A stretch of DNA of 64,000 bases from Oenococcus sicerae. GTDB lineage: Bacteria; Bacillota; Bacilli; Lactobacillales; Lactobacillaceae. The translations under genes were made by a program, and so were the position numbers. The stretch is from contig NZ_CP029684.2 of assembly GCF_004102045.2 (NCBI RefSeq), positions 558,001-622,000 on the forward strand. Direction: 5' to 3'. Each line of letters starts with the position of its first letter. The first letter of the stretch is position 1. Shown here in pieces: positions 1 to 64,000 of the stretch. The notes under the pieces were generated by a model. That model saw only the letters and a program-made list of their open reading frames with translations. It was not told where the DNA came from and did not search any database.

Positions 1-897
1 ACTATAAAAAGCCACATGCGGCGACAGCAGCACATTATCCATTGCCATTAATTCTTGAACATCAGCAGGAACTGTTTTCGGATCTTGGACCCGATTCATA
101 AAGTCATTTTCATTAGGCAAAACATCTAGTGCTGCACCGGCTAATTTGTCAGACCGCAAATTCTTAAGCAAAGCTTCCGTTTCAATAAGCGGGCCGCGGG
201 CGAAGTTTAATATATACGCTTTTTTCTGAATTTTTTTGAAGAACGCGTCATTAGCCATCCCCCTGGTCTGGTCATTTAAAGGCGTGTGAAAACTAATAAC
301 ATCAGCCTCTTTGAGAGCTTCATCGAGACTAACGTAATCCAAAAAAGCTTCATTTTGAGCATGGTAAACGGGATCCACTGCCAGAACTTTCGCGCCAAGT
401 GCGTGGAGCATCTCCGCTAGTGCAGAACCGATTCGACCAGCGCCAATGACCGCCACTGTTAATTCATGAATTTCTTTGGCTTGACCGCCAACTTTCCAAG
501 TCCAGTCGCCAGCCGTCGTCGTTCGATAATACTTCTTGTTATGTCTGATCAAGTTCATTAGCTGAGTTAACGTGTATTCAGCGATCGCCCGTGGCGAATA
601 AGCAGCTACATTTGAAGCTCTTAACCCAGCCTTGTGAATTGCCTGAATATTCAGGATGTCGTAGCCTACTTGCCGCAGCGTAATTTGTTTGATACCAAAT
701 TCTGCCAAACGCGCATAAACTGCATCCGGAATATCAAAAGTCTGCTGGGTCACGACAGCGTCATAGCCCTTGGCTAACTGGACATTATCTAAAGACAAAT
801 AATCAGTTAGTTTCGTTACCTGCTGGCCTGTGACCGCAGCAAATTTTTCAATATAGGGAAGCTCATCACCGAGAACTGCATACATTAGTATTTTCAT
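1..897 (-). CDS. D-lactate dehydrogenase family protein (3' end outside window)
   Basis: This NAD-dependent D-2-hydroxyacid dehydrogenase most likely reduces pyruvate to D-lactate in the cytoplasm. I translated the minus strand from the ATG at 895-897; the reading frame stays open to the window edge, giving about 298 residues of an expected 330 or so. The nucleotide-binding motif G-A-G-R-I-G lies near residue 152. The catalytic Arg is in the N-F-A-R-G motif, the catalytic Glu in D-V-L-P-N-E, and the catalytic His in S-P-H-V-A-F, so all three catalytic residues are present. A weak AGGA lies about 11 nt before the start. It is divergent from the TetR gene. It could be another D-hydroxyacid dehydrogenase (for example of branched 2-oxo acids); the family call is safe, the exact substrate is inferred. 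Confidence 0.85.
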   Translation of the reverse strand, partial: MKILMYAVLGDELPYIEKFAAVTGQQVTKLTDYLSLDNVQLAKGYDAVVTQQTFDIPDAVYARLAEFGIKQITLRQVGYDILNIQAIHKAGLRASNVAAYSPRAIAEYTLTQLMNLIRHNKKYYRTTTAGDWTWKVGGQAKEIHELTVAVIGAGRIGSALAEMLHALGAKVLAVDPVYHAQNEAFLDYVSLDEALKEADVISFHTPLNDQTRGMANDAFFKKIQKKAYILNFARGPLIETEALLKNLRSDKLAGAALDVLPNENDFMNRVQDPKTVPADVQELMAMDNVLLSPHVAFYS

Positions 898-970
898 ATT
901 GAAGCAATCCTAACAAAAAATATCTTGTACCACAAGCGTATTGTGTTTTCTATTCGTTTAATATTCGCTA

Positions 971-999
971 TTGACTTTTCACAAACAGACTACTATTAT
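971..999 (+). promoter_or_regulatory. Promoter of the TetR-ABC exporter operon
   Basis: The sequence shows TTGACT at 971-976, a 17-bp spacer and TATTAT at 994-999, a near-consensus sigma-A promoter. It points to the TetR gene at 1033 and would give a leader of roughly 27 nt without a recognisable Shine-Dalgarno sequence. Confidence 0.75.
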
Positions 1000-1027
1000 G
1001 ACATAGTGTCATATGACAGACTGTCAT
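998..1027. promoter_or_regulatory. Tandem palindromic operator, probably bound by the adjacent TetR regulator
   Basis: Two perfect 15-bp palindromes lie side by side: ATGACA-TAG-TGTCAT at 998-1012 and ATGACA-GAC-TGTCAT at 1013-1027. The arms are identical and only the 3-bp centres differ. The first palindrome overlaps the -10 hexamer and the second covers the start of the transcript, which is the layout expected for autorepression by a TetR dimer. Confidence 0.75.
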
Positions 1028-1032
1028 TTACT

Positions 1033-1680
1033 ATGCCTAAAGAAACTTTCTACAATTTAAGTGAGGAAAAACGCCAGCGAATTATTAAAGCGGCTGGAAA
1101 AGAGTTTCTGCGCGTTCCCCTAACAGAAGCAAAAATTGCCAACATCGTCACCACGGCGCACATCCCGCGTGGTAGTTTTTATCAATATTTCGATGGACTG
1201 GACGATTTGTATCATTATTTTTTTGAGATCAAACTTCGTGGTTTTCAGGAGAATTTTAGAGAAGAGGTCGTGAAAAACAAGGGCGATCTGATCGAGACTT
1301 GGCGGCAAATTGCCAAACACATTCTCGAACATGTCACGAAAAGTAAAAATGCCGGTTTGTTTCAAAACGCTGTGCTCGGTTTAAATAATCGAGGAAACCA
1401 AAATATCGTTGAAGATCTAGCAATTCTTTATCATAAGAAAAGCCAGCTATCCGAAGAATATGAAGATGTGGATTTTTCACTTTTTAAACAGGAAAATTCA
1501 ATTGAAGATATTGAAATTCTTCGCAGAATTATTTCTGGCATTATCGTTCAATCGGCAACAATTTATTTTGCAAAAAAAGGTACCGACGAGGCAGTCGATT
1601 TATCGCAAATCATGGATCAAGTCAATAAGCAGATTGATTGGCTGAAATATGGTACTTATAAGGAGAAAACACATGATTAA
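1033..1680 (+). CDS. TetR/AcrR-family transcriptional regulator
   Basis: This is a 215-residue one-component repressor that probably controls itself and the downstream exporter. I start it at the ATG at 1033 because the protein then begins M-P-K-E-T-F-Y-N-L directly before the helix-turn-helix (about residues 8-50, with the motif R-G-S-F-Y-Q-Y-F typical of TetR recognition helices). The frame is open further upstream to 925, but that stretch contains the promoter and operator and so cannot be translated. The C-terminal ligand-binding half is variable and gives no ligand. The stop codon overlaps the start of the first ABC gene by 8 nt, so the genes are one operon. The ligand is unknown; a drug or envelope-active compound is an inference from the exporter. 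Confidence 0.85.
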   Translation: MPKETFYNLSEEKRQRIIKAAGKEFLRVPLTEAKIANIVTTAHIPRGSFYQYFDGLDDLYHYFFEIKLRGFQENFREEVVKNKGDLIETWRQIAKHILEHVTKSKNAGLFQNAVLGLNNRGNQNIVEDLAILYHKKSQLSEEYEDVDFSLFKQENSIEDIEILRRIISGIIVQSATIYFAKKGTDEAVDLSQIMDQVNKQIDWLKYGTYKEKTHD

Positions 1681-3397
1681 ACTAGCAAAAGGCCGCATGA
1701 GTATGTGGATGGTCTGGTCTTCAGTCATTTTTATGATTATTCAGGTCTATACAACATTGCGTTTACCAGACCTAACTTCAAACCTGATCAACAACGGCGT
1801 CGCTAAAGGAGACCTGCCCTACATCTACCACACCGGGGCTTGGATGGCATTTTATTCGCTGATATCAGTGTTGGCTGGCATTGCGAATGTCTATACCTCG
1901 TCAGTTGCTTCGCAAAAACTCGGTACCGTGCTGCGTCGCGATATTTACGACAAGGTCATGAATTATTCCAATGAAGAATTTGATCGTATCGGAACCTCTT
2001 CATTAATCACGCGTACGACTAACGATGTTGTTCAGATCCAAAACGTGACAATGATGTTTTTGCGCATGATGATCATGTCGCCGATCATGCTGGTTGCGGC
2101 CAGTATTCTCGCGTACGATAAATCTCACCAATTAACCGAAATATTTTTAGTTGCAATTCCGATCCTCGTCTTAGTTATTGGTGTTGCCATGTATTTTGCC
2201 GTTCCTTTATTCAAATCAATGCAAATCAAGACCGATCGTATCAATTTAATTTTTCGAGAAGGTTTGAACGGTGTTCGTGTTATTCGTGCTTTCGGTCGAG
2301 ACAAATTCGAGCAGGATCGTTTTAAAACTGCTAACAAAGACTATACAGACAATGCGATCAAAGTTTTCTCAATTATGGCAGCCGTTTTTCCACTAGTCAC
2401 ACTTGTGATGTCTGGTACGAATGTTGGCATTACTTGGTTTGGCGGCCAATTGATCGCCGGTCAAGCTATGCAGGTCGGTGATCTAGTAGCCTTTATGACC
2501 TACGCCATGCAAGTTTTGATGAGTTTTATGATGCTGGCAATGATTTTTGTCATGGTACCGCGAGCACAGGCTTCTGCCGATCGTATTAACCAATTATTCA
2601 ATGAAGAATCAACCATTCTGGATCCTAGTGAAAGTCAGGCAGCTGGCAAACAACCAGAACTTTCTTTTAAAGATGTTGAATTTTCCTATTCAGGCGCTGA
2701 AGAACCAGCCTTAAGCAAAGTTCATTTTTCGACACATTCCGGCCAAACAGTCGCAATTATCGGTGGCACCGGATCTGGTAAAACAACGCTCGTGAGTTTA
2801 ATTCCACGTTTTTACGATGTTGATCAGGGTGAAATTACAGTGAACGGTCAAAACATCAAGAATTATAGTCAGCATGATTTACGTGATTTGATCGCCTTAA
2901 CACCGCAAAAAGCCATTCTCTTCACAGGCACCGTCCGAGATAACCTGAAATACGGTAATCCAAAAGCATCTGATGATGATCTTTGGCATGCTTTAGATAT
3001 TGCTCAGGCCAGCGATTTTGTCCACGAATTGAAGGGACAATTGGATGGCAAAGTAGAACAAGGCGGTGATAATTTCTCAGGCGGTCAAAAGCAGCGACTG
3101 GCTATTGCCCGTTCATTGGTCAAAAAAGCCGCGATCTATATTTTTGATGACAGTTTTTCAGCTTTGGATTTCAAAACCGATGCCAAACTCAGAGCGGCTT
3201 TGAAACAAGATTCGGAAATTAAAAAAGCGATCGTCGTCATCGTGGCACAACGAATTGCCACAGTCGTTGATGCTGATAAGATCCTTGTTTTAGAGGACGG
3301 TAAAATGACCGGTTCCGGCACTCATGAGGAATTGAAGCAAAGCAACAAAGCTTATCAAGAAATCATTGAATCTCAGATTCGTAAAGGAGACCAATAA
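1673..3397 (+). CDS. Heterodimeric ABC exporter, subunit with degenerate ATP site
   Basis: This is a fused membrane/ATPase half-transporter of 574 residues. The ATG at 1673 follows an AAGGAG at 1660-1665. The N-terminal half has about six membrane segments; the C-terminal half is the ATPase with Walker A G-G-T-G-S-G-K-T near residue 364, signature F-S-G-G-Q near 468 and Walker B I-Y-I-F-D-D near 490. The catalytic Glu after Walker B is replaced by Asp and the switch His by Gln (I-V-A-Q-R near 525). This pattern is known from heterodimeric exporters such as LmrCD and BmrCD, where one site binds but barely hydrolyses ATP. The next gene, overlapping by 1 nt, supplies the competent partner. Exported substrate unknown. 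Confidence 0.9.
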   Translation: MIKLAKGRMSMWMVWSSVIFMIIQVYTTLRLPDLTSNLINNGVAKGDLPYIYHTGAWMAFYSLISVLAGIANVYTSSVASQKLGTVLRRDIYDKVMNYSNEEFDRIGTSSLITRTTNDVVQIQNVTMMFLRMMIMSPIMLVAASILAYDKSHQLTEIFLVAIPILVLVIGVAMYFAVPLFKSMQIKTDRINLIFREGLNGVRVIRAFGRDKFEQDRFKTANKDYTDNAIKVFSIMAAVFPLVTLVMSGTNVGITWFGGQLIAGQAMQVGDLVAFMTYAMQVLMSFMMLAMIFVMVPRAQASADRINQLFNEESTILDPSESQAAGKQPELSFKDVEFSYSGAEEPALSKVHFSTHSGQTVAIIGGTGSGKTTLVSLIPRFYDVDQGEITVNGQNIKNYSQHDLRDLIALTPQKAILFTGTVRDNLKYGNPKASDDDLWHALDIAQASDFVHELKGQLDGKVEQGGDNFSGGQKQRLAIARSLVKKAAIYIFDDSFSALDFKTDAKLRAALKQDSEIKKAIVVIVAQRIATVVDADKILVLEDGKMTGSGTHEELKQSNKAYQEIIESQIRKGDQ

Positions 3398-5280
3398 TGG
3401 CTGAAGAAAAGAAACAAACTCAATCCCGCAGCGGCGGTCGCGGTCCTTTTGGTCCCGGTGCCGGTGCGCCAGTAGAAAAAGCTAAAAATTTTTGGCCAAC
3501 GACAAAACGTCTGTTTGGCTATATGAAAAAATACTGGTTAACTGTTTCATTTGTCGTGATAGCTGCGATCGGTTCAGCCATTTTCCAAGCCCAAACACCA
3601 AAGATCCTTGGTAAAGCAACAACAGAAATTTTTAAGGGCGTTACCAGCGGCACAGCTGAAATAAAAGCCGGCATGCATGTCAGCAGTTTCCCAATGAACT
3701 GGGATAAAATTGGCGGCATTGTCATCGAAGTGATCATTCTTTATATTATTGCTGCTTTGCTATCCTTTGCTCAGCAATTAATCATGACGCACATTTCCCA
3801 AAAGACTGTTTTTGACTTGCGTCGCGACTTAAAAGCTAAAATGCAGCATTTGCCGATTAATTATTACGATACACATTCTAATGGTGATATTATGTCGCGT
3901 GCCACTAATGACATGGATAATATTTCATCGACCCTGCAGCAGAATTTAACGCAGGCGATCACCTCTGTGACAACTTTCTTTTCAATTCTGTGGATGATGC
4001 TGTCGATCTCTTTGCAGCTAACGCTGTGGGTCTTGATCATCGTGCCGGTATCAGTCGCGATCATTGCAGTCGTTGCGCCTCGTTCGCAAAAATATTTCTC
4101 AGCCCAGCAAAAATCGCTTGGTCTCTTAAATAACCAGATCGAAGAGACCTATGCGGGCTATACGATCGTGCGTGCTTATAATCATGAGGATGCAGAAAGA
4201 AAAAGTTTCGCCGAGGAAAACGGCCGTCTGTACAAAGCCAGTTGGAAAGCCCAATTTGTTTCCGGTATGATTATGCCTCTGATGACTTTCATCAACAACT
4301 TAGGCTACATTGGTATTGCCATCATTGGTGGTATCAAAGTTGCTCACGGTCAGATTCCAATTGGCGATATTCAGGCATTTTTACAGTATACGAATGAATT
4401 TAGCCAGCCTATTTCACAAATTACAAATTTAGCCAACCAAATTCAATCAATGATCGCTTCATCCGAACGTGTTTTCCAAGTGATCGATGAGAGCGAAATG
4501 CAAGACAACAAACAGAATTTGCCAGTCGTTAAAGAAACAGAAATCATCAACTTTGATCACGTGGAATTCGGCTACGCATCTAGTGATGAACTTTTGATGA
4601 CTGACTATAATTTGCCAGTTAAAAAAGGCGAAATGGTCGCAATAGTCGGCCCGACCGGCGCTGGTAAAACGACTATGATCAACCTGCTCGAACGCTTTTA
4701 CGATGTCAAAGGCGGTTCAATTCGTTTTGCCGGAAAGGATACCCGCGATATGTCTCGTGAAGAACTGCGCTCGCATTTCGCGATGGTCTTACAGGATACT
4801 TGGCTATTTACTGGAACGATCCACGATAATATCGCTTATGGTAATGAACAAGCCAGTGAAGCTCAGATCATCACAGCAGCCAAAGCTGCCCATGTCGATA
4901 CTTTTGTCCGCCAGCTACCAAAGGGCTACAATACAGTCTTAAACGAAGAAGCATCTAATATCTCGCAAGGCCAGCGGCAATTGATCACAATTGCTAGAGC
5001 CTTTCTCGCAGATCCGGAAATTTTGATCCTCGATGAAGCCACATCTTCAGTTGATACGAGAACCGAAGTCCAGATACAGCATGCCATGCAGACATTGCTG
5101 AAGGGTCGGACCAGCTTTGTTGTGGCTCACCGTCTTTCGACCATTCGTGATGCTCAACACATCGTGGTCATGAATCACGGATCAATTATCGAAACAGGCA
5201 ACCATGATAGTCTGATGAAAAAAGACGGTTTCTACGCAGACCTGTATAATAGCCAATTCACCGGAAAGGTCGTCATCTGA
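3397..5280 (+). CDS. Heterodimeric ABC exporter, catalytically competent subunit
   Basis: This 627-residue half-transporter is the partner of the preceding gene; the stop and start codons overlap as TAATG. A Gly/Pro-rich cytoplasmic tail of about 30 residues precedes six predicted membrane segments. The ATPase domain has Walker A G-P-T-G-A-G-K-T near residue 418, a signature reading I-S-Q-G-Q near 521, Walker B I-L-I-L-D-E near 543 with the catalytic Glu present, and the switch His in V-A-H-R-L-S-T near 577. The Q in place of the first G of the signature LSGGQ is tolerated in family members. The pair probably exports a drug, lipid or peptide; the TetR gene in front favours a drug-type substrate, but this is not proven. 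Confidence 0.9.
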   Translation: MAEEKKQTQSRSGGRGPFGPGAGAPVEKAKNFWPTTKRLFGYMKKYWLTVSFVVIAAIGSAIFQAQTPKILGKATTEIFKGVTSGTAEIKAGMHVSSFPMNWDKIGGIVIEVIILYIIAALLSFAQQLIMTHISQKTVFDLRRDLKAKMQHLPINYYDTHSNGDIMSRATNDMDNISSTLQQNLTQAITSVTTFFSILWMMLSISLQLTLWVLIIVPVSVAIIAVVAPRSQKYFSAQQKSLGLLNNQIEETYAGYTIVRAYNHEDAERKSFAEENGRLYKASWKAQFVSGMIMPLMTFINNLGYIGIAIIGGIKVAHGQIPIGDIQAFLQYTNEFSQPISQITNLANQIQSMIASSERVFQVIDESEMQDNKQNLPVVKETEIINFDHVEFGYASSDELLMTDYNLPVKKGEMVAIVGPTGAGKTTMINLLERFYDVKGGSIRFAGKDTRDMSREELRSHFAMVLQDTWLFTGTIHDNIAYGNEQASEAQIITAAKAAHVDTFVRQLPKGYNTVLNEEASNISQGQRQLITIARAFLADPEILILDEATSSVDTRTEVQIQHAMQTLLKGRTSFVVAHRLSTIRDAQHIVVMNHGSIIETGNHDSLMKKDGFYADLYNSQFTGKVVI

Positions 5281-6209
5281 TGAAAAAATCAAGCAAAATC
5301 ATTTCTGGAATCGTCATTATCGCACTATTGGCAGCTGGCATCATTTATAGCACGACACGTCCAGCAAAATTGTCAGCTGATAAGACTGTTTATAAAGTTG
5401 ATGGCATGTCAGCTAATATCAAAGGCACAGCTAGCCAGAGCAAGTCAGTCTATTATAGGATCGACAATGGCAAACGGCAAACGGCAGCAGTCCACGCTGG
5501 TGTTTTCACGATTAACTTAGCTGCCTCAAATCAAGATCAGCGAGTTGTCATTCACAATCACAAAGCGTCTGCGACCGTGACCGTGACCGTCAAGGCTGCC
5601 GCAGTACTGGCTGATTATACGAAATTTGCATCAGCCTATAACCAGTCAGTTATCAGTTCAAACTTGTCAAAAGAGATGCAGACTAAAGCTGCTGCACTGC
5701 AAAAAGCTGCCGCAAGCAAAACAGCCACTGCTGCCGAAATTGCTCAAATGACAGCTGAGCAAAAACAGCAGCTTGCTGATCAGACCAAAGCACTCGCGCA
5801 GACCAGCAAAGAAGTGCAGGCTGCATTAGCTAAATCCAAGACCGATAACCAGGCGAAACTGCTGCCGGAAAACTTCAATAATCACATTAAAAACGTTGTC
5901 GATAGCAAAAATACAGTATTGAGGATCAACGTTACTCATGGCAAACTCATCGGGATCACGATTATCGTACCGAGCAAATCATTGTCTGGTCAAGGCAGCA
6001 AAAACAGCTCTTCGGAATTTGCCAAGACCTTTGCATTAGTTGCTAATGCGCTCGGTGCTAATCCAAAAAGTGTTCTTAAACAATTTTCGCAAGTTGCAAA
6101 AGATGCTAAAAAATCCGGTACAACTTCTTTGAAAACAATTCGTTCGAATAACATTAAATTTGATACAGGTTTCTCAACCAAAAATCTTTATATTTACGTC
6201 ACAAAATAA
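5280..6209 (+). CDS. Membrane-anchored extracytoplasmic protein of unknown function in exporter operon
   Basis: I do not recognise this 309-residue protein. It starts with a lysine-rich N-terminus and one hydrophobic segment (about residues 8-24) with no lipobox cysteine, so it should be a signal anchor with the rest outside the membrane. A short beta-rich region (about 35-105) is followed by an Ala/Gln/Lys-rich stretch (about 115-195) that looks like a coiled coil, then a C-terminal domain. Its start overlaps the stop of the ABC gene by 1 nt (TGATG) and a terminator follows, so it is the last gene of the exporter operon. A role as an accessory factor, like the membrane-fusion-like proteins of some Gram-positive exporters, is inference. 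Confidence 0.7.
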   Translation: MKKSSKIISGIVIIALLAAGIIYSTTRPAKLSADKTVYKVDGMSANIKGTASQSKSVYYRIDNGKRQTAAVHAGVFTINLAASNQDQRVVIHNHKASATVTVTVKAAAVLADYTKFASAYNQSVISSNLSKEMQTKAAALQKAAASKTATAAEIAQMTAEQKQQLADQTKALAQTSKEVQAALAKSKTDNQAKLLPENFNNHIKNVVDSKNTVLRINVTHGKLIGITIIVPSKSLSGQGSKNSSSEFAKTFALVANALGANPKSVLKQFSQVAKDAKKSGTTSLKTIRSNNIKFDTGFSTKNLYIYVTK

Positions 6210-6216
6210 TGATCAC

Positions 6217-6244
6217 AGCCTCAATTTTAAATTGAGGCTTTTCT
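6217..6244 (+). terminator. Rho-independent terminator of the exporter operon
   Basis: The arms AGCCTCAATTT and AAATTGAGGCT form a hairpin followed by TTTT, 7 nt after the stop codon of the last operon gene. Confidence 0.85.
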
Positions 6245-6248
6245 ATAC

Positions 6249-6277
6249 TTGAAAGGGTTTCCTTTTTATCTTATAGT
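6249..6277 (+). promoter_or_regulatory. Promoter of the GlcU-like transporter gene
   Basis: TTGAAA at 6249-6254, a 17-bp spacer and TATAGT at 6272-6277 form a good sigma-A promoter directly after the preceding terminator. Confidence 0.65.
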
Positions 6278-6341
6278 GAAAAGGTTGTATTAAAAAAATT
6301 TAGTCATCAAGTAACTATTGAATCGAAAGGAAAAATATTTT

Positions 6342-7289
6342 ATGGGAATCTTAATTGCGCTGATCCCAGCCTTAACTTGGGGCTCAGTTGGACTCATTAA
6401 CACAAAGATGGGCGGTTCAGCCGCTCAGCAAACACTTGGCATGACTTTTGGTGCCTTGATCTTCGGCCTATCAACGATGCTGTTTTATGTGATTCCTAGC
6501 GGCATTCAGGTCAGCCCGCGGATCTGGACTGTTGGTCTATTATCCGGCTTGTTTTGGGCCATCGGTACCGCCGGCCAGTTCGTTGCTTATAAAGATATGG
6601 GCGTGTCGTCAGCTTTCCCGATCTCGACAGCCGGTCAAATAATCACGAATGCTTTGATGGCTGCAGCTGTCTTAGGCGACTGGAAAACAGCTAAAATGTG
6701 GTTGTTTGGTGCCATCGCTGTGACCTTAGTCACAGTCGGCGCTTTATTGACTGCATCTCGTTCAAAACTGACTAAATCGACAAGCAGCGAACGTCCAGCG
6801 GCTTACTCGCATGGCCTGATCGCCTTAGCATTATCAACGATCGGTTTCATGCTTTACTTTGTTTTTCCTAATCTCATGTTCAAAATCGGCTTTATCAGCC
6901 AAGCTGTGCATGATGCCAACAACGGTGTCAGCTACATGACAGCGATTATCGGCCCGCAAGCGATCGGTCAAGTCATTGGTGCCTTTCTGATCGTACTGTT
7001 CGTGTTCCATGAAAGCAGCAGAATGTTTGAAAAGTATACTTGGAAAAATATTTTGACCGGTTTGAATTGGGGCATCGGGAACTTATTTATGTTCATTTCA
7101 GCTGCCAACCCCTCGATCGGTCAAGCAACAGCAACGACTTTATCGCAAATGGGTGTCATCGTTGGTACCTTCGGCGGCATCTACCTCCTGCATGAAAAGA
7201 AGACGTCGGACCAAATGGTCAAGATCATTATCGGCTCGCTATTAGTTGTTGTTGGCGGCGTTCTGATCTCAAATTTAAGTCAGATCTAG
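6342..7289 (+). CDS. GRP-family sugar uptake transporter (GlcU/RbsU-like)
   Basis: This 315-residue integral membrane protein belongs to the glucose/ribose porter family, DMT-like transporters with ten membrane segments that bring in glucose or related sugars by proton symport. The N-terminus M-G-I-L-I-A-L-I-P-A-L-T-W-G-S is typical for the family, and the hydrophobic pattern continues to the C-terminus. I choose the ATG at 6342 because AAAGGA lies 12-17 nt ahead; a TTG at 6318 in the same frame lies before that site. The gene has its own promoter and a terminator on each side, so it is probably a single-gene unit. The sugar is inferred only from family membership. Confidence 0.85.
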   Translation: MGILIALIPALTWGSVGLINTKMGGSAAQQTLGMTFGALIFGLSTMLFYVIPSGIQVSPRIWTVGLLSGLFWAIGTAGQFVAYKDMGVSSAFPISTAGQIITNALMAAAVLGDWKTAKMWLFGAIAVTLVTVGALLTASRSKLTKSTSSERPAAYSHGLIALALSTIGFMLYFVFPNLMFKIGFISQAVHDANNGVSYMTAIIGPQAIGQVIGAFLIVLFVFHESSRMFEKYTWKNILTGLNWGIGNLFMFISAANPSIGQATATTLSQMGVIVGTFGGIYLLHEKKTSDQMVKIIIGSLLVVVGGVLISNLSQI

Positions 7290-7317
7290 TTTCTGAAATT
7301 TCATAGTTTCTCAATCA

Positions 7318-7346
7318 AAGCATTTTAATTTAAAATGCTTTTTTTA
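7318..7346 (+). terminator. Rho-independent terminator after the sugar transporter
   Basis: The arms AAGCATTTTA and TAAAATGCTT are followed by a run of seven T. Confidence 0.9.
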
Positions 7347-7408
7347 TAATGAAATTAGTTTTAAAAAATTTTGGGCCGGACAAGCGATCGGTATTTAAGG
7401 AGGCTGCA

Positions 7409-7606
7409 GTGTTTCAAAAATATAGCCAATTTTATGAAAAGCATCCATATGTCTGCATGATTGTCAGCATTGTAATCGCCAGTATTATCGGCATGCTGGT
7501 TGAATTTTTGTTGTACCGAGACTTTGTTGGTATCGGTTTTTATACGATTTTGATATTATCGATCTTGCAAATTTTAAGATTGAGACATAATCATCATGAA
7601 AAATGA
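7409..7606 (+). CDS. Small two-segment membrane protein, unknown function
   Basis: This is a 65-residue protein with two hydrophobic segments (about residues 15-35 and 40-57) and a basic, His-rich tail. The frame is open from an ATG at 7349, but that codon sits 2 nt after the terminator T-run with no ribosome site. A GTG at 7409 has a perfect AAGGAGG at 7397-7403 with a 5-nt gap, so I take that as the start. The codons upstream are then probably untranslated leader. I recognise no family; no partner is apparent from neighbours. Confidence 0.6.
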   Translation: MFQKYSQFYEKHPYVCMIVSIVIASIIGMLVEFLLYRDFVGIGFYTILILSILQILRLRHNHHEK

Positions 7607-7629
7607 TCAATTCCATTGACTGTTTTGGC

Positions 7630-7658
7630 TTGCAAAATAATCAATTAAATGCCACAAT
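7630..7658 (+). promoter_or_regulatory. Possible promoter of rsgA
   Basis: TTGCAA at 7630-7635 and CACAAT at 7653-7658 are 17 bp apart. The -10 is weak, so this is tentative. Confidence 0.4.
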
Positions 7659-7719
7659 ATTCGCATGCTTAATAGGTAAAACACAACTAATCCAAATATA
7701 ACGAAAAGAGATTATTTTT

Positions 7720-8715
7720 TTGCGGATAAAAGATTATTGTATTTTGCCTTACCTTTCCTCGACTGACCAAAGTGGTTTTCCTTTAGTTGCTCGAATTATT
7801 CAAATTTTCAATCAAAAAAATATCACCATTGCTGACAGCCAAGGTGTCATCTATCATTCAGCTTTTTTATCAGGATCTTTAAAACGGCAGGCCACGCTCG
7901 CTGTCGGTGATTTTGTGCGTTATGAAAAAATCGCCAACAGTTATAGAATTACGACGCTTTTAAACAGGAATAATCAGCTTGTTAAAAATACCAGTGCCGC
8001 CAGAAAATCAGTGCATGTCAAAAATGGTATTCAGTTGATCGCTGCTAATCTGACTGATGTTTTCGTCGTGATCGCTTGTGATCAGCGTTTTACGATCAGC
8101 CTATTGGAACGTTATTTACTGCAGTTTCAAGTACCTAATACCAAGTTACGCATCATTTTGACCAAACAGGATTTTCAAAGTGATTTTCTAAAAATCAAAC
8201 AGCTCATTTTAAAAAGCTATCCAAAATTAGCCATTTTTGCTGTCTCCATTTATGATCAGCCAAGTTTTGCAATATTTAAAAAAATGCTGTCCAACAAGTC
8301 AACTTCCATTTTCATTGGCGCTTCTGGTGCCGGCAAATCAACGATCATTAACCAACTGGCCGGTCAAACTCTGCAAAAAGTCGGTCAAGTTCGATTCGGC
8401 GATCAGCGTGGCAAACACACAACAACAAGTGCTCGATTTTATTTTATCAACGATCATTTTGGCTATCTGATCGATACACCAGGAATCAAAGAAATCGGTC
8501 TAACCAATACTGCCGGAACAGATGTTTTTGCTGACATTGATGATTTGGCTGGCCATTGCCGATTCAAAAACTGTCGTCATACGAACGAACCGGGTTGCGC
8601 TATTCAGGCAGCTATACAAACTGGGCAGCTCGATGCCACACGTTTTCAAAGGTATGAAAAATATCGTCGTGAACTTGATCACCATCACAAAAATAAGCAA
8701 GGGAAACAGCAATGA
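7720..8715 (+). CDS. rsgA: Ribosome small-subunit-dependent GTPase A (RsgA/YjeQ)
   Basis: RsgA is a circularly permuted GTPase that helps 30S subunit maturation in the cytoplasm. The 331-residue protein has an N-terminal OB-fold-like region (to about residue 100), then the motifs in permuted order: G4 T-K-Q-D near 148, G1 G-A-S-G-A-G-K-S-T near 201 and G3 D-T-P-G near 252. A zinc-knuckle of C-x5-C-x-H-x5-C lies at about 280-293 and is the hallmark of the family. The start is a TTG at 7720 preceded by GAAAAGAG. The sequence looks somewhat divergent from the usual housekeeping copy, and its position immediately in front of a transporter gene is unusual, so it may be a second, accessory RsgA. 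The last codons overlap the next gene by 4 nt. Confidence 0.88.
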   Translation: MRIKDYCILPYLSSTDQSGFPLVARIIQIFNQKNITIADSQGVIYHSAFLSGSLKRQATLAVGDFVRYEKIANSYRITTLLNRNNQLVKNTSAARKSVHVKNGIQLIAANLTDVFVVIACDQRFTISLLERYLLQFQVPNTKLRIILTKQDFQSDFLKIKQLILKSYPKLAIFAVSIYDQPSFAIFKKMLSNKSTSIFIGASGAGKSTIINQLAGQTLQKVGQVRFGDQRGKHTTTSARFYFINDHFGYLIDTPGIKEIGLTNTAGTDVFADIDDLAGHCRFKNCRHTNEPGCAIQAAIQTGQLDATRFQRYEKYRRELDHHHKNKQGKQQ

Positions 8716-10324
8716 CTTTATACAAGTATTTACAGGAACATCGTTATCAAACAGCTGGTTTAATCGCGATTCATATCGTCAATTCAGCTTTACAAACACT
8801 AGGCGGCATTGCTAGCGCCAACGCGCTGACCGTGTTAGTCGCTGGCCATTTTAAGACTTTTATATGCTGAATCCTCGCCATGCTACTAGCTTACTTGTTA
8901 TTTGCCACCGGTATCTATCTGAGCATTTATCGTCTAGCAATTATCAAACAAAGAGTCGACACCTCGATCCGCCGTGACATCAGCCAAAGAATCGCTAAAA
9001 GTTCTTTTGCACAATTCCATAGTCAGCCAGATGGTACTTATAGTTCTTGAATGTCAAATGATCTCGCTGTTATCAATTCCGAAGCTATTGAAAACTTTTT
9101 TGCTATCATTGCGGCTGTGGCTGATGTCATTTTTGCAAGTCTGACACTTGCTTATTTTCATTATTCTATTTTAATAACAGTCTTTGTTCTCAGCATCGCG
9201 ATGATGCTGCTACCTAAAGTTTTTAAAAAATCATTAGCTAAGGCCTCTCTTAAAAGAACCGAAAGTAATGAAAAACTGATGTCAGAAATTGAAGATGTCC
9301 TTGAAGGATTCAATGCACTTTTTATGCTGAATGCCCGTGACTTGATCGTCTCTAAAACTGTCGCTGCTTCTAAAAAAAGCAACCAAACAGCCGAAAATTA
9401 TTCCAATATTTTCGCCCGTATGATGGCGATCGTCAATGGTTTAAGCATCGTGAGTCAGGTCATTGTTTTATCCCAAGCTGGTCTGCTGATCTTTTTTAAA
9501 ATGACTGCGATCGGTGCTGTTTCTGCAGCACAATATTTTTCCGGTACTATTTTTTCGCAATTAACTGGCCTCAGCGCAAACTGGGCCGAAATGAAAGCAA
9601 CGGCACCAATTTTTGATAAATTTACCAAAATAACTGCTGAAGATGACGATCAGACAGACAAAATCGGCTCGTTTAGCCAGCAATTAGTGATGAAAGATAT
9701 CCATTTTTCCTACAAGGACCACATCATTTTAAAGGGAGCCAGTTTACGGATTGAAAAACGGCATAAATATGCTTTAGTTGGTCCCAGCGGTGCCGGAAAA
9801 TCAACTGTTTTGAATCTTTTGAATACGAAATTAGCCGATTATCAAGGTTCTATTTTAATCGACGGCCAGGATTACAAAAATTTAAATGCCGCTGCTATTA
9901 GGGAACAGATTTATTATCTCGATCAAGATCCATACATTTTTAATGACACGATCGAAAACAATATCAAAGTCGGTCAGCAAACAACGATGACTGATTTACA
10001 AAAAGCCATCGAACGCGCCGGACTCACATCTTTCATAAAAAAATGCCTGACGGTTTGCAAACAATTTTGTCTCATAATGGTTCTGATCTTTCCGGCGGTC
10101 AAAAACAACGGCTCGTCTTAGCTCGAGGATTTGTATCAGGCCGCAGCATTTTCTTAGTCGATGAAGGTACTTCTGCCCTTGATCAAGCATCAGCGATCAA
10201 AATCGAAGATACGCTGATCCAGGATCCGAATTTGACACTATTAATGGTCACCCACCATTTGCGTGATCAGACTGCTGCTCAACTTGATCAAGTGTTTCAG
10301 TTGCATGAACAACTGATTAGCTAA
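8712..10324 (+). pseudogene. Broken ABC exporter (two in-frame TGA stops plus frameshift)
   Basis: The remains encode a half-size ABC exporter that would be about 537 residues if intact. Reading from the ATG at 8712, which overlaps the rsgA stop, the frame is interrupted by TGA at 8868-8870 and 9048-9050 and resumes cleanly after each. The local protein context (hydrophobic segment; Y-S-S-stop-M-S-N-D) suggests that TGG tryptophan codons mutated to TGA. The frame then runs through Walker A G-P-S-G-A-G-K-S and is lost at an A7 tract (10037-10043). One more A would join it to the frame with signature L-S-G-G-Q-K-Q-R and Walker B F-L-V-D-E. The gene cannot make a functional transporter. The family resembles single-polypeptide peptide or lipid exporters. 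Confidence 0.85.
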
Positions 10325-10490
10325 TTTTTAAAGGCAACTTCACAAGCGTTTCAACTAGCTAGGCACTACTACATTTAGCTACAAAAGTTTGAACCATTTA
10401 AATTTTGGCAGTTCAATGAACGACAAATGAAATCAAATGATGAATTGTTATTAAACAGCTGTAATCAAACATAAATAATAATGATGTATA

Positions 10491-10527
10491 AAAAAACGTC
10501 TTAACCCTTTATAGGTAGACGTTTTTT
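10491..10527. terminator. Bidirectional terminator between converging genes
   Basis: The arms AAACGTCT (10494-10501) and AGACGTTT (10517-10524) form a hairpin flanked by A6 on the left and T6 on the right. It can serve both the dead ABC gene and the leftward immunity-like gene. The 170 bp before it show no further feature. Confidence 0.8.
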
Positions 10528-10546
10528 CGTTATGGATGAATGATTT

Positions 10547-10834
10547 TTAAATGTTAAATAGGACATCTCGTCCACCAATACCAGTTGGACCAATGTATCT
10601 TTGAGATAGTTCATTAAAGAACTGAACAGAGACTGCCGTTAGTTTTTGATTGATCGCTAGCGGTGTTAATTGGGACTTTAATAAGCTAATAACCGACCGA
10701 TCATTTTTAGTTTTTTCTAAAGCTTTTTTAGCAGAAACAAAAATACTTTTTTCAGTATCTGAAATAGTGTTATTTGACAATAATTCAGAAAGCGAATCGT
10801 GTAGCCAATCTGCATCTGGTTTTTTGAATGTCAT
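10547..10834 (-). CDS. Bacteriocin immunity-like protein (enterocin A immunity type helical bundle)
   Basis: This 95-residue, mainly helical, soluble protein resembles the enterocin A immunity family, four-helix cytoplasmic proteins that protect the cell against class IIa bacteriocins. I base this on length, the helical pattern and conserved spots such as L-L-S-N-x4-D-T-E-K-S-I-F-V-S-A-K and L-T-P-L-A-I-N-x-K-L-T. AGAGGGAT precedes the start. No bacteriocin precursor gene is visible beside it, so it would be an orphan immunity gene. The same type of domain forms the N-terminus of the MsrA protein encoded 1.1 kb to the right. The family assignment is from memory of its pattern and should be treated as probable. 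Confidence 0.65.
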   Translation of the reverse strand: MTFKKPDADWLHDSLSELLSNNTISDTEKSIFVSAKKALEKTKNDRSVISLLKSQLTPLAINQKLTAVSVQFFNELSQRYIGPTGIGGRDVLFNI

Positions 10835-10942
10835 AGGATCCCTCTTTTTTTAATTAGATCAAGTTAAAACCCAACCATCAAACATAACGCTGATCGAATT
10901 TACTAGACATTAGCACAGACAAACTGCTGTTGCAATGAAATT

Positions 10943-10971
10943 TTGGTCAACGAATTTGCGTTTGCTATAAT
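10943..10971 (+). promoter_or_regulatory. Strong promoter of the broken alpha/beta hydrolase gene
   Basis: TTGGTC at 10943-10948 and the perfect TATAAT at 10966-10971 are 17 bp apart. The start codon at 10983 lies only 11 nt after the -10, so the transcript would have a leader of about 4 nt. Confidence 0.75.
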
Positions 10972-10982
10972 TCAAACAGATT

Positions 10983-11779
10983 ATGCAAAACGATATTTTC
11001 AAAACTAATTTTGGCCAGTACGCTTTATCAAAACGCCTTGGGGAACCACTGGTTGTTTTTTAAGCGGCATGGATTCTTTTAGCAGCTTACAAACCTTTCA
11101 GCCTGTCATTGATCAGTTTCCTGATCATTTCGGTGTTTTAGCTGTCGATTACCTGGGGATGGGACTGAGCAAAGCGGCTGATCGCGATTATTGTTTTTCC
11201 GATGAGCTTCAAGCCATTTATCATATGATCGATCAATGTGCTGCTAAACAAGTCATTGTCGTTGCACACAGCATTGCTGGCGTCTATGCATTGGCTTTAT
11301 CGCAAAAATTATCAAACTTAGCTGCCTTTATTGGGATTGAACCAACTACTAGAGAAATTATTACTAATCCGCCTCGGGATCCTGAGTATGTAAAAGCAGC
11401 TGAAAAATTCAAACATTTAACCCAAGCGCAAGGCAGCAGCTGGATTCATGCACAACTTGACCGCTGTTTTTCCAAGGAACAAGCAGCCTTAATTTGGCAA
11501 ACATCTGAAAAGGCATCTAATGCTTTGACAACTGATGATGAAAAACGGCTTCAAAGTATTTTTGACTCAATCAATTGGCAATCTGAAATTAAGTTACCAA
11601 ATAATCTGCCTTCAGTTATCTTCACAGAGGCTTATCGTAAAAAAGAATATTGTCGTTCTGAATATATGACTAATCATCGTCAGTCCCAAGTTATAGCGGC
11701 AGGAACCTTTCACTATTTGCATTGGGAAATACCGACAGAAATCTCAAAGACGATGATAGATATTATCTCGAGTCTCTGA
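10983..11779 (+). pseudogene. Alpha/beta hydrolase, frameshifted near the N-terminus
   Basis: If intact this would be a 265-residue alpha/beta hydrolase. The ATG at 10983 opens a frame ending G-E-P-L-V-V-F followed by TAA at 11061-11063. One extra T in the T6 tract at 11056-11061 would continue the frame as V-V-F-L-S-G-M-D-S-F, the usual first strand and oxyanion-hole loop of the fold. The rest is intact: D-Y-L-G-M-G near the second strand, the nucleophile elbow A-H-S-I-A-G, and a C-terminal F-H-Y-L-H-W with the likely catalytic His. A shorter product from the ATG at 11069 would lack the first strand. Substrate unknown. The break is a probable one-base deletion; a sequencing error cannot be excluded from the sequence alone. 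Confidence 0.8.
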
Positions 11780-11922
11780 TACGAAAACCTTTTAATTTGG
11801 CCAACAAAATACCCAGTGGTAAAGGACCTGGCAGCTTTCTCGGCAATCAAACTATCAGTCAAATCGCTTATAATGAGGACATAACTAGGCGGATAATTGT
11901 GCGATAAATCGCAGGACTTCTC

Positions 11923-12774
11923 ATGAAAATAGAAAGTAATCACGAAAAAATACTGAATGAACTCTACAACCTTGTACTGAGTCCACGCACGCGTGACTGG
12001 GAACGTTCTTTGCTATTGTCAGCCAAAGAAAAAATTGAATCCGGCGGCAATTTCAATCAAGCATTAGCCCAACTTGAATACGATCTGCGTCCTTTAGCCG
12101 TCAGAAATAATTTGACGCCTGATGTGACCGACTTTTATTTGAAAATTACCGGGGATACCAATGGCAGTGATAAGTTCGATTTGAGTAGCCATTATGCAAA
12201 GGACCAGGCTTACGAAGAGCGAGCCATATTTGCCGGCGGTTGTTTTTGGTGCATGGTTGAGCCCTTTGAAACGCAAACTGGTATCGTTTCTGTACTCTCT
12301 GGCTATACTGGCGGGCACACGAAAAATCCAACCTACGAACAAGTCAGCGGCGGTACTGCCGATACGGGACACGTTGAAGCCGTTGAGATTATTTTCGATA
12401 GCCGCGTCATCAGTTATGAAGAGCTCGTCGCCCTGTATTGGCAGATTACCGACCCAACCGATGAGTTCGGTCAATTCAACGATCGCGGCAAAAATTATCG
12501 ACCGATCATTTTTGTGCAAAACGAACAACAGCGAAAAATTGCTGAAACATCCAGACAAAAATTAGCGGATTCTGGCCAGTATGACCGCCCGATCGTGACC
12601 GAGATCAAAGCGGCTTCAACCTTTTGGCCGGCCGAAAACTTCCATCAGCAGTTTTATAAAAAGAATCCAAAAAGATACAAACTCATTAAAAAAGAACGCC
12701 AGCAATTTCTTGCTTTTCAACATTTACAAAACAAAATTCGCCTAGGTCTCAAACGATTCACGAAAAAAGCTTAA
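11923..12774 (+). CDS. msrA: Peptide-methionine (S)-S-oxide reductase with N-terminal immunity-like domain
   Basis: MsrA reduces methionine S-sulfoxide in proteins and protects the cell from oxidation. The catalytic domain starts near residue 98 and carries F-A-G-G-C-F-W-C with the catalytic Cys at about 107, followed by the conserved G-Y-x-G-G and G-H-V-E-A-V-E motifs. The 283-residue protein is about 100 residues longer than a typical MsrA. The extra N-terminal segment (about residues 5-80) is helical and resembles the immunity-like protein encoded at 10547-10834, sharing spots such as [10 protein letters not shown] and [18 protein letters not shown] lies at 11869-11874. The reductase call is firm; the role of the extra domain is unknown. 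Confidence 0.9.
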
Positions 12775-12786
12775 CCTGGCAGCTGT

Positions 12787-13743
12787 TCATTTAACAGCAA
12801 TGACAACTTTGCCAAAGTTTCGGTTCTGTTTCAAATCATCTACGGCTTTTTGTGCATCATCAAGCGCGTAGACTGCCGCGATCGGCATTGTGATTTTCTT
12901 TTCGGCCAGTGCGGCAGCTAACTTTTGCTTCATTTGTAAAACGATTGCCACAGTTTCCGCTTCGCTTCGCAAGCGAAATGAGCTGCCAACATAATGAATG
13001 CGGCGCATGTTATGCAGATCAAAATCAAAAGTACCGACATTACCGGCAATTCGACCCACGTTCACGATCGTGCCGCCGGGTTTAGTTGCCTGCATATTGC
13101 CATTTACCGTTGGCCCCGATAGAAAATCGATGACAAGATCGACACCGCCGACACTAGCAGCCAATACTTGGTCAACCCAGTCACCATCGGAGCTGTTCAC
13201 AAAAACATCCGCCGCAAATTTTTTGAGTTGGCGGCCTTTTTCGATGGATCTCGAAGTACCGATAACAGTCTTGGCGCCGAACAATTTTGCGATCTGCATG
13301 CCGACGATCCCAGTGGACGAACTAGCTCCTTGAAATAAAATGCTTTGTCCTTTTTGGAAACTACCGCTCATACAGATGGCTTCGGTCATGGTTTGCAAAG
13401 CGACGGGCAGTGCCGCAGCTTCTTTAAAGGTCATAGTCTCTGGCAGCGCGAACAACAGGTCCGCATTGATCACCAGTAAATCAGCTAACGCATTTGGACT
13501 GTGGCCCATGACTCGATCGCCGATTTTAAAGTTCTTGACATCATCCCCGACAGCTAAGATCTCACCAGAGAACTCGATACCAAGAATGGGCTGATGACCA
13601 TCCACCTGTTTAAAAGCATTAAGATCGGCACGATTCATGGCTGAATAGTAGACACTCACAAGCACTTGATCTGGACGGCTTATTTTAGCATCAGCCACTT
13701 CGATAATTTTTGCCCGCTGTGAAACAACAGATAAAGCACGCAT
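12787..13743 (-). CDS. Quinone oxidoreductase-like, zinc-free MDR-family dehydrogenase
   Basis: This 318-residue cytoplasmic enzyme belongs to the medium-chain dehydrogenase/reductase superfamily, quinone-reductase branch, which uses NADPH to reduce quinones or enones. It has the GroES-like N-terminal domain with G-I-E-F-S-G-E and G-D-R-V-M-G (about residues 55-80), and the cofactor-binding motif Q-G-A-S-S-S-T-G-I-V-G near residue 138. The Cys and His ligands of the catalytic zinc found in alcohol dehydrogenases are absent, as expected for this branch. AAAGGAG precedes the ATG. It is convergent with msrA and may serve redox defence with it, but the physiological substrate is unknown. Confidence 0.85.
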   Translation of the reverse strand: MRALSVVSQRAKIIEVADAKISRPDQVLVSVYYSAMNRADLNAFKQVDGHQPILGIEFSGEILAVGDDVKNFKIGDRVMGHSPNALADLLVINADLLFALPETMTFKEAAALPVALQTMTEAICMSGSFQKGQSILFQGASSSTGIVGMQIAKLFGAKTVIGTSRSIEKGRQLKKFAADVFVNSSDGDWVDQVLAASVGGVDLVIDFLSGPTVNGNMQATKPGGTIVNVGRIAGNVGTFDFDLHNMRRIHYVGSSFRLRSEAETVAIVLQMKQKLAAALAEKKITMPIAAVYALDDAQKAVDDLKQNRNFGKVVIAVK

Positions 13744-13761
13744 ATTAAACTCCTTTAAAAT

Positions 13762-13815
13762 AATGGCTATTTGTCAATAGAATGCCACTGGATAATCTGA
13801 CATTCAATAGCCATT
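13762..13815. promoter_or_regulatory. Long interrupted inverted repeat upstream of the quinone reductase gene
   Basis: AATGGCTATTTGTCA (13762-13776) and TGACA plus AATAGCCATT (13798-13802, 13806-13815) are inverted copies with a 3-nt bulge. It lies 19 bp upstream of the start codon and has no T-run, so an operator or an mRNA hairpin is more likely than a terminator. Confidence 0.45.
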
Positions 13816-13827
13816 CTAAATAAAAAA

Positions 13828-13853
13828 TAACGACTATGATCAGTCGTTATTCT
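13828..13853 (-). terminator. Terminator of the esterase gene
   Basis: AATAACGACT and AGTCGTTATT form a hairpin with a 6-nt loop. In the leftward direction it is followed by a T-rich tract. Confidence 0.7.
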
Positions 13854-13869
13854 GAAACAGATGACTCAT

Positions 13870-14820
13870 TTAGTGATTGTGTTTCATGACCCAAGCAGTG
13901 GACAAGGCCATAGCTGCTCGAGCGGCATGTGTATTATCCAGCACATTCAGCATCACAAAATCATGGATCATTGCTTGAAAACGAACTTGGGTTACAGCAA
14001 CGCCGGCTTCGCGTAATTTTCTTGCATAAGCTTCGCCTTCATCACGCAAAACATCTGCTTCATCAGTCAAGATCAAAGCTTCTGGCAAATCTGCCAATTC
14101 TTTAAGTGAGGCCCGCAAAGGAGAAGCGGTAATTTCCAAGCGCTGCTGCTGGTTAGTCGTATATTGATCCCAAAACCACTGCATGCCGGCTTTGGTTAGA
14201 TAATAGTTATCCTGAAATTCATTATAAGATCCCGTCTCAAAATCAGCATCAGTCACTGGATAATACAGCAACTGCTGACTAATTTTAATACCATGGCGTT
14301 GTTTGGCCAGAATCGTCATCACGGTAGCCATGTTGCCGCCGACAGAATCTCCAGCTACTGTCAAGCGATCAAGATCAAGCTGCTTTTCGTCAGCCAAGAC
14401 TGCCAATTGTTGCAAAACAGCATAATTTTGTTCAATTGCAGTCGGATATTTAGCTTCGGGCGACAGACTGTATTCAGGAAAAACAACTACAGAGTTAGTT
14501 CGAACTGATAATTCACGAATTAACTTATCGTGTGTTTGCGCACTGCCAAATACCCAACCAGCACCATGAATGTAGAAAATCACGGGTAATTTTGCAGCAT
14601 TACCAGCAGGTCGAACAAAACGTACGTTGATACTACCCCATTTTTCAGCGCTGATTAATCGATCTTCAATATCGACATTTTCTTTGCTGATAGGTTCAGT
14701 CTGAACTTTTTCTAACAATGCGCGGCCATCTTTCGGCGCTAGTTCATAAATTCTCGGGTGCGCTGCATTAGCTTCGCTAAATGAAAGTGCAGCTGATTCT
14801 AAAGAAATACGAGTTACCAT
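13870..14820 (-). CDS. Hormone-sensitive-lipase-type esterase (acetyl esterase family)
   Basis: This 316-residue alpha/beta hydrolase belongs to the HSL-type esterases that cleave short-chain carboxylic esters. It shows the oxyanion motif H-G-A-G-W-V-F-G near residue 85 (family consensus HGGG, with one Gly replaced by Ala), the nucleophile elbow G-D-S-V-G-G-N near 158, an acidic residue in T-D-E-A-D-V-L-R-D-E, and the catalytic His in I-H-D-F. There is no signal peptide, so it is cytoplasmic. TTGGAGGT precedes the start. A perfect cre site and an extended -10 lie upstream, so carbon catabolite control by CcpA is likely. Esters of wine or fruit are possible substrates, but this is inference. 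Confidence 0.85.
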   Translation of the reverse strand: MVTRISLESAALSFSEANAAHPRIYELAPKDGRALLEKVQTEPISKENVDIEDRLISAEKWGSINVRFVRPAGNAAKLPVIFYIHGAGWVFGSAQTHDKLIRELSVRTNSVVVFPEYSLSPEAKYPTAIEQNYAVLQQLAVLADEKQLDLDRLTVAGDSVGGNMATVMTILAKQRHGIKISQQLLYYPVTDADFETGSYNEFQDNYYLTKAGMQWFWDQYTTNQQQRLEITASPLRASLKELADLPEALILTDEADVLRDEGEAYARKLREAGVAVTQVRFQAMIHDFVMLNVLDNTHAARAAMALSTAWVMKHNH

Positions 14821-14848
14821 TGATTACCTCCAAATATGGGTTGTCAAT

Positions 14849-14862
14849 TGAAAGCGCTAACA
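14849..14862. promoter_or_regulatory. cre site (CcpA binding)
   Basis: TGAAAGCGCTAACA matches the cre consensus TGWAANCGNTNWCA at every position. It lies between the -10 of the esterase promoter (TATACT on the minus strand, 14877-14882, preceded by TGC) and the start codon, which fits roadblock repression. Confidence 0.7.
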
Positions 14863-14897
14863 AACCCACGCTGAGCAGTATAGCATGTAGACTAACT

Positions 14898-14929
14898 ATT
14901 AGTAAGGCAACTATTAAGTTATTACTAAT
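14898..14929. promoter_or_regulatory. Inverted repeat at the -35 of the esterase promoter
   Basis: ATTAGTAA (14898-14905) and TTACTAAT (14922-14929) are perfect inverted copies 16 bp apart, overlapping the expected -35 position of the leftward esterase promoter. It may be an operator for an unknown repressor. Confidence 0.4.
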
Positions 14930-14954
14930 CGTCTGGAAAAGGAATCGTTTTCGT

Positions 14955-15144
14955 GACAACGAAAAATGCTCGCTCGACAGGCAAAAATCAGATCACTTGC
15001 AATCAAAATACCAGCTATTCAGCCTTGAATGGCACTAGATCAATGTTCAGGAAAAACAACAATATGATGACTATTTTCCAGAGTTTTGGCCAAAATACCA
15101 ATCATTGTTCAGTCTTTCGGAAGTATTGGATGTTTAAAAAATAA
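14955..15144 (+). pseudogene. Possible gene remnant between esterase and acyltransferase
   Basis: The 357-bp gap between the esterase and the acyltransferase contains the regulatory sites above and a stretch that looks formerly coding. In one plus frame it reads as a plausible helical, charged protein tail up to a TAG at about 15036-15038 (S-L-E-W-H-stop-I-N-V-Q). It continues without another stop to a TAA after L-S-E-V-L-D-V near 15144. No start or upstream domain can be recognised. It might be the tail of a lost regulator. Low confidence. Confidence 0.3.
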
Positions 15145-15177
15145 ATCGTACGTTTTTTAATGGAATTTTAATATTCA

Positions 15178-16359
15178 TTGTTTAAGATACCGTTGATGGT
15201 TAGACCTAAAGATAGAAAATATTTATACGGCGTTGATTTAATGCGGCTTTTGTTTATCGTTGGCGTCTTAACCATCCATACCTCGACGATTTTCGCCTAT
15301 AAATTTCCAATTGGCTCACCGGCCTTTCTTTTTTTTGCTGCTTTTCATATGCCGATGCACTTCACAAGAATGGGTTTCATGTTTGTCTCCGGTCTTGTCT
15401 TATTTTTAAATTCTTATAATCGGCCGATCGCGTTAATAAAATTTTGGAAAAAACGATATTTTTGGGTGCTGATTCCTTATTTTTTTTGGAATTTTTTCTA
15501 TTTTGTCTTTGCTGCTTATCCAAAAACAGTCTTTGATAGTCAGTGGTGGCTGCAATATTGGGACCTGCTGATCCATGGAAATGGCTACTATATGTATTTT
15601 CTACTGGTCATGATACAGCTCTATCTTTGTTATCCCTTGATGCGCTTATTATTTAAAAAAACTGAAGGCAGACATCTTAAAGTCTTCTGTATCGCAATCA
15701 TTATAGAATTAGCGATCACTGTTTTTTTGAAATCCGTTTTTCCACATTTATCAACTAGCGGCTGGCCGTATTTATTGCGTAGTTATGGCATGTTTGTCCT
15801 GACATACGAAGGCTATTTTATTGCCGGAGCTTTAGCTGGTATTCATTATGCGGAAGTGGAAAGCTGGATCGTCAAGCATATCAAAGCTTTTTTTATTGCT
15901 TTGATAGCTGGTATCCCCACGATCGTTCTTTATTATTTTTATAATCTCGATATCTTAAAACTCAGCTACAGCAAGGCTTATGAAGTCCATCAACCCCTGA
16001 TCGTCATATATTCCCTGATTGTGATCGCCAATATTTTTTACGTTGGTTATCGATATGACAAGATCGTCAAAAATGGTCAGCAGCAAAAAATAGTTTCCTT
16101 TATCTCGAAAGCTCAAAAGATTGCTTTCGGTCTTTATTTAACACAAACGATCGCCTTATCAATTCTTCAAGAATTGATAACGTTCATTCCTGACACAGCA
16201 TGGTATATTTGGCTGCTTTGGCCGCTCGCAACAGCCTGTGTGATTGGGTTTTCCGGCGCTTTATGCTGGATTTTATATAACACGCCGGTCACCCATTACC
16301 TAATTGGACGACCGTTGAATAAGAGGAAAAATGGCAGAATACAAATCAAAATTAATTGA
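15178..16359 (+). CDS. Membrane acyltransferase (acyltransferase 3 family)
   Basis: This is an integral membrane protein of about 390 residues with roughly ten membrane segments. The N-terminus has the family pattern G-V-D-L-M-R followed by a transmembrane stretch ending in T-I-H-T-S, with the His expected to be catalytic. Family members transfer acetyl or other acyl groups from cytoplasmic acyl-CoA to sugars or wall polymers outside. The start is uncertain: a TTG at 15178 or an ATG at 15196, neither with a clear ribosome site. The next gene, an acyl-CoA ligase, begins 29 nt before this gene ends, so the two are probably translationally coupled and may work together: the ligase could supply the acyl-CoA. 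That link is inferred. Confidence 0.8.
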   Translation: MFKIPLMVRPKDRKYLYGVDLMRLLFIVGVLTIHTSTIFAYKFPIGSPAFLFFAAFHMPMHFTRMGFMFVSGLVLFLNSYNRPIALIKFWKKRYFWVLIPYFFWNFFYFVFAAYPKTVFDSQWWLQYWDLLIHGNGYYMYFLLVMIQLYLCYPLMRLLFKKTEGRHLKVFCIAIIIELAITVFLKSVFPHLSTSGWPYLLRSYGMFVLTYEGYFIAGALAGIHYAEVESWIVKHIKAFFIALIAGIPTIVLYYFYNLDILKLSYSKAYEVHQPLIVIYSLIVIANIFYVGYRYDKIVKNGQQQKIVSFISKAQKIAFGLYLTQTIALSILQELITFIPDTAWYIWLLWPLATACVIGFSGALCWILYNTPVTHYLIGRPLNKRKNGRIQIKIN

Positions 16360-17878
16360 AACGACTTTTAATTTAATGAACAACAATTTAAATCAGCCGA
16401 AGCTTTATGATGCTGATTTAGATATCTGGTTAAACAATCGACAGATCTTAGCAGCAGTTGAAACAGCATGCGGCGTTTTGCAAAAGAAAGGACTGGCCGT
16501 GGGCGATCTTTTATTATTAGGACTGCCTAATTCAGCTGCCTACGTCATTACATACCTCGCTGCCATCAAAAGTGGTTTAGATATTTATTCAATGAATCCG
16601 AAAATGCCCGATATACAAGCCATTAATGAATTTAAAAAACGCAACTACAAGGCAGCTGTCTTATCCGACGATTATGCAAAACTTTTTAATGACACAGCCG
16701 ATAAAATCCATACAGAAAACTTGACTCGTTTTCACGACCAAGTCATTCATTTGACGACATGGGAGTCAATGGATCAGCTTGAGGATTTCGAAATAATTCC
16801 CAAACACGCTGGTATTTTAATGTATACATCCGGCACGACCGGCAAAGCTAAAGGTGTTCTACTCGATCACGAACAAATGTACATTGCCGGAGAAAATGTT
16901 GTACAAAGCCATAAATTAACAGACAAGGACCGCGTCTACATCGTACTGCCTTTTCATCATATCAATGCCCAGAATATCGCAATGATGTCGACTTTGATTT
17001 CAGGTGGTTCTCTAATTGTTCAAAAACATTTCTCGGCTCACCGCTTTTGGCCAATTGTCCAACGGCAGCAGGCCACTTGGGTCTCAGCTGCTCCAGCTAT
17101 TATTTCAATTCTTTTAAATACTGACATTAATCCAAAAACGAAAACCAATTTGCGATTTATGCGTTCGGCTTCAGCGCCGCTGCCTGCTGTCGTTATGCAA
17201 AGATTTGAAAAACGTTTTGGGCTGCCGATTTTAAACTCCTACGGCATGACCGAAGCACCAAGCCAGATTGCCGTTGACCCTCTGCCGCCTTTGCATAGCC
17301 CTGAAGGTTCATCTGGCAAAGTCTTTAATATTGCCATTAAAATATCTGACAGCACACTGTCTCACGAACTGGCCGCTGGACAAGATGGTGAAGTTTGGAT
17401 AAAAGGATCAGGCACAATTAAAGGATACTTGCATGATCGAGATCGAGGATCTTTTGTAAATGGCTGGTTTAAAACTGGCGATATTGGTCACTTGGATCAG
17501 AATGGATTTATTTTTCTAGTGGGCCGCAGCAAAGAAATGATCAACAAATCCGGCGACAAAATCAGTCCCTACGAGGTTGAAAATATCATAGACTCGCTTG
17601 ATTTTATCAGCGGTTCTGCTGTCGTTGGCTACCCTGATCCAATTTATGGCGAAACTGTAGCGGCTGTTATCCTGCTGAAAGAACCTGAAAAAACCGTTGA
17701 CCAGCTTACAAGTTATGCCAAGCAGATTCGTGAGATCGTGGCCACGCACAAAGAGAAATTCAAAGTACCTCAGTATATTTTTTTTATGAAACAAGTTCCC
17801 CGCGGCGCAACTGGAAAAATCCAACGCAGTATTTTAAAAGGTGATCTGATAAAAAACCCTGACTTGGATCGGTATTGA
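16331..17878 (+). CDS. AMP-forming acyl-CoA ligase
   Basis: This 515-residue cytoplasmic enzyme belongs to the adenylate-forming ligases. It activates a carboxylic acid with ATP and forms the CoA thioester. The AMP-binding motif Y-T-S-G-T-T-G-K-A-K-G is near residue 165, followed by N-S-Y-G-M-T-E-A near 305, the hinge T-G-D-I-G-H near 380 and the C-terminal catalytic lysine context P-R-G-A-T-G-K-I near 497. AGAGGAA precedes the ATG. Fold and chemistry are firm; the acid is unknown, with oxalate-, short-chain- or aromatic-acid-type ligases all possible. It sits between a membrane acyltransferase and an ABC importer, which suggests that the imported compound or a derivative might be the substrate. 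Confidence 0.85.
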   Translation: MAEYKSKLIETTFNLMNNNLNQPKLYDADLDIWLNNRQILAAVETACGVLQKKGLAVGDLLLLGLPNSAAYVITYLAAIKSGLDIYSMNPKMPDIQAINEFKKRNYKAAVLSDDYAKLFNDTADKIHTENLTRFHDQVIHLTTWESMDQLEDFEIIPKHAGILMYTSGTTGKAKGVLLDHEQMYIAGENVVQSHKLTDKDRVYIVLPFHHINAQNIAMMSTLISGGSLIVQKHFSAHRFWPIVQRQQATWVSAAPAIISILLNTDINPKTKTNLRFMRSASAPLPAVVMQRFEKRFGLPILNSYGMTEAPSQIAVDPLPPLHSPEGSSGKVFNIAIKISDSTLSHELAAGQDGEVWIKGSGTIKGYLHDRDRGSFVNGWFKTGDIGHLDQNGFIFLVGRSKEMINKSGDKISPYEVENIIDSLDFISGSAVVGYPDPIYGETVAAVILLKEPEKTVDQLTSYAKQIREIVATHKEKFKVPQYIFFMKQVPRGATGKIQRSILKGDLIKNPDLDRY

Positions 17879-17880
17879 TC

Positions 17881-18897
17881 ATGAAAAGGAAATTAAGAAA
17901 ACTATGCTACGCATTATTGGCAGCAGCTTGGATCGTCGTTGCCATCCTCGGATTCTTATCCGTGAGATCTGATAATGCCAAAGGCGGTAACAGCAGCAAT
18001 GCCAGCAGCAGCGATAAAAAGTTGAAAGTGGTCAATTTTGGTTACCAAAGGGGCGACGAAGCAGACCTAATGAGAATCAACGGCAGTTTTGCCAACGACG
18101 CCAAAAAACTTGGCTATAAGATCAAATGGAGTCTGTTTCAAGACGGGCCAACCATGCTAACAGCGTTGACCAGTCATCATATTCGTTTTGCCAGGACCGG
18201 AAATACCCCGCCAGTTGTTTCTCAAGCTAGCGGGTCAGATATCGTCTACGTGGCTGCGACAACTTCAAAATATAAAGCTTCGATGATCCTGGTTCCGAAA
18301 AATTCCAGTATCAAAAGTCTAAAAGATCTTAAAGGCAAAAAAATCGCCTATGGCTATGGTACCGCTTCAACCTATCTGCTGCTGAAGGCTTTGGATAAAG
18401 CCGGTCTAACTTTATCTGATGTCAATGCAATTAATTTGAGTCAATCGGCGGCAGCTTCGGCCTTTAAAACTGGACAAATCGATGCCTGGGTCACTTGGGA
18501 CCCCTTCGCCGCTTCTGCCCAGGTCACGGATAATGCCCAGATATTAACCAATGCCAAGGGTCTATCTGGCGATCATAACTTTTTCACCTCAACCAGATCT
18601 TGGGCTAACAAGCATAAAAGTCTCATCAGACTGCTGAATAAAGACGCAAAAGTCACGATGAAATGGGCCAATAATCATCATGCACTGCTCATTAAACGTT
18701 TCACAAAAGATTTTGGGTTAAGTAAAAAAATCGTCACTTTGCAGGTAAGCCGAAGAACTTATGGTATAGCCAGTCTAAGCGATTCATCGATCATCCGTGA
18801 GCAACAGGATATGGCCGATCTGCTCTACAAAAATAAAATGATCAGTAAGCAGATCAAAGTTAAAAAAACATTTTTAAATTTGGAGAACAACAAATGA
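17881..18897 (+). CDS. Ssu/Tau-type ABC importer, substrate-binding protein
   Basis: This 338-residue extracytoplasmic protein resembles the substrate-binding subunits of the sulfonate/nitrate/taurine importers (two-lobe type II fold). Typical stretches are T-A-L-T-S near residue 95, L-K-D-L-K-G-K-K-I-A-Y near 150 and D-A-W-V-T-W-D-P-F near 205. The N-terminus is a basic stretch plus one hydrophobic segment (about 10-28) and a Ser/Asn-rich linker, with no lipobox Cys, so it is probably held by an uncleaved signal anchor. The ATG at 17881 lies 2 nt after the ligase stop; a TTG at 17875 in the same frame is less likely. It is followed by permease and ATPase genes. The ligand is unknown. Confidence 0.85.
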   Translation: MKRKLRKLCYALLAAAWIVVAILGFLSVRSDNAKGGNSSNASSSDKKLKVVNFGYQRGDEADLMRINGSFANDAKKLGYKIKWSLFQDGPTMLTALTSHHIRFARTGNTPPVVSQASGSDIVYVAATTSKYKASMILVPKNSSIKSLKDLKGKKIAYGYGTASTYLLLKALDKAGLTLSDVNAINLSQSAAASAFKTGQIDAWVTWDPFAASAQVTDNAQILTNAKGLSGDHNFFTSTRSWANKHKSLIRLLNKDAKVTMKWANNHHALLIKRFTKDFGLSKKIVTLQVSRRTYGIASLSDSSIIREQQDMADLLYKNKMISKQIKVKKTFLNLENNK

Positions 18898-19661
18898 AAA
18901 AATTCCTATTTAAATTCATTCCCTGGTTAATACCGATCATCGTTGTGCTTGTTTGGCAGCTGTCAGCAAATGCCGGCTGGCTCAAAGAGGCCATTCTACC
19001 AAGTCCGATCCAGGTCATCGAAAAGACGATTCAACTTTGGAACAGCGGTAAATTAGAAAAAAATATTGCTGTTTCTTTGTATCGAGCAACGGCTGGCCTG
19101 TTATTAGGCGGCAGTATTGGTTTTTTGCTCGGCTTGGCCAATGGTTTATCGAAAATCTCTCGCTCGATCTCCAATTCAACGATTCAAATGGTTCGAAATA
19201 TTCCTCACCTCGCCTTGGTCCCTTTGTTTATTCTTTGGTTCGGCATTGGTGAACCAGCCAAAATCCTGCTGGTGGCATTGGGTACGATGTTTCCAATTTA
19301 TGTGAATACCTATTCTGGTATCAAGGATGTCGATCCGGACCTGATCGAAATGGGTCATGTTTACCAATTCTCCAATTGGCAGCTATTTAAAGAAATTATT
19401 TTCCCTGCCGCTCTGCCGAGTGTTCTCGTTGGGCTGCGTTATGCGTTGGGCATCATGTGGACGACCTTGATCGTCTCAGAACAAGTCAACGCCAAATCCG
19501 GATTAGGTTATATGGCCATGAATGCACAACAATTTGCCGATACCAAAACGATCGTCCTCGTGGTGATCATTTATGCCATTCTCGGCAAACTATCAGATTC
19601 TATCGCCAAGTTTCTTGAAGATGATTTATTAACTTGGCGCCAGCGCGAGGTGATCGCTTAA
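18894..19661 (+). CDS. Ssu/Tau-type ABC importer, permease
   Basis: This 255-residue protein has about six membrane segments and the importer coupling motif E-x3-G-x-V-Y near residue 150 (consensus EAAxxxG). It is the membrane component of the importer encoded by its neighbours, overlapping the binding-protein gene by 4 nt (ATGA) and the ATPase gene by 1 nt (TAATG). Related permeases move aliphatic sulfonates, taurine, nitrate or thiamine precursors. Confidence 0.88.
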   Translation: MKKFLFKFIPWLIPIIVVLVWQLSANAGWLKEAILPSPIQVIEKTIQLWNSGKLEKNIAVSLYRATAGLLLGGSIGFLLGLANGLSKISRSISNSTIQMVRNIPHLALVPLFILWFGIGEPAKILLVALGTMFPIYVNTYSGIKDVDPDLIEMGHVYQFSNWQLFKEIIFPAALPSVLVGLRYALGIMWTTLIVSEQVNAKSGLGYMAMNAQQFADTKTIVLVVIIYAILGKLSDSIAKFLEDDLLTWRQREVIA

Positions 19662-20386
19662 TGGAAAAATTAGTCGAAATGAAAAACGTTAAAAAGACCT
19701 ACAACGGCCGAGTCATTATCGAAGATGTTGATCTGACCTTCGCCAAGGGTTCTTTTACAGCGATCGTGGGTGAATCCGGCGGCGGTAAAACAACGCTGCT
19801 GCGCATGATTTCCGGTTTGGAAAAAGTGACCGAAGGTAGCATTGAAGAACATGGACAAATCGTTCATGGTTTAAATGAAACAACGCGCATCATGTTTCAA
19901 AACGGTCGCCTATTGCCTTGGAAAACCGTCCTCGAAAATGTCATGCTTGGATCTGAAAAATCCGAAACAAAACAAACTCTGGAACTGCTAAATGCAGTGG
20001 GATTAAAGCAGCTGGCCCAAGCCCATCCAGTCAGTCTATCTGGCGGCGAGCAGCAGCGAGTAGCGCTAGCCCGAGCTTTGATTTCCGGACCAGAATTATT
20101 ATTACTAGATGAGCCGCTCGGTGCATTGGATGCTTTAACGCGTATCAATATGCAAAAATTAATTGAAAAAATATGGCAGGAATATCATTTTACAGCCATT
20201 CTTGTCACTCACGATGTGGAAGAGGCCGTTCGGCTGGCTGACCATGTCGTCGTCGTTTCTAACCATCATATTCGTGAATTGATCGATTTGAGTGATTTTC
20301 CTCGTCCGCGAGAAATGACTGATAAAAACGTACAAAAAAAGACTGAAGATATTTTAAACATCATTTTAAAACGTCAAACTCAATGA
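19661..20386 (+). CDS. Ssu/Tau-type ABC importer, ATPase
   Basis: This 241-residue cytoplasmic ATPase energises the importer. It has Walker A G-E-S-G-G-G-K-T near residue 38, signature L-S-G-G-E-Q-Q-R near 128, Walker B L-L-L-L-D-E-P-L-G-A-L-D and the switch His in V-T-H-D-V-E-E-A, all canonical for the SsuB/TauB group. I start it at the ATG at 19661, overlapping the permease stop; the frame is open earlier but inside the permease gene. It ends the five-gene operon; no terminator is evident in the 26 bp before the converging oleate hydratase gene. Confidence 0.9.
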   Translation: MEKLVEMKNVKKTYNGRVIIEDVDLTFAKGSFTAIVGESGGGKTTLLRMISGLEKVTEGSIEEHGQIVHGLNETTRIMFQNGRLLPWKTVLENVMLGSEKSETKQTLELLNAVGLKQLAQAHPVSLSGGEQQRVALARALISGPELLLLDEPLGALDALTRINMQKLIEKIWQEYHFTAILVTHDVEEAVRLADHVVVVSNHHIRELIDLSDFPRPREMTDKNVQKKTEDILNIILKRQTQ

Positions 20387-20412
20387 GCCAGTCTTTTAAG
20401 TATTTGAAATAA

Positions 20413-22086
20413 TTATCTAAACATTGTTTTCATCGCACGTGCTAGAATTTTTGGATCTTTTTCATAATGATGCAGCTTGGTCAGCTTGCTCTGAGAAATA
20501 CCGAGAAACTTGTAAACAGAAAGCTGCGCAGCGCGAATCGAATACTGTTCTGTGAAGACCATATCAAATGGCATTTCGGAAAATTGACTGATAAAGGCCA
20601 AATTTTTTGAATGTTCAGGCACAACAGCTGGACGATCACCAACCGCGCGGCGATTGAACAAGGCACTAGCATAAGGCATGTAGACAGGAATCACATTCAC
20701 AATCGACTGCCAGATCTCATCGAGATGATCGCCGATCTTATCAGCTGAATCATCGACTTCATTTAAGTGTCCGATCAATTCAGTCAAGATCTCACGACCG
20801 GTCATTTCGATAAAGGGCTTATCAACATAGTCGCCGTTTTCGCGTGGAAACATGGCATAACCCCAAAAAATACTTTCATTTTCCTTCTGTGCTTTGAAAT
20901 GCGGCTGGTGGTGAACCACGATCGATAGCAAGTTGTTCGAGTCGACCCAAGTATTCAAAGCATTTCCTGGCTGCTGCTGCGTAATACGAACAATTTGATT
21001 CAGCAGATAATGATTATTAGTCGTGACCGTAAAGCTCATCCATTCCGACTGAGGCCGGTCGTTGAAGAACTTGTCAGGATTTCCTAGTGAGTAGAAGTGT
21101 TCTGTCGCCTGTTTCCACAAGGCAGCTGAAGGTGCATATTCTTTATTTTCAACGATCGCGGTATCCAAATCGCCGATACTAGCGGAATCGGTGATGGCAC
21201 CATTCGTATCGAAAACATAATCATCGTCTGCAATTTTGATTTTGGTCTTTTTGCCGCTCACAACATCTTCAATTTCCAAGCCGTTAACAATAATGTCATC
21301 ACGCAAAGCTGTATCAGCAAAATCAAAAGCGGTCACTTTAACGTTGCTGACAAATTCAACGCCTTTGTCAGTTAAATATTGACGCAAAGGCAGGATCAGC
21401 GATTCGTACTGGTTATAAGGCGTCCGTGTCACACCTTCGAGCGTGTTGATGCGTGAAAACTCCAGAATCATACGATTCATGTAACGACGCAATTCCATGG
21501 CTGAGGATTCTTTTTTGAAGGCAAAAGTCGTTTCCCACATGTACCAAAAATTAGTCGTAAAAATATGCGGGCTGTTTTTGAACCATTCAGCAATCGACAA
21601 ATCATTTAGCTTCTCTTCATCTTTTTCCGGCATCATCATGAGCTTCGTCAATAAAGCGCGATCCTTCATGCTAAACTGCATCTTGCTGTAACTATTTTTG
21701 CCGCTAATGCGCAGGCCGTTGGTCTTATCCATTAATCGTGCAACATCGTGAGTTGGATGTGCCTGGTCAAAATCCAAAATATCATCCGTGACTGATTGAC
21801 CAGGATTATCCAAGGATGGAATTGAGCGAAACAGATCCCAGAGATTTTCATAGGTCGCATCATTGAGCATGCGGCCACCCTCTGCTAAAAATCCTTTCGT
21901 ATTAGCCAATTTTGGTCCGCTATATTCTTTCGTATAGGCTTCAACTGTATCGCCATCATTAGCGCCATGAGTATTTAAGCCATACATCGTGATCTGATCT
22001 CCTGACCAGCCGCCATCACGAATCAAATAAACAGCAGCTGCCAAATTGCCGATTCCGCTTCCGATCATATAAGCATGTTGTGTCAT
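20413..22086 (-). CDS. ohyA: Oleate hydratase (MCRA family, FAD-dependent)
   Basis: Oleate hydratase adds water to the cis-9 double bond of unsaturated fatty acids, giving 10-hydroxy acids, and so detoxifies free oleate and linoleate. The 557-residue protein has the FAD-binding motif G-S-G-I-G-N-L-A-A near residue 8, the E-G-G-R-M loop with the conserved acidic residue near 68, and the family stretches F-W-Y-M-W-E-T-T-F-A-F near 180 and S-I-R-A-A-Q near the C-terminus. It was earlier called myosin-cross-reactive antigen. AGAGAGGAA lies before the start codon. An 18-bp perfect palindrome 18 bp upstream indicates control by a TetR-type repressor that would sense fatty acids; no such gene is adjacent. 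Confidence 0.93.
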   Translation of the reverse strand: MTQHAYMIGSGIGNLAAAVYLIRDGGWSGDQITMYGLNTHGANDGDTVEAYTKEYSGPKLANTKGFLAEGGRMLNDATYENLWDLFRSIPSLDNPGQSVTDDILDFDQAHPTHDVARLMDKTNGLRISGKNSYSKMQFSMKDRALLTKLMMMPEKDEEKLNDLSIAEWFKNSPHIFTTNFWYMWETTFAFKKESSAMELRRYMNRMILEFSRINTLEGVTRTPYNQYESLILPLRQYLTDKGVEFVSNVKVTAFDFADTALRDDIIVNGLEIEDVVSGKKTKIKIADDDYVFDTNGAITDSASIGDLDTAIVENKEYAPSAALWKQATEHFYSLGNPDKFFNDRPQSEWMSFTVTTNNHYLLNQIVRITQQQPGNALNTWVDSNNLLSIVVHHQPHFKAQKENESIFWGYAMFPRENGDYVDKPFIEMTGREILTELIGHLNEVDDSADKIGDHLDEIWQSIVNVIPVYMPYASALFNRRAVGDRPAVVPEHSKNLAFISQFSEMPFDMVFTEQYSIRAAQLSVYKFLGISQSKLTKLHHYEKDPKILARAMKTMFR

Positions 22087-22104
22087 AAGTTATTCCTCTC
22101 TATG

Positions 22105-22122
22105 GGAATGAACGTTCATTCC
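22105..22122. promoter_or_regulatory. 18-bp palindromic operator of the oleate hydratase gene
   Basis: GGAATGAACGTTCATTCC is a perfect palindrome located 18 bp upstream of the ohyA start. In the leftward direction a TATAAA-like -10 lies just before it, so the operator covers the transcription start. The form resembles TetR-family operators. Confidence 0.7.
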
Positions 22123-22185
22123 TAATATTTATACTTCTATTCTATACTTTACACCCTTGAAAATCCGGATTGATCAACTTGTCAT

Positions 22186-22213
22186 TTGACATTCCCTTTA
22201 TCTGTGTTATCTT
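22186..22213 (+). promoter_or_regulatory. Promoter of the metQ T-box transcript
   Basis: TTGACA at 22186-22191 and TATCTT at 22208-22213 are 16 bp apart; the transcript would begin near 22220, just before T-box Stem I. Confidence 0.6.
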
Positions 22214-22219
22214 TATTGC

Positions 22220-22509
22220 ATAGATTTTAAACAAGTTGATCCGGATAGTAGTTTTAAAGCAAAGCTTAGAGAGTTGACGGTCGCTGGAAGTCAACGTGAA
22301 GCAGCAAAACGAACATGGCCGGTGATTGGTTAATGCGAACGGTTCACCGAAAGCATTAAACGGATTGGTCTTCGTTACTAGACACGCCATTAAACTTTGA
22401 CTCATATGTTAAAGCAGATGGTTGGCAAGGTTGATCAGGTAACTGATCAAACAAGCAGGATGGTAACGTGCTAAGTCACTTCTGTATTGAACAGGAGTGG
22501 CTTTTTTTA
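22220..22509 (+). promoter_or_regulatory. T-box leader, methionine specific, controlling metQ operon
   Basis: The leader senses uncharged tRNA-Met and lets transcription continue when methionine is scarce. Stem I contains the loop-E pair AGTA (22247-22250) and GAA (22311-22313) flanking GTTTT/AAAAC, the AGAGAG element at 22268-22273 and the distal hairpin TTGAC...GTCAA. The specifier triplet is ATG at 22315-22317, in the context GAAC-ATG-G. The T-box sequence AGGATGGTAACGTG lies at 22457-22470; its TGGT can pair with the tRNA 3' end (discriminator A). The terminator AGTCACTTCTGT/ACAGGAGTGGCT with T7 ends near 22509. Together with ohyA signals this explains the 472-bp gap between ohyA and metQ. 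Confidence 0.88.
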
Positions 22510-22558
22510 TGTCTGATCAACAGTAGCGAATCTAATTAAATTTGGGAACGGAATAATT

Positions 22559-23446
22559 ATGATAAATCAAGGAATTAAAAAAACAGCATATATTTCATTG
22601 GCAACTTTGGCTGTCAGCACTTTAGCTTTGGCCGCACCAGCTCTGCATGCAGCAACGACTGCCAATGCTAAGAGCAAGCCTAAGGCAATTACGGTCAAAG
22701 TTGGTCTCATGACGATGGACGACGAAGACAAGGCTGAATGGAAAGTCATCAGTAATTACGCTAAAAAACATGGCAATGTCACGATCAAATATGTGCAATT
22801 TACTGACTACAGCCAGCCTAACAAAGCACTTAAAAATGGTGATATCGATTTGAATGCTTTCCAGCATTATTTCTTCTTGGATAATTGGAATAAGGAAAAC
22901 AACGGTAATTTAAAGCCGATCGCAAAAACAGTCATTGCCCCAATTCGTCTATATACGAAAAAAGGCTACAAGAGTGTTAAAGATTTGCCGGATAAAGCCC
23001 AAATCGCTATTCCTAATGACGCCACCAATGAAGGCCGTTCTCTGGTTGCACTGCAGACCGCTGGCTTGATCACACTTAAAAAAGGTGTTGCCTTGGCTAC
23101 ACCTTCTGATATCGCCAGCAATCCTAAACACATCAAAATTGTTTTAGTGGATGCCGCACAGACAGCACGTTCATTAAGCTCAGTCGATGCAGCCTTTATT
23201 AACAATACATTTGTATCCGCGGCCGGCCTAAAATTCAAGTCTGCGATCTTCGTTGAGCCAGTCAACAAAGCATCAAAGAAATGGATCAACGTCATCGCTG
23301 CTCGTCCGAACTACAAGAAAAATAAAGCAAAGTACGCAGCCTACAAAGAAATCATCAAAGGCTATCAGCAAAAGAAGATCAAGCAGTTGATCAAAAAGTA
23401 TTCAGACGGCACTTCGCTGGCAGCTTGGGATATTAAATTAAAGTAA
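22559..23446 (+). CDS. metQ: Methionine ABC importer, substrate-binding protein MetQ
   Basis: This 295-residue protein belongs to the NlpA/MetQ family, which captures methionine outside the membrane. Family signatures include V-G-L-M at the start of the mature domain, N-G-D-I-D-L-N-A-F-Q-H near residue 98 and I-A-I-P-N-D-A-T-N-E-G-R near 155. It has a clear signal peptide ending A-P-A-L-H-A, but no lipobox cysteine at all, so signal peptidase I cleavage and release, or binding through another route, is expected. The Met T-box in front and metN/metP behind support methionine as ligand. Confidence 0.9.
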   Translation: MINQGIKKTAYISLATLAVSTLALAAPALHAATTANAKSKPKAITVKVGLMTMDDEDKAEWKVISNYAKKHGNVTIKYVQFTDYSQPNKALKNGDIDLNAFQHYFFLDNWNKENNGNLKPIAKTVIAPIRLYTKKGYKSVKDLPDKAQIAIPNDATNEGRSLVALQTAGLITLKKGVALATPSDIASNPKHIKIVLVDAAQTARSLSSVDAAFINNTFVSAAGLKFKSAIFVEPVNKASKKWINVIAARPNYKKNKAKYAAYKEIIKGYQQKKIKQLIKKYSDGTSLAAWDIKLK

Positions 23447-23489
23447 CGAAACTTGATCGCGAAAATAAAGTATCAGAAAGGAATTGAAA

Positions 23490-24836
23490 ATGGTTGAAAG
23501 GACAAAAATCAGGCAAGAATACCTAGATAAATTAGCTGAATTGATCAAAATTCCAAGTGTTTCAGCTAAAAAAACCGGTCTGACAGAAGCCAGCGACTTG
23601 ATCAAGACATTTTTTCAAGAACTAAAAGCTGATCATGTGATCGTGGATAACGAGTATGAATTTCCGCTTGTACTAGCTCAATTCAAATCAGCGAAAACGG
23701 ATGCCAAAACGCTGCTGATCTACAATCACTACGATGTCCAGCCAGCCGAACCCTTTGATCTTTGGCACAGTGATCCTTGGACGTTGACCGAGCGTGATGA
23801 TAAGTTCTTCGGTCGCGGTGTTGACGATGATAAGGGCAACTTGCTGGCTCGTCTGACCGCTTTGGCTGAATACTTAGACGAAAATCAGTATCAGCTACCT
23901 GTCAATATTGATTTTGTCGTCGAAGGATCTGAGGAAACAGCTTCTCGCGGTCTGGCACAATATTTGCAAAAACACGCTGATTTTCTGAAAAATGATCTCG
24001 TTATTTGGGAATCCGGCGGCTACAACAGCAAAGAACAACAAGAATTAAACGGTGGTACAAAAGGTATCGTGACTTTTGATTTAAAAGCCAAAACAGCTGG
24101 CCGCGACTTGCATTCAAGTCTGGCACCCGTGGTCGATTCAGCTGCATGGCAGCTTGTAGCAGTAATTAACTCCCTGCGAAATCCAGACGGCACGATCGCT
24201 GTAAAGGGCGTGTACGATAGCGTCAGAAAGGCTAGCGAACGTGAGTTGGCTTTAGTGGATCAGTACTCAACGATCGACGAACACTTATTAGTCGATAGTT
24301 TTAAATTGACTGCAGCTTTATTAAACAACCGTGATAAGACAGATCTTTTAAAGGCTTTGTATTTCTCACCGGCTTTAAATATTGAGGGTATTAGTTCGGG
24401 CTATCAAGAAACTGGTGTGAAGACTGTTTTACCAGCTGAAGCAACTGCTAAATTAGAGATTCGCCTGGTGCCTGACCAGGATCCGCGAGATATTTTCGAT
24501 AAAGTCGCCGCCCACTTGCAAGAACATGGCTTTACGAATGTGAAAGCCGTTTATACTTTAGGTGAGAAGCCTTATCGTTCTGACTTGTCGGCGCCGGAAA
24601 TCCAGCGTGTGATCAAAGCGACCGAAAAAGTTTACGGCAAAGATATTTCCTTGCTGCCAACAACACCCGGCACTGGTCCGATGGCTTATTTTTACGACAA
24701 CTTCAAATCACCGATCACGGCGGCCGGTATCGGTTATGCTGATTCAGCCGACCATGCACCGGACGAAAATGTCCGTATCAAAGATTACTTTGATCACGTG
24801 GACTTTATTAAGGAATTGATCAAAAGCTATGACTGA
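23490..24836 (+). CDS. M20-family peptidase/deacylase in methionine transport operon
   Basis: This 448-residue cytoplasmic metalloenzyme belongs to the M20 family (ArgE/DapE/carboxypeptidase G2/dipeptidase). Zinc ligands are visible in Y-N-H-Y-D-V-Q-P near residue 83, G-R-G-V-D-D-D-K-G near 115 and the E-E of E-G-S-E-E-T-A near 150; a dimerisation domain with D-L-H-S-S follows. I use the ATG at 23490, preceded by AAAGGAA, not the TTG 6 nt earlier. It lies between metQ and metN and overlaps metN by 8 nt, so it is made when methionine is low. It may free methionine from dipeptides or N-acylated forms; this role is inferred from context. Confidence 0.85.
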   Translation: MVERTKIRQEYLDKLAELIKIPSVSAKKTGLTEASDLIKTFFQELKADHVIVDNEYEFPLVLAQFKSAKTDAKTLLIYNHYDVQPAEPFDLWHSDPWTLTERDDKFFGRGVDDDKGNLLARLTALAEYLDENQYQLPVNIDFVVEGSEETASRGLAQYLQKHADFLKNDLVIWESGGYNSKEQQELNGGTKGIVTFDLKAKTAGRDLHSSLAPVVDSAAWQLVAVINSLRNPDGTIAVKGVYDSVRKASERELALVDQYSTIDEHLLVDSFKLTAALLNNRDKTDLLKALYFSPALNIEGISSGYQETGVKTVLPAEATAKLEIRLVPDQDPRDIFDKVAAHLQEHGFTNVKAVYTLGEKPYRSDLSAPEIQRVIKATEKVYGKDISLLPTTPGTGPMAYFYDNFKSPITAAGIGYADSADHAPDENVRIKDYFDHVDFIKELIKSYD

Positions 24837-25896
24837 ACCCATTATCGAGCTGAACAATATCACTGTCCATTTTCAAAACGGCAGCAAAGCAGTTGATGCT
24901 GTGAAAAATGTCAACCTGTCAATTGATCGCGGCGATGTTTTTGGTATCGTCGGTTATTCCGGCGCTGGTAAATCTACGATCGTGCGTTTGATTAATTTGC
25001 TTCATCAGCCCAGCTCCGGAGACATCAAAGTTGGTAGTCTGCAGACTGTTAAAAATGGTCAAGTATTGGTCAAAGGCAAAAAACTGCGAAAATTACGGCA
25101 AAAAATCGGCATGATTTTCCAGCATTTTAATCTGCTGGAACAGTCGACGGTTTTGGGAAATGTTGTTTTTGCTTTAAAACATGCTTCTCTGTCAAAAGCA
25201 GACCGCATCGCTAAAGCCAAAAAATTGATCAAACAAGTCGGTCTGGCTGACCGCATCGATAACTACCCATCGCAATTATCCGGCGGTCAAAAACAACGTG
25301 TGGCAATCGCACGCGCCTTAGCCAACGATCCAGAAATTTTAATTTCCGATGAAGCTACCAGTGCTTTGGATCCAAAGACAACTAAGCAGATCTTGGCGCT
25401 ATTGGCCGATTTGAATCGTCAGACCGGTGTCACGATCGTCTTGATCACTCATGAAATGCAGGTAGTTAAAAACATCGCAAATCACGTTGCCGTTATGAAA
25501 GACGGTGAGATCATCGAACAGAATTCAACCTTTCAAATTTTTGCCGATCCGCAAAAACCTTTAACGAAAGAATTTATCGAAACTGCTTCGGGCAACAAGG
25601 AAGCTTTGGAAAAAATTCTGCAGCAGCCAGCCATTCAACACTTACAAGCCGATGAATTGCTGGTTGAATTAGGCTTTTCCGGCAAGTCCACAGACGAACC
25701 CTTGATATCATCACTGGCAAAAAATTATGATGTCACAGTCAATATTCTTTACGGCAATATTGAAACAATCGAAAATGCCTCGATCGGCACCTTGATCGTG
25801 ATTTTATCTGCCAGTGCCGGTAAATTAAGCAAAGCACTTGAAGCTATCAGAAAAGAAAAAATCAAGCTGCAGATCATTAAGGGGGCGGCACAATGA
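24829..25896 (+). CDS. metN: Methionine ABC importer, ATPase MetN
   Basis: MetN is the ATPase of the methionine importer. The 355-residue protein has Walker A G-Y-S-G-A-G-K-S-T near residue 41, signature L-S-G-G-Q-K-Q-R near 148, Walker B I-L-I-S-D-E-A-T-S-A-L-D near 168 and switch His in I-T-H-E-M. The C-terminal region (about 270-350) is the regulatory NIL domain, which in this family binds methionine and inhibits transport. It overlaps the peptidase gene by 8 nt and metP by 4 nt. Confidence 0.93.
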   Translation: MTEPIIELNNITVHFQNGSKAVDAVKNVNLSIDRGDVFGIVGYSGAGKSTIVRLINLLHQPSSGDIKVGSLQTVKNGQVLVKGKKLRKLRQKIGMIFQHFNLLEQSTVLGNVVFALKHASLSKADRIAKAKKLIKQVGLADRIDNYPSQLSGGQKQRVAIARALANDPEILISDEATSALDPKTTKQILALLADLNRQTGVTIVLITHEMQVVKNIANHVAVMKDGEIIEQNSTFQIFADPQKPLTKEFIETASGNKEALEKILQQPAIQHLQADELLVELGFSGKSTDEPLISSLAKNYDVTVNILYGNIETIENASIGTLIVILSASAGKLSKALEAIRKEKIKLQIIKGAAQ

Positions 25897-26591
25897 TCAA
25901 TTGGTTATCTAAATGGCTGCCAAATGTTGTCTCAATGGGCTGGGGTGGTGATTACGGCTGGTGGCAGTCAATCTATCAAACACTCTACATGACTTTTTTT
26001 TCCGCCATTATCGGTGGTTTGATCGGATTATTCTTTGCCGTTGTATTGGTTATTTCAGACACAGATGGTATTCTGCCAAATAAAAGCATTTTCTGGCTGG
26101 CAGACAAAATCGTCTCGATCTTTCGAGCGGTCCCTTTCATTATTCTGCTCTTTGTGATCTCCCCTTTGACACAAGTCTTGATCGGTACGACCTTAGGTGC
26201 CACGGCTGCATTGGTACCTTTAAGCCTATCAGTCGCACCCTTTTATGCCAGGCAGATCCAAGCTGTTTTAAAATCGATCGATCCGGGTGAAATTGAAGCC
26301 GCTGAATCATTTGGGGCAACAAATTGGGATATTTTGATCATTTACATGAAAGAAAGTTTTCCAGAAATCATTCGTGTCTCGACCGTAACACTGATCAGCC
26401 TAGTCGGTCTAACTGCTATGGCCGGCGCGATCGGATCGGGTGGTTTAGGAAACACGGTCGTCACTTTCGGACAACAGTCTAAATATGATGTTGTCTGGGT
26501 CGGCACGATCGCACTGCTGTTGCTGATCTTCTTAATTCAAGGTATCGGAGACTGGTTGGCTAATAAAAGCAACCATGCTGCCGCACAGTAA
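25893..26591 (+). CDS. metP: Methionine ABC importer, permease MetP/MetI
   Basis: This 232-residue membrane protein has five hydrophobic segments and the coupling motif E-A-A-E-S-F-G-A near residue 130. It forms the channel of the methionine importer with MetN. It is the last gene of the T-box operon and is followed at once by a bidirectional terminator. Confidence 0.92.
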   Translation: MINWLSKWLPNVVSMGWGGDYGWWQSIYQTLYMTFFSAIIGGLIGLFFAVVLVISDTDGILPNKSIFWLADKIVSIFRAVPFIILLFVISPLTQVLIGTTLGATAALVPLSLSVAPFYARQIQAVLKSIDPGEIEAAESFGATNWDILIIYMKESFPEIIRVSTVTLISLVGLTAMAGAIGSGGLGNTVVTFGQQSKYDVVWVGTIALLLLIFLIQGIGDWLANKSNHAAAQ

Positions 26592-26592
26592 T

Positions 26593-26634
26593 AAAAAAGC
26601 CAATTGCTAAAATAGCTTAGCAATTGGCTTTTTT
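26593..26634. terminator. Bidirectional terminator between metP and the GntR gene
   Basis: AAAAAAGCCAATTGCTAA and TTAGCAATTGGCTTTTTT form a long perfect hairpin with A and T runs on both sides, serving both converging operons. Confidence 0.95.
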
Positions 26635-27349
26635 ATTGTCGTTCTAAATAGACACGGTAACGATCACCTGCGTAATAAGTAGAAACAAATTCAAATGGTT
26701 TGCCATTAGTCAAATAAGATGTCTGCCGCAAAAATAGCGCCGCTTGGCCTGTGGTCAGACCCAGCCGTTGGCAAACAGTCTCATTAGCGATCACAGCCGA
26801 AAATTCCTGCACGACTTTGCCAAACTGAAAACCCCGTTCTTCAAGATATTCATATAAGCCGCCAGACATTTCCGACTTGGTAATATTACCAACCAAGCCG
26901 ACTGGTACGGTCGCGATCTCAAAAGCGATCGGTTCATCATCCCCAAAACGAACTCGTTCGATCGTGATAACGTCTTCATCTCGACCGATCTCCAAATTCG
27001 AGGCTTCTGCCAGAGTCGGCTGGTGTCTTCTGAAAACAATAAATTTTGATTTAGCCGTCTTGCCTTGCGACTGCATGATCTGCGTAAAACTCGTAATTCC
27101 TTTAAGGTTTTCAGAAATTTCAGTCGGTTGATCAGATACATAAGTGCCAGATCCCGGCTTACGGATCAATTTCCCCTGGTTAACAAGCACAGAGATCGCT
27201 TGACGCAAAGTCATACGCGAGACTTTATAAGCTTCTGCTAGGGCCCTTTCTGCTGGTAAACGACTGCCGCCGGCAAACTGTTTATTCTTGATTTTTTCAG
27301 CTATATCGTCGCTGATCTTCAAAAAAACCGGCATATTGTTCGTATTCAT
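26633..27349 (-). CDS. GntR/HutC-family regulator, NagR-like
   Basis: This 238-residue regulator has an N-terminal winged helix (about residues 5-72, with S-R-M-T-L-R-Q-A and G-S-G-T-Y-V) and a C-terminal UTRA ligand domain. It overlaps the end of nagA by 4 nt, so it is in the nagA operon. NagR/YvoA/DasR-type members bind amino-sugar phosphates and repress N-acetylglucosamine genes through dre sites; such a site occurs in the nagA promoter here. The regulator therefore probably controls its own operon. Confidence 0.85.
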   Translation of the reverse strand: MNTNNMPVFLKISDDIAEKIKNKQFAGGSRLPAERALAEAYKVSRMTLRQAISVLVNQGKLIRKPGSGTYVSDQPTEISENLKGITSFTQIMQSQGKTAKSKFIVFRRHQPTLAEASNLEIGRDEDVITIERVRFGDDEPIAFEIATVPVGLVGNITKSEMSGGLYEYLEERGFQFGKVVQEFSAVIANETVCQRLGLTTGQAALFLRQTSYLTNGKPFEFVSTYYAGDRYRVYLERQ

Positions 27350-28495
27350 TCAGCAACTCGCAGCTCATCGCCATCAACAAAGTTCGTTAACAGATCTTGT
27401 TTGGCTGACAATAGATTAAAGTTAGCCCGTTTACCAATTTCTAAGCCGCCAACATCTTTTAACCCGAATTCACGTGCCTGATTGACTGAAGTCATGAGAA
27501 CCGCGTCCGCGATCGAAGCGCCTGTAAAGGCTTGAACATTTTTAAAGCCGAGATCGTATTTTAAGACCGAACCAGCCAGATGACCGTTTTCCAAACGAGC
27601 AGCGCCGTCTTTAATGACGACTTTTTGACCGCCTAATTCAGAAACTTCATTTTCGCCTTGGCCTTTAGCCCGCATCGAATCAGTGATCACCTCGATATTC
27701 TTGGCAGTTTTCAGCTCATAAGCCAATTTGACCATTTCTGGGGAAACATGAATCCCATCCATGACGATTTCGACTTTAACTGATGGCGTCAAGACACCAT
27801 AACCCGTCACACCGGGTTCGCGGCCTTCCAATTGAGATTGGCGGTTATATAAATGAGTCACATGCGAAGCCAATGTCTGGCCTTTATTCATTTTCCAATA
27901 CGACTGGTTCGTATGGCCGGCTGAAAGCACCACACCCATATTATGCAGACCCGCTTCAAAGGCCGGACCGGACTTCTCTGGCGCATAAGTGACTAATTTG
28001 ATCAAACCATCTGCGTCTTTTTGCCAATCTTTAAATAAAGCCAAATCCGGTGCGATCACATATTCTGCTGGCTGGGCACCATTCATATCAGCATTAATGA
28101 AGGGGCCTTCCAAATGAATGCCGCGGATCATTGAATTGTTTTTTTGCCGCTAAAACAACTGATTCAAGTGCTTTTGCAATGCTGTCTTTGGTCTGTGTGA
28201 TCGTCGTTGGGAAAAAGCTCGTAATGCCTTCAGTCCGCAATTTTTGCGAAAAAGCATTTAAAGCATCAGCGTTACCATCCATCGTGTCAAAGCCATAGCC
28301 GCCATGCGTATGCACATCAATAAAGCCTGGTACCAAAATTGCACCAGCTGGCGCAGTCACAAGCTGGTCAGTATCTTTGGCGACAAAATCCTTCAATTCG
28401 CCAAGCTCTTCAATTGTATTAGAAAAGCGCAGAAAACCGTTTTTCACGATGCCTGCGCCAGTATAGATATCAATATTTTTTATTAATTTTGCCAT
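27346..28495 (-). pseudogene. nagA: N-acetylglucosamine-6-phosphate deacetylase, frameshifted
   Basis: NagA removes acetate from GlcNAc-6-phosphate, opening amino-sugar catabolism. The first part (28495 to about 28140) has the metal motif V-D-V-H-T-H-G-G. The rest, in another frame to 27346, has I-H-L-E-G-P-F, the A-G-H-T motif and the catalytic Asp in I-T-D-S-M. Between them is an A7 tract (T7 on the plus strand at 28139-28145). With six A the frame would be continuous and give a 382-residue protein of normal length; with seven it runs into a stop after G-R-P-L-H. The gene is therefore probably inactive unless slippage on the A tract restores some product. The promoter and regulator remain intact. 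Confidence 0.85.
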
Positions 28496-28501
28496 AGTTC
28501 C

Positions 28502-28530
28502 ATTATAGGTTTGGTCTAGCCCAATTTATA
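28502..28530 (-). promoter_or_regulatory. nagA promoter with dre-like operator
   Basis: On the minus strand a perfect TATAAT (28502-28507) ends 6 nt before the nagA ATG. The spacer holds TTGGGCTAGACCAA (28511-28524), a near palindrome matching the dre type bound by NagR/DasR regulators (core TGGTCTAGACCA). The -35 (TATAAA at 28525-28530) is weak. The operator between -35 and -10 implies direct repression. Confidence 0.7.
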
Positions 28531-28533
28531 CAA

Positions 28534-29799
28534 TTATGACGCTAATGCTTTTTTAGGATCGGAAGCAGAAATAATTTTTGGTTGTGATTTGCCATCTACA
28601 GCAGCTTTCGTCACAACAACCTTTGTCACTTCTGGTTTTGAAGGAATCTGATACATTGTTTCCTTCATCGTCGATTCCATGATCGAACGCAGACCACGAG
28701 CACCCGACTTCTTAGAAATGGCAATCTTGGCCATTTCCTTTAAAGCACTGGGTTCAAACTCAAGTTGGACACTATCTAGCGCCAGCAAGGCCTGGTACTG
28801 TTTGACCAAGGCATTCTTCGGCTTTGTCAAAATTTGCACGAGATCATTTTCATACAAAGGGTTCAGCACAGAAATGATTGGCAAACGACCCAAGAACTCT
28901 GGAATCAAACCAAATTTAATGATGTCCTGATCGTTTAATTGGGTCAATGGATTCTTTTTATTAAATTCTTGCTTATTTTGCTGATCCTCATGGCCAAATC
29001 CGATCATTGATTCGCCTAGGCGATCACGAATAACATTGCCAATGCCATCAAAAGCCCCGCCGACAATAAAAAGAATGTTGCTGGTATCGACATGAATATA
29101 CTCTTGCTGGGGATGCTTGCGACCGCCTTGAGGTGGCACTGAAGCAATCGTTCCTTCCAACAGCTTCAATAAGGACTGTTGAACACCTTCGCCGGACACA
29201 TCACGCGTGATGCTGACATTCTCGGATTTCTTGGCAATTTTATCGATTTCATCAATATAAATAATGCCGCGCTGTGCTTTTTCAACATCAAAATCAGCTG
29301 CCTGCAATAACTTCAGGACAACGTTTTCAACATCTTCACCTACATAACCAGCTTCGGTCAGTGTCGTCGCATCAGCAATCGCAAAAGGCACATCCAGCAT
29401 TTTAGCCAATGACTGTGCCAAATAAGTCTTGCCGGATCCAGTAGGACCGACCATTAAGATATTAGATTTTTGCAGTTCAACGTCACCATCTTTGTGTGCC
29501 AAAGATTCATTGACCCGTTTGTAATGATTATAAACAGCAACAGCCAGTGTCTTTTTAGCATCTTCTTGACCGATCACATAGTCATTTAGACGATTAACAA
29601 GTTCGATCGGCGTTGGCAAATCGTTCAGCAGCAAAGCCTGCTGATCGCTTTTTAATTCCTGGTCAATGATCTGCTGGGCAAGTGCGACACACTCATCACA
29701 GATATAAACTCCGGGCCCAGCAATTAATTTTTTAACTTGATCCTGGCGTTTGCCGCAAAAAGAACAGGCAATCGTCGGTTGTACTGATTCTACGTCCAT
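28534..29799 (-). CDS. clpX: ATP-dependent Clp protease ATP-binding subunit ClpX
   Basis: ClpX is the AAA+ unfoldase that feeds substrates to ClpP. The protein starts with a zinc-binding domain (C-S-F-C and C-D-E-C, about residues 13-38), then Walker A G-P-T-G-S-G-K-T near 112, the pore loop G-Y-V-G-E-D near 140, Walker [10 protein letters not shown] near 170 and sensor 2 G-A-R-G-L-R near 365. I start it at the ATG at 29799, giving 421 residues, because an upstream extension to 29832 would include the likely -10 (TACAAT at 29807-29812). It lies downstream of tig, a common order in Firmicutes. Confidence 0.95.
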
Positions 29800-29841
29800 G
29801 CCCTCTATTGTATCAAAACAGGCATAATACAAGTTTTTATA

Positions 29842-29872
29842 GGCAAAAAGAAAAGCCGTTTAAGACGGCTTT
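29842..29872 (-). terminator. Terminator of tig
   Basis: AAAGCCGT and ACGGCTTT form an 8-bp stem with a 5-nt loop; leftward it is followed by TTCTTTTT. It separates tig from clpX. Confidence 0.8.
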
Positions 29873-29877
29873 AATAA

Positions 29878-31197
29878 TTACTTCTTTTCAACTGCTTTTG
29901 CACCGCTAACGATTAAATCAACGGCCTTTTGAATCTTCAGATCATGGCTTAGCAGACCAACAGAAACTGACTTTTCAACTTCGGCTTCTTTGATATTGTA
30001 TTCAGCTGCTAAATGCTTGATCTCGTCATTGATATCTGCATCGCTTGGGTTGATTTTTTCAGCCCGAGCAATCGCTTCAAGTACCAGATTCGTCTTGACA
30101 CGGTTAGGTGCGCCTTCAGTCATTTGTTCCTTTAATTGGGCTTGACTGCTGCCCGTGATTTTAAAGTACATTTCAGGTTGAACGCCCTGACCAGCCAAAT
30201 TATTGAAAAATGTCTGCATTTGACGCGAAACATCATCATTCAATAATTCATCAGGTAATTTTTCGCCGGAAACTTTAGCAGCATCAACTGCTTTTTGGAC
30301 AGCGGCGTCTTCAAAAGCATCCTTGCTCTTCTCAGCTTTGTCTTTAGCCAGCTTCTCTTTGGTCTTGGCCTTCAATTCTTCAAGTGATGAGACAGAGTCA
30401 TCGACATCTTTGGCAAATTCGTTATCCAAAGCTGGTGTTTCAAGCTTTTTTAATTCGTGGATCGTCACAGCGAAAACAGCATCCTTGCCAGCTAGGTCCT
30501 TTGCTTGGTAATCAGATGGGAACTTAACTTTCACATCAACATCTTCATCAACTTTGTGACCAACTAATTGGTCTTCAAAGCCTGGTATAAATTGACCAGA
30601 ACCAAGACTTAAACTAAAGTTCTGTGCCTTGCCGCCGTCAAATTGTTTGCCATCAACAGAGCCGTCAAAATCAATTACGACAGTGTCGCCTGTCGCAGCG
30701 GCTTCGCCATCTTTGGCAGGAACTAATTCAGCTTCGCCTTTTTGCAGACGTGTCAATTCAGCAGTCAATTCCTCGTCAGTCACTTGGTCAGAATCTTTTT
30801 CGACTTCAAGATTCTTATAATCACCAAGTTCAACGGCTGGTGCCAAAGTTACTTCGGCGTGAATCTTCCAAGGACCGCCTTTTTTAAGATCATCAGGCAG
30901 AATCTGCGGCTGGCCAACAACTGTCAGATCAGCTTCGTTGACTGCTTGATCATAAACATCAGGCAGAATTGCATTCAAAGCATCTTCATATAGGGCTTCT
31001 TCACCAAAACGAGCCAAAAACATGTCTTTGGAAACATGTCCTTTTCTAAAACCAGGGATGTTGATCTTGTCTTTTTGCTTGTTAAAAGCTTCATCGATTC
31101 CATTTGATATTTGTTGGGCTGGAATTTCGAAACTTAAAGTTCCTTTATTATCAGCGCCAGCTTTAAAAGCAGCGTTGGTTTTAATAATATCTACCAT
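29878..31197 (-). CDS. tig: Trigger factor, ribosome-associated chaperone
   Basis: Trigger factor binds at the ribosome exit tunnel and helps new chains fold. The 439-residue protein has the N-terminal ribosome-binding domain with the signature G-F-R-K-G-H near residue 50 (usual form GFRxGKxP), a central FKBP-type prolyl isomerase domain (about 160-245, G-D-T-V-V-I-D-F and G-S-G-Q-F-I-P-G-F-E) and a helical C-terminal domain. TGGAGGAAT precedes the start. A TATAAT on the minus strand at 31223-31228 is a likely -10. Confidence 0.96.
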   Translation of the reverse strand: MVDIIKTNAAFKAGADNKGTLSFEIPAQQISNGIDEAFNKQKDKINIPGFRKGHVSKDMFLARFGEEALYEDALNAILPDVYDQAVNEADLTVVGQPQILPDDLKKGGPWKIHAEVTLAPAVELGDYKNLEVEKDSDQVTDEELTAELTRLQKGEAELVPAKDGEAAATGDTVVIDFDGSVDGKQFDGGKAQNFSLSLGSGQFIPGFEDQLVGHKVDEDVDVKVKFPSDYQAKDLAGKDAVFAVTIHELKKLETPALDNEFAKDVDDSVSSLEELKAKTKEKLAKDKAEKSKDAFEDAAVQKAVDAAKVSGEKLPDELLNDDVSRQMQTFFNNLAGQGVQPEMYFKITGSSQAQLKEQMTEGAPNRVKTNLVLEAIARAEKINPSDADINDEIKHLAAEYNIKEAEVEKSVSVGLLSHDLKIQKAVDLIVSGAKAVEKK

Positions 31198-31255
31198 TAT
31201 TCCTCCAGATACGTACTATAAAATTATAGCGTAAAGCACATGAAAACTAATTGTA

Positions 31256-31660
31256 TCATTTCAAATCATCAAAAGATCCAGGCAGCAAATGCGCTAAATC
31301 GGTTTTAACGACGACACCACTCGTATTCGTTAAATAAATGGGCATGTTTTTATCAAACCATTCCACCATTACCTGACGGCAGGATCCACAAGGCGCGATC
31401 GCCCCTTCTGTTCGACCAGAGATCACCATTGCTTTAAAATGGTGCTGACCTTTTGCGATCGCAGAAAAAATTGCGGTCCTTTCAGCACACATTGTCGATC
31501 CGAAAGCGGCATTTTCAATGTTGCATCCTGGAAAAATATCGCCCGTTTCACTGAGCAAGGCGGCACCAACCGGAAAGTGGCTGTAAGGGATATAAGCTTT
31601 GTCTAGCTCTTCATCGGCAATTCTTTTTAACTCATCATATTCAGCTAATTGAACAGTCAT
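31256..31660 (-). CDS. cdd: Cytidine deaminase
   Basis: Cytidine deaminase converts cytidine and deoxycytidine to uridine forms for pyrimidine salvage. The 134-residue protein has the zinc and catalytic motifs C-N-I-E-N-A-A-F, C-A-E-R-T-A-I and P-C-G-S-C-R-Q of the homotetrameric class. Its ATG overlaps the stop of the LCP gene by 4 nt, so the two are co-transcribed although their roles differ. Confidence 0.95.
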   Translation of the reverse strand: MTVQLAEYDELKRIADEELDKAYIPYSHFPVGAALLSETGDIFPGCNIENAAFGSTMCAERTAIFSAIAKGQHHFKAMVISGRTEGAIAPCGSCRQVMVEWFDKNMPIYLTNTSGVVVKTDLAHLLPGSFDDLK

Positions 31661-32547
31661 TTCAAAGCGTCCTCTAACTCAGTGTGCACACGATCTTTTT
31701 CTGTCTGGCTCATCAGCTGCATCGATTGGCCATTGATCGTAGCGCTTGTCCCAACCATTTGGCCAGATTTGATATTATCTAAAGCTTTGCGGTAATTTAA
31801 AGCTAGGTTTTTAAAACTGCTAAAGGACAAATCAGTCAAGATATTGGAAGACAGCCGATTAATAAACTTTTGGTTGAAGATCGTCGTCGGATTCGTAGCT
31901 GCCTTAGCCAGGACGGCTTTGATCACCTGCTGCTGTCTTAATTGACGACCGTAATCACCACGAGGGTCCTGATGCCGTTCACGCACATAAGCTAACAGCT
32001 GATCACCCTGCATATCATAAGTAGTGCCATCGACAAAGGAGTGGCCAAATTCTGTAAAGGTCAGATTGGAAGTGACATTGACACCGTTAAGTGAGTTCAC
32101 GATCGATTCCAAACCACCCATATTGATCAAGGCATAACCATTCAGTTTGATATTAACCAGCTTCTCGACTTGTGCGATTGATGAATCAGCCGAACCGTAA
32201 GCATAGGCTGCGTTTAATTTGACCGTTTGGCCATTAATGATAATCGGTGTATCGCGCTGCAGACTTAAGAGCAGTGTCTGTTTTTTCTTAGGATTGACAA
32301 CTGCGATCATCATCGAATCCGTGCGCCCTTTATAACTGCGATCCAAAGCGCCTGTATCAGTCCCCAGCAGCAAAATAGCAATCGGCTTGCCAGCCTTTGT
32401 CACCGTGTCTGCCTTGTCGGCTGTCTTGATCGAACTGCTTTGGTGCATCTTTTGAATGGCACCCTGTGTGGTCCAAATAGCATAACCGCCAACGGCCGCG
32501 ACCGCCACAACAGCCAGCGAGAAAAACCAAATTATAAATTTTTTCAT
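31657..32547 (-). CDS. LytR-CpsA-Psr (LCP) family glycopolymer transferase
   Basis: LCP enzymes attach undecaprenyl-linked teichoic acid or capsule polymers to peptidoglycan outside the membrane. The 296-residue protein has one N-terminal membrane segment (about residues 4-24). The catalytic domain carries L-L-G-T-D-T near 60, G-R-T-D-S-M near 75, L-Q-R-D-T-P near 97 and Y-V-R-E-R-H-x-D-P-R-G-D-Y-G-R near 190, so the Arg and Asp residues that bind the pyrophosphate are present. It lies at the edge of the polysaccharide locus and may anchor that polymer; this link is inferred. Confidence 0.9.
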   Translation of the reverse strand: MKKFIIWFFSLAVVAVAAVGGYAIWTTQGAIQKMHQSSSIKTADKADTVTKAGKPIAILLLGTDTGALDRSYKGRTDSMMIAVVNPKKKQTLLLSLQRDTPIIINGQTVKLNAAYAYGSADSSIAQVEKLVNIKLNGYALINMGGLESIVNSLNGVNVTSNLTFTEFGHSFVDGTTYDMQGDQLLAYVRERHQDPRGDYGRQLRQQQVIKAVLAKAATNPTTIFNQKFINRLSSNILTDLSFSSFKNLALNYRKALDNIKSGQMVGTSATINGQSMQLMSQTEKDRVHTELEDALK

Positions 32548-32600
32548 TTATTCCCCATTATCGGTTAAAAAATTGACACAAAATCATTGTCTATAATAGC

Positions 32601-32638
32601 AAAAAAACAAATAGAAATTAAATACAATCCTATTTGTT
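32601..32638 (-). terminator. Terminator of the Ser-rich anchored protein gene
   Basis: AACAAATAG (32606-32614) and CTATTTGTT (32630-32638) form a 9-bp stem, and leftward a T7 run follows. The stem overlaps the stop codon. Confidence 0.75.
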
Positions 32639-33269
32639 AATGATTTTTCTGCAATTCAGCCAGTTTAGCAGGGCTTACGACCCTAGCCGCTAATTGATGT
32701 GTGTTATTGATACTGCTGCTTTGTGAGTAATAATTGCTGATTGCCTGGTCCAAAGAAAGCGTAAAAGCGGCTGTAATTGGTCTGGTTACTGTGATTTGAC
32801 CGTTGCTGATCGTAATCTTAGCGGATAAAATATCAGAAATACCAGCAAAACTATCAGCATTAGGCACATAACGATTGATTTCGCCATTACTGATCGAACC
32901 GGTCATATCCCAATAATTTTGAGAAAAGGTAAATTGATCGCTCGGCACAGCATTTTTATTTGGAAAGGCCGCTTGAATCAGAATCGCAATTTGATTATTT
33001 AAATCAATGGAATTCCAACTGGTCAGACTTGAAGAACTGCTAGTAGAATTAGCTGACGCGGAAAGTGAAGAAGAGGTCGAAGACTCGGATGAAGATGCTG
33101 GCGTACTTTTCGTGCTGGCCCTTTTAGACGTAACTGTTTTTTTAACAGAGCTTTCTTTTTTGGAACCAGAGCTGCCATTCAAAGCTCGTGCTGCGAATAC
33201 CGAAAGACCCACCACGAAAAACAAAACGATAACGGAAGCAATAATTTTTGTCCTTAAACCAACTTTCAT
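32637..33269 (-). CDS. Membrane-anchored protein with Ser-rich linker, unknown function
   Basis: I do not recognise this 210-residue protein. It has one N-terminal hydrophobic segment (about residues 9-28), a Lys/Ser/Thr-rich low-complexity linker (about 32-85) and a C-terminal extracellular domain of about 120 residues that begins W-N-S-I-D-L-N-N-Q. The linker suggests wall spanning. GGGAGAT precedes the ATG. It has its own terminator and lies between the LCP gene and the surface protein genes, so a role at the cell wall is likely but unproven. Confidence 0.65.
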   Translation of the reverse strand: MKVGLRTKIIASVIVLFFVVGLSVFAARALNGSSGSKKESSVKKTVTSKRASTKSTPASSSESSTSSSLSASANSTSSSSSLTSWNSIDLNNQIAILIQAAFPNKNAVPSDQFTFSQNYWDMTGSISNGEINRYVPNADSFAGISDILSAKITISNGQITVTRPITAAFTLSLDQAISNYYSQSSSINNTHQLAARVVSPAKLAELQKNH

Positions 33270-33361
33270 TTTTTATATCTCCCTTATATATTTAGAAAAT
33301 TACCATAGTCATCTCTTAAAGACAAGCACAAATGTATTTAAGTAATTATAAAAAACATGTT

Positions 33362-35746
33362 TTAAGAACGAATTGCTCTTTCATCAATCCAATAAGTCTT
33401 GTTGGCTGTTAGATCTTTGACTTGAACATATTTATAAGTCTGGCCAGCACGTAAAGTAACAGCTTCTTTTAGGACCGTGACTGAATGGCCGTTATAGTTC
33501 CTACCCCAAGCATTAGGTCCGAGCGTCGTTGCACTCGTAAAGGCTGGACCAGCATTTAAGACCCAATCATTTCGAGCTGAGTCATAGATCTTAGCTGAGC
33601 GGTTAATGATATTAGTTGAAGTAATCGTGGCTGGTTGAAACGAATTCAAATCCTGTTCAGAAACATATACATTATCTTGTCCATTAGAATACAGGATTTT
33701 ATATTCCCACTGTGAGTTTGAATATGACTTAGCCGTGACCGCAACAACTGTACCGATCCACTTACGGTGCGGTGATAAGTTATATCCATTTGTTTCCCTA
33801 GATGCATTTGAAGATATCTGAACAACGGTACCAACGCTAAATTTGGCCGGTACAGGTTTAGGAATACCAACATTCTCCAAATAACTTTCCCACAAATCTG
33901 AGCTGCTAATCGGGTCTACACTAGTCGAAATCACCGAAAGAGTGGCCGTTGTTGCTTGCAAATCCCAAGAAGACGGTACGGTAAAAGTGAATTTATCATT
34001 AATTTCAGGAATAACCATCTGCGAATTTTGTCCAATGATGATTTTTACCTTTAATTTTGGATTTATTCGTTGTCCATTTTCTCCCGAAACTACTGATGTC
34101 AAGACCGAACCACTGATAACCCTTTGATTATTCACTAATTGTGATGTTACTTTAGGAACCGGAAAGACACCCACGATCACATTATTTGAAACATTGAGTG
34201 AACCATAACCGGCCCAAAAATGAATAGGGGCCAAATGTTGGCCAGGCCAAACCGTCTGAACCCAATCCACTAAAGGCGTATCAAACACATTATCTTTAAT
34301 TGTAATGTTCCCGACATGGGTCGAGTGTTGTCCAACACCACTAGAGTAAGCAATAAGCTTTCCACTAGCATTCTTGTAAGGCAAAAATTGATTATCAGAA
34401 ATAACAATATTACTGCTCTGCTGGCTGATAACGTTGTGAGCTTTTTGGTTTGGATCAACTTTAGACATATAACCAGCATCCCAACCGCCATTGTTATAAG
34501 CAGCATCTAGTTGTATGGATTCAGCATAATAATCATGTGCATTAGACTCACCAATGCTGGTTTGTCTTACTAGATCCGGAGCATATCCGATAAATTTATT
34601 GTTAGAAAATTTAGAATTCTGGAGCCCACCTAAATCAAAAATATGTTCACCTTTCGTTTCTACCATCGTGAAGGAGTTATGGTTAACATTCCAGTTATTT
34701 CCGTGATCAGTCATAATAATGAAAAAATCACCTTTAATAAGATCATGGGCTTGAATGTTAACATTAGACATCGTAAAGTTTGAAACACCATCAATAGCAC
34801 GAGTACCTGTTGCTAAACCAACCCATATCATTTGTCCATTAACAACTAAATTGGTGTTATTACCGCTAATTGAAGTGTTGGACGAGATAATAATATTTCC
34901 AGCAGTTGAATTTAAATTTTTAGGGCCAGCCGCGCCTACATTAAAGTTCCCAGATGGCAACTGTATATTGGTTCCGGCATGATTAGACGCGTATACAAAA
35001 GCTAACTGCAATTGTTCATCATTTTGATCACCTGAATATTGAGTCTGCAAAGGAACGATATATTCAGACCCATTGACGGTAGCTTGTACCAATGCAAGTG
35101 AAGAAAGCTGTAAATCTTGTTCGGCGATATGAGTATTATGTAAACCATCTTGAAAGAACACTTGATATTCCCAGTTTGAGCGAGAATATGTTTTTCTCAT
35201 AACCCTCGTGACGGTCCCAACCCATCCGCGGTGTGGCACGAGATCATACCCGTTTGTCTCAGAAATTGCTGTACTTTTGATTTCAACGTGATCGCCAATT
35301 TTAAATTGAGGCTGATCGGAAATATCTATAAATTGAGATGAGTTTGGTGCTGTAGAAGAAGCTGAAGAAGTACTTGAAGAGTTGCTACTCATGGAACCTT
35401 CTGAAGAAGCAGATGCCGAACTTGCGGCAACGCTAGAAGTTGTTATAGAAGACAAAGAGTTTTGGTCATCGCTTTGGCTTGTCATAGATGCACAAGAAGA
35501 ACTGTTAGATGAGTTACTGCTGTCCGCCTGTGAAAAATCACCAGTGGCTACACTAGCCGCACTAGATGCAAAACTAGAGGAACCATTATCAACACCTACA
35601 GTTGAGAGCTCGGAAGGCGTAACCACATCAGCGTTAACGGTCTGTTGATTCATGTAACTACAACTAGAAAAAAATAAAAAAGTACCAGCACCAACTAACC
35701 ATAGCTTACCTGATTTATATATTTTTTTCCTGACTAAAAAACTCAT
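33362..35746 (-). CDS. Large surface protein: KxYKxGKxW signal, beta-helix, SH3-like repeat
   Basis: This secreted protein of 794 residues begins at the ATG at 35746 with K-K-I-Y-K-S-G-K-L-W, matching the KxYKxGKxW signal motif known from large LAB surface proteins and glucansucrases. A Ser/Ala-rich linker (about residues 45-135) follows, then a 65-residue module with E-T-N-G-Y-D-L-x-P-H-R near 145-210. The centre (about 250-550) is rich in N-N, S-N-N and I-x-I-x-D-N repeats and looks like a right-handed beta-helix as in polysaccharide lyases and depolymerases. A second copy of the 65-residue module and one SH3_8/GW-like repeat ending K-T-Y-W-I-D-E-R close the protein. No LPxTG is present. 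It may bind or cut the polysaccharide made by the neighbouring locus; that is inference. Confidence 0.75.
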   Translation of the reverse strand: MSFLVRKKIYKSGKLWLVGAGTFLFFSSCSYMNQQTVNADVVTPSELSTVGVDNGSSSFASSAASVATGDFSQADSSNSSNSSSCASMTSQSDDQNSLSSITTSSVAASSASASSEGSMSSNSSSTSSASSTAPNSSQFIDISDQPQFKIGDHVEIKSTAISETNGYDLVPHRGWVGTVTRVMRKTYSRSNWEYQVFFQDGLHNTHIAEQDLQLSSLALVQATVNGSEYIVPLQTQYSGDQNDEQLQLAFVYASNHAGTNIQLPSGNFNVGAAGPKNLNSTAGNIIISSNTSISGNNTNLVVNGQMIWVGLATGTRAIDGVSNFTMSNVNIQAHDLIKGDFFIIMTDHGNNWNVNHNSFTMVETKGEHIFDLGGLQNSKFSNNKFIGYAPDLVRQTSIGESNAHDYYAESIQLDAAYNNGGWDAGYMSKVDPNQKAHNVISQQSSNIVISDNQFLPYKNASGKLIAYSSGVGQHSTHVGNITIKDNVFDTPLVDWVQTVWPGQHLAPIHFWAGYGSLNVSNNVIVGVFPVPKVTSQLVNNQRVISGSVLTSVVSGENGQRINPKLKVKIIIGQNSQMVIPEINDKFTFTVPSSWDLQATTATLSVISTSVDPISSSDLWESYLENVGIPKPVPAKFSVGTVVQISSNASRETNGYNLSPHRKWIGTVVAVTAKSYSNSQWEYKILYSNGQDNVYVSEQDLNSFQPATITSTNIINRSAKIYDSARNDWVLNAGPAFTSATTLGPNAWGRNYNGHSVTVLKEAVTLRAGQTYKYVQVKDLTANKTYWIDERAIRS

Positions 35747-35849
35747 TATCTCTCCCACACAAAACAGCATTCCAACCTTTTATATCAAGCAACAATCTAT
35801 TACATGTCTAACAATTTAAAATTTTAAAAACATATATACGAAGAACAAA

Positions 35850-37823
35850 TTAGTCCAAGCTCTGCAAATCATACTGTTGAATAATACTGATCAAATGATC
35901 AGCATACTCGGGATCAGTCGCATAACCATCATCCGATAGATTTTGTGCAGCTTGTTGATAACTACCAGCAACTGATCTCGAAACATTAGCATATTTAGCT
36001 TTATTCATAGTATTCGCATAGTCCAGAAAAGAATACTCTGCAGAAGCATAATTATTAAAAGTACCGCTAATTGTTGATTCAGAACCGTTTATATACTCAC
36101 CGGTTTGGTAAGTCACGGTCCCATTAGCATATTGAGAGCCATTTGCTTTAATACCAAACAAGTTATGATTCACCGATGCAAGCATACTTGAACCCCAGCC
36201 CGATTCAAGGATTGCCTGCGCAACCATTATCGATGCATATAATCCGCTGACATTAGCCACATTCACAGAGCTTCCAACAATGCTATATAGCCAAGTCTGT
36301 TGAGTAGCCAAAAGACCGGTTGTGATTAAATTAATTGTTTTAGCTGACACACCCCGAGCATCAATCCAATAAGTCTTGTTGGCTGTTGTGTCTTTGACTT
36401 GATAATAAGTATAGGTTTGACCGTCACCACGAGTGGTGGTGGCCTGTTGAATGACAGTCACAATATGACCATCATAGGCAGCACCCGAGCCGTTTGAAGC
36501 TAAGGTCGACCAAGAAGTCAGAGCCGGACCGTCATTTAAGAGCCAATCATTACGACTTGCATCGTTAATGATGGCCTGATAACTGACTGATTTAGTGCTG
36601 GTGATCGTTCCTAACACAGCTCTTTCATCAATCCAATAAGTCTTGTTGGCTGTTAGATCTTTAACTTGAACATATTTATAAGTCTGGCCAGCACGTAAAG
36701 TAACAGCTTCTTTTAGGACCGTGACTGAATGGCCGTTATAGTTCCTACCCCAAGCATTAGGTCCGAGCGTCGTTGCACTCGTAAAGGCTGGACCAGCATT
36801 TAAGACCCAATCATTTCGAGCTGAGTCATAGATCTTAGCTGAGCGGTTAATGATATTAGTTGAAGTAATCGTGGCATAGTTTGAAAGTGATAGAGATCGA
36901 AGATCAATCCAATAGGTTTTGTTGGCTGTCACATCTTGTACTTGAGCATATTGATAATTTTTGCCATCTGAAACACGCTTAGTTGTCACTATCTGCAAAA
37001 CTGAAATCGTATCGCCTACATAATGATTACCATAATCACTAGCAGTCATCGTTGAAGCGCTTGTATGAACCGGACCGTTATAGAGGACCCAGTCATTACG
37101 ATCACCTGAGATTTTGCCATATTGATCAGACTGGGTCGTTTTAATGATTTGATCATAAGACACACCCCGAGCATCAATCCAATAAGTCTTGTTGGCTGTT
37201 GTGTCTTTGACTTGATAATAAGTATAGGTTTGACCGTCACCACGAGTGGTGGTGGCCTGTTGAATGACAGTCACAATATGACCATCATAGGCAGCACCCG
37301 AGCCGTTTGAAGCTAAGGTCGACCAAGAAGTCAGAGCCGGACCGTCATTTAAGAGCCAATCATTACGACTTGCATCGTTAATGATGGCCTGATAACTGAC
37401 TGATTTAGTGCTGGTGATCGTTCCTAACACAGCTCTTTCATCAATCCAATAAGTCTTGTTGGCTGTTAGATCTTTAACTTGAACATATTTATAAGTCTGG
37501 CCAGCACGTAAAGTAACAGCTTCTTTTAGGACCGTGACTGAATGGCCGTTATAGTTCCTACCCCAAGCATTAGGTCCGAGCGTCGTTGCACTCGTAAAGG
37601 CTGGACCAGCATTTAAGACCCAATCATTTCGAGCTGAGTCATAGATCTTAGCTGAGCGGTTAATGATATTAGTTGAAGTAATCGTGGCTGGAAAGGATGT
37701 CGTTTGAGCTTGTGCTAAATAATTTTTCTGGTAAAAAAAAGAACTATTCATCCCAATAATCGCAAGCATCATACCGACGAAAAGACCAATAATTACTTTA
37801 TTAAATGATCTGATGGATTTCAT
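35850..37823 (-). CDS. Cell-wall hydrolase: five SH3-like repeats plus GH73 glucosaminidase
   Basis: This secreted protein of about 657 residues has an N-terminal signal segment (about residues 9-30). Five repeats of about 80 residues follow in the order R1-R2-R3-R1-R2, each ending K-T-Y-W-I-D, of the SH3_8/GW-like wall-binding type. The C-terminal domain (about 500-657) is a GH73 endo-N-acetylglucosaminidase with A-Q-A-I-L-E-S-G-W-G (catalytic Glu) and N-L-F-G-I-K. It would cut the peptidoglycan glycan chain. The start is the ATG at 37823 or the TTG 6 nt upstream, which is closer to the AGGGAG. The 5' half is duplicated in the next gene (see repeats). Wall remodelling or autolysis is the likely role. 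Confidence 0.85.
   Translation of the reverse strand: MKSIRSFNKVIIGLFVGMMLAIIGMNSSFFYQKNYLAQAQTTSFPATITSTNIINRSAKIYDSARNDWVLNAGPAFTSATTLGPNAWGRNYNGHSVTVLKEAVTLRAGQTYKYVQVKDLTANKTYWIDERAVLGTITSTKSVSYQAIINDASRNDWLLNDGPALTSWSTLASNGSGAAYDGHIVTVIQQATTTRGDGQTYTYYQVKDTTANKTYWIDARGVSYDQIIKTTQSDQYGKISGDRNDWVLYNGPVHTSASTMTASDYGNHYVGDTISVLQIVTTKRVSDGKNYQYAQVQDVTANKTYWIDLRSLSLSNYATITSTNIINRSAKIYDSARNDWVLNAGPAFTSATTLGPNAWGRNYNGHSVTVLKEAVTLRAGQTYKYVQVKDLTANKTYWIDERAVLGTITSTKSVSYQAIINDASRNDWLLNDGPALTSWSTLASNGSGAAYDGHIVTVIQQATTTRGDGQTYTYYQVKDTTANKTYWIDARGVSAKTINLITTGLLATQQTWLYSIVGSSVNVANVSGLYASIMVAQAILESGWGSSMLASVNHNLFGIKANGSQYANGTVTYQTGEYINGSESTISGTFNNYASAEYSFLDYANTMNKAKYANVSRSVAGSYQQAAQNLSDDGYATDPEYADHLISIIQQYDLQSLD
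36346..36875 (-). repeat. 530-bp internal direct repeat (modules R1-R2), left gene
   Basis: The block 36346-36875 is repeated at 37159-37688 with no difference that I can see, at an offset of 813 bp. Equivalent copies lie at 38573-39102 and 39386-39915 in the neighbouring gene, so the block occurs four times. Confidence 0.85.
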
Positions 37824-37942
37824 TGACAAAATAATGCACTCCCTTTTCTTTTTAGTGCTAACTAAGCAATAAGATGATTTTAACAATGATATTTTGCAGG
37901 AATAAGACAAGGGATAGAACTAAGCACTATTTTTTAAAAACT
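36346..37942. repeat. 1,597-bp duplicated block, left copy
   Basis: This copy matches 38573-40169 at an offset of 2,227 bp, with identity broken at both ends (T versus G before 36346; T versus A after 37942). It covers all five repeat modules, the signal peptide and the 5' region of the GH73 gene. The right-most 17 bp equal the end of the flippase gene. Confidence 0.9.
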
Positions 37943-37947
37943 TATAG

Positions 37948-40050
37948 CTAAGCAATTCTTGCCAACGTGTTCCAATAATTAGCATCACCATAAAAGATAT
38001 CCAGATCTAACGGGCCGTTGTATCCCGTTAAACTTCCATTATCTGTATATTGGAAAATAGTCGGGTGGCTCCAAGCTCCATAAGAATTGCTATCAGTCCA
38101 AGGGCTACTTTGATAACCGGTTGGATCGTCATTAGCGTATTGGGCAACCCACAAACCATAATTGCTTGCAACAGAGGACCAGTTATACTTCGTAGTAACA
38201 CTTTTGGACATGTAAATTAGTGGACGAACACCAGTAAGCTTATATACAGTATCAAGCCAGGTCTTAGCCCATGCAACACCTTGATTCATAGCGTCACCCT
38301 CCCAATCTAAAACAAGCAAGGATTGACCGTTCAAATATGATTTAATCTGCTTAACAAAATAATTTGCTTGATCTACAGCGTTGCCAACGCTTGCAAAATG
38401 ATAAAGTCCTAATCTTTTACCAGCCTTTAATGTGCTTGCAACCTGATTAGCCATTGCAGGATTAATGTACGCAGTCCCTTCGGTCGCCTTCACAATCACA
38501 AAATTACCAGCGACCGTTCCATTACTAATTCCTGACTGATAGTTCGAAATATCATAACCATTCAAAAAGATGGACACACCCCGAGCATCAATCCAATAAG
38601 TCTTGTTGGCTGTTGTGTCTTTGACTTGATAATAAGTATAGGTTTGACCGTCACCACGAGTGGTGGTGGCCTGTTGAATGACAGTCACAATATGACCATC
38701 ATAGGCAGCACCCGAGCCGTTTGAAGCTAAGGTCGACCAAGAAGTCAGAGCCGGACCGTCATTTAAGAGCCAATCATTACGACTTGCATCGTTAATGATG
38801 GCCTGATAACTGACTGATTTAGTGCTGGTGATCGTTCCTAACACAGCTCTTTCATCAATCCAATAAGTCTTGTTGGCTGTTAGATCTTTAACTTGAACAT
38901 ATTTATAAGTCTGGCCAGCACGTAAAGTAACAGCTTCTTTTAGGACCGTGACTGAATGGCCGTTATAGTTCCTACCCCAAGCATTAGGTCCGAGCGTCGT
39001 TGCACTCGTAAAGGCTGGACCAGCATTTAAGACCCAATCATTTCGAGCTGAGTCATAGATCTTAGCTGAGCGGTTAATGATATTAGTTGAAGTAATCGTG
39101 GCATAGTTTGAAAGTGATAGAGATCGAAGATCAATCCAATAGGTTTTGTTGGCTGTCACATCTTGTACTTGAGCATATTGATAATTTTTGCCATCTGAAA
39201 CACGCTTAGTTGTCACTATCTGCAAAACTGAAATCGTATCGCCTACATAATGATTACCATAATCACTAGCAGTCATCGTTGAAGCGCTTGTATGAACCGG
39301 ACCGTTATAGAGGACCCAGTCATTACGATCACCTGAGATTTTGCCATATTGATCAGACTGGGTCGTTTTAATGATTTGATCATAAGACACACCCCGAGCA
39401 TCAATCCAATAAGTCTTGTTGGCTGTTGTGTCTTTGACTTGATAATAAGTATAGGTTTGACCGTCACCACGAGTGGTGGTGGCCTGTTGAATGACAGTCA
39501 CAATATGACCATCATAGGCAGCACCCGAGCCGTTTGAAGCTAAGGTCGACCAAGAAGTCAGAGCCGGACCGTCATTTAAGAGCCAATCATTACGACTTGC
39601 ATCGTTAATGATGGCCTGATAACTGACTGATTTAGTGCTGGTGATCGTTCCTAACACAGCTCTTTCATCAATCCAATAAGTCTTGTTGGCTGTTAGATCT
39701 TTAACTTGAACATATTTATAAGTCTGGCCAGCACGTAAAGTAACAGCTTCTTTTAGGACCGTGACTGAATGGCCGTTATAGTTCCTACCCCAAGCATTAG
39801 GTCCGAGCGTCGTTGCACTCGTAAAGGCTGGACCAGCATTTAAGACCCAATCATTTCGAGCTGAGTCATAGATCTTAGCTGAGCGGTTAATGATATTAGT
39901 TGAAGTAATCGTGGCTGGAAAGGATGTCGTTTGAGCTTGTGCTAAATAATTTTTCTGGTAAAAAAAAGAACTATTCATCCCAATAATCGCAAGCATCATA
40001 CCGACGAAAAGACCAATAATTACTTTATTAAATGATCTGATGGATTTCAT
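37948..40050 (-). CDS. Cell-wall hydrolase: five SH3-like repeats plus GH25 muramidase
   Basis: This secreted protein of about 700 residues has the same signal segment and R1-R2-R3-R1-R2 repeats as its left neighbour but a different catalytic domain. The C-terminal part (about residues 500-700) is a GH25 N-acetylmuramidase with G-Y-D-I-S-N-Y-Q, the catalytic D-W-E in L-V-L-D-W-E-G-D and W-V-A-Q-Y-A. It would hydrolyse the MurNAc-GlcNAc bond. The 5' region abuts the flippase gene with no separate terminator, so it is probably read with the polysaccharide operon. No holin gene is nearby, so this is not a prophage lysin. The start has the same ATG/TTG choice as the neighbour. Confidence 0.87.
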   Translation of the reverse strand: MKSIRSFNKVIIGLFVGMMLAIIGMNSSFFYQKNYLAQAQTTSFPATITSTNIINRSAKIYDSARNDWVLNAGPAFTSATTLGPNAWGRNYNGHSVTVLKEAVTLRAGQTYKYVQVKDLTANKTYWIDERAVLGTITSTKSVSYQAIINDASRNDWLLNDGPALTSWSTLASNGSGAAYDGHIVTVIQQATTTRGDGQTYTYYQVKDTTANKTYWIDARGVSYDQIIKTTQSDQYGKISGDRNDWVLYNGPVHTSASTMTASDYGNHYVGDTISVLQIVTTKRVSDGKNYQYAQVQDVTANKTYWIDLRSLSLSNYATITSTNIINRSAKIYDSARNDWVLNAGPAFTSATTLGPNAWGRNYNGHSVTVLKEAVTLRAGQTYKYVQVKDLTANKTYWIDERAVLGTITSTKSVSYQAIINDASRNDWLLNDGPALTSWSTLASNGSGAAYDGHIVTVIQQATTTRGDGQTYTYYQVKDTTANKTYWIDARGVSIFLNGYDISNYQSGISNGTVAGNFVIVKATEGTAYINPAMANQVASTLKAGKRLGLYHFASVGNAVDQANYFVKQIKSYLNGQSLLVLDWEGDAMNQGVAWAKTWLDTVYKLTGVRPLIYMSKSVTTKYNWSSVASNYGLWVAQYANDDPTGYQSSPWTDSNSYGAWSHPTIFQYTDNGSLTGYNGPLDLDIFYGDANYWNTLARIA

Positions 40051-40169
40051 TGACAAAATAATGCACTCCCTTTTCTTTTTAGTGCTAACTAAGCAATAAG
40101 ATGATTTTAACAATGATATTTTGCAGGAATAAGACAAGGGATAGAACTAAGCACTATTTTTTAAAAACT
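38573..40169. repeat. 1,597-bp duplicated block, right copy
   Basis: This is the partner of 36346-37942. It begins within the catalytic-domain junction of the GH25 gene and ends inside the last codons of the flippase gene (stop at 40154-40156), so this copy sits in the original context. Confidence 0.9.
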
Positions 40170-41593
40170 ATATTTAACACAAAATTAATTTCTTTCGTGA
40201 TAATCAAACCAATTAGATCAATACCCCAAAAAATGATACTGACAATTAATAGCTCTAAGAAAATATTCGTGATTTGAATATTTAGAAGATTCCAAGCCAA
40301 AACACCTAGAAAAGCCACAGCTGCGATGATTAAAGGTTTGATCATTAATTTCAAAATCTGCAAAATTGAAGATTTGAGTGCGACCTTCATTAAGACGTAA
40401 AAATTGAAAGCAAAGGTCACATAAAAATTAATCGCCACAAACAAAGCCAAACGATCAATGTTACCGGCAAGAATGCCAATCGTGATAAATGAGATCGTGA
40501 TCGCCGTAGAAATAAGACCGGTCTTCATCAAAGTCTTCGTCATATTGCGAGACTGATAGATACCGCCAATCGTCGTGGTGATTAATTGAATCCAAGTGGT
40601 CAGCGATAAAATCTGAAAAGGAATAATAGCCCCATCCCATTTGTGGCCAAACAAAAAACGAATAATTAGTTCTGAGTTGCTCGATAAATACACTGACAAG
40701 GGTATCCCAACAATCAACAAAAAGCGCAGTACCTTTAAATAAACTTTTTTGATCGTGGCGACATCTTCCTGATAGTTAGCTAAGACAGGCTGCATCACCG
40801 GAACAATCACATTGGTAAAAATATTATTCGGATACGTGATCATCTGATAGGACTTGCCATAATTTCCCAAGGCTGTTTGGCCAAAAAATTTACCGACTAA
40901 TAAATTATCAAGATTTCGAGAAAAGTAGTTAATGATGCCAAATTCAAATTGATAGGTTGAAAAATCACGAATCTTCTTAAGAGCTCGTTTATCAAGTCCT
41001 TTTAGAATTTTTAGTTTGGAAAAATGAAAATAAGCAATGAAGTTGACAAAGGCTGGTATCAGGCTAGTAAGGATCAGCGAGTAGACGCCAAAACCAAGAA
41101 AAGCGGTCACAATTCCTGTCGTACCACCAATCAGATAAGCTAAGAGGCCTGTTATGTTAATGTGCTTGAACTCTTGTCTTTTTTGTAGCAAAGATAAAGG
41201 CACGACTGACATCATTGATAAAATCAAATTAGGCGCCAACATCCAGCTTAATAAAAGATAAATTTTATCATTATAAAAATAACTGACTGGAATTCCCAAT
41301 AAACCAAAGACTGCACCAATGATCAATGACCAAAAAGTAAGAATTTTGAATAAAGATGAATAATCACGGTCGTTTAGTTCGTGGCTTTGAACAATAGCTG
41401 GCCCAATGCCCAGCTCAGAAAGCAGTTGAAAAAAGGGCAGGAATACCAAAATAATATTTAGAACGCCATAGGTTTTAGGCCCTAGTAGGCGAGATAAAAC
41501 AATCGTGACTGCAAAATTTGCAATAACACCCGCATACTGACCAATTGCCGTATAGACGACGCCCTGTTTGAATTGTCGTTTAATTTCCTGCAT
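40154..41593 (-). CDS. Wzx-type polysaccharide flippase (MOP superfamily)
   Basis: This 479-residue membrane protein has about 12-14 membrane segments and an N-terminus (V-V-Y-T-A-I-G-Q-Y) and R-L-L-G-P-x-x-Y-G-V motif typical of polysaccharide exporters related to TuaB/WzxC. It would flip undecaprenyl-linked repeat units across the membrane for polymerisation. Its ATG overlaps the stop of the GT4 gene (TAATG). It partners logically with the Wzy-like protein encoded at 45054-46421. Confidence 0.88.
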   Translation of the reverse strand: MQEIKRQFKQGVVYTAIGQYAGVIANFAVTIVLSRLLGPKTYGVLNIILVFLPFFQLLSELGIGPAIVQSHELNDRDYSSLFKILTFWSLIIGAVFGLLGIPVSYFYNDKIYLLLSWMLAPNLILSMMSVVPLSLLQKRQEFKHINITGLLAYLIGGTTGIVTAFLGFGVYSLILTSLIPAFVNFIAYFHFSKLKILKGLDKRALKKIRDFSTYQFEFGIINYFSRNLDNLLVGKFFGQTALGNYGKSYQMITYPNNIFTNVIVPVMQPVLANYQEDVATIKKVYLKVLRFLLIVGIPLSVYLSSNSELIIRFLFGHKWDGAIIPFQILSLTTWIQLITTTIGGIYQSRNMTKTLMKTGLISTAITISFITIGILAGNIDRLALFVAINFYVTFAFNFYVLMKVALKSSILQILKLMIKPLIIAAVAFLGVLAWNLLNIQITNIFLELLIVSIIFWGIDLIGLIITKEINFVLNIVFKK

Positions 41594-42741
41594 TATTTTA
41601 AAATGTTAACCCATTTTTGGATAACTTCTTTCAAAAGATAGTTTTGAACACGTAACAAAGACTTTTTTTGCCATTGTTCACGTAGCTTTTGACTACCAAT
41701 TAGCCGAGACAGCTGATGGTTCATTTCAGCCACATCACCCAATTTGACCAATTGGCCATACTCACCATCTCGCGTCACGGATCTAGCACCAGTTTGATCA
41801 AAAGCAACCAATGGCAATCCAAAACTCATGGCCTCGGCCATAACTAAACCAAAGCCTTCCCATCTAGAGGTCATTAAAAAAATTGAACTGGCTACATAGT
41901 GATTAGCTAGAGCCTCGCCTTTAAGTGAACCAACATAGACAAGCTTTTGTTGCGCTCTTTGGATGTCGCTGGCATCTAAAACATTAATCATTTTCAGCGG
42001 GTCTTTGTCCCCTGCTATAGAAATAACCCAGTCATCAGGTAATTGTGCGGCAATTTTAAGTAAGTAATCGGTACCTTTGTGCTGCCAATCAGAGGTCCGG
42101 CCAACCCATGAAATGACATGTTTTTGCAGATTTGAAATAGTCCCCTTAGGGTTCTCGATTGTCACCGGATTGGCAATTTCTACTGAATGGGAATTATACT
42201 TTGCAAAATGCTCAGCATCATATGCAGTGAGCGAGACAACTAGATCCGATGCTTGCAGGCCATTAATAAATTCCTGTTTGATATTCTTGAAATAGTTGTC
42301 CATGTAAACATCGAAGTTATTATGCATCCAAGAGATGACCCGTAAATTAGGGAAAGCCTTCTTGATAAAAGGTGCATAGGCCGTATAGTCTGCAGTAAGA
42401 ATGACAGTATCAAAATTATTCTTTGATATCTTCGCCAACAGAGAACTAATTAAAAATTTTTCGACTGTTAAAAATTGATTTGCTTGGTTCGAAACATTTT
42501 CGTCAAATCTATTTCTTAAAGAACAGAATTTACGATCAATTTTTTCCAAAAAATTAGGAGCTTGTCTTGGATAAAAAAGTTTGGATTCCACTGAATAAAA
42601 CTGAGGAATATTTCTACGCACAATAAAAATAGAGGATTCAAAGTCATCTAAGGCATTCAAAGCATCCGCAATGATCGAAACGACCCGTTGCAGGCCACCA
42701 ATGTTTAGATCATTGACCACAAATAAAATCTTTTTAGTCAC
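41593..42741 (-). CDS. Glycosyltransferase family 4
   Basis: This 382-residue GT-B enzyme adds a sugar to the polysaccharide repeat unit on the cytoplasmic face. The N-terminal G-G-L-Q-R-V-V motif binds near the acceptor, and the C-terminal domain has V-G-R-T-S-D-W-Q-H-K-G and the retaining GT4 signature R-W-E-G-F-G-L-V-M-A-E-A. Donor and acceptor cannot be read from the sequence. It lies 6 nt after the ugd stop codon. Confidence 0.88.
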   Translation of the reverse strand: MTKKILFVVNDLNIGGLQRVVSIIADALNALDDFESSIFIVRRNIPQFYSVESKLFYPRQAPNFLEKIDRKFCSLRNRFDENVSNQANQFLTVEKFLISSLLAKISKNNFDTVILTADYTAYAPFIKKAFPNLRVISWMHNNFDVYMDNYFKNIKQEFINGLQASDLVVSLTAYDAEHFAKYNSHSVEIANPVTIENPKGTISNLQKHVISWVGRTSDWQHKGTDYLLKIAAQLPDDWVISIAGDKDPLKMINVLDASDIQRAQQKLVYVGSLKGEALANHYVASSIFLMTSRWEGFGLVMAEAMSFGLPLVAFDQTGARSVTRDGEYGQLVKLGDVAEMNHQLSRLIGSQKLREQWQKKSLLRVQNYLLKEVIQKWVNILK

Positions 42742-42747
42742 GAAGGC

Positions 42748-43914
42748 TTACGCCCTTTTCCATTGATCTCTGGTATACACCTTCTCTAAGACATCTTTGA
42801 TCTCATCAGTGACACGGTTGGCAATCACGACATCGCTTTGAGCTTTAAAGCTGGCTAAGTCTTTGATCAAGGGGCTATCTTGAAAAGTGGGCTGGCTTAA
42901 GGTCGGTTCATAGATGATCACCTTAACGCCGCTGGCTTCTAACTTGCTCATAACATCCAGGATCGAAGACTGACGAAAGTTGTCTGAGCCCTTTTTCATG
43001 GCCAGCTTATAGACACCGACGACCTTGGGATGTCTAGCCAGGACTTGATCGGCGATAAACTGTTTTCTTGTATCGTTAGACCGGACAATGGCCGTCATCA
43101 AGTTCTGAGGAACGCCTTGATAGGAAGCTAAGAGTTGTTTGGAATCTTTAGGTAGGCAGTAACCACCATAGCCAAAACTCGGGTTATTGTAAAAGTCGCC
43201 GATCCTAGGATCCATGCCCACTCCTTGGATGATCCGAGCCGCATTTAACGACTTGCTTTCAGCATAGGTGTCTAATTCATTAAAGTAAGCCACCCGCATG
43301 GCTAAGTAAGTATTGGAGAAGAGCTTAATCGCTTCGGCTTCTTCACTAGTCGTAAATAAGGTCGGCACATCCGCTTTGATAGCAGCGGCTTGCAGCAAAC
43401 CAGCAAAGGTCTTGCCAGCCTCAGTTAAGGAACCAACGACAATGCGGCTGGGATAGAGGTTATCGTATAGCGCCGTGCCTTCTCTTAAGAATTCTGGGGA
43501 AAAGAAGATCTGATCGGATTGGTACTGGGCTTTGACCTGATCAATAAAGCCAACTGGGATCGTGGACTTGACCACGATCCAGGCAGTCGAGTTTAAGGCC
43601 AGCGTTTCTTTGATGGCTGCCTGCACACTGCTGGTATCAAAACGATTGGTCTGCGCATCATAATTCGTTGGCGTGGCGATAATCACAAAGTCAGCTCCGG
43701 GAATGGCTTGTTGAGCATCCAGGGTGGCTTTTAAATGCAAGGGTTTGGTCGTCAAATAGTCCGTGATCTCTTTATCAACGATCGGACTGATATGCTGGTT
43801 GATCAGCTCAACCTTTTCTTTGATAATATCCAAAGCCACAACATCGTTTTCTTGTGACAATAAGGTTGCCAGTGATAAGCCGACATAACCAGTTCCAATA
43901 ACTGCAATTTTCAT
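42748..43914 (-). CDS. ugd: UDP-glucose 6-dehydrogenase
   Basis: Ugd oxidises UDP-glucose twice to UDP-glucuronate with NAD. The 388-residue protein has the Rossmann motif [15 protein letters not shown] near residue 140 and the catalytic Cys in G-G-Y-C-L-P-K-D near 255. I start at the ATG at 43914 because TAGGAG is 10 nt upstream; an ATG at 43923 is only 1 nt from that site. The gene looks GC-richer than the flanking transferase genes. Its presence implies a uronic acid (or a product of it, such as galacturonate or xylose) in the polymer. Confidence 0.93.
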
Positions 43915-43955
43915 AGCAAACATACTCCTAAGTTAATTATTATAGATTCTGCTGA

Positions 43956-44939
43956 TTACTTAATCCACTTGTCTTTTAATTTCCTGAAGTTTCGGTAAAG
44001 AAGGTTTATGAGTTTAAAAGAAGCTGACCAGTAGACCATTTTTTCTCGTCGGGTTAAATGGCTCTCTGACATGTTTTGAAGATCGCCTTTCATCTCATTT
44101 GCAAACTGAACACGAATTCGTTGTGGGAAATAAAAATTATAAAAACGAACCATGCGGTGAAAATGCCAAGTAGAGACATATTTCCGACTGAAAAACTTTA
44201 AATAAATATCTCGTGCCTGGTTTAATGCAAATAAAAGATCCGACATAACGCCACTTAAATCATTAGTCCATTTGTCCGCAGTGGCGCTCGTCCCTCTTCT
44301 TCTGTACCAATACATTGGCTTTTCAGTCAGAAACACAATTCCTTGTGAATGAGCATAAACAGTTGGTGTTGAAATTTGATCTTCAAAAATCATACCTACT
44401 GGAAAAGATATATCGTTCTTTTCGTACACGCTTTTAGCAGCCAAATAAGTAGTTGGTCCGACAAAACGTGAGTAGGCCATAATCAAGTCTAAAGCTTCTT
44501 CAACTGAAATAAGTTGGGAATGATTGTAGTTAGGCTTGTTAAGCATCAACACTTGATTGCCATTTGCATCAATCTCACCAATATCAAAAATAACCGTCTC
44601 AGCATGAAATCTATTTAATAACTGAATAGATTTTTCGATTAAATCTAAGTCAGCCAAATCATCAGAGTCCATAAAGTATATATATTTTCCCTTAGCTTTG
44701 GCCAGACCATTATTTCTAGCAACTGACTGCCCAGAATTTTTTTGATGAAAAATCCTGATTCTTTTATCGCTTTGAGACACAGACGACAAAAAATCCTTCG
44801 TATCTCGATTAGAACCATCATCAACGATTATTAACTCTAAATCCTGATAACTTTGATCCAAGATACTGCCTATTGCTTGACCCAAAAAATCCAGTCCATT
44901 ATAAACAGGCATGATGACAGATACTAACGAGCATTCCAC
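43956..44939 (-). CDS. Glycosyltransferase family 2
   Basis: This 327-residue GT-A enzyme has the family start S-V-I-M-P-V-Y-N-G, I-V-D-D-G-S near residue 39 and the metal-binding D-S-D-D near 92. It is cytoplasmic or membrane-associated and transfers one sugar during repeat-unit assembly. About 110 bp of AT-rich sequence with no feature separates it from the Wzy-like gene. Confidence 0.87.
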   Translation of the reverse strand: MECSLVSVIMPVYNGLDFLGQAIGSILDQSYQDLELIIVDDGSNRDTKDFLSSVSQSDKRIRIFHQKNSGQSVARNNGLAKAKGKYIYFMDSDDLADLDLIEKSIQLLNRFHAETVIFDIGEIDANGNQVLMLNKPNYNHSQLISVEEALDLIMAYSRFVGPTTYLAAKSVYEKNDISFPVGMIFEDQISTPTVYAHSQGIVFLTEKPMYWYRRRGTSATADKWTNDLSGVMSDLLFALNQARDIYLKFFSRKYVSTWHFHRMVRFYNFYFPQRIRVQFANEMKGDLQNMSESHLTRREKMVYWSASFKLINLLYRNFRKLKDKWIK

Positions 44940-45053
44940 GGATATATCCTCTTTCTTGTTCTATAAAACAAGTTAACATTCATAGAATCATCATTAATGA
45001 TTATAAATCAGAAGAATAAAATATTTTTTTAGAACCAACTGGTGTGATATAAA

Positions 45054-46421
45054 CTAACTCTTAAAAATGTAATGATGCTCAGGGAATGTTTGATTATCAG
45101 CAGACAAAGATAAAACTCTCCAATAGAAAAACAGCATCAAGAACATTGACCACTTAAAGATGTCGAAAGATAAAAATGAGCTAGGAATCAATACAGCAAA
45201 AGTTACAAGAGAACTGTTCAACATTGAATAATAAAAACGTTCGTTATCAGATTGGGCTTGAATGTATTGCTTTCGTCTATTTATCAAATCAATAATATAT
45301 TTAGTAACAAAAAATAGTAGCGGCACCATGATAATAAGGCCATACTGTGCTAACCAACCAAAAAAACCGCTTAATACTGGATAACCGAGTTTGGAATAAA
45401 CGTTTTCATATTCCCAATTATGAGTTGACCAAGTAGGAATATACTCAGTAATAAAGTATCCAGCAAAGCCTTGTCCGGTACCCAGAAATGGCGTTGATAA
45501 AAAGGTAAATATCAGGCCAATCGTGCCGCCAAGGCGGTTAGAGGTTCCTTGTTTTTCAAACAAAAACTGCGTTAAAACATTATGGACAGGTGTAACAAAA
45601 ACATAAGCCAATGCAATTGCCGCTATACCGACAAGCCCTAATAAAAATAATAGTTTGCGATCATGATGATCTGCAAGTATCAGCCAAGCGAGATAAAGAA
45701 GAGCGATGGTCAAAATACCAGTTGTTGTTTTCGCCATTAACAAAAAAATCCCGCTTACAATAACCATGACCCATAAAATTATTTTTGGCTTTTTGAAAAC
45801 CAACTTGTCTTTACCAATAAGCAAGCCAATAACGATTGGTAGATACACTACTCCTAAAAGATTAGCAAAGACAGGAGACTCTCCTTCAAACCCATTAACA
45901 CGACCCTGTGTTACTGCATAGCTACCTAACTGATAAAAATCAGTCCGCCCAGCCCAACGTGTTTCAAACACTGAGGCCAAAGTATTAATATATCCATCTA
46001 ATGAGTGCACACCGATAGTAATAAGAACTTCGGGCATAATTACTAAAATTGCATATATAGCGTATCCGTAAAGAGCCCAACGAATGAATTTAACCGCATT
46101 TTCCTGGTTGGTAATATAAAGTTTTGTAAAGGAGTAGATCATCCAGATCATTACAACTTGTTTTAATAACAGAACGACTGATTGCACAATTCCAATTGGA
46201 ACAGCTGACATTGAGGTATAAGGAAAACTAATTAACATTGCCAGTATCTGAAGAAGAATAATAATTACCCAAATAACAATTGTTCTGCGTCGGGGAATTA
46301 TCTTTTTTATATCTAAAGGATTTTTAAATAGCATCCAAAGAATCGGCAAGGATGCTATAAAAAAAGCATGCGCGTTAAAAAATTTTGAAAGGAACGTTAA
46401 CGGCAAAAGCAACAATTGCAT
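45054..46421 (-). CDS. Wzy-type polysaccharide polymerase / O-antigen ligase-like protein
   Basis: This 455-residue protein has 10-12 membrane segments and a large outer loop around residues 275-335, the usual design of Wzy polymerases that join repeat units outside the membrane. Sequence motifs are poor in this family, so the call rests on topology (G-T-G-Q-G-F-A-G-Y near 310 is a family-like loop motif) and position 6 nt after the chain-length gene. Confidence 0.75.
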   Translation of the reverse strand: MQLLLLPLTFLSKFFNAHAFFIASLPILWMLFKNPLDIKKIIPRRRTIVIWVIIILLQILAMLISFPYTSMSAVPIGIVQSVVLLLKQVVMIWMIYSFTKLYITNQENAVKFIRWALYGYAIYAILVIMPEVLITIGVHSLDGYINTLASVFETRWAGRTDFYQLGSYAVTQGRVNGFEGESPVFANLLGVVYLPIVIGLLIGKDKLVFKKPKIILWVMVIVSGIFLLMAKTTTGILTIALLYLAWLILADHHDRKLLFLLGLVGIAAIALAYVFVTPVHNVLTQFLFEKQGTSNRLGGTIGLIFTFLSTPFLGTGQGFAGYFITEYIPTWSTHNWEYENVYSKLGYPVLSGFFGWLAQYGLIIMVPLLFFVTKYIIDLINRRKQYIQAQSDNERFYYSMLNSSLVTFAVLIPSSFLSFDIFKWSMFLMLFFYWRVLSLSADNQTFPEHHYIFKS

Positions 46422-46427
46422 AGTTAA

Positions 46428-47069
46428 TTACTCCGATCGTTCTATCTTTTTGTAATTCTTATATACCCCAATGATCAAAGACAACACAATACCCAAAGTC
46501 AGTCCAAAACTAGCACCAAACAAAATCGCCTTTTTGTGTACAGGACCAGCAACAGAGGGTTTCACTTTTGCTTTGGAAGCCTTGGACATTAAAACTGGTT
46601 TCGGCATCGATGGTAAGAGCTTAGTTCCCTGATCAGCAAAAGATTCCGTGTAAGCATTAACTAACTCAGCGGCTTTGGACTCGCTTGTCGCGGAAGCTGA
46701 AAATCTAATAAACAAAGTACCGTTAACTGAATCAATGCTGATACTCTTAGAGATATCATTCTTAGATATTTTCCAGCCTCTCTGTGCTAAATCTTTTTTA
46801 GTAGCAGAAATAATTTTGTTATCATTTGCTACGATTATGTAACTACTAAGCAATGATTCGTTAGCCTGGAATGAAGAATACGGATTCTTTTTATTCGCTG
46901 TTCCAACATATACTTCTCTAGATGCTGAAAAACGAGCAGGAGGTAATGCAACACGTTTTGTGTATACATACATGCTGCCAGCACCTAAAATAGTTAAAAT
47001 AATCGTTAACCAAGCATATCTAATTAAATGGTGAACCAAGTCTGTTAATGTAAACTGAGAAGTATTCAT
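46428..47069 (-). CDS. Wzz/CpsC-like chain-length regulator
   Basis: This 213-residue protein has membrane segments near residues 17-32 and 183-203 that flank an outer helical domain, the layout of Wzz/CpsC/EpsC co-polymerases that set polymer length. AAAGGATA precedes the start. In most Gram-positive loci the partner is a tyrosine kinase (CpsD/Wze) and a phosphatase; none is encoded in this window, and the protein ends soon after the second membrane segment. Confidence 0.8.
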   Translation of the reverse strand: MNTSQFTLTDLVHHLIRYAWLTIILTILGAGSMYVYTKRVALPPARFSASREVYVGTANKKNPYSSFQANESLLSSYIIVANDNKIISATKKDLAQRGWKISKNDISKSISIDSVNGTLFIRFSASATSESKAAELVNAYTESFADQGTKLLPSMPKPVLMSKASKAKVKPSVAGPVHKKAILFGASFGLTLGIVLSLIIGVYKNYKKIERSE

Positions 47070-47193
47070 TTCTGCAAATATCCTTTAAAATCAAAAATCA
47101 ACAAGTTGCCTCATTGTAAAACCCTGCGTTTTGACACATATGATAAGCCTACTCTACCGATAAAATATCCTCATGATAAACCATCAGAAAACA

Positions 47194-48129
47194 TTAATTG
47201 CTTCCGGGCAGGTATTTGGGGTTTTTTCCAAAGTGGTTATGCTTGGCATCCCTAACGGCATCAGTTACTTGACGCACTTCATATTTCCGGTGACCTTTAA
47301 ATCTCGGAAGTGGCAGTACGTACACACTCTTAATCCAAGTAGCGATAGGATAAAGTTTCCTTCTAAAGGACTTGCCATGTTTATCACACATGTCTATTTT
47401 GTTACGTACACCATAATAATGGCGCCAATCGGGCTTGTAATCTGTTTTAAAATCCATCGCCGAACTACTGGTATCGTGAATCACAACAGCATTGACAACG
47501 TTGATGATATTAGTTTGTTCCCGAACACGTACAGAAAACTCTAAATCATCCATCCAAATAAAGTACTTAGCATTAATTTCACCAATTTTAGACAGAATCT
47601 CTTTGTTTACAACACTGCCGACAAAGGTAAACATGTCTATCGGAAAATCCTCTGCGTAAGCACTCAACGGAATGTGACTATATCGCAACATCCCCCAATC
47701 TTTGATATGAATACGGTGTGTAATATCCGTCCTACCATCATTAAGCTTGACCGTCCCCGTAAAGGCTTTAACATCGGGATTATTTTGCGATGCCTGGGCA
47801 ATTGCATGGAAAAAACCAGGTTGGTAATATGCATCATCATCGCCAAAAGCAATCCAATCAACATTGAGTTTTTTGGCTTGTTCTAAGGCATATTCAAAGC
47901 CACCAGATCCACCGATGTTCTCGTCTAGTTTAAAATATTTAATCTTTTTATTTGCCAGCAATCCTTCTGACTGAAGATATTCATTAGTACCATCGCTTGA
48001 ATTGTTATCAACCACAACAATATATTTAGGAGCAACATCTTGGTCCAATATAAAATTAATGGCTTTAACTAATTTTTCTTTACGATTAAAAGTCACTATT
48101 AAATTTGCATACGAAAATTTTTTGGTCAT
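47194..48129 (-). CDS. Glycosyltransferase family 2, WbbL/GlfT2-like
   Basis: This 311-residue enzyme has V-T-F-N-R-K-E-K near the start, D-N-N-S-S-D-G-T-N near residue 42, G-G-S-G-G-F-E and the metal-binding G-D-D-D-A near 96. The G-G-x-G-G-F plus D-D-D combination is shared with rhamnosyl- and galactofuranosyl-transferases. With the UDP-galactopyranose mutase in the locus, a galactofuranosyl-transferase is possible. It overlaps the next GT2 gene by 4 nt and is clearly its paralogue. Confidence 0.83.
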   Translation of the reverse strand: MTKKFSYANLIVTFNRKEKLVKAINFILDQDVAPKYIVVVDNNSSDGTNEYLQSEGLLANKKIKYFKLDENIGGSGGFEYALEQAKKLNVDWIAFGDDDAYYQPGFFHAIAQASQNNPDVKAFTGTVKLNDGRTDITHRIHIKDWGMLRYSHIPLSAYAEDFPIDMFTFVGSVVNKEILSKIGEINAKYFIWMDDLEFSVRVREQTNIINVVNAVVIHDTSSSAMDFKTDYKPDWRHYYGVRNKIDMCDKHGKSFRRKLYPIATWIKSVYVLPLPRFKGHRKYEVRQVTDAVRDAKHNHFGKNPKYLPGSN

Positions 48130-49019
48130 TCTTTTCCCTTTGGATATTCGATTATTGGTTTGAAAACTAGCCCTGCTTTAGTACCGCTTATAATTATCTT
48201 GATTTTTTCGCGTTTGTACTTAGTTCTTCTGAAAACAACTTTAGCAAAATCAATCATCGTGTGAACATAGGGACGTATTTTTTGCATCATTTTCGTTCTA
48301 CGACGACCAGTCAAAAGTCTATTCCGGTACTCATAAAAATATCTCGGTAACCTGTTACTATCTTTTTCGTGAAAGATATCACCGGCTGCAATATTGCTTT
48401 CGATTTCATGCACAACTTTGCTTCCTGATACGAAATAGCCCTTGGCAATACGTCCTAAACGTTCCGTATATTCCATATCGTCTCCCCAGATAAAATATTC
48501 TTTTTGGGGGAAACCTGCCTGCGATATACATTGCCGCCTAACCAGCAAAGAAACAAAAGTCGCTTTTTTAATCTCATATAAGCCATTGCCAACATCCGCG
48601 ATAGGTTTAACAAGATTCATTAATGCTGGGGAACCATCGACCCAGCGGACATCACTCGCGTAAAAAGCAGCATCTGGTTTATATGACACTGCTTCAAGCA
48701 ACTTAGATAGCGCTTGTTCGCTAACTAGCGTATCATCATCCATCACCCAAGCATAATCCCAATTTGTTTTTCTATAAAAATATTTGACCCCAGCATTAAA
48801 GCCGCCAGCGCCTCCCGTATTTTCCTTTAAATGCAGAATAGACAGTCTGTGATCCTGCAGTGTCTTCAAATAATCCTTAGTACCATCACTTGAGTCATTA
48901 TCAATGACTAGAATACCTTGTAACTTATTATCAGGAATTTCAAGCAATGACGGCAGACTTCTTTTAAGCTTAGTTAGTCGATTATAGGTAACGATAATTG
49001 CTGCAACTGTCTCAGCCAT
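48126..49019 (-). CDS. Glycosyltransferase family 2, WbbL/GlfT2-like paralogue
   Basis: This 297-residue enzyme has I-I-V-T-Y-N-R near the start, D-N-D-S-S-D-G-T-K, G-G-A-G-G-F-N-A-G and V-M-D-D-D-T. It resembles the product of the next downstream gene and belongs to the same rhamnosyl/galactofuranosyl-transferase group. I start it at the ATG at 49019, preceded by GGAGAAAA and overlapping the stop of the upstream gene by 8 nt; the frame is open further but inside that gene. Confidence 0.85.
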   Translation of the reverse strand: MAETVAAIIVTYNRLTKLKRSLPSLLEIPDNKLQGILVIDNDSSDGTKDYLKTLQDHRLSILHLKENTGGAGGFNAGVKYFYRKTNWDYAWVMDDDTLVSEQALSKLLEAVSYKPDAAFYASDVRWVDGSPALMNLVKPIADVGNGLYEIKKATFVSLLVRRQCISQAGFPQKEYFIWGDDMEYTERLGRIAKGYFVSGSKVVHEIESNIAAGDIFHEKDSNRLPRYFYEYRNRLLTGRRRTKMMQKIRPYVHTMIDFAKVVFRRTKYKREKIKIIISGTKAGLVFKPIIEYPKGKE

Positions 49020-49959
49020 TAATTTTTCTCCGTTGAAAACGACTAATAAATATCGGAAAGACATTTTTTCTGAGATAGGAATTAAAAACTCCAAATTTAA
49101 AATCTCTTGAGATACTTAAATATGAAGTAAATTTTTCGAGTTTATTCATTTTGTGATCATCAATAAAGCCCGGCAGAACTTGATTTTTATCAAAAGACTC
49201 AATAACATCCCGATCAACTAACTTTTTGAATTGCCTCATCCAGTTTCTTGAAAAATGCCAATCAACCACAGAAGAAACACTGTTTTTGCGACCTGGATAT
49301 TGCATGCGATACCAAACCAAAGGCATTGATATCTGTACCATACGAGTATGTTTGATTAAGCTGGCACGTAGAATCAAGTCCCAATCTTGGTGTTTTTTTA
49401 ATCCATCAGTAAAACGCAATGCAGCAAATGTTTCACAAGGAATCAAAAGACTTGAGGTCGTGATATATCCATCTCGTTTAAAAATAAAATTGGCTGCATT
49501 TTCATTAGATGCGATTTGATTGATGGGTCGAATCTTGTCTCCGCCGCATTCATCATAAATCACATTTGTAAAGATAAAAAAATTAGTATCTTTTTCTTTT
49601 TCGCACGCAACTAACTGATATTTTATTTTTTCGGGAAGCCATTTATCATCATCATCCAAAAAAGCAACAAACTCATCTGCGGGATCCAAGTTGTCAAAAG
49701 CGAGATTTCTGGTTTGCGAACCACCAACTTTTTTATTACTTTCCAACACCTTGATTGGTTCATGTGGGAAAAGAGCGGATAATTTGTTCTTAAGATAAGT
49801 CGACTTGCCGTCTATTGCAATCACAATATCATTAACTTGTATCGTTTGATCAAGCACACTTTGAACTGCTTCTATCACAAAATCATTTTCTGATTGCCGA
49901 TTTTTCGGTCTCTCATAAGTAGGAATCACAACACCAATTTTTTTTGTACTTTTGGTCAT
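49012..49959 (-). CDS. Glycosyltransferase family 2
   Basis: This 315-residue GT-A enzyme starts K-I-G-V-V-I-P-T-Y-E-R-P and has I-A-I-D-G-K near residue 50 and the metal-binding D-D-D-D-K near 100, with a helical C-terminus. I start it at the ATG at 49959; an upstream extension is possible in frame but contains the likely promoter. An extended -10 (TGC-TAGAAT, 49967-49975) ends 7 nt before that ATG, so the mRNA may be leaderless. It heads the leftward run of GT2, chain-length and polymerase genes. Confidence 0.83.
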   Translation of the reverse strand: MTKSTKKIGVVIPTYERPKNRQSENDFVIEAVQSVLDQTIQVNDIVIAIDGKSTYLKNKLSALFPHEPIKVLESNKKVGGSQTRNLAFDNLDPADEFVAFLDDDDKWLPEKIKYQLVACEKEKDTNFFIFTNVIYDECGGDKIRPINQIASNENAANFIFKRDGYITTSSLLIPCETFAALRFTDGLKKHQDWDLILRASLIKHTRMVQISMPLVWYRMQYPGRKNSVSSVVDWHFSRNWMRQFKKLVDRDVIESFDKNQVLPGFIDDHKMNKLEKFTSYLSISRDFKFGVFNSYLRKNVFPIFISRFQRRKING

Positions 49960-49966
49960 CTTTTTA

Positions 49967-49975
49967 ATTCTAGCA
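49967..49975 (-). promoter_or_regulatory. Extended -10 promoter of the GT2 operon
   Basis: On the minus strand TGC-TAGAAT forms an extended -10 whose last base is 7 nt upstream of the ATG at 49959. The -35 region is weak (AACTTG). This divides the polysaccharide region from the rightward gene at 50142. Confidence 0.5.
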
Positions 49976-50141
49976 TGCAATGAAAAAAACAAGTTGGTAC
50001 ATATAGCTACCAATGCAACATAACTCACAATTTATGAACTATTTAATCACGATAACGAAATACGAACCGAACCGAATAATAAGGATCTTCGAAAGGTATA
50101 CAATTTTAAATGAAATATTTGGGGACTGAGGGAGTCTTTTT

Positions 50142-51671
50142 GTGAAAAACGTGAAAATATCTTTCAATAGAATTGGTTCGATCGTTAGTATCGGTCTTTT
50201 TATTTATATCGGATTTTTAGTATTGAGGTATTCAGACCCCGCAGTTTCCCCTACAATTTTAAAAACCTCGACTATTTTATTAATTATCATCATTTTCTTG
50301 ACTCGAAATAAAATTGCAGAACTACTGGATAGATCGGCCAAAAACTGGTTGTGGATTTTTATCGCAGTATTTACTGCTATTTTTCTTTTTCAAATTATTA
50401 CTTTTAATGCCTTTTATACAGCTGCGGTCCATTGGGATTTTATGAATGATGTGAATTGGGCATTCAATGCATACAGAAATAAGGGAGTGTTTGCTAAAAA
50501 TGCAATTATAGGTATGTCAATATATCCAAATACCATTATTACGGTGCGCTTATTTTTGCTGATCGCAAGTATTTTCCACACTTCTACTATTCCTGCGTTA
50601 CTATTTTGGTTAGAAATGGCAAACATTCTCATCATCGATTTGGCATATATTCTTGTAGCATATGCTTTAAAAAGATTTTATAACGCAAAAAGTAGTCTTA
50701 TTTTTATTTCCTTATCTCCTTTCAGTTATGTCGTCTTTCATTGGATTTTTCAACAAGATTTATGGTCCGATAGCATTGGACTTATTTTTATTGCCTTTTT
50801 TGAATATCTGGTCCTGTATCTAGAAAACCAAAAAATTTCTAAAAAAAATTGTTTGGTGTTTCTATCATTACCTTTATTACTTGGATTCGCTGCATTAATC
50901 AAAGCAAGCTATATTGTTGTTTTGATTGCATTATTACCCTTCTTACTTAATAAATTTGATAAACATAATTTTTCCAAAACCGTATTATTAATTTTTATTT
51001 CAGTCGTCATTTTCGCTGGCACTTTCATTGGAGGAAATAAAATTATACAGACTGGGATCGTGACACCCAAACAAATTCAGCGATACAGCATGCCAACTCA
51101 AAACTGGATTAACATGGGATTATCTATTCCAAAAAATCAAATATGGCCTTGGAATTCAGGTGGATATAATCCTAAATTTGTTAACCAGATGAATACGGCT
51201 AAATCATTAAGTGCACGGCAAAAAATATCTAAAGATAGTTTTAAAAAAATTATTAAAAAAAATGGATTCCACGGATTAATCAGGATTCAGAACGCCAAAC
51301 TGACATTTATGTTTGGCGTCGGACCAAGTTTGTCTCAGTTGGGATTCAACAGTCCTCGACTAAACTCTATAATTGGTAATTTCATAAATTCTTATCACCA
51401 TTTCACGAATTTCAAGAATATAGTGCTTACTTTTTTTTATGTTATTGTGTCATTATTCGCTATCTGCTTAACAAAAATATATAAAAAAAAGCATTACGAT
51501 TTGCTTTCTATTACCAGTTTTGCATTTATTGGTTTTATATTCTTTGAAATGATTTGGGAACTAGAACCCAGATATATGGCTTCAATGTCAATTATGGTAA
51601 TCACAGCCATTGCTTTATCTGCAAGTAGTTGGTTCACATCTACCTCTGATCTAAAAGATTCTGTTCAATAA
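50142..51671 (+). CDS. GT-C-type membrane glycosyltransferase-like protein
   Basis: This 509-residue membrane protein has about ten hydrophobic segments. It carries an outer-loop W-D-F-M-N-D-V-N-W-A near residue 100 and E-P-R-Y-M-A-S-M near 480, a layout of GT-C enzymes that take sugar from a polyprenyl phosphate and transfer it outside the membrane. The start is a GTG with GGGAG upstream. It is the only rightward gene within the locus and overlaps the convergent GtrB-like gene by 32 nt at the 3' ends. The codons are very AT-rich compared with the genes outside the locus, suggesting recent acquisition. Exact activity unknown. Confidence 0.65.
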   Translation: MKNVKISFNRIGSIVSIGLFIYIGFLVLRYSDPAVSPTILKTSTILLIIIIFLTRNKIAELLDRSAKNWLWIFIAVFTAIFLFQIITFNAFYTAAVHWDFMNDVNWAFNAYRNKGVFAKNAIIGMSIYPNTIITVRLFLLIASIFHTSTIPALLFWLEMANILIIDLAYILVAYALKRFYNAKSSLIFISLSPFSYVVFHWIFQQDLWSDSIGLIFIAFFEYLVLYLENQKISKKNCLVFLSLPLLLGFAALIKASYIVVLIALLPFLLNKFDKHNFSKTVLLIFISVVIFAGTFIGGNKIIQTGIVTPKQIQRYSMPTQNWINMGLSIPKNQIWPWNSGGYNPKFVNQMNTAKSLSARQKISKDSFKKIIKKNGFHGLIRIQNAKLTFMFGVGPSLSQLGFNSPRLNSIIGNFINSYHHFTNFKNIVLTFFYVIVSLFAICLTKIYKKKHYDLLSITSFAFIGFIFFEMIWELEPRYMASMSIMVITAIALSASSWFTSTSDLKDSVQ

Positions 51672-52605
51672 TATATCTAGGACGCTTCTTAACTTCGGTA
51701 AAAATCTGCCCTATATATTCTCCAAGAACACCGATGGAAAATAATTGCAAGCCACCTAATCCCCAGATAGAAATTATCAAAGAAGACCAACCAGCTGTTG
51801 TGTGACCCAAAAAATGTTCAACAAATGAATAAGCAAAAAATATCATGCTAATAAAGATAATCGCAATACCCATATTTCTTAAAAATCTTATTGGTTTAAT
51901 TGAAAATGAGGTTACGCCATCAATTGCGAAATTTATCATTTTCTTCAATGGATACTTAGTGCTGCCGGCTTCTCTTGGGGATCTTTTATAAAACACCTGT
52001 GCACTTTTGAAGCCTACTAACGGTACAAGGCCTCTAATGAACATGTCTCTTTCAGGAAATTTAAGGAACTCATTCATCGCTTTTTTGGTCATCAACCTAA
52101 AATCTGCAGAATTTTTGACCGTTTTAGCGCCAAGCTCATTCATTATCTTATAAAAAATTGATGCTGTTTGACGCTTAAAAAAGCTATCTGTCGTCCTATC
52201 ATTTCTCACGCCATAGACAACTTCCACAGCTTCACTATCAACTTTTTCAATCATATCGATAATCGAGTTTGGATCATCTTGTAGATCTGCATCTATAGAC
52301 ACCAATAAATCTGCATCTTTAGACGCTTCAAATCCAGCTATAAGAGCAGCTTGATGACCAAAATTTCTAGAAAATTTTATGCCTGTTACATGTTTTCTTT
52401 TAGAGGACAGTTCCATGATCGTTTCCCATGTTTTATCAGTCGAACCATCATCGATAAATAATATTTGGCTATCTAGAGAAATCTTTTTATTACTGACTAA
52501 TTGCTCAATAATTCCCGACAAAATTTTAGCAGCTCTATCGAGAGTCAATTCTTCATTCATTGCGGGCACGATGATACTTAATTTTCTATCTGAACCATCT
52601 CTCAT
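51640..52605 (-). CDS. Polyprenyl-phosphate glycosyltransferase (GtrB/DPM1-like)
   Basis: This 321-residue enzyme has a GT2 catalytic domain with V-P-A-M-N-E-E near residue 15, I-D-D-G-S-T-D near 52 and D-A-D-L-Q-D near 105, and two C-terminal membrane segments (about 232-255 and 265-290). Such proteins make undecaprenyl-phosphate-glucose or a related lipid-linked sugar on the inner face. AAAGGATT precedes the ATG. With the GtrA protein (57510) and the GT-C-like protein (50142) it could form a three-part side-chain glycosylation system. Confidence 0.87.
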   Translation of the reverse strand: MRDGSDRKLSIIVPAMNEELTLDRAAKILSGIIEQLVSNKKISLDSQILFIDDGSTDKTWETIMELSSKRKHVTGIKFSRNFGHQAALIAGFEASKDADLLVSIDADLQDDPNSIIDMIEKVDSEAVEVVYGVRNDRTTDSFFKRQTASIFYKIMNELGAKTVKNSADFRLMTKKAMNEFLKFPERDMFIRGLVPLVGFKSAQVFYKRSPREAGSTKYPLKKMINFAIDGVTSFSIKPIRFLRNMGIAIIFISMIFFAYSFVEHFLGHTTAGWSSLIISIWGLGGLQLFSIGVLGEYIGQIFTEVKKRPRYIIEQNLLDQR

Positions 52606-52700
52606 AATTTAATCCTTTTTTCATAACCCTTATTATTGATTTTTGCAAAAATAACAGCTTCTTAAAATAAATTCTGTCTTAAATTGTTTTGTCAAAACAA

Positions 52701-54731
52701 TTACTTACTTGGCATTGTCATAAAGCCATCATCTTTAATGTAATGCTTTCCTTTGATGATATCGTACTGAATCATCTTATAATCTTTGAGCAATGTCTTT
52801 TGGTTACTAGTTAGGCTACTATTGTATATCTGTTTTCCTTGGTCATTCAAATATATATTTCTTTTATCGCTAGTTTGCCAAACATCCGATCCACTCTTAG
52901 CTAGTGCATTAGAAGAGGCTGGTAATTGTTCTCTTAACTCAGTCAGCATTGCCAAAAACGGTGAAATTTTAACATTCATGTGTTCAGCTGAAAGAGCTTG
53001 AAAATAATTTGGTGACGTATAATTCGTATTATCACTTAATTTTGTCGCATGTGTTTTGCTGGCCTTATTGGAATAGATAAAATAATCAGTTTCATGAAGA
53101 CTTAATAGATTTTCAGAGTTTGCCATTTCACTATCATAAATACCAGGCAAATGATCTCCATACCAAACAACCGTAATTGGACGCTTTATTTTATCCAATT
53201 CATCAATAAATTTCTGAGTTGCACTATCCGTGTAACTCAATCCTTGCACATAAGTTTTGGCTTCTGTTGATTCCCATGGAGTACGGTTATAACTTGACTT
53301 GATATTAAAAGTATATTTTTTGTACCAACTATCATAACTTAAATGGTTTTGGATGGTTGGCATTTGAAGAAATTGAGCTTTTTGAGTTTTATGTAGCTGC
53401 CAAAGAATGTTGTCATAAGCCGATTCATCACTAACGTATGGATTGTTGTCTATATGTTTCGAATATTTAACTTTTGGACTGTACAATGAATAAAATTTCT
53501 GGAAACCAAATTTTTTATATACCGTTGATCGATCGTAAATGACAGGTAAATAGGGATGAATGGCATTCTTAATTGACCAAGCATTACTGATGTTTGGCGT
53601 GTATTTAGATGATTGGACTACTTGGACATAAGGAGAAGTCACAGTTGGTAAAAAATTAGTTAAGGACAGCCCAGTTAGGGCTTGATACTCTAGATTAGCT
53701 GTACCGCCGCCATATCCCGAACTCAGCATTAAACCAGAAGTGGTCTTGCTTTTAATGTTCCTAATTTTTGCAATCGGATCAGGGCTAACCGTTAGGCCAG
53801 GTACACGAGTTGGGTCAGAAAAACTCTCACTGAGAAGATAAATAACAGTTTGCTGATTTAAATAGTTTTTACGCGATTTATTTATTTGCTTTGCAATTTT
53901 GACATACTTTTTATCAAGTTTGGCCATTGTTTCTTTAGAATATCCTTTAGGTGCCGTCATGATTTTATCGTCAAAAAAACGCATAAAGGAATATATTGCA
54001 CCATTAGTGCGTTGATCATTATTCGTATCCCAAGGAACTGGCGAATCATTAAATTTGTCAGCAACTTTATTCGGCCAAGTATCTGGTGTATAAAGATCGC
54101 CAGCAGAATAAATCACTAAACCAGATAACAGCAATAAGGGTACCCGAACATACCAATTAGTAAATTTTATCCTTGCATCATATTTTCTAAAAAGCAGATA
54201 AATTAAAGCAACTGCAAGTGCAGTAATAACTATTATTAGTATTAACGCTAACGGTTTAATACCGACAAAACTAGTTAATGCAAAAGGGTTGGACAATTGT
54301 GACAAGTCAGATGGAACAATTGCTTCATTTCGATAAATCAATTTTTGTTGATTAGCAATGCCAAAAATAATAAAAATCAGATTGTTCAAAATAAAAGTCA
54401 GCCAAAAACGATTCGTAATAGCTAAAATAAAACCAAAAAAAGCCAACACAAAAATTAAATTCAAAATAAATTGATGATTCTGGCTACCAGGAATAACACT
54501 ATTTATAATAAAATTCGACGCTGACTGGACTCGCTGCACCATGGTTTGATTCATATTCACTTGAATCTTAAATTGGACAAACCAAATTACCAGAGTCGAA
54601 GAGGCTAAGACTAAAAAAGGATAAAAAAACCAACGTGGTAAACCAATACTGGCAGCCATGGATGGATTTTTTTTTGACTTAAAATTATTGACCTTATGAA
54701 AAAACTTCTTACATGCTTCTTTAAATTTCAA
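52701..54731 (-). CDS. LtaS-like phosphoglycerol transferase (sulfatase fold)
   Basis: This 676-residue protein has about five N-terminal membrane segments (to about residue 215) and a large extracellular sulfatase-type domain. It contains L-L-S-E-S-F near 300 (metal-binding Glu), G-G-G-T-A-N-L-E-Y near 342 with the likely catalytic Thr, and W-Y-G-D-H-L-P-G near 525. LtaS-like enzymes move glycerol phosphate from phosphatidylglycerol onto teichoic acids or glycans. It lies in the polysaccharide locus away from any lipoteichoic genes, so decoration of the polysaccharide with glycerol phosphate is a reasonable guess. The start appears to be a TTG at 54731; an internal ATG about 24 codons later is an alternative. 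Confidence 0.82.
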   Translation of the reverse strand: MKFKEACKKFFHKVNNFKSKKNPSMAASIGLPRWFFYPFLVLASSTLVIWFVQFKIQVNMNQTMVQRVQSASNFIINSVIPGSQNHQFILNLIFVLAFFGFILAITNRFWLTFILNNLIFIIFGIANQQKLIYRNEAIVPSDLSQLSNPFALTSFVGIKPLALILIIVITALAVALIYLLFRKYDARIKFTNWYVRVPLLLLSGLVIYSAGDLYTPDTWPNKVADKFNDSPVPWDTNNDQRTNGAIYSFMRFFDDKIMTAPKGYSKETMAKLDKKYVKIAKQINKSRKNYLNQQTVIYLLSESFSDPTRVPGLTVSPDPIAKIRNIKSKTTSGLMLSSGYGGGTANLEYQALTGLSLTNFLPTVTSPYVQVVQSSKYTPNISNAWSIKNAIHPYLPVIYDRSTVYKKFGFQKFYSLYSPKVKYSKHIDNNPYVSDESAYDNILWQLHKTQKAQFLQMPTIQNHLSYDSWYKKYTFNIKSSYNRTPWESTEAKTYVQGLSYTDSATQKFIDELDKIKRPITVVWYGDHLPGIYDSEMANSENLLSLHETDYFIYSNKASKTHATKLSDNTNYTSPNYFQALSAEHMNVKISPFLAMLTELREQLPASSNALAKSGSDVWQTSDKRNIYLNDQGKQIYNSSLTSNQKTLLKDYKMIQYDIIKGKHYIKDDGFMTMPSK

Positions 54732-54806
54732 AATCTCTTACTCTTTTCAAACCAATTTAAAACATCAAAGCATTATACAATAATTTAATTAATCTATGAT
54801 TAATAA

Positions 54807-54842
54807 AAACCAGCCTTCATTAAAATACAAACTGGTTTCTTT
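54807..54842 (-). terminator. Probable terminator after glf
   Basis: AAACCAG (54807-54813) and CTGGTTT (54832-54838) pair around an 18-nt loop; leftward the hairpin is followed by TTTTTATT. It would end the three-gene transcript of the priming transferase, DUF4422 protein and Glf. Confidence 0.5.
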
Positions 54843-54846
54843 GCAA

Positions 54847-56016
54847 TTAATAATTATGATCAAAACGATAGTCGGCTGGCAAATTAAATTCTTGCTTGAC
54901 CCTGTTGAAAGTCGCGTTGATAACTTGATCCATATCGAAATAGCGATAAAGACCAAGACGACCGCCGAAAATAACTTGATCTTCATGTGCTCGAGCTAAT
55001 TTGGCATATTTTTTATAGGTTGCTGTGTTTTTTTCGTTATTGATCGGGTAATAAGCTTCTTTGCTGCGATCCCAATCCTGTGGATATTCACGCGTAATGA
55101 TCGTCTTGCCATGATCGGCCAAACCATCAAAATGACGCCATTCCATGACTCGTGTATAAGCTGTCTGTGCATCGGTATAATTAATGACCGAATTTCCCTG
55201 ATAGTTATCTGTATCGAGTGTCTCTGATTCAAATTTCAAACTTCTGTATTCCAGTTCGCCAAATTGGTAATCAAAGAACTGATCTATCATGCCTGTATAT
55301 ACAATCCTGGGAAACTCTTTTAAATAATTGTCTTTATCGGCAAAAAAGTCTGTATCTGTTTTCACATCGATCAGACCAGAAGCCAGCCACTTGTCAAATA
55401 GCTGCGTGTAACCACCGATCGGGATGCCTTGGTAACGATGGTTGAAGTAGTTATTATCAAAAATGAAGCGCACTGGCAGTCGTTTGATAATAAAGGCAGG
55501 CAATTCAGTTGCTTTTCGGCCCCACTGCTTTTCTGTATAGCCTTTGATCAGTTTTTCATATATATCAGTCCCGATCAAAGAAATGGCTTGCTCTTCTAAA
55601 TTACGCGGCTGGCCACTGATACCAGCTTCTTTTTTCTGCGCTTCGATCTTAGCCTTGGCCTCAGCCGGCGTCTTGACCCCCCACATTTCATAGAAGGTAT
55701 TCATATTGAAGGGCAGATTGTACAGTTCCCCTTTGTAATTAGCGATGACCTGATTTTGATAATTATTGAAATCAGCAAAATGATTCACAAAATTCCAAAC
55801 TTCTTGATTATCGGTGTGAAAAATATGAGCACCAAAATCATGAACCGTAATACCGTGCTCACTGTGCGTATGCATGTTGCCGCCAATATAGGGCCGTTTT
55901 TCGATTACAAGCGAGCGCTTGCCGATTTTAGCGGCTTCATAGGCAAAAATAGCACCAAAAGGGCCTGCACCAACGATCAAGTAATCATAATTTTTTGTAT
56001 TGTATTTATTTGCCAT
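54847..56016 (-). CDS. glf: UDP-galactopyranose mutase
   Basis: Glf is a flavoenzyme that converts UDP-galactopyranose to UDP-galactofuranose. The 389-residue protein has the FAD-binding motif G-A-G-P-F-G-A near residue 17, R-P-Y-I-G-G-N-M near 42, F-G-A-H-I-F-H-T and W-R-H-F-D near 290. It overlaps the DUF4422 gene by 11 nt. It indicates that the polymer contains galactofuranose. Confidence 0.95.
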   Translation of the reverse strand: MANKYNTKNYDYLIVGAGPFGAIFAYEAAKIGKRSLVIEKRPYIGGNMHTHSEHGITVHDFGAHIFHTDNQEVWNFVNHFADFNNYQNQVIANYKGELYNLPFNMNTFYEMWGVKTPAEAKAKIEAQKKEAGISGQPRNLEEQAISLIGTDIYEKLIKGYTEKQWGRKATELPAFIIKRLPVRFIFDNNYFNHRYQGIPIGGYTQLFDKWLASGLIDVKTDTDFFADKDNYLKEFPRIVYTGMIDQFFDYQFGELEYRSLKFESETLDTDNYQGNSVINYTDAQTAYTRVMEWRHFDGLADHGKTIITREYPQDWDRSKEAYYPINNEKNTATYKKYAKLARAHEDQVIFGGRLGLYRYFDMDQVINATFNRVKQEFNLPADYRFDHNY

Positions 56017-56773
56017 TTTTTCCTCCAGTTAGTTTGCGCATCAGAAAACGCCCGCCTTTATTGATCCAATTCTGTTTTTCTTCAAAAACAAAGGGTACTT
56101 CTATGTACTGCTTATTGTTAGCATCCAAGAAAACATCCAAAAGTCGTTCGCCGATGAAACCAAAAACCCGTTTTTCATAAGGATCGTAGCCACTTGTATC
56201 GATCTCTTTTTCAAGACTGAATAAAATTGGAAACATCCAGCTGGCATATTGGTCAAGCTCGCTACGCGACATGATCAGCATATTAAATAAATGCTGGTCG
56301 GTCTTTTTTAACACCTTATCAAAGCTTTCCTGATAATGCGCATCCATTAACTCGCGCGCCTTATCCAGCGGTTCTTTATGATGAGCATGAACATAATGTG
56401 AATAGTTGCTTTCGATGTAATAGCGGCGCTTTTTCGGTAGAATAATGCGGCTCGTCTCTAATAAATTCCCCAGCTGATCATCGGTCAGAATATTTGCGAG
56501 ACCCTTTTTATGATTCAGTGAAAAATAACGTCGATAGTGAACCAAACCGATCACATCGGCATCCGAATTCTTCCAAGCCCAGTAAAGCGCTGTCAGTTCA
56601 TTAAAAGAGGAATTTTTCGCACTGATATTGTCGCCGCTATCATCAGCGATCCAGCCAGCCGGCAGGTCCAAGGGGTTATTTGATTTAGCATGTCCGACCC
56701 AAATTGGTTGATATAAAGGGTCTTTAGGCATTTGGTAAAGCTTGTGAGAGGCAATATAGATTTTGGCTTTCAT
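56006..56773 (-). CDS. DUF4422 family exopolysaccharide protein
   Basis: This 255-residue cytoplasmic protein matches the DUF4422 family found in capsule and exopolysaccharide loci. The pattern includes Y-I-A-S-H-K near the start, N-E-L-T-A-L-Y-W-A-W-K-N near residue 60 and G-L-V-H-Y-R-R-Y-F near 78. Several members are proposed to be glycosyltransferases, but the activity is not certain from sequence. It overlaps the priming transferase by 1 nt and glf by 11 nt. Confidence 0.8.
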   Translation of the reverse strand: MKAKIYIASHKLYQMPKDPLYQPIWVGHAKSNNPLDLPAGWIADDSGDNISAKNSSFNELTALYWAWKNSDADVIGLVHYRRYFSLNHKKGLANILTDDQLGNLLETSRIILPKKRRYYIESNYSHYVHAHHKEPLDKARELMDAHYQESFDKVLKKTDQHLFNMLIMSRSELDQYASWMFPILFSLEKEIDTSGYDPYEKRVFGFIGERLLDVFLDANNKQYIEVPFVFEEKQNWINKGGRFLMRKLTGGKNGK

Positions 56774-57402
56774 CAGTAAGCACCTTCGCGGGAAAAGATG
56801 GCTTTCATTGTCAAATAGACGATGTACCAGTCATACCAGAATCCGATGTGATCAACGTACTCTAGGTCTACTACAGCTCGCTCAGGATATTTAATATCAG
56901 AACGGCCGGTTGCCTGCCACAATCCCATCGCACCCGGCAAGACGCTTAAGAATTTATCAACATTCTTACCATAGTATTTCAATTCTGGTTCTGTGACCGG
57001 CCGCGGCCCAACGATCGACATTTGTCCCAGTAAAATATTAAACAATTGCGGTAATTCATCGAGACTTGTCCGCCGCAGCAAACGACCGAATCGTGTGACC
57101 CTCGGATCTTCGCCAGCCGGGAACTTGTAATCATTGTCAACGAATATTTTGTAATCTTCAGGGTGGCGCTCAAAATAGGAATCAGCATCAGATCGCATGG
57201 AACGAAACTTGACTAGTTTGAAATGCTTATGATTTTTGCCCACGCGATCGTGATGATAAAAAATAGGGCCTTTAGGGTCGTGATATTTTTGCAAAATAAT
57301 CAAAATCAAAAAAAGCCATGACAGCAGTACGAAACCGACAAGGCTTCCGGCAATATCGATCAGTCTTTTAAAAGGTATGTAATGTTTCTGCGACTCACTC
57401 AT
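56773..57402 (-). CDS. Priming undecaprenyl-phosphate sugar-1-phosphate transferase
   Basis: This 209-residue enzyme starts repeat-unit synthesis by moving hexose-1-phosphate from a UDP-sugar to undecaprenyl phosphate. One hydrophobic re-entrant segment (about residues 14-37) is followed by the bacterial sugar transferase core with K-F-R-S-M, R-R-T-S-L-D-E-L-P-Q near 110, G-P-R-P-V near 135 and P-G-x-x-G-L-W-Q. It is the short, monotopic form. A TATAAT on the minus strand at 57413-57418 lies 10 nt before the ATG with no ribosome site, so the transcript may be nearly leaderless. Confidence 0.92.
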   Translation of the reverse strand: MSESQKHYIPFKRLIDIAGSLVGFVLLSWLFLILIILQKYHDPKGPIFYHHDRVGKNHKHFKLVKFRSMRSDADSYFERHPEDYKIFVDNDYKFPAGEDPRVTRFGRLLRRTSLDELPQLFNILLGQMSIVGPRPVTEPELKYYGKNVDKFLSVLPGAMGLWQATGRSDIKYPERAVVDLEYVDHIGFWYDWYIVYLTMKAIFSREGAY

Positions 57403-57509
57403 TCTTTGTCTTATTATAACTAAATAGATTAAATCAAGATTTGTTCCGAGACAATTATTAATAAAAAACTAACTTGGTGTGTTTTGATCTAAAATTAGAA
57501 AGTCTGATC

Positions 57510-58010
57510 ATGAAAAACTTTTATCATAAAAACTACGAAATTATTGTCTATTTGATCTTTGGTGTTTTAACAACAGTCGTTTACTTTATCGGTCGTTTTT
57601 TAACGGTCGCGCTGAGTCAAAATGCCCTCTTAGCAGTGGTTGCTGCCCAATCTGCAGCAATTATTTTTGCTTTTGTAACGAACAAGCTTTGGGTCTTTAA
57701 ACAAGCCGAAAAAAGTTCGCTGCTCACACAGTTTTTAAAATTCGTGGCTGCCCGACTATTAGTCTTTTTTCTCGATCTCTTCGTGACTTGGCTTTGTATT
57801 GAAAAATTCGGTGCTTTTTTTATTAAATTCTTTGGCTTGAATCAATTGACTTACACGGCCGGTCTGACGCAATGGCCGATCGTCAAAAGCTTTATTGGAT
57901 CACCAGTATTAGCCAACACTTTTATCTGGTCAATGGTGATTCAAGTAGCAGCTATCATTTTGAACTACATTTTCTCAAAATTATTTGTTTTCAAAAATAA
58001 AAAGCAGTGA
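57510..58010 (+). CDS. GtrA-family membrane protein
   Basis: This 166-residue protein has four membrane segments and the family stretch F-G-V-L-T-T-V-V-Y near the start, with N-K-L-W-V-F near residue 55 and the repeated pattern S-K-L-F-V-F at the end. GtrA proteins are thought to flip lipid-linked sugars made by GtrB-like enzymes. I use the ATG at 57510; the frame is open 36 nt further up without a ribosome site. It is divergent from the priming transferase and converges on metG. Confidence 0.85.
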   Translation: MKNFYHKNYEIIVYLIFGVLTTVVYFIGRFLTVALSQNALLAVVAAQSAAIIFAFVTNKLWVFKQAEKSSLLTQFLKFVAARLLVFFLDLFVTWLCIEKFGAFFIKFFGLNQLTYTAGLTQWPIVKSFIGSPVLANTFIWSMVIQVAAIILNYIFSKLFVFKNKKQ

Positions 58011-58026
58011 TCAATTGATCACTGCT
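58003..58026. terminator. Perfect palindrome spanning the abutting stop codons of gtrA and metG
   Basis: AGCAGTGATC-AATT-GATCACTGCT is a perfect 24-bp palindrome. The gtrA stop (58008-58010) and the metG stop (58011-58013 on the minus strand) lie inside it, directly adjacent. It probably acts as a shared terminator hairpin although the flanking T-runs are short. Confidence 0.65.
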
Positions 58027-60038
58027 CCTGCTTCGATATTATCTGGCAATTCTGTCACGATCACATTGCCGTCGGCGTTTTCCGCACAAAGAATCATGCC
58101 TTGACTGATTTCACCAGCCATTTTTTTAGCTTGTAGATTAGCAACGATCACAACAGTTTTACCAACCAGCACTGACGGATCTGGATACCACTCGCGAATA
58201 CCTGAAAGAATTTGACGACCGTGATCACTGCCATCATCGATCTGCCATTTGATCAATTTTTTAGAATTAGCCAAGAAGTCCCCAGACTTGATTTTACCGG
58301 CAATTAACTGTAATTTGGCAAAGTCATCATAATTGATTTCCTCAGCTTTTTGCTCCGAGTCTGCCTGTCTAGCTTTTTCTTTAGCTACTTCCATATGAGC
58401 CCGCCCTTTTCCTTTGGTATCCTTTTTGACTAATCCAGAAATGAAGGCGACTTCGGCTTCAACATCAAGCCGTGGAAACAAAGGTGTTGGTCGTTCTACG
58501 ACTTTACCACCAGTCAGCAGATCAGCAAATTTCAGTCCCGCAATGGCCGGCAGAACTGCTAGACCCAGCTGTTGACAGATCTTGTTTGGAGATTGTGTGA
58601 GAGCCGGCTGCAATAATGCGGCGATCACACGCAGCGAGGCTGCTAAATGGGCCATCGCATCATCTAGTTCGGCTTTTTTGCCTTGCTTATCAAGGGACCA
58701 AGGCTGCGTCTCATCAATATATTTATTCGTCCGGCGAATCAAAGTCCAGACAGCTTCCAGGGCATCAGCGGTGTGGACCTCGGCCATTTCACTCTTAAAG
58801 TCGTCAATAGCCTGCTCAGCCGTCGCTTCCAGGTCAGCGTCTTGTTCAATACTATGGTTGATTGGCGGAATCAGGCCGGTTTCATAACGGTTGATCATTG
58901 AAACTGTTCGATTCAATAAGTTGCCTAAATCGTTTGCTAGATCAAAATTGACACGATTCACAAAATCTTCCGGTGAGAAAACACCGTCATTGCCAAAGGG
59001 CATGCTGCGCAAAAGATAGTATCGAACAGCATCCAATCCATAACGGCTTTCCAAAGTCTCTGGGTAGATCACGTTGCCCTTGGACTTGGACATTTTCCCG
59101 TTTTTCATGACCAGCCAGCCATGACCGAGGACTTCTTTTGGTAAAGGCAAGCCTAAAGCGTGGAGCATGATCGGCCAATAAATCGTGTGGAAACGCACGA
59201 TTTCTTTGCCAACTAACTGGACATCGGCCGGCCAGAATTTTTTAAATAACTCGGGCTGCTGATCGAAATCACCAAGATCCGGATCATAGCCAAGTGCCGT
59301 AATATAATTGGATAAAGCATCGATCCAAACATAAATAACATGTTTTTCATCGCCTGGAACCGGTACGCCCCAATTAAAGCTGGTGCGTGTCACAGCCAGA
59401 TCTTCTAGCCCCGGCTGAATAAAGTTCGTGATCATTTCATTCATGCGGCTGGAAGGCTGCAGAAATTCAGGATGTTTTTTGTAATAATCCAATAGCCAGC
59501 CAGCGTACTTGCTCATCTTAAAGAAATAAGTCGCCTCTTTGACAAGCTGAACTTCATGGCCTGAGGGCGCTTTACCACCAACCACTTTACCCTTGTCATC
59601 ACGGTAGACTTCGGCTAATTGCGACTCAGTAAAATATTCTTCATCGGAAACAGAATACCAGCCGACGTATTCGCCTTTATAGATATCACCCTCATCCATA
59701 AATTTCTTGAAAATATGCTGAACGACCCGTTCGTGATAGTCATCGGTCGTCCGGATAAACTTATCGTAAGATATATCCATTAATTTCCAGAGTTTTTTAA
59801 TACTGACGGCCATTTCATCTAGGTAATCAATTTCAGATTTACCAGATTCTTGCGCTTTTTGCTGAATTTTCTGACCATGCTCGTCGGTTCCAGTCAGTAA
59901 AAAGACGTCTTCGCCTAAAGCTCGATGAAAACGCGCTGCAGAATCAGCTAAAACCGTTGTATAAGTGTTGCCCAATTGCAGTTTCCCCGATGGATAATAA
60001 ATCGGTGTCGTAATATAGAATTTCTTTTTTTCAGTCAT
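58011..60038 (-). CDS. metG: Methionyl-tRNA synthetase
   Basis: MetG charges tRNA-Met. The 675-residue protein has the class I signatures (P-S-G-K-L-Q-L-G-N near residue 16 in the HIGH position and K-M-S-K-S near 308). It has an anticodon-binding helical domain and a C-terminal dimerisation/tRNA-binding domain of EMAP/Trbp111 type (about 570-675). AAGGGGG lies 10 nt before the ATG. Its tRNA product is what the metQ T-box senses. Confidence 0.96.
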   Translation of the reverse strand: MTEKKKFYITTPIYYPSGKLQLGNTYTTVLADSAARFHRALGEDVFLLTGTDEHGQKIQQKAQESGKSEIDYLDEMAVSIKKLWKLMDISYDKFIRTTDDYHERVVQHIFKKFMDEGDIYKGEYVGWYSVSDEEYFTESQLAEVYRDDKGKVVGGKAPSGHEVQLVKEATYFFKMSKYAGWLLDYYKKHPEFLQPSSRMNEMITNFIQPGLEDLAVTRTSFNWGVPVPGDEKHVIYVWIDALSNYITALGYDPDLGDFDQQPELFKKFWPADVQLVGKEIVRFHTIYWPIMLHALGLPLPKEVLGHGWLVMKNGKMSKSKGNVIYPETLESRYGLDAVRYYLLRSMPFGNDGVFSPEDFVNRVNFDLANDLGNLLNRTVSMINRYETGLIPPINHSIEQDADLEATAEQAIDDFKSEMAEVHTADALEAVWTLIRRTNKYIDETQPWSLDKQGKKAELDDAMAHLAASLRVIAALLQPALTQSPNKICQQLGLAVLPAIAGLKFADLLTGGKVVERPTPLFPRLDVEAEVAFISGLVKKDTKGKGRAHMEVAKEKARQADSEQKAEEINYDDFAKLQLIAGKIKSGDFLANSKKLIKWQIDDGSDHGRQILSGIREWYPDPSVLVGKTVVIVANLQAKKMAGEISQGMILCAENADGNVIVTELPDNIEAGAVIN

Positions 60039-60101
60039 GGCAAATGAGCCCCCTTCAAAGACATATTTCTATTATAAACACGGATAGCATTACTATGAAT
60101 A

Positions 60102-61466
60102 GTGATGAAGAAAATTAACGACAGTCAAAATAAGATGAAACGTGCCTTATCAAACCGGCAAGTTCAGCTGATCGCGATTGGCGGCACGATCGGGACAGGT
60201 CTTTTCTTAGGGTCTTCACGTTCGATCGCATTGACGGGTCCATCGATCATGCTTGTCTACTTCGTGGCCGGCATCTTTATGTTCATGCTGACGCGGGCCA
60301 TGGGCGAAATGCTCTACATGGATCCCAGCCAGCATACTTTTATCAATTTCATTACGAAATATCTAGGCAGACCCTTTGGCTTTTTCTCAGGCTGGACCTA
60401 CTGGCTGTCAATCATATTTATGGGGATGAGCGAGTTGACAGCGGTCGGCATCTATTTTCAATTTTGGTTTCCAAAACTACCGATGTGGCTGATCCAATTA
60501 GCCTTTCTACTCGTGATCATGTCGATTAATCTGATCACGGTTAAATTTTTCGGCGAGGCTGAGTTTTGGTTTGCCATGATTAAAATTTCTGCGATCCTCG
60601 CTTTGATATTGACTGGTATTTTTATGCTGGCTGTCCATTTCAAAACACCAGTCGGTTACGCTGGTCTCAGCAATATCACAACTGCTTTCCAATTCTTTCC
60701 TAACGGCTGGACAAAATTCGTGATGGCTTTTCCAATGGTCTTTTTCGCCTACCAAGGAATTGAGTTCGTCGGTATCACGACCAGTGAAACGAAAAATCCG
60801 CGCAAAGTACTGCCGAGGGCGATCAATCAGATTATTTTTCGTATTTTGATTTTTTACATCGGCGCACTGCTGGCCATTATGGTGATTTATCCTTGGCGTT
60901 CTTTGGATCCGCAACAGTCGCCATTTGTCTGGGTCTTTAAGTTGTTAGGCATTAGCTGGGCAGCGGGTCTGATCAATTTCGTTGTGTTAACAGCTGCTGC
61001 CAGTGCCTTGAATTCTGTTCTTTATTCAGCCGGACGTCATCTTTATCAGCTGGCACTTGATTCCTCAGGCTCTTTTAAGCATCACTTCGCCGTGATTAGT
61101 CAAAAAAGCGTACCGGCTCGCGCGATCTGTTTTTCAGCTTTGACTGTTGCGATATCGCCAATTATTTATGTGATCCCCAGCGTCCAGGATGCCTTTTCCG
61201 TGATTGCCAGCGTCAGCTCCGGTGCCTATTTATTGATTTATATCCTCACGCTTTGCGCACATCGCAAATATATCGACTCCCCAGACTATCTGCCAGACGG
61301 TTTTTTGATGCCGAAAGCAAAGATTTTCGACCCTTTAACGATCGCTTTTATGTGCTTTATTCTGCTATCCATGCTCTTTCAAAGCAGCACACGTCCAGCT
61401 GTGATCGGGACAGTTGTTTGGATCGTCGTCTTTGGCAGCTATTCGCTGGCAAAACATAAAAATTAA
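60102..61466 (+). CDS. Amino-acid permease (APC superfamily)
   Basis: This 454-residue transporter has 12 membrane segments and the amino-acid permease signature near the start (I-A-I-G-G-T-I-G-T-G-L-F-L-G). It imports an amino acid with protons; the subtype resembles the lysine/aromatic/D-serine-D-alanine-type permeases, but the substrate cannot be fixed. The start is GTG at 60102 or ATG at 60105, with no good ribosome site. It overlaps the end of the convergent Rgg-type gene by 4 nt. Confidence 0.88.
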   Translation: MMKKINDSQNKMKRALSNRQVQLIAIGGTIGTGLFLGSSRSIALTGPSIMLVYFVAGIFMFMLTRAMGEMLYMDPSQHTFINFITKYLGRPFGFFSGWTYWLSIIFMGMSELTAVGIYFQFWFPKLPMWLIQLAFLLVIMSINLITVKFFGEAEFWFAMIKISAILALILTGIFMLAVHFKTPVGYAGLSNITTAFQFFPNGWTKFVMAFPMVFFAYQGIEFVGITTSETKNPRKVLPRAINQIIFRILIFYIGALLAIMVIYPWRSLDPQQSPFVWVFKLLGISWAAGLINFVVLTAAASALNSVLYSAGRHLYQLALDSSGSFKHHFAVISQKSVPARAICFSALTVAISPIIYVIPSVQDAFSVIASVSSGAYLLIYILTLCAHRKYIDSPDYLPDGFLMPKAKIFDPLTIAFMCFILLSMLFQSSTRPAVIGTVVWIVVFGSYSLAKHKN

Positions 61467-62446
61467 AGCATCAAACGAATGGAACGATCCAGTTCGGAAG
61501 CGATTCCTTGGCGTTTTTTCACGAGATATTTCTTAAAACGCTGTAAAAAATAGCTAAGTGTTGCGGCTTCATCTTCATCTTCCAGCAGCCGCCATAATCT
61601 GATCACGTTTTCCGCTCGCGCCTGACCTTTTGCTTCTTGACCGATCGCAATTTCATAGAGACTTAATTGAAATAAATATTCCGCGCGAAAACGAATATCA
61701 GGTCTCAGATCCAGACGCGCTTTTAATGTATCCAATAATACTTTAGTTGTCGGCAGATCATCATATATTTGGCTGGAGATCACTGACAAAATAATCTTAT
61801 AATCCTGATCCGCGAAATCATTTTGTCCAGATAAATTACGAAAATAATCACTGGATCTCAGGGCTGATTTCAATAACAGCATACGCGTTTGTGCATCAAA
61901 AGCCGTAGAGAAACCTGTGTACAAATAAACTTCAAACTTGCCCCAGATCTCAACATTGAACAAATACTTTAAAATTTCGTGACTAGCTTGTTTGAACTCG
62001 GCAAACGTTTTATGATTTTTTTTTGGATCATTTTGGCCGCTGTTAACGTCATCAGAAGACTGGTTGATAAAATGCAGCAGGATACCTAAATACTTCGCTG
62101 CTAAATTGCTTGGATCAGCAGCATAATCACGCGCGACCTCCTTTTCCAACTGACGATTTTCGGCTAAGTTCTTGCTATCGCCATCCCCATCCTGCATGCG
62201 TTCAGCTAAACGACGAAAATAATCCGGCAGCTGGCCATTTTTTTGTCGGAATAAAAACTCATCCGGTGTCACTTGAATTTTAGACAGCAAACGAAAAAAA
62301 CGATCAGCTGATATCTTCGTCTGCCCTTTTTCAAAACGCCCGATCAACGAGCGTGATAATCCATCTTCGGCTAGATCCGTCAGACTGAGATTTTTTTCGA
62401 TGCGAATCTGTGAAAAAAGACGGCCATAGTTGTTTTCTGTATTCAT
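61463..62446 (-). CDS. Rgg/GadR/MutR-family transcriptional regulator
   Basis: This 327-residue regulator has an N-terminal XRE-type helix-turn-helix (about residues 8-62, with L-S-L-T-D-L-A and R-S-L-I-G-R-F-E-K-G). A long helical C-terminal repeat domain, as in Rgg proteins, commonly binds a short signalling peptide. It is divergent from an MFS transporter gene with an inverted repeat between them. I looked for a small peptide gene next to it and found no convincing one. Confidence 0.85.
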   Translation of the reverse strand: MNTENNYGRLFSQIRIEKNLSLTDLAEDGLSRSLIGRFEKGQTKISADRFFRLLSKIQVTPDEFLFRQKNGQLPDYFRRLAERMQDGDGDSKNLAENRQLEKEVARDYAADPSNLAAKYLGILLHFINQSSDDVNSGQNDPKKNHKTFAEFKQASHEILKYLFNVEIWGKFEVYLYTGFSTAFDAQTRMLLLKSALRSSDYFRNLSGQNDFADQDYKIILSVISSQIYDDLPTTKVLLDTLKARLDLRPDIRFRAEYLFQLSLYEIAIGQEAKGQARAENVIRLWRLLEDEDEAATLSYFLQRFKKYLVKKRQGIASELDRSIRLML

Positions 62447-62529
62447 TATGGGAATATATTCCCATTTTTTAATATTTTTAGCAATTCTCTTAATAATGAT
62501 TTTATCTAGTTGAAGATAAATTGTTTATC

Positions 62530-62560
62530 ACATATTACATTGACACAAACAGTAATATGT
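62530..62560. promoter_or_regulatory. Inverted repeat at the -35 of the MFS gene, likely Rgg site
   Basis: ACATATTAC (62530-62538) and GTAATATGT (62552-62560) are perfect inverted arms 13 bp apart. The consensus -35 TTGACA (62540-62545) lies between them, so a bound regulator would directly control RNA polymerase. A TAAATT at 62563-62568 is 17 bp from that -35; TATAAA at 62561-62566 is the alternative. Confidence 0.6.
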
Positions 62561-62594
62561 TATAAATTATATGCAGGCGATCGAAGGAGCAGAA

Positions 62595-63926
62595 ATGAAA
62601 GAACTTATCCGCAGCAATAAAGCATTTAGAGCAATTATAGTCAGTGACTTGTTTGAGACGATCGGCGCGGTCCTTTTCAATATCGTCTTTTTGATTTATG
62701 CCGCACAACTGCCAAATAAGACGCTGGCCATTTCCGTCGTCTCATTTATGGCAGTGATGCCAATGGTGCTGCAGGCTTTTTTGGGAAACATGGCTGGCCG
62801 CATTAAGCAACCGATCAAATACATGCTGGATCGGCGCTTGTTTCAAACTGTGCTGTACTTGCTGGAAGCCGGCTTGTTCTTTTTCGGTGATCTGAAATCC
62901 TGGACTATTTTCATCCCGCTGCTATTGATCAATTTTGTCAGTGATCTGACTGGTGGTCTTTCTTCAATGGTCTCAATGCCGATCATCAAGCATGTCGTTC
63001 CTAATGAAAAACGAGAAGTCGCAAATGGCCTGCAAACGGCTATCTCAAGTATTGTCAGCATTGTCGGGCAAGTACTTGGTGCGACGCTGATCGTGATCAT
63101 TAACTACCGCTATGATGTTTTCGCACTGCTGAACGCTTTAATGTTTGCCATTGCCTTCTTAGCCCTTTTCAGTTCAAGAACACAACTAGAACAGGCTGAA
63201 ACCGAATCACAGATCGCAATCAAGCAGTCTCGTGCCGCAGCTGAACCAAGCTCAGCTAGCAGTCCTAAAAAGGCTGGTGTTTTAAAAATGATTTCAGCTT
63301 CGCCGATCGTACTCTTTATTCTTGTCTTTGGCGCGATGATCAATTTCTTCGGTACGCCCGTAGATGCCGTCTTAAATTTAATGCTGCTATCGCATCATGC
63401 GTTGTATTTTCCACCTTTATTCAATACTTATGGTCAATCAGTCGCGGTCTATGGTTCAGTCTTTTCGATCGGCATGATTATCAGTGCTTTGCTTATGGAA
63501 GATTTCCTCGGCAAAATGAAAATTACAACGATCATTATTCTGCTGGAGTTTGTCATGGCAGTGTTGGGTCTAACGACAGCTTTCTTCCCAAATCGCTGGC
63601 TTCTCTTAATTCTGATGTTTACCATGGCATATATTTTGGGAAAATTGAATCCTAAAATCGGCGCCATGATGATGCGAGTCGTACCCGAACATCAATTAGC
63701 GGCCATTATGGGTATTTTCGGTTCGATCATGACACTGGCCATGCCGGTTGGCCAATTGGTCTTTTTGACGATCGCCAATGTCTACCGACCCGCTGATGCT
63801 TGGCTGGTAATGGGTATTAGTTCAATTTTCCTGTTTGTTTTATCACTCGTTTTTTATCGAAAAAGTAATCTAACAAGCGATGATGACGCAGCGACCCAGA
63901 CAAATTTAGAAATTGGACAAAAATAA
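62595..63926 (+). CDS. MFS transporter (probable drug or multidrug exporter)
   Basis: This 443-residue membrane protein has 12 hydrophobic segments and a central cytoplasmic linker rich in Ser and Ala (about residues 205-225). It belongs to the major facilitator superfamily, resembling Gram-positive macrolide/multidrug efflux members. I choose the ATG at 62595 because GAAGGAG lies 7 nt ahead; the ATG at 62571 in the same frame is close to the predicted transcription start. The divergent Rgg-type gene probably regulates it. Substrate unknown. Confidence 0.83.
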   Translation: MKELIRSNKAFRAIIVSDLFETIGAVLFNIVFLIYAAQLPNKTLAISVVSFMAVMPMVLQAFLGNMAGRIKQPIKYMLDRRLFQTVLYLLEAGLFFFGDLKSWTIFIPLLLINFVSDLTGGLSSMVSMPIIKHVVPNEKREVANGLQTAISSIVSIVGQVLGATLIVIINYRYDVFALLNALMFAIAFLALFSSRTQLEQAETESQIAIKQSRAAAEPSSASSPKKAGVLKMISASPIVLFILVFGAMINFFGTPVDAVLNLMLLSHHALYFPPLFNTYGQSVAVYGSVFSIGMIISALLMEDFLGKMKITTIIILLEFVMAVLGLTTAFFPNRWLLLILMFTMAYILGKLNPKIGAMMMRVVPEHQLAAIMGIFGSIMTLAMPVGQLVFLTIANVYRPADAWLVMGISSIFLFVLSLVFYRKSNLTSDDDAATQTNLEIGQK

Positions 63927-63953
63927 AAGCCGCTTCAAAGGAGCGGCTTTTTT
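63924..63953. terminator. Bidirectional terminator after the MFS gene
   Basis: AAAGCCGCT (63926-63934) and AGCGGCTTT (63942-63950) form a 9-bp stem with a 7-nt loop and a T6 run rightward; leftward it is followed by a T-rich tract. Confidence 0.9.
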
Positions 63954-63972
63954 ATAAAAGGACCAGTAGCCA

Positions 63973-64000
63973 TCATTCGCTAGCTAATGATTCAATTGGA
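63973..64000 (-). CDS. Possible C-terminus of a leftward gene (cut by window edge)
   Basis: One minus-strand frame is open to the window edge and ends P-I-E-S-L-A-S-E followed by TGA at 63973-63975. It would share the bidirectional terminator. Only eight codons are visible, so this is tentative. Confidence 0.3.

Follow-up and report, generated by a model that had tools for sequence, protein, structure and literature searches.

Two adjacent genes of Oenococcus sicerae, a cider bacterium, encode putative secreted wall hydrolases that share an identical wall-binding platform and carry different catalytic domains, GH25 in one and GH73 in the other. We consider it probable, at roughly three chances in four, that this platform was recently duplicated, with the GH25 domain on the copy at the side of the flippase gene wzx and the GH73 domain as the old resident of the slot, and that both products serve as paired wall hydrolases. 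The genes lie within a stretch of 64,000 nucleotides that was analysed as a whole (hereafter the window, to which unlabelled coordinates refer), part of a single-contig genome of 1,664,394 bp that is 99.9% complete.

An earlier note on this DNA had claimed a 1,597-bp match at a constant offset of 2,227 bp, and base-by-base alignment bore this out. Positions 36346-37942 and 38573-40169 agree at 1597 of 1597 bases in one unbroken exact match, outside of which no further run of at least 15 bp was found at the same offset between positions 34000 and 42000. This was the sole full-length pair in the genome, and chance is excluded as the source of the identity. Both hydrolase genes are on the minus strand, with their 5' ends at the high coordinates, and read in that direction the block comprises the last 16 bp of wzx, a leader of approximately 0.1 kb, a signal peptide and five SH3-like repeats, which are Pfam GW domains (PF13457). 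The note had listed the 5' region, the signal peptide and all five repeats, to which the 16 bp of wzx can now be added; it had also placed the end of the identity where the catalytic domains begin, and the final identical base is indeed the second base of a Ser codon after the fifth repeat (TCC versus TCA), with the catalytic parts diverging one base further on. As the platform alone is common to both genes, identity stops at module edges.

Copy A of the platform (38573-40169, minus strand) occupies the original place beside wzx (40154-41593, minus strand; PF13440, 1e-68) and is continuous with it; wzx ends at position 40154, so that its 16-bp 3' end within copy A stands in its natural place. 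Copy B (36346-37942, minus strand) is preceded by the GH25 gene and begins with debris of wzx, namely a displaced, exact duplicate of positions 40154-40169 located at 37927-37942 (minus strand), which comes just after the stop of the GH25 gene and serves no flippase there. As a wzx tail precedes the GH73 gene, copy B is in its upstream part a duplicate of the segment next to wzx. The copies are identical in non-coding sequence and at silent sites as well, and with the displaced remnant of a neighbouring gene they constitute a recent segmental duplication.

The first gene (37948-40050, minus strand) encodes a predicted GW5-GH25 hydrolase of 700 aa counted from an ATG, although its true start may be a TTG at position 40056, which is preceded by a GGGAG box at a distance of 9 nt. 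The second (35850-37823, minus strand) encodes a predicted GW5-GH73 hydrolase of 657 aa from an ATG, with an alternative TTG at position 37829. Five PF13457 stretches were found in each protein, preceded by an N-terminus that was judged signal-like by eye. The single GH25 muramidase domain (37951-38568, minus strand; PF01183, 3e-36) scored 125.7 bits against a cut-off of 27 and contains a DWE motif in keeping with the DxE active site; it matched the solved autolytic lysozyme 4kru (2e-14), with LDWEG aligned to an LDIETTEG stretch. The single GH73 glucosaminidase domain (35853-36344, minus strand; PF01832, 4e-30) scored 105.5 bits against a cut-off of 30.2, and its solved relatives included FlgJ (3vwo) and Lmo1076 (3fi7), the AILESGWG motif, which holds the catalytic Glu, aligning with AALETGWG of FlgJ. 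These assignments support the proposal that a single wall-binding platform is combined with two catalytic domains that differ in predicted bond specificity. A single-sequence search of solved structures with the GW array gave no match, its match to PF13437 (HlyD_3) was regarded as spurious, and matches in a promoter scan of the locus were no commoner than in shuffled sequence.

The surroundings of the two genes were compared in four relatives (G001, G002, the O. oeni DSM 20252-type genome G003, and G004) from a genus set of seven genomes. In the window, wzx is the last gene of an eps1-like cluster and forms the upstream border of the slot, a context in agreement with the eps1 cluster known from O. 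oeni (PMC4047060); the downstream border consists of genes for a 210-aa secreted protein and a LytR-CpsA-Psr protein (31657-33269, minus strand; PF03816 for 31657-32547). G001, G003 and G004 all have wzx, a GH73-bearing gene, the gene for the 210-aa secreted protein and the LytR-type gene in this order, which also occurs in G002 across a contig break, so that wzx lies beside GH73 in all four. No GH25 gene was found between wzx and the LytR-type gene in any of these four genomes, and the comparison thus indicates that the pairing is derived. The resident GH73 domain is joined to five GW units in G004, and in G001 and G002 to a body judged by eye to be beta-helix-like, with SH3-like modules. A protein body resembling the latter is present in the window in the adjacent 802-aa secreted protein (33362-35770, minus strand), which carries SH3-like modules and a KxYKxGKxW-like signal just below the Pfam cut-off. 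All that is left of the slot gene in G003 (L091, 10282-10944) is the catalytic domain with a portion of one GW unit; there is a stop within the matched stretch, and the gene has probably decayed.

GW-bearing enzymes were also encountered outside the slot. A GW5-GH25 gene is present at a separate locus in O. oeni DSM 20252 and in its sister genome G004, the latter of which owns both glycosidases on GW arrays that are 43% identical in protein and between which megablast found no near-identical DNA. A further GW5 array, in G001 (L096, 5645-7741, minus strand) and with a close relative in G002, is joined to a C39-like peptidase (PF13529), a third catalytic type on the GW platform within the genus. 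A slot without GH25, GW-GH25 genes located elsewhere and the diverged arrays of G004 together argue that the shared identical platform was derived in the lineage of the window. The window array is about equally distant from those of all the relatives (42-45% aa), and an origin from the GH73 gene or from another gene therefore fits alike. When contigs were scanned with the full hydrolase protein no relative was returned, and in an alignment-based contig scan O. oeni DSM 20252 was the only genome returned. We infer a single-copy ancestor of the locus from these other species, the present species being represented by one strain.

Further exact repeats occur inside the array itself. In each copy of the block, GW units 1-2 are identical to units 4-5 over 530 of 530 bp at an offset of 813 bp (39386-39915 and 38573-39102 in copy A; 37159-37688 and 36346-36875 in copy B; all minus strand). 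A fifth copy of unit 1, 260 bp long with one mismatch, forms the C-terminal end of the adjacent 802-aa protein (33375-33634, minus strand). The unit 1 copies share their starting base (GCCACGATTACT), and the four unit 2 copies all end at one base (GGTGTGTC), after which three different continuations follow. With exact internal copies of 530 bp and a unit in a third gene, recombination has evidently spread over the locus. The two unit pairs are identical here, whereas the corresponding units of G001 have 57-58% DNA identity, with positional orthology moderately supported; in the unit tree, G001 units 2 and 5 join, followed by window units 2 and 5 (84/90, a moderate support, with long branches flagged). 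Repeated conversion inside an array of constant unit number would best fit this unit identity, independent duplication of the units in each lineage being a possible alternative.

The absence of any difference over 1597 sites places the upper bound of divergence at approximately 0.19% (95%). No match to MutS1 or MutL above the curated cut-off was found in this genome, and recombination between diverged copies is relaxed where these proteins are lacking. To judge from the sequence, the shared platform arose recently, in this lineage, against a background that lacks MutS and MutL. The two suggestions that had been made from the identity of the copies, a very recent event and homogenisation, both gain from these data, the first through the bound on divergence where mutS and mutL are absent and the second through the unit copies inside the array. 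The note's wider reading, module shuffling caught in progress, is upheld in part: the identity is recent, and the process may still be under way. O. oeni has lost mutS and mutL and is reported to be hypermutable, with a mutation rate 100 to 1000 times that of other lactic acid bacteria (PMC6498615); if that rate holds here, the platform identity would be younger still, or maintained. The loss of mismatch repair known in O. oeni seems to reach this species.

Gene conversion alone would offer a different history, in which the 5' halves of two older genes in tandem had diverged until that of one was recently overwritten by that of the other, the GH73 gene by the GH25 gene or the reverse. The identity ends where homology would end, the array is homogenised internally in its 530-bp pairs, and MutS and MutL are absent, all of which are in favour of such a history. 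However, the identical tract enters 16 bp of the wzx coding sequence, and such homology would not have existed beforehand ahead of the second gene; nor was a fringe of diverged homologous sequence seen at either edge. Pure conversion is less likely on both counts. Tandem GH25 and GH73 genes were, moreover, present in none of the four relatives, and we regard this explanation as unlikely, though not far-fetched.

The slot behind wzx could in principle be a standing exchange site in Oenococcus for catalytic domains on a shared GW platform, the muramidase being reversibly gained and lost in this species through the perfect repeats and the mix of cutters varying between cells or strains, which we hold to be quite doubtful. 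An enzyme-switching device, in which strains or cells gain or lose a 2227-bp platform-GH25 unit through the direct repeats so that the neighbour of wzx is either GH25 or GH73, appears very improbable. Perfect direct repeats of 1597 bp do flank the GH25 domain, and one crossover between them would remove 2227 bp and leave wzx, platform and GH73 in the order of G004; the slot also varies by species, holding GW-GH73, beta-helix-SH3-GH73, a truncated GH73, or GH25 plus GH73. No recombinase gene was found among the open reading frames beside the locus, however, and every tandem duplication is unstable in this manner, so that instability would not point to a programme. That the assembler placed one real platform twice is barely credible. 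Short reads do have difficulty with exact repeats of 1.6 kb, but the genome is a single, nearly complete contig, and the sequence differs on either side of the two copies, giving four distinct flanks, with a wzx tail following directly on the 3' end of GH25. A single platform, moreover, could not yield one wzx-platform and two platform-catalytic junctions without gene loss, and the usual error is a collapsed repeat and not an additional copy.

For the recent duplication that we prefer, the following course is proposed. GH73 would be the old resident of the slot behind wzx, and a recent duplication would have taken in, as one segment, the final 16 bp of wzx, the leader, the signal peptide and the GW array. 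A GH25 domain, from a clade already on GW arrays in the genus, would have ended on the copy beside wzx, giving the order wzx, platform, GH25, wzx tail, platform, GH73. Its arrival could have preceded or followed the duplication and could have proceeded via crossover, conversion or end joining, as the sequence fits each of these. Homologous recombination between GW units may then have homogenised the units of the array and given one unit to the neighbouring gene. In the functional scheme that we infer, the signal peptide would export both hydrolases, and their retention on wall polymers, for example teichoic acids, is presumed to be non-covalent and to depend on the five GW repeats. The predicted target of GH25 is the MurNAc-GlcNAc bond, and that of GH73 is the GlcNAc-MurNAc bond; two glycan-cleaving enzymes that complement each other would thus be delivered to one wall site.

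The phylogeny of the GH25 domain bears on its source. In a tree built with family members and Oenococcus phage lysins, the window domain was placed as sister to the GW-GH25 domains of O. oeni and G004 (98/96), from which position it was probably already GW-linked before reaching the slot. A larger group (100/99) also took in Oenococcus phage lysins, the lysin of the organism's own prophage and a Lactococcus phage lysin, which suggests that the window domain probably has an older relation to phage lysins. The own prophage was rejected as the nearest, direct source, as the GW-linked domains are closer (65-67% versus 58%) and the tree agrees. A GH25 match with apparent stops elsewhere in the genome was considered as a relict of an ancestral GW-GH25 gene and proved to be the intact prophage endolysin. 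This protein (L095, 6976-8037, plus strand; 353 aa), encoded within a 45.4-kb prophage, combines GH25 with modules of the SH3-like kind; similar ones occur in the 802-aa surface protein and in lysins of Oenococcus phages, so that putative wall-binding modules are common to phage and host. A 45.3-kb prophage with a 16-bp attachment sequence has been reported in O. sicerae UCMA15228 (PMC9867325), and that sequence has exactly two occurrences here, 45.4 kb apart with the phage GH25 lysin between them, which makes UCMA15228 or a strain close to it the most likely source of the DNA. In O. oeni the GW-GH25 locus has an alpha/beta-hydrolase gene as its neighbour; a search for that gene gave only 37% matches in this genome, and the locus therefore has no clear counterpart here. 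Carriage of the GW array on a plasmid was also considered and set aside, as there were only weak matches to Listeria aut.

The locus is a new and well-resolved instance of the known modular evolution of lytic enzymes; the mechanism itself is not new. In pneumococcus and its Cp phages, the LytA amidase and the GH25 lysozymes LytC and Cpl-1 join one family of choline-binding repeats to different catalytic domains. The present case is similar in that one repeat family serves several catalytic domains and GH25 occurs in phage lysins and cell enzymes alike, but those enzymes are diverged paralogues with choline-binding repeats, whereas here the repeats are of the GW type and the genes are adjacent with an identical platform. 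Modular evolution has been argued since the work on chimeric pneumococcal and phage enzymes (Diaz et al. 1990, as cited in PMC4929436). The Listeria GW autolysins Ami, Auto, IspC and LygA are comparable in their non-covalent retention at the wall through GW repeats, which is presumed here, and in the several catalytic types per genome, and Listeria also has the GH73-type Lmo1076, whose structure was among the matches of the second gene's domain. In contrast, the window repeats are only approximately 25-28% identical to Listeria aut, and they are N-terminal whilst those of IspC are C-terminal (PMC10714868).

Within the genus, the GW5-GH25 hydrolases of O. oeni DSM 20252 (L093/L107) and G004 resemble the first gene in having a signal peptide, five GW units and a sister GH25 domain, yet they lie at another locus, their arrays are 42-44% identical to that of the window, and they have no identical partner. 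The GW5-GH73 gene of G004 and the beta-helix-SH3-GH73 genes of G001 and G002 share with the second gene the same slot between wzx and LytR, with 49-55% identity in the GH73 domain, but have no GH25 neighbour, and in G001 and G002 the N-terminal part differs. The uncommon feature of the window is that the copying step is preserved in DNA along with its debris. Domain swaps in lytic enzymes are usually inferred from diverged proteins, whereas here an intermediate is readable in DNA, consisting of identical platforms, a scrap of a neighbouring gene that marks the copied side, and relatives with the earlier order. Should strains differ at the slot, it would provide a natural system for the rate at which wall-hydrolase specificity changes without mismatch repair.

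Elsewhere in the window, nagA, encoding N-acetylglucosamine-6-phosphate deacetylase (27346-28495, minus strand), is present as two overlapping frames, compared with one 384-aa gene in O. oeni. A run of seven A residues lies near the break, which is possibly a real frameshift or a sequencing error.
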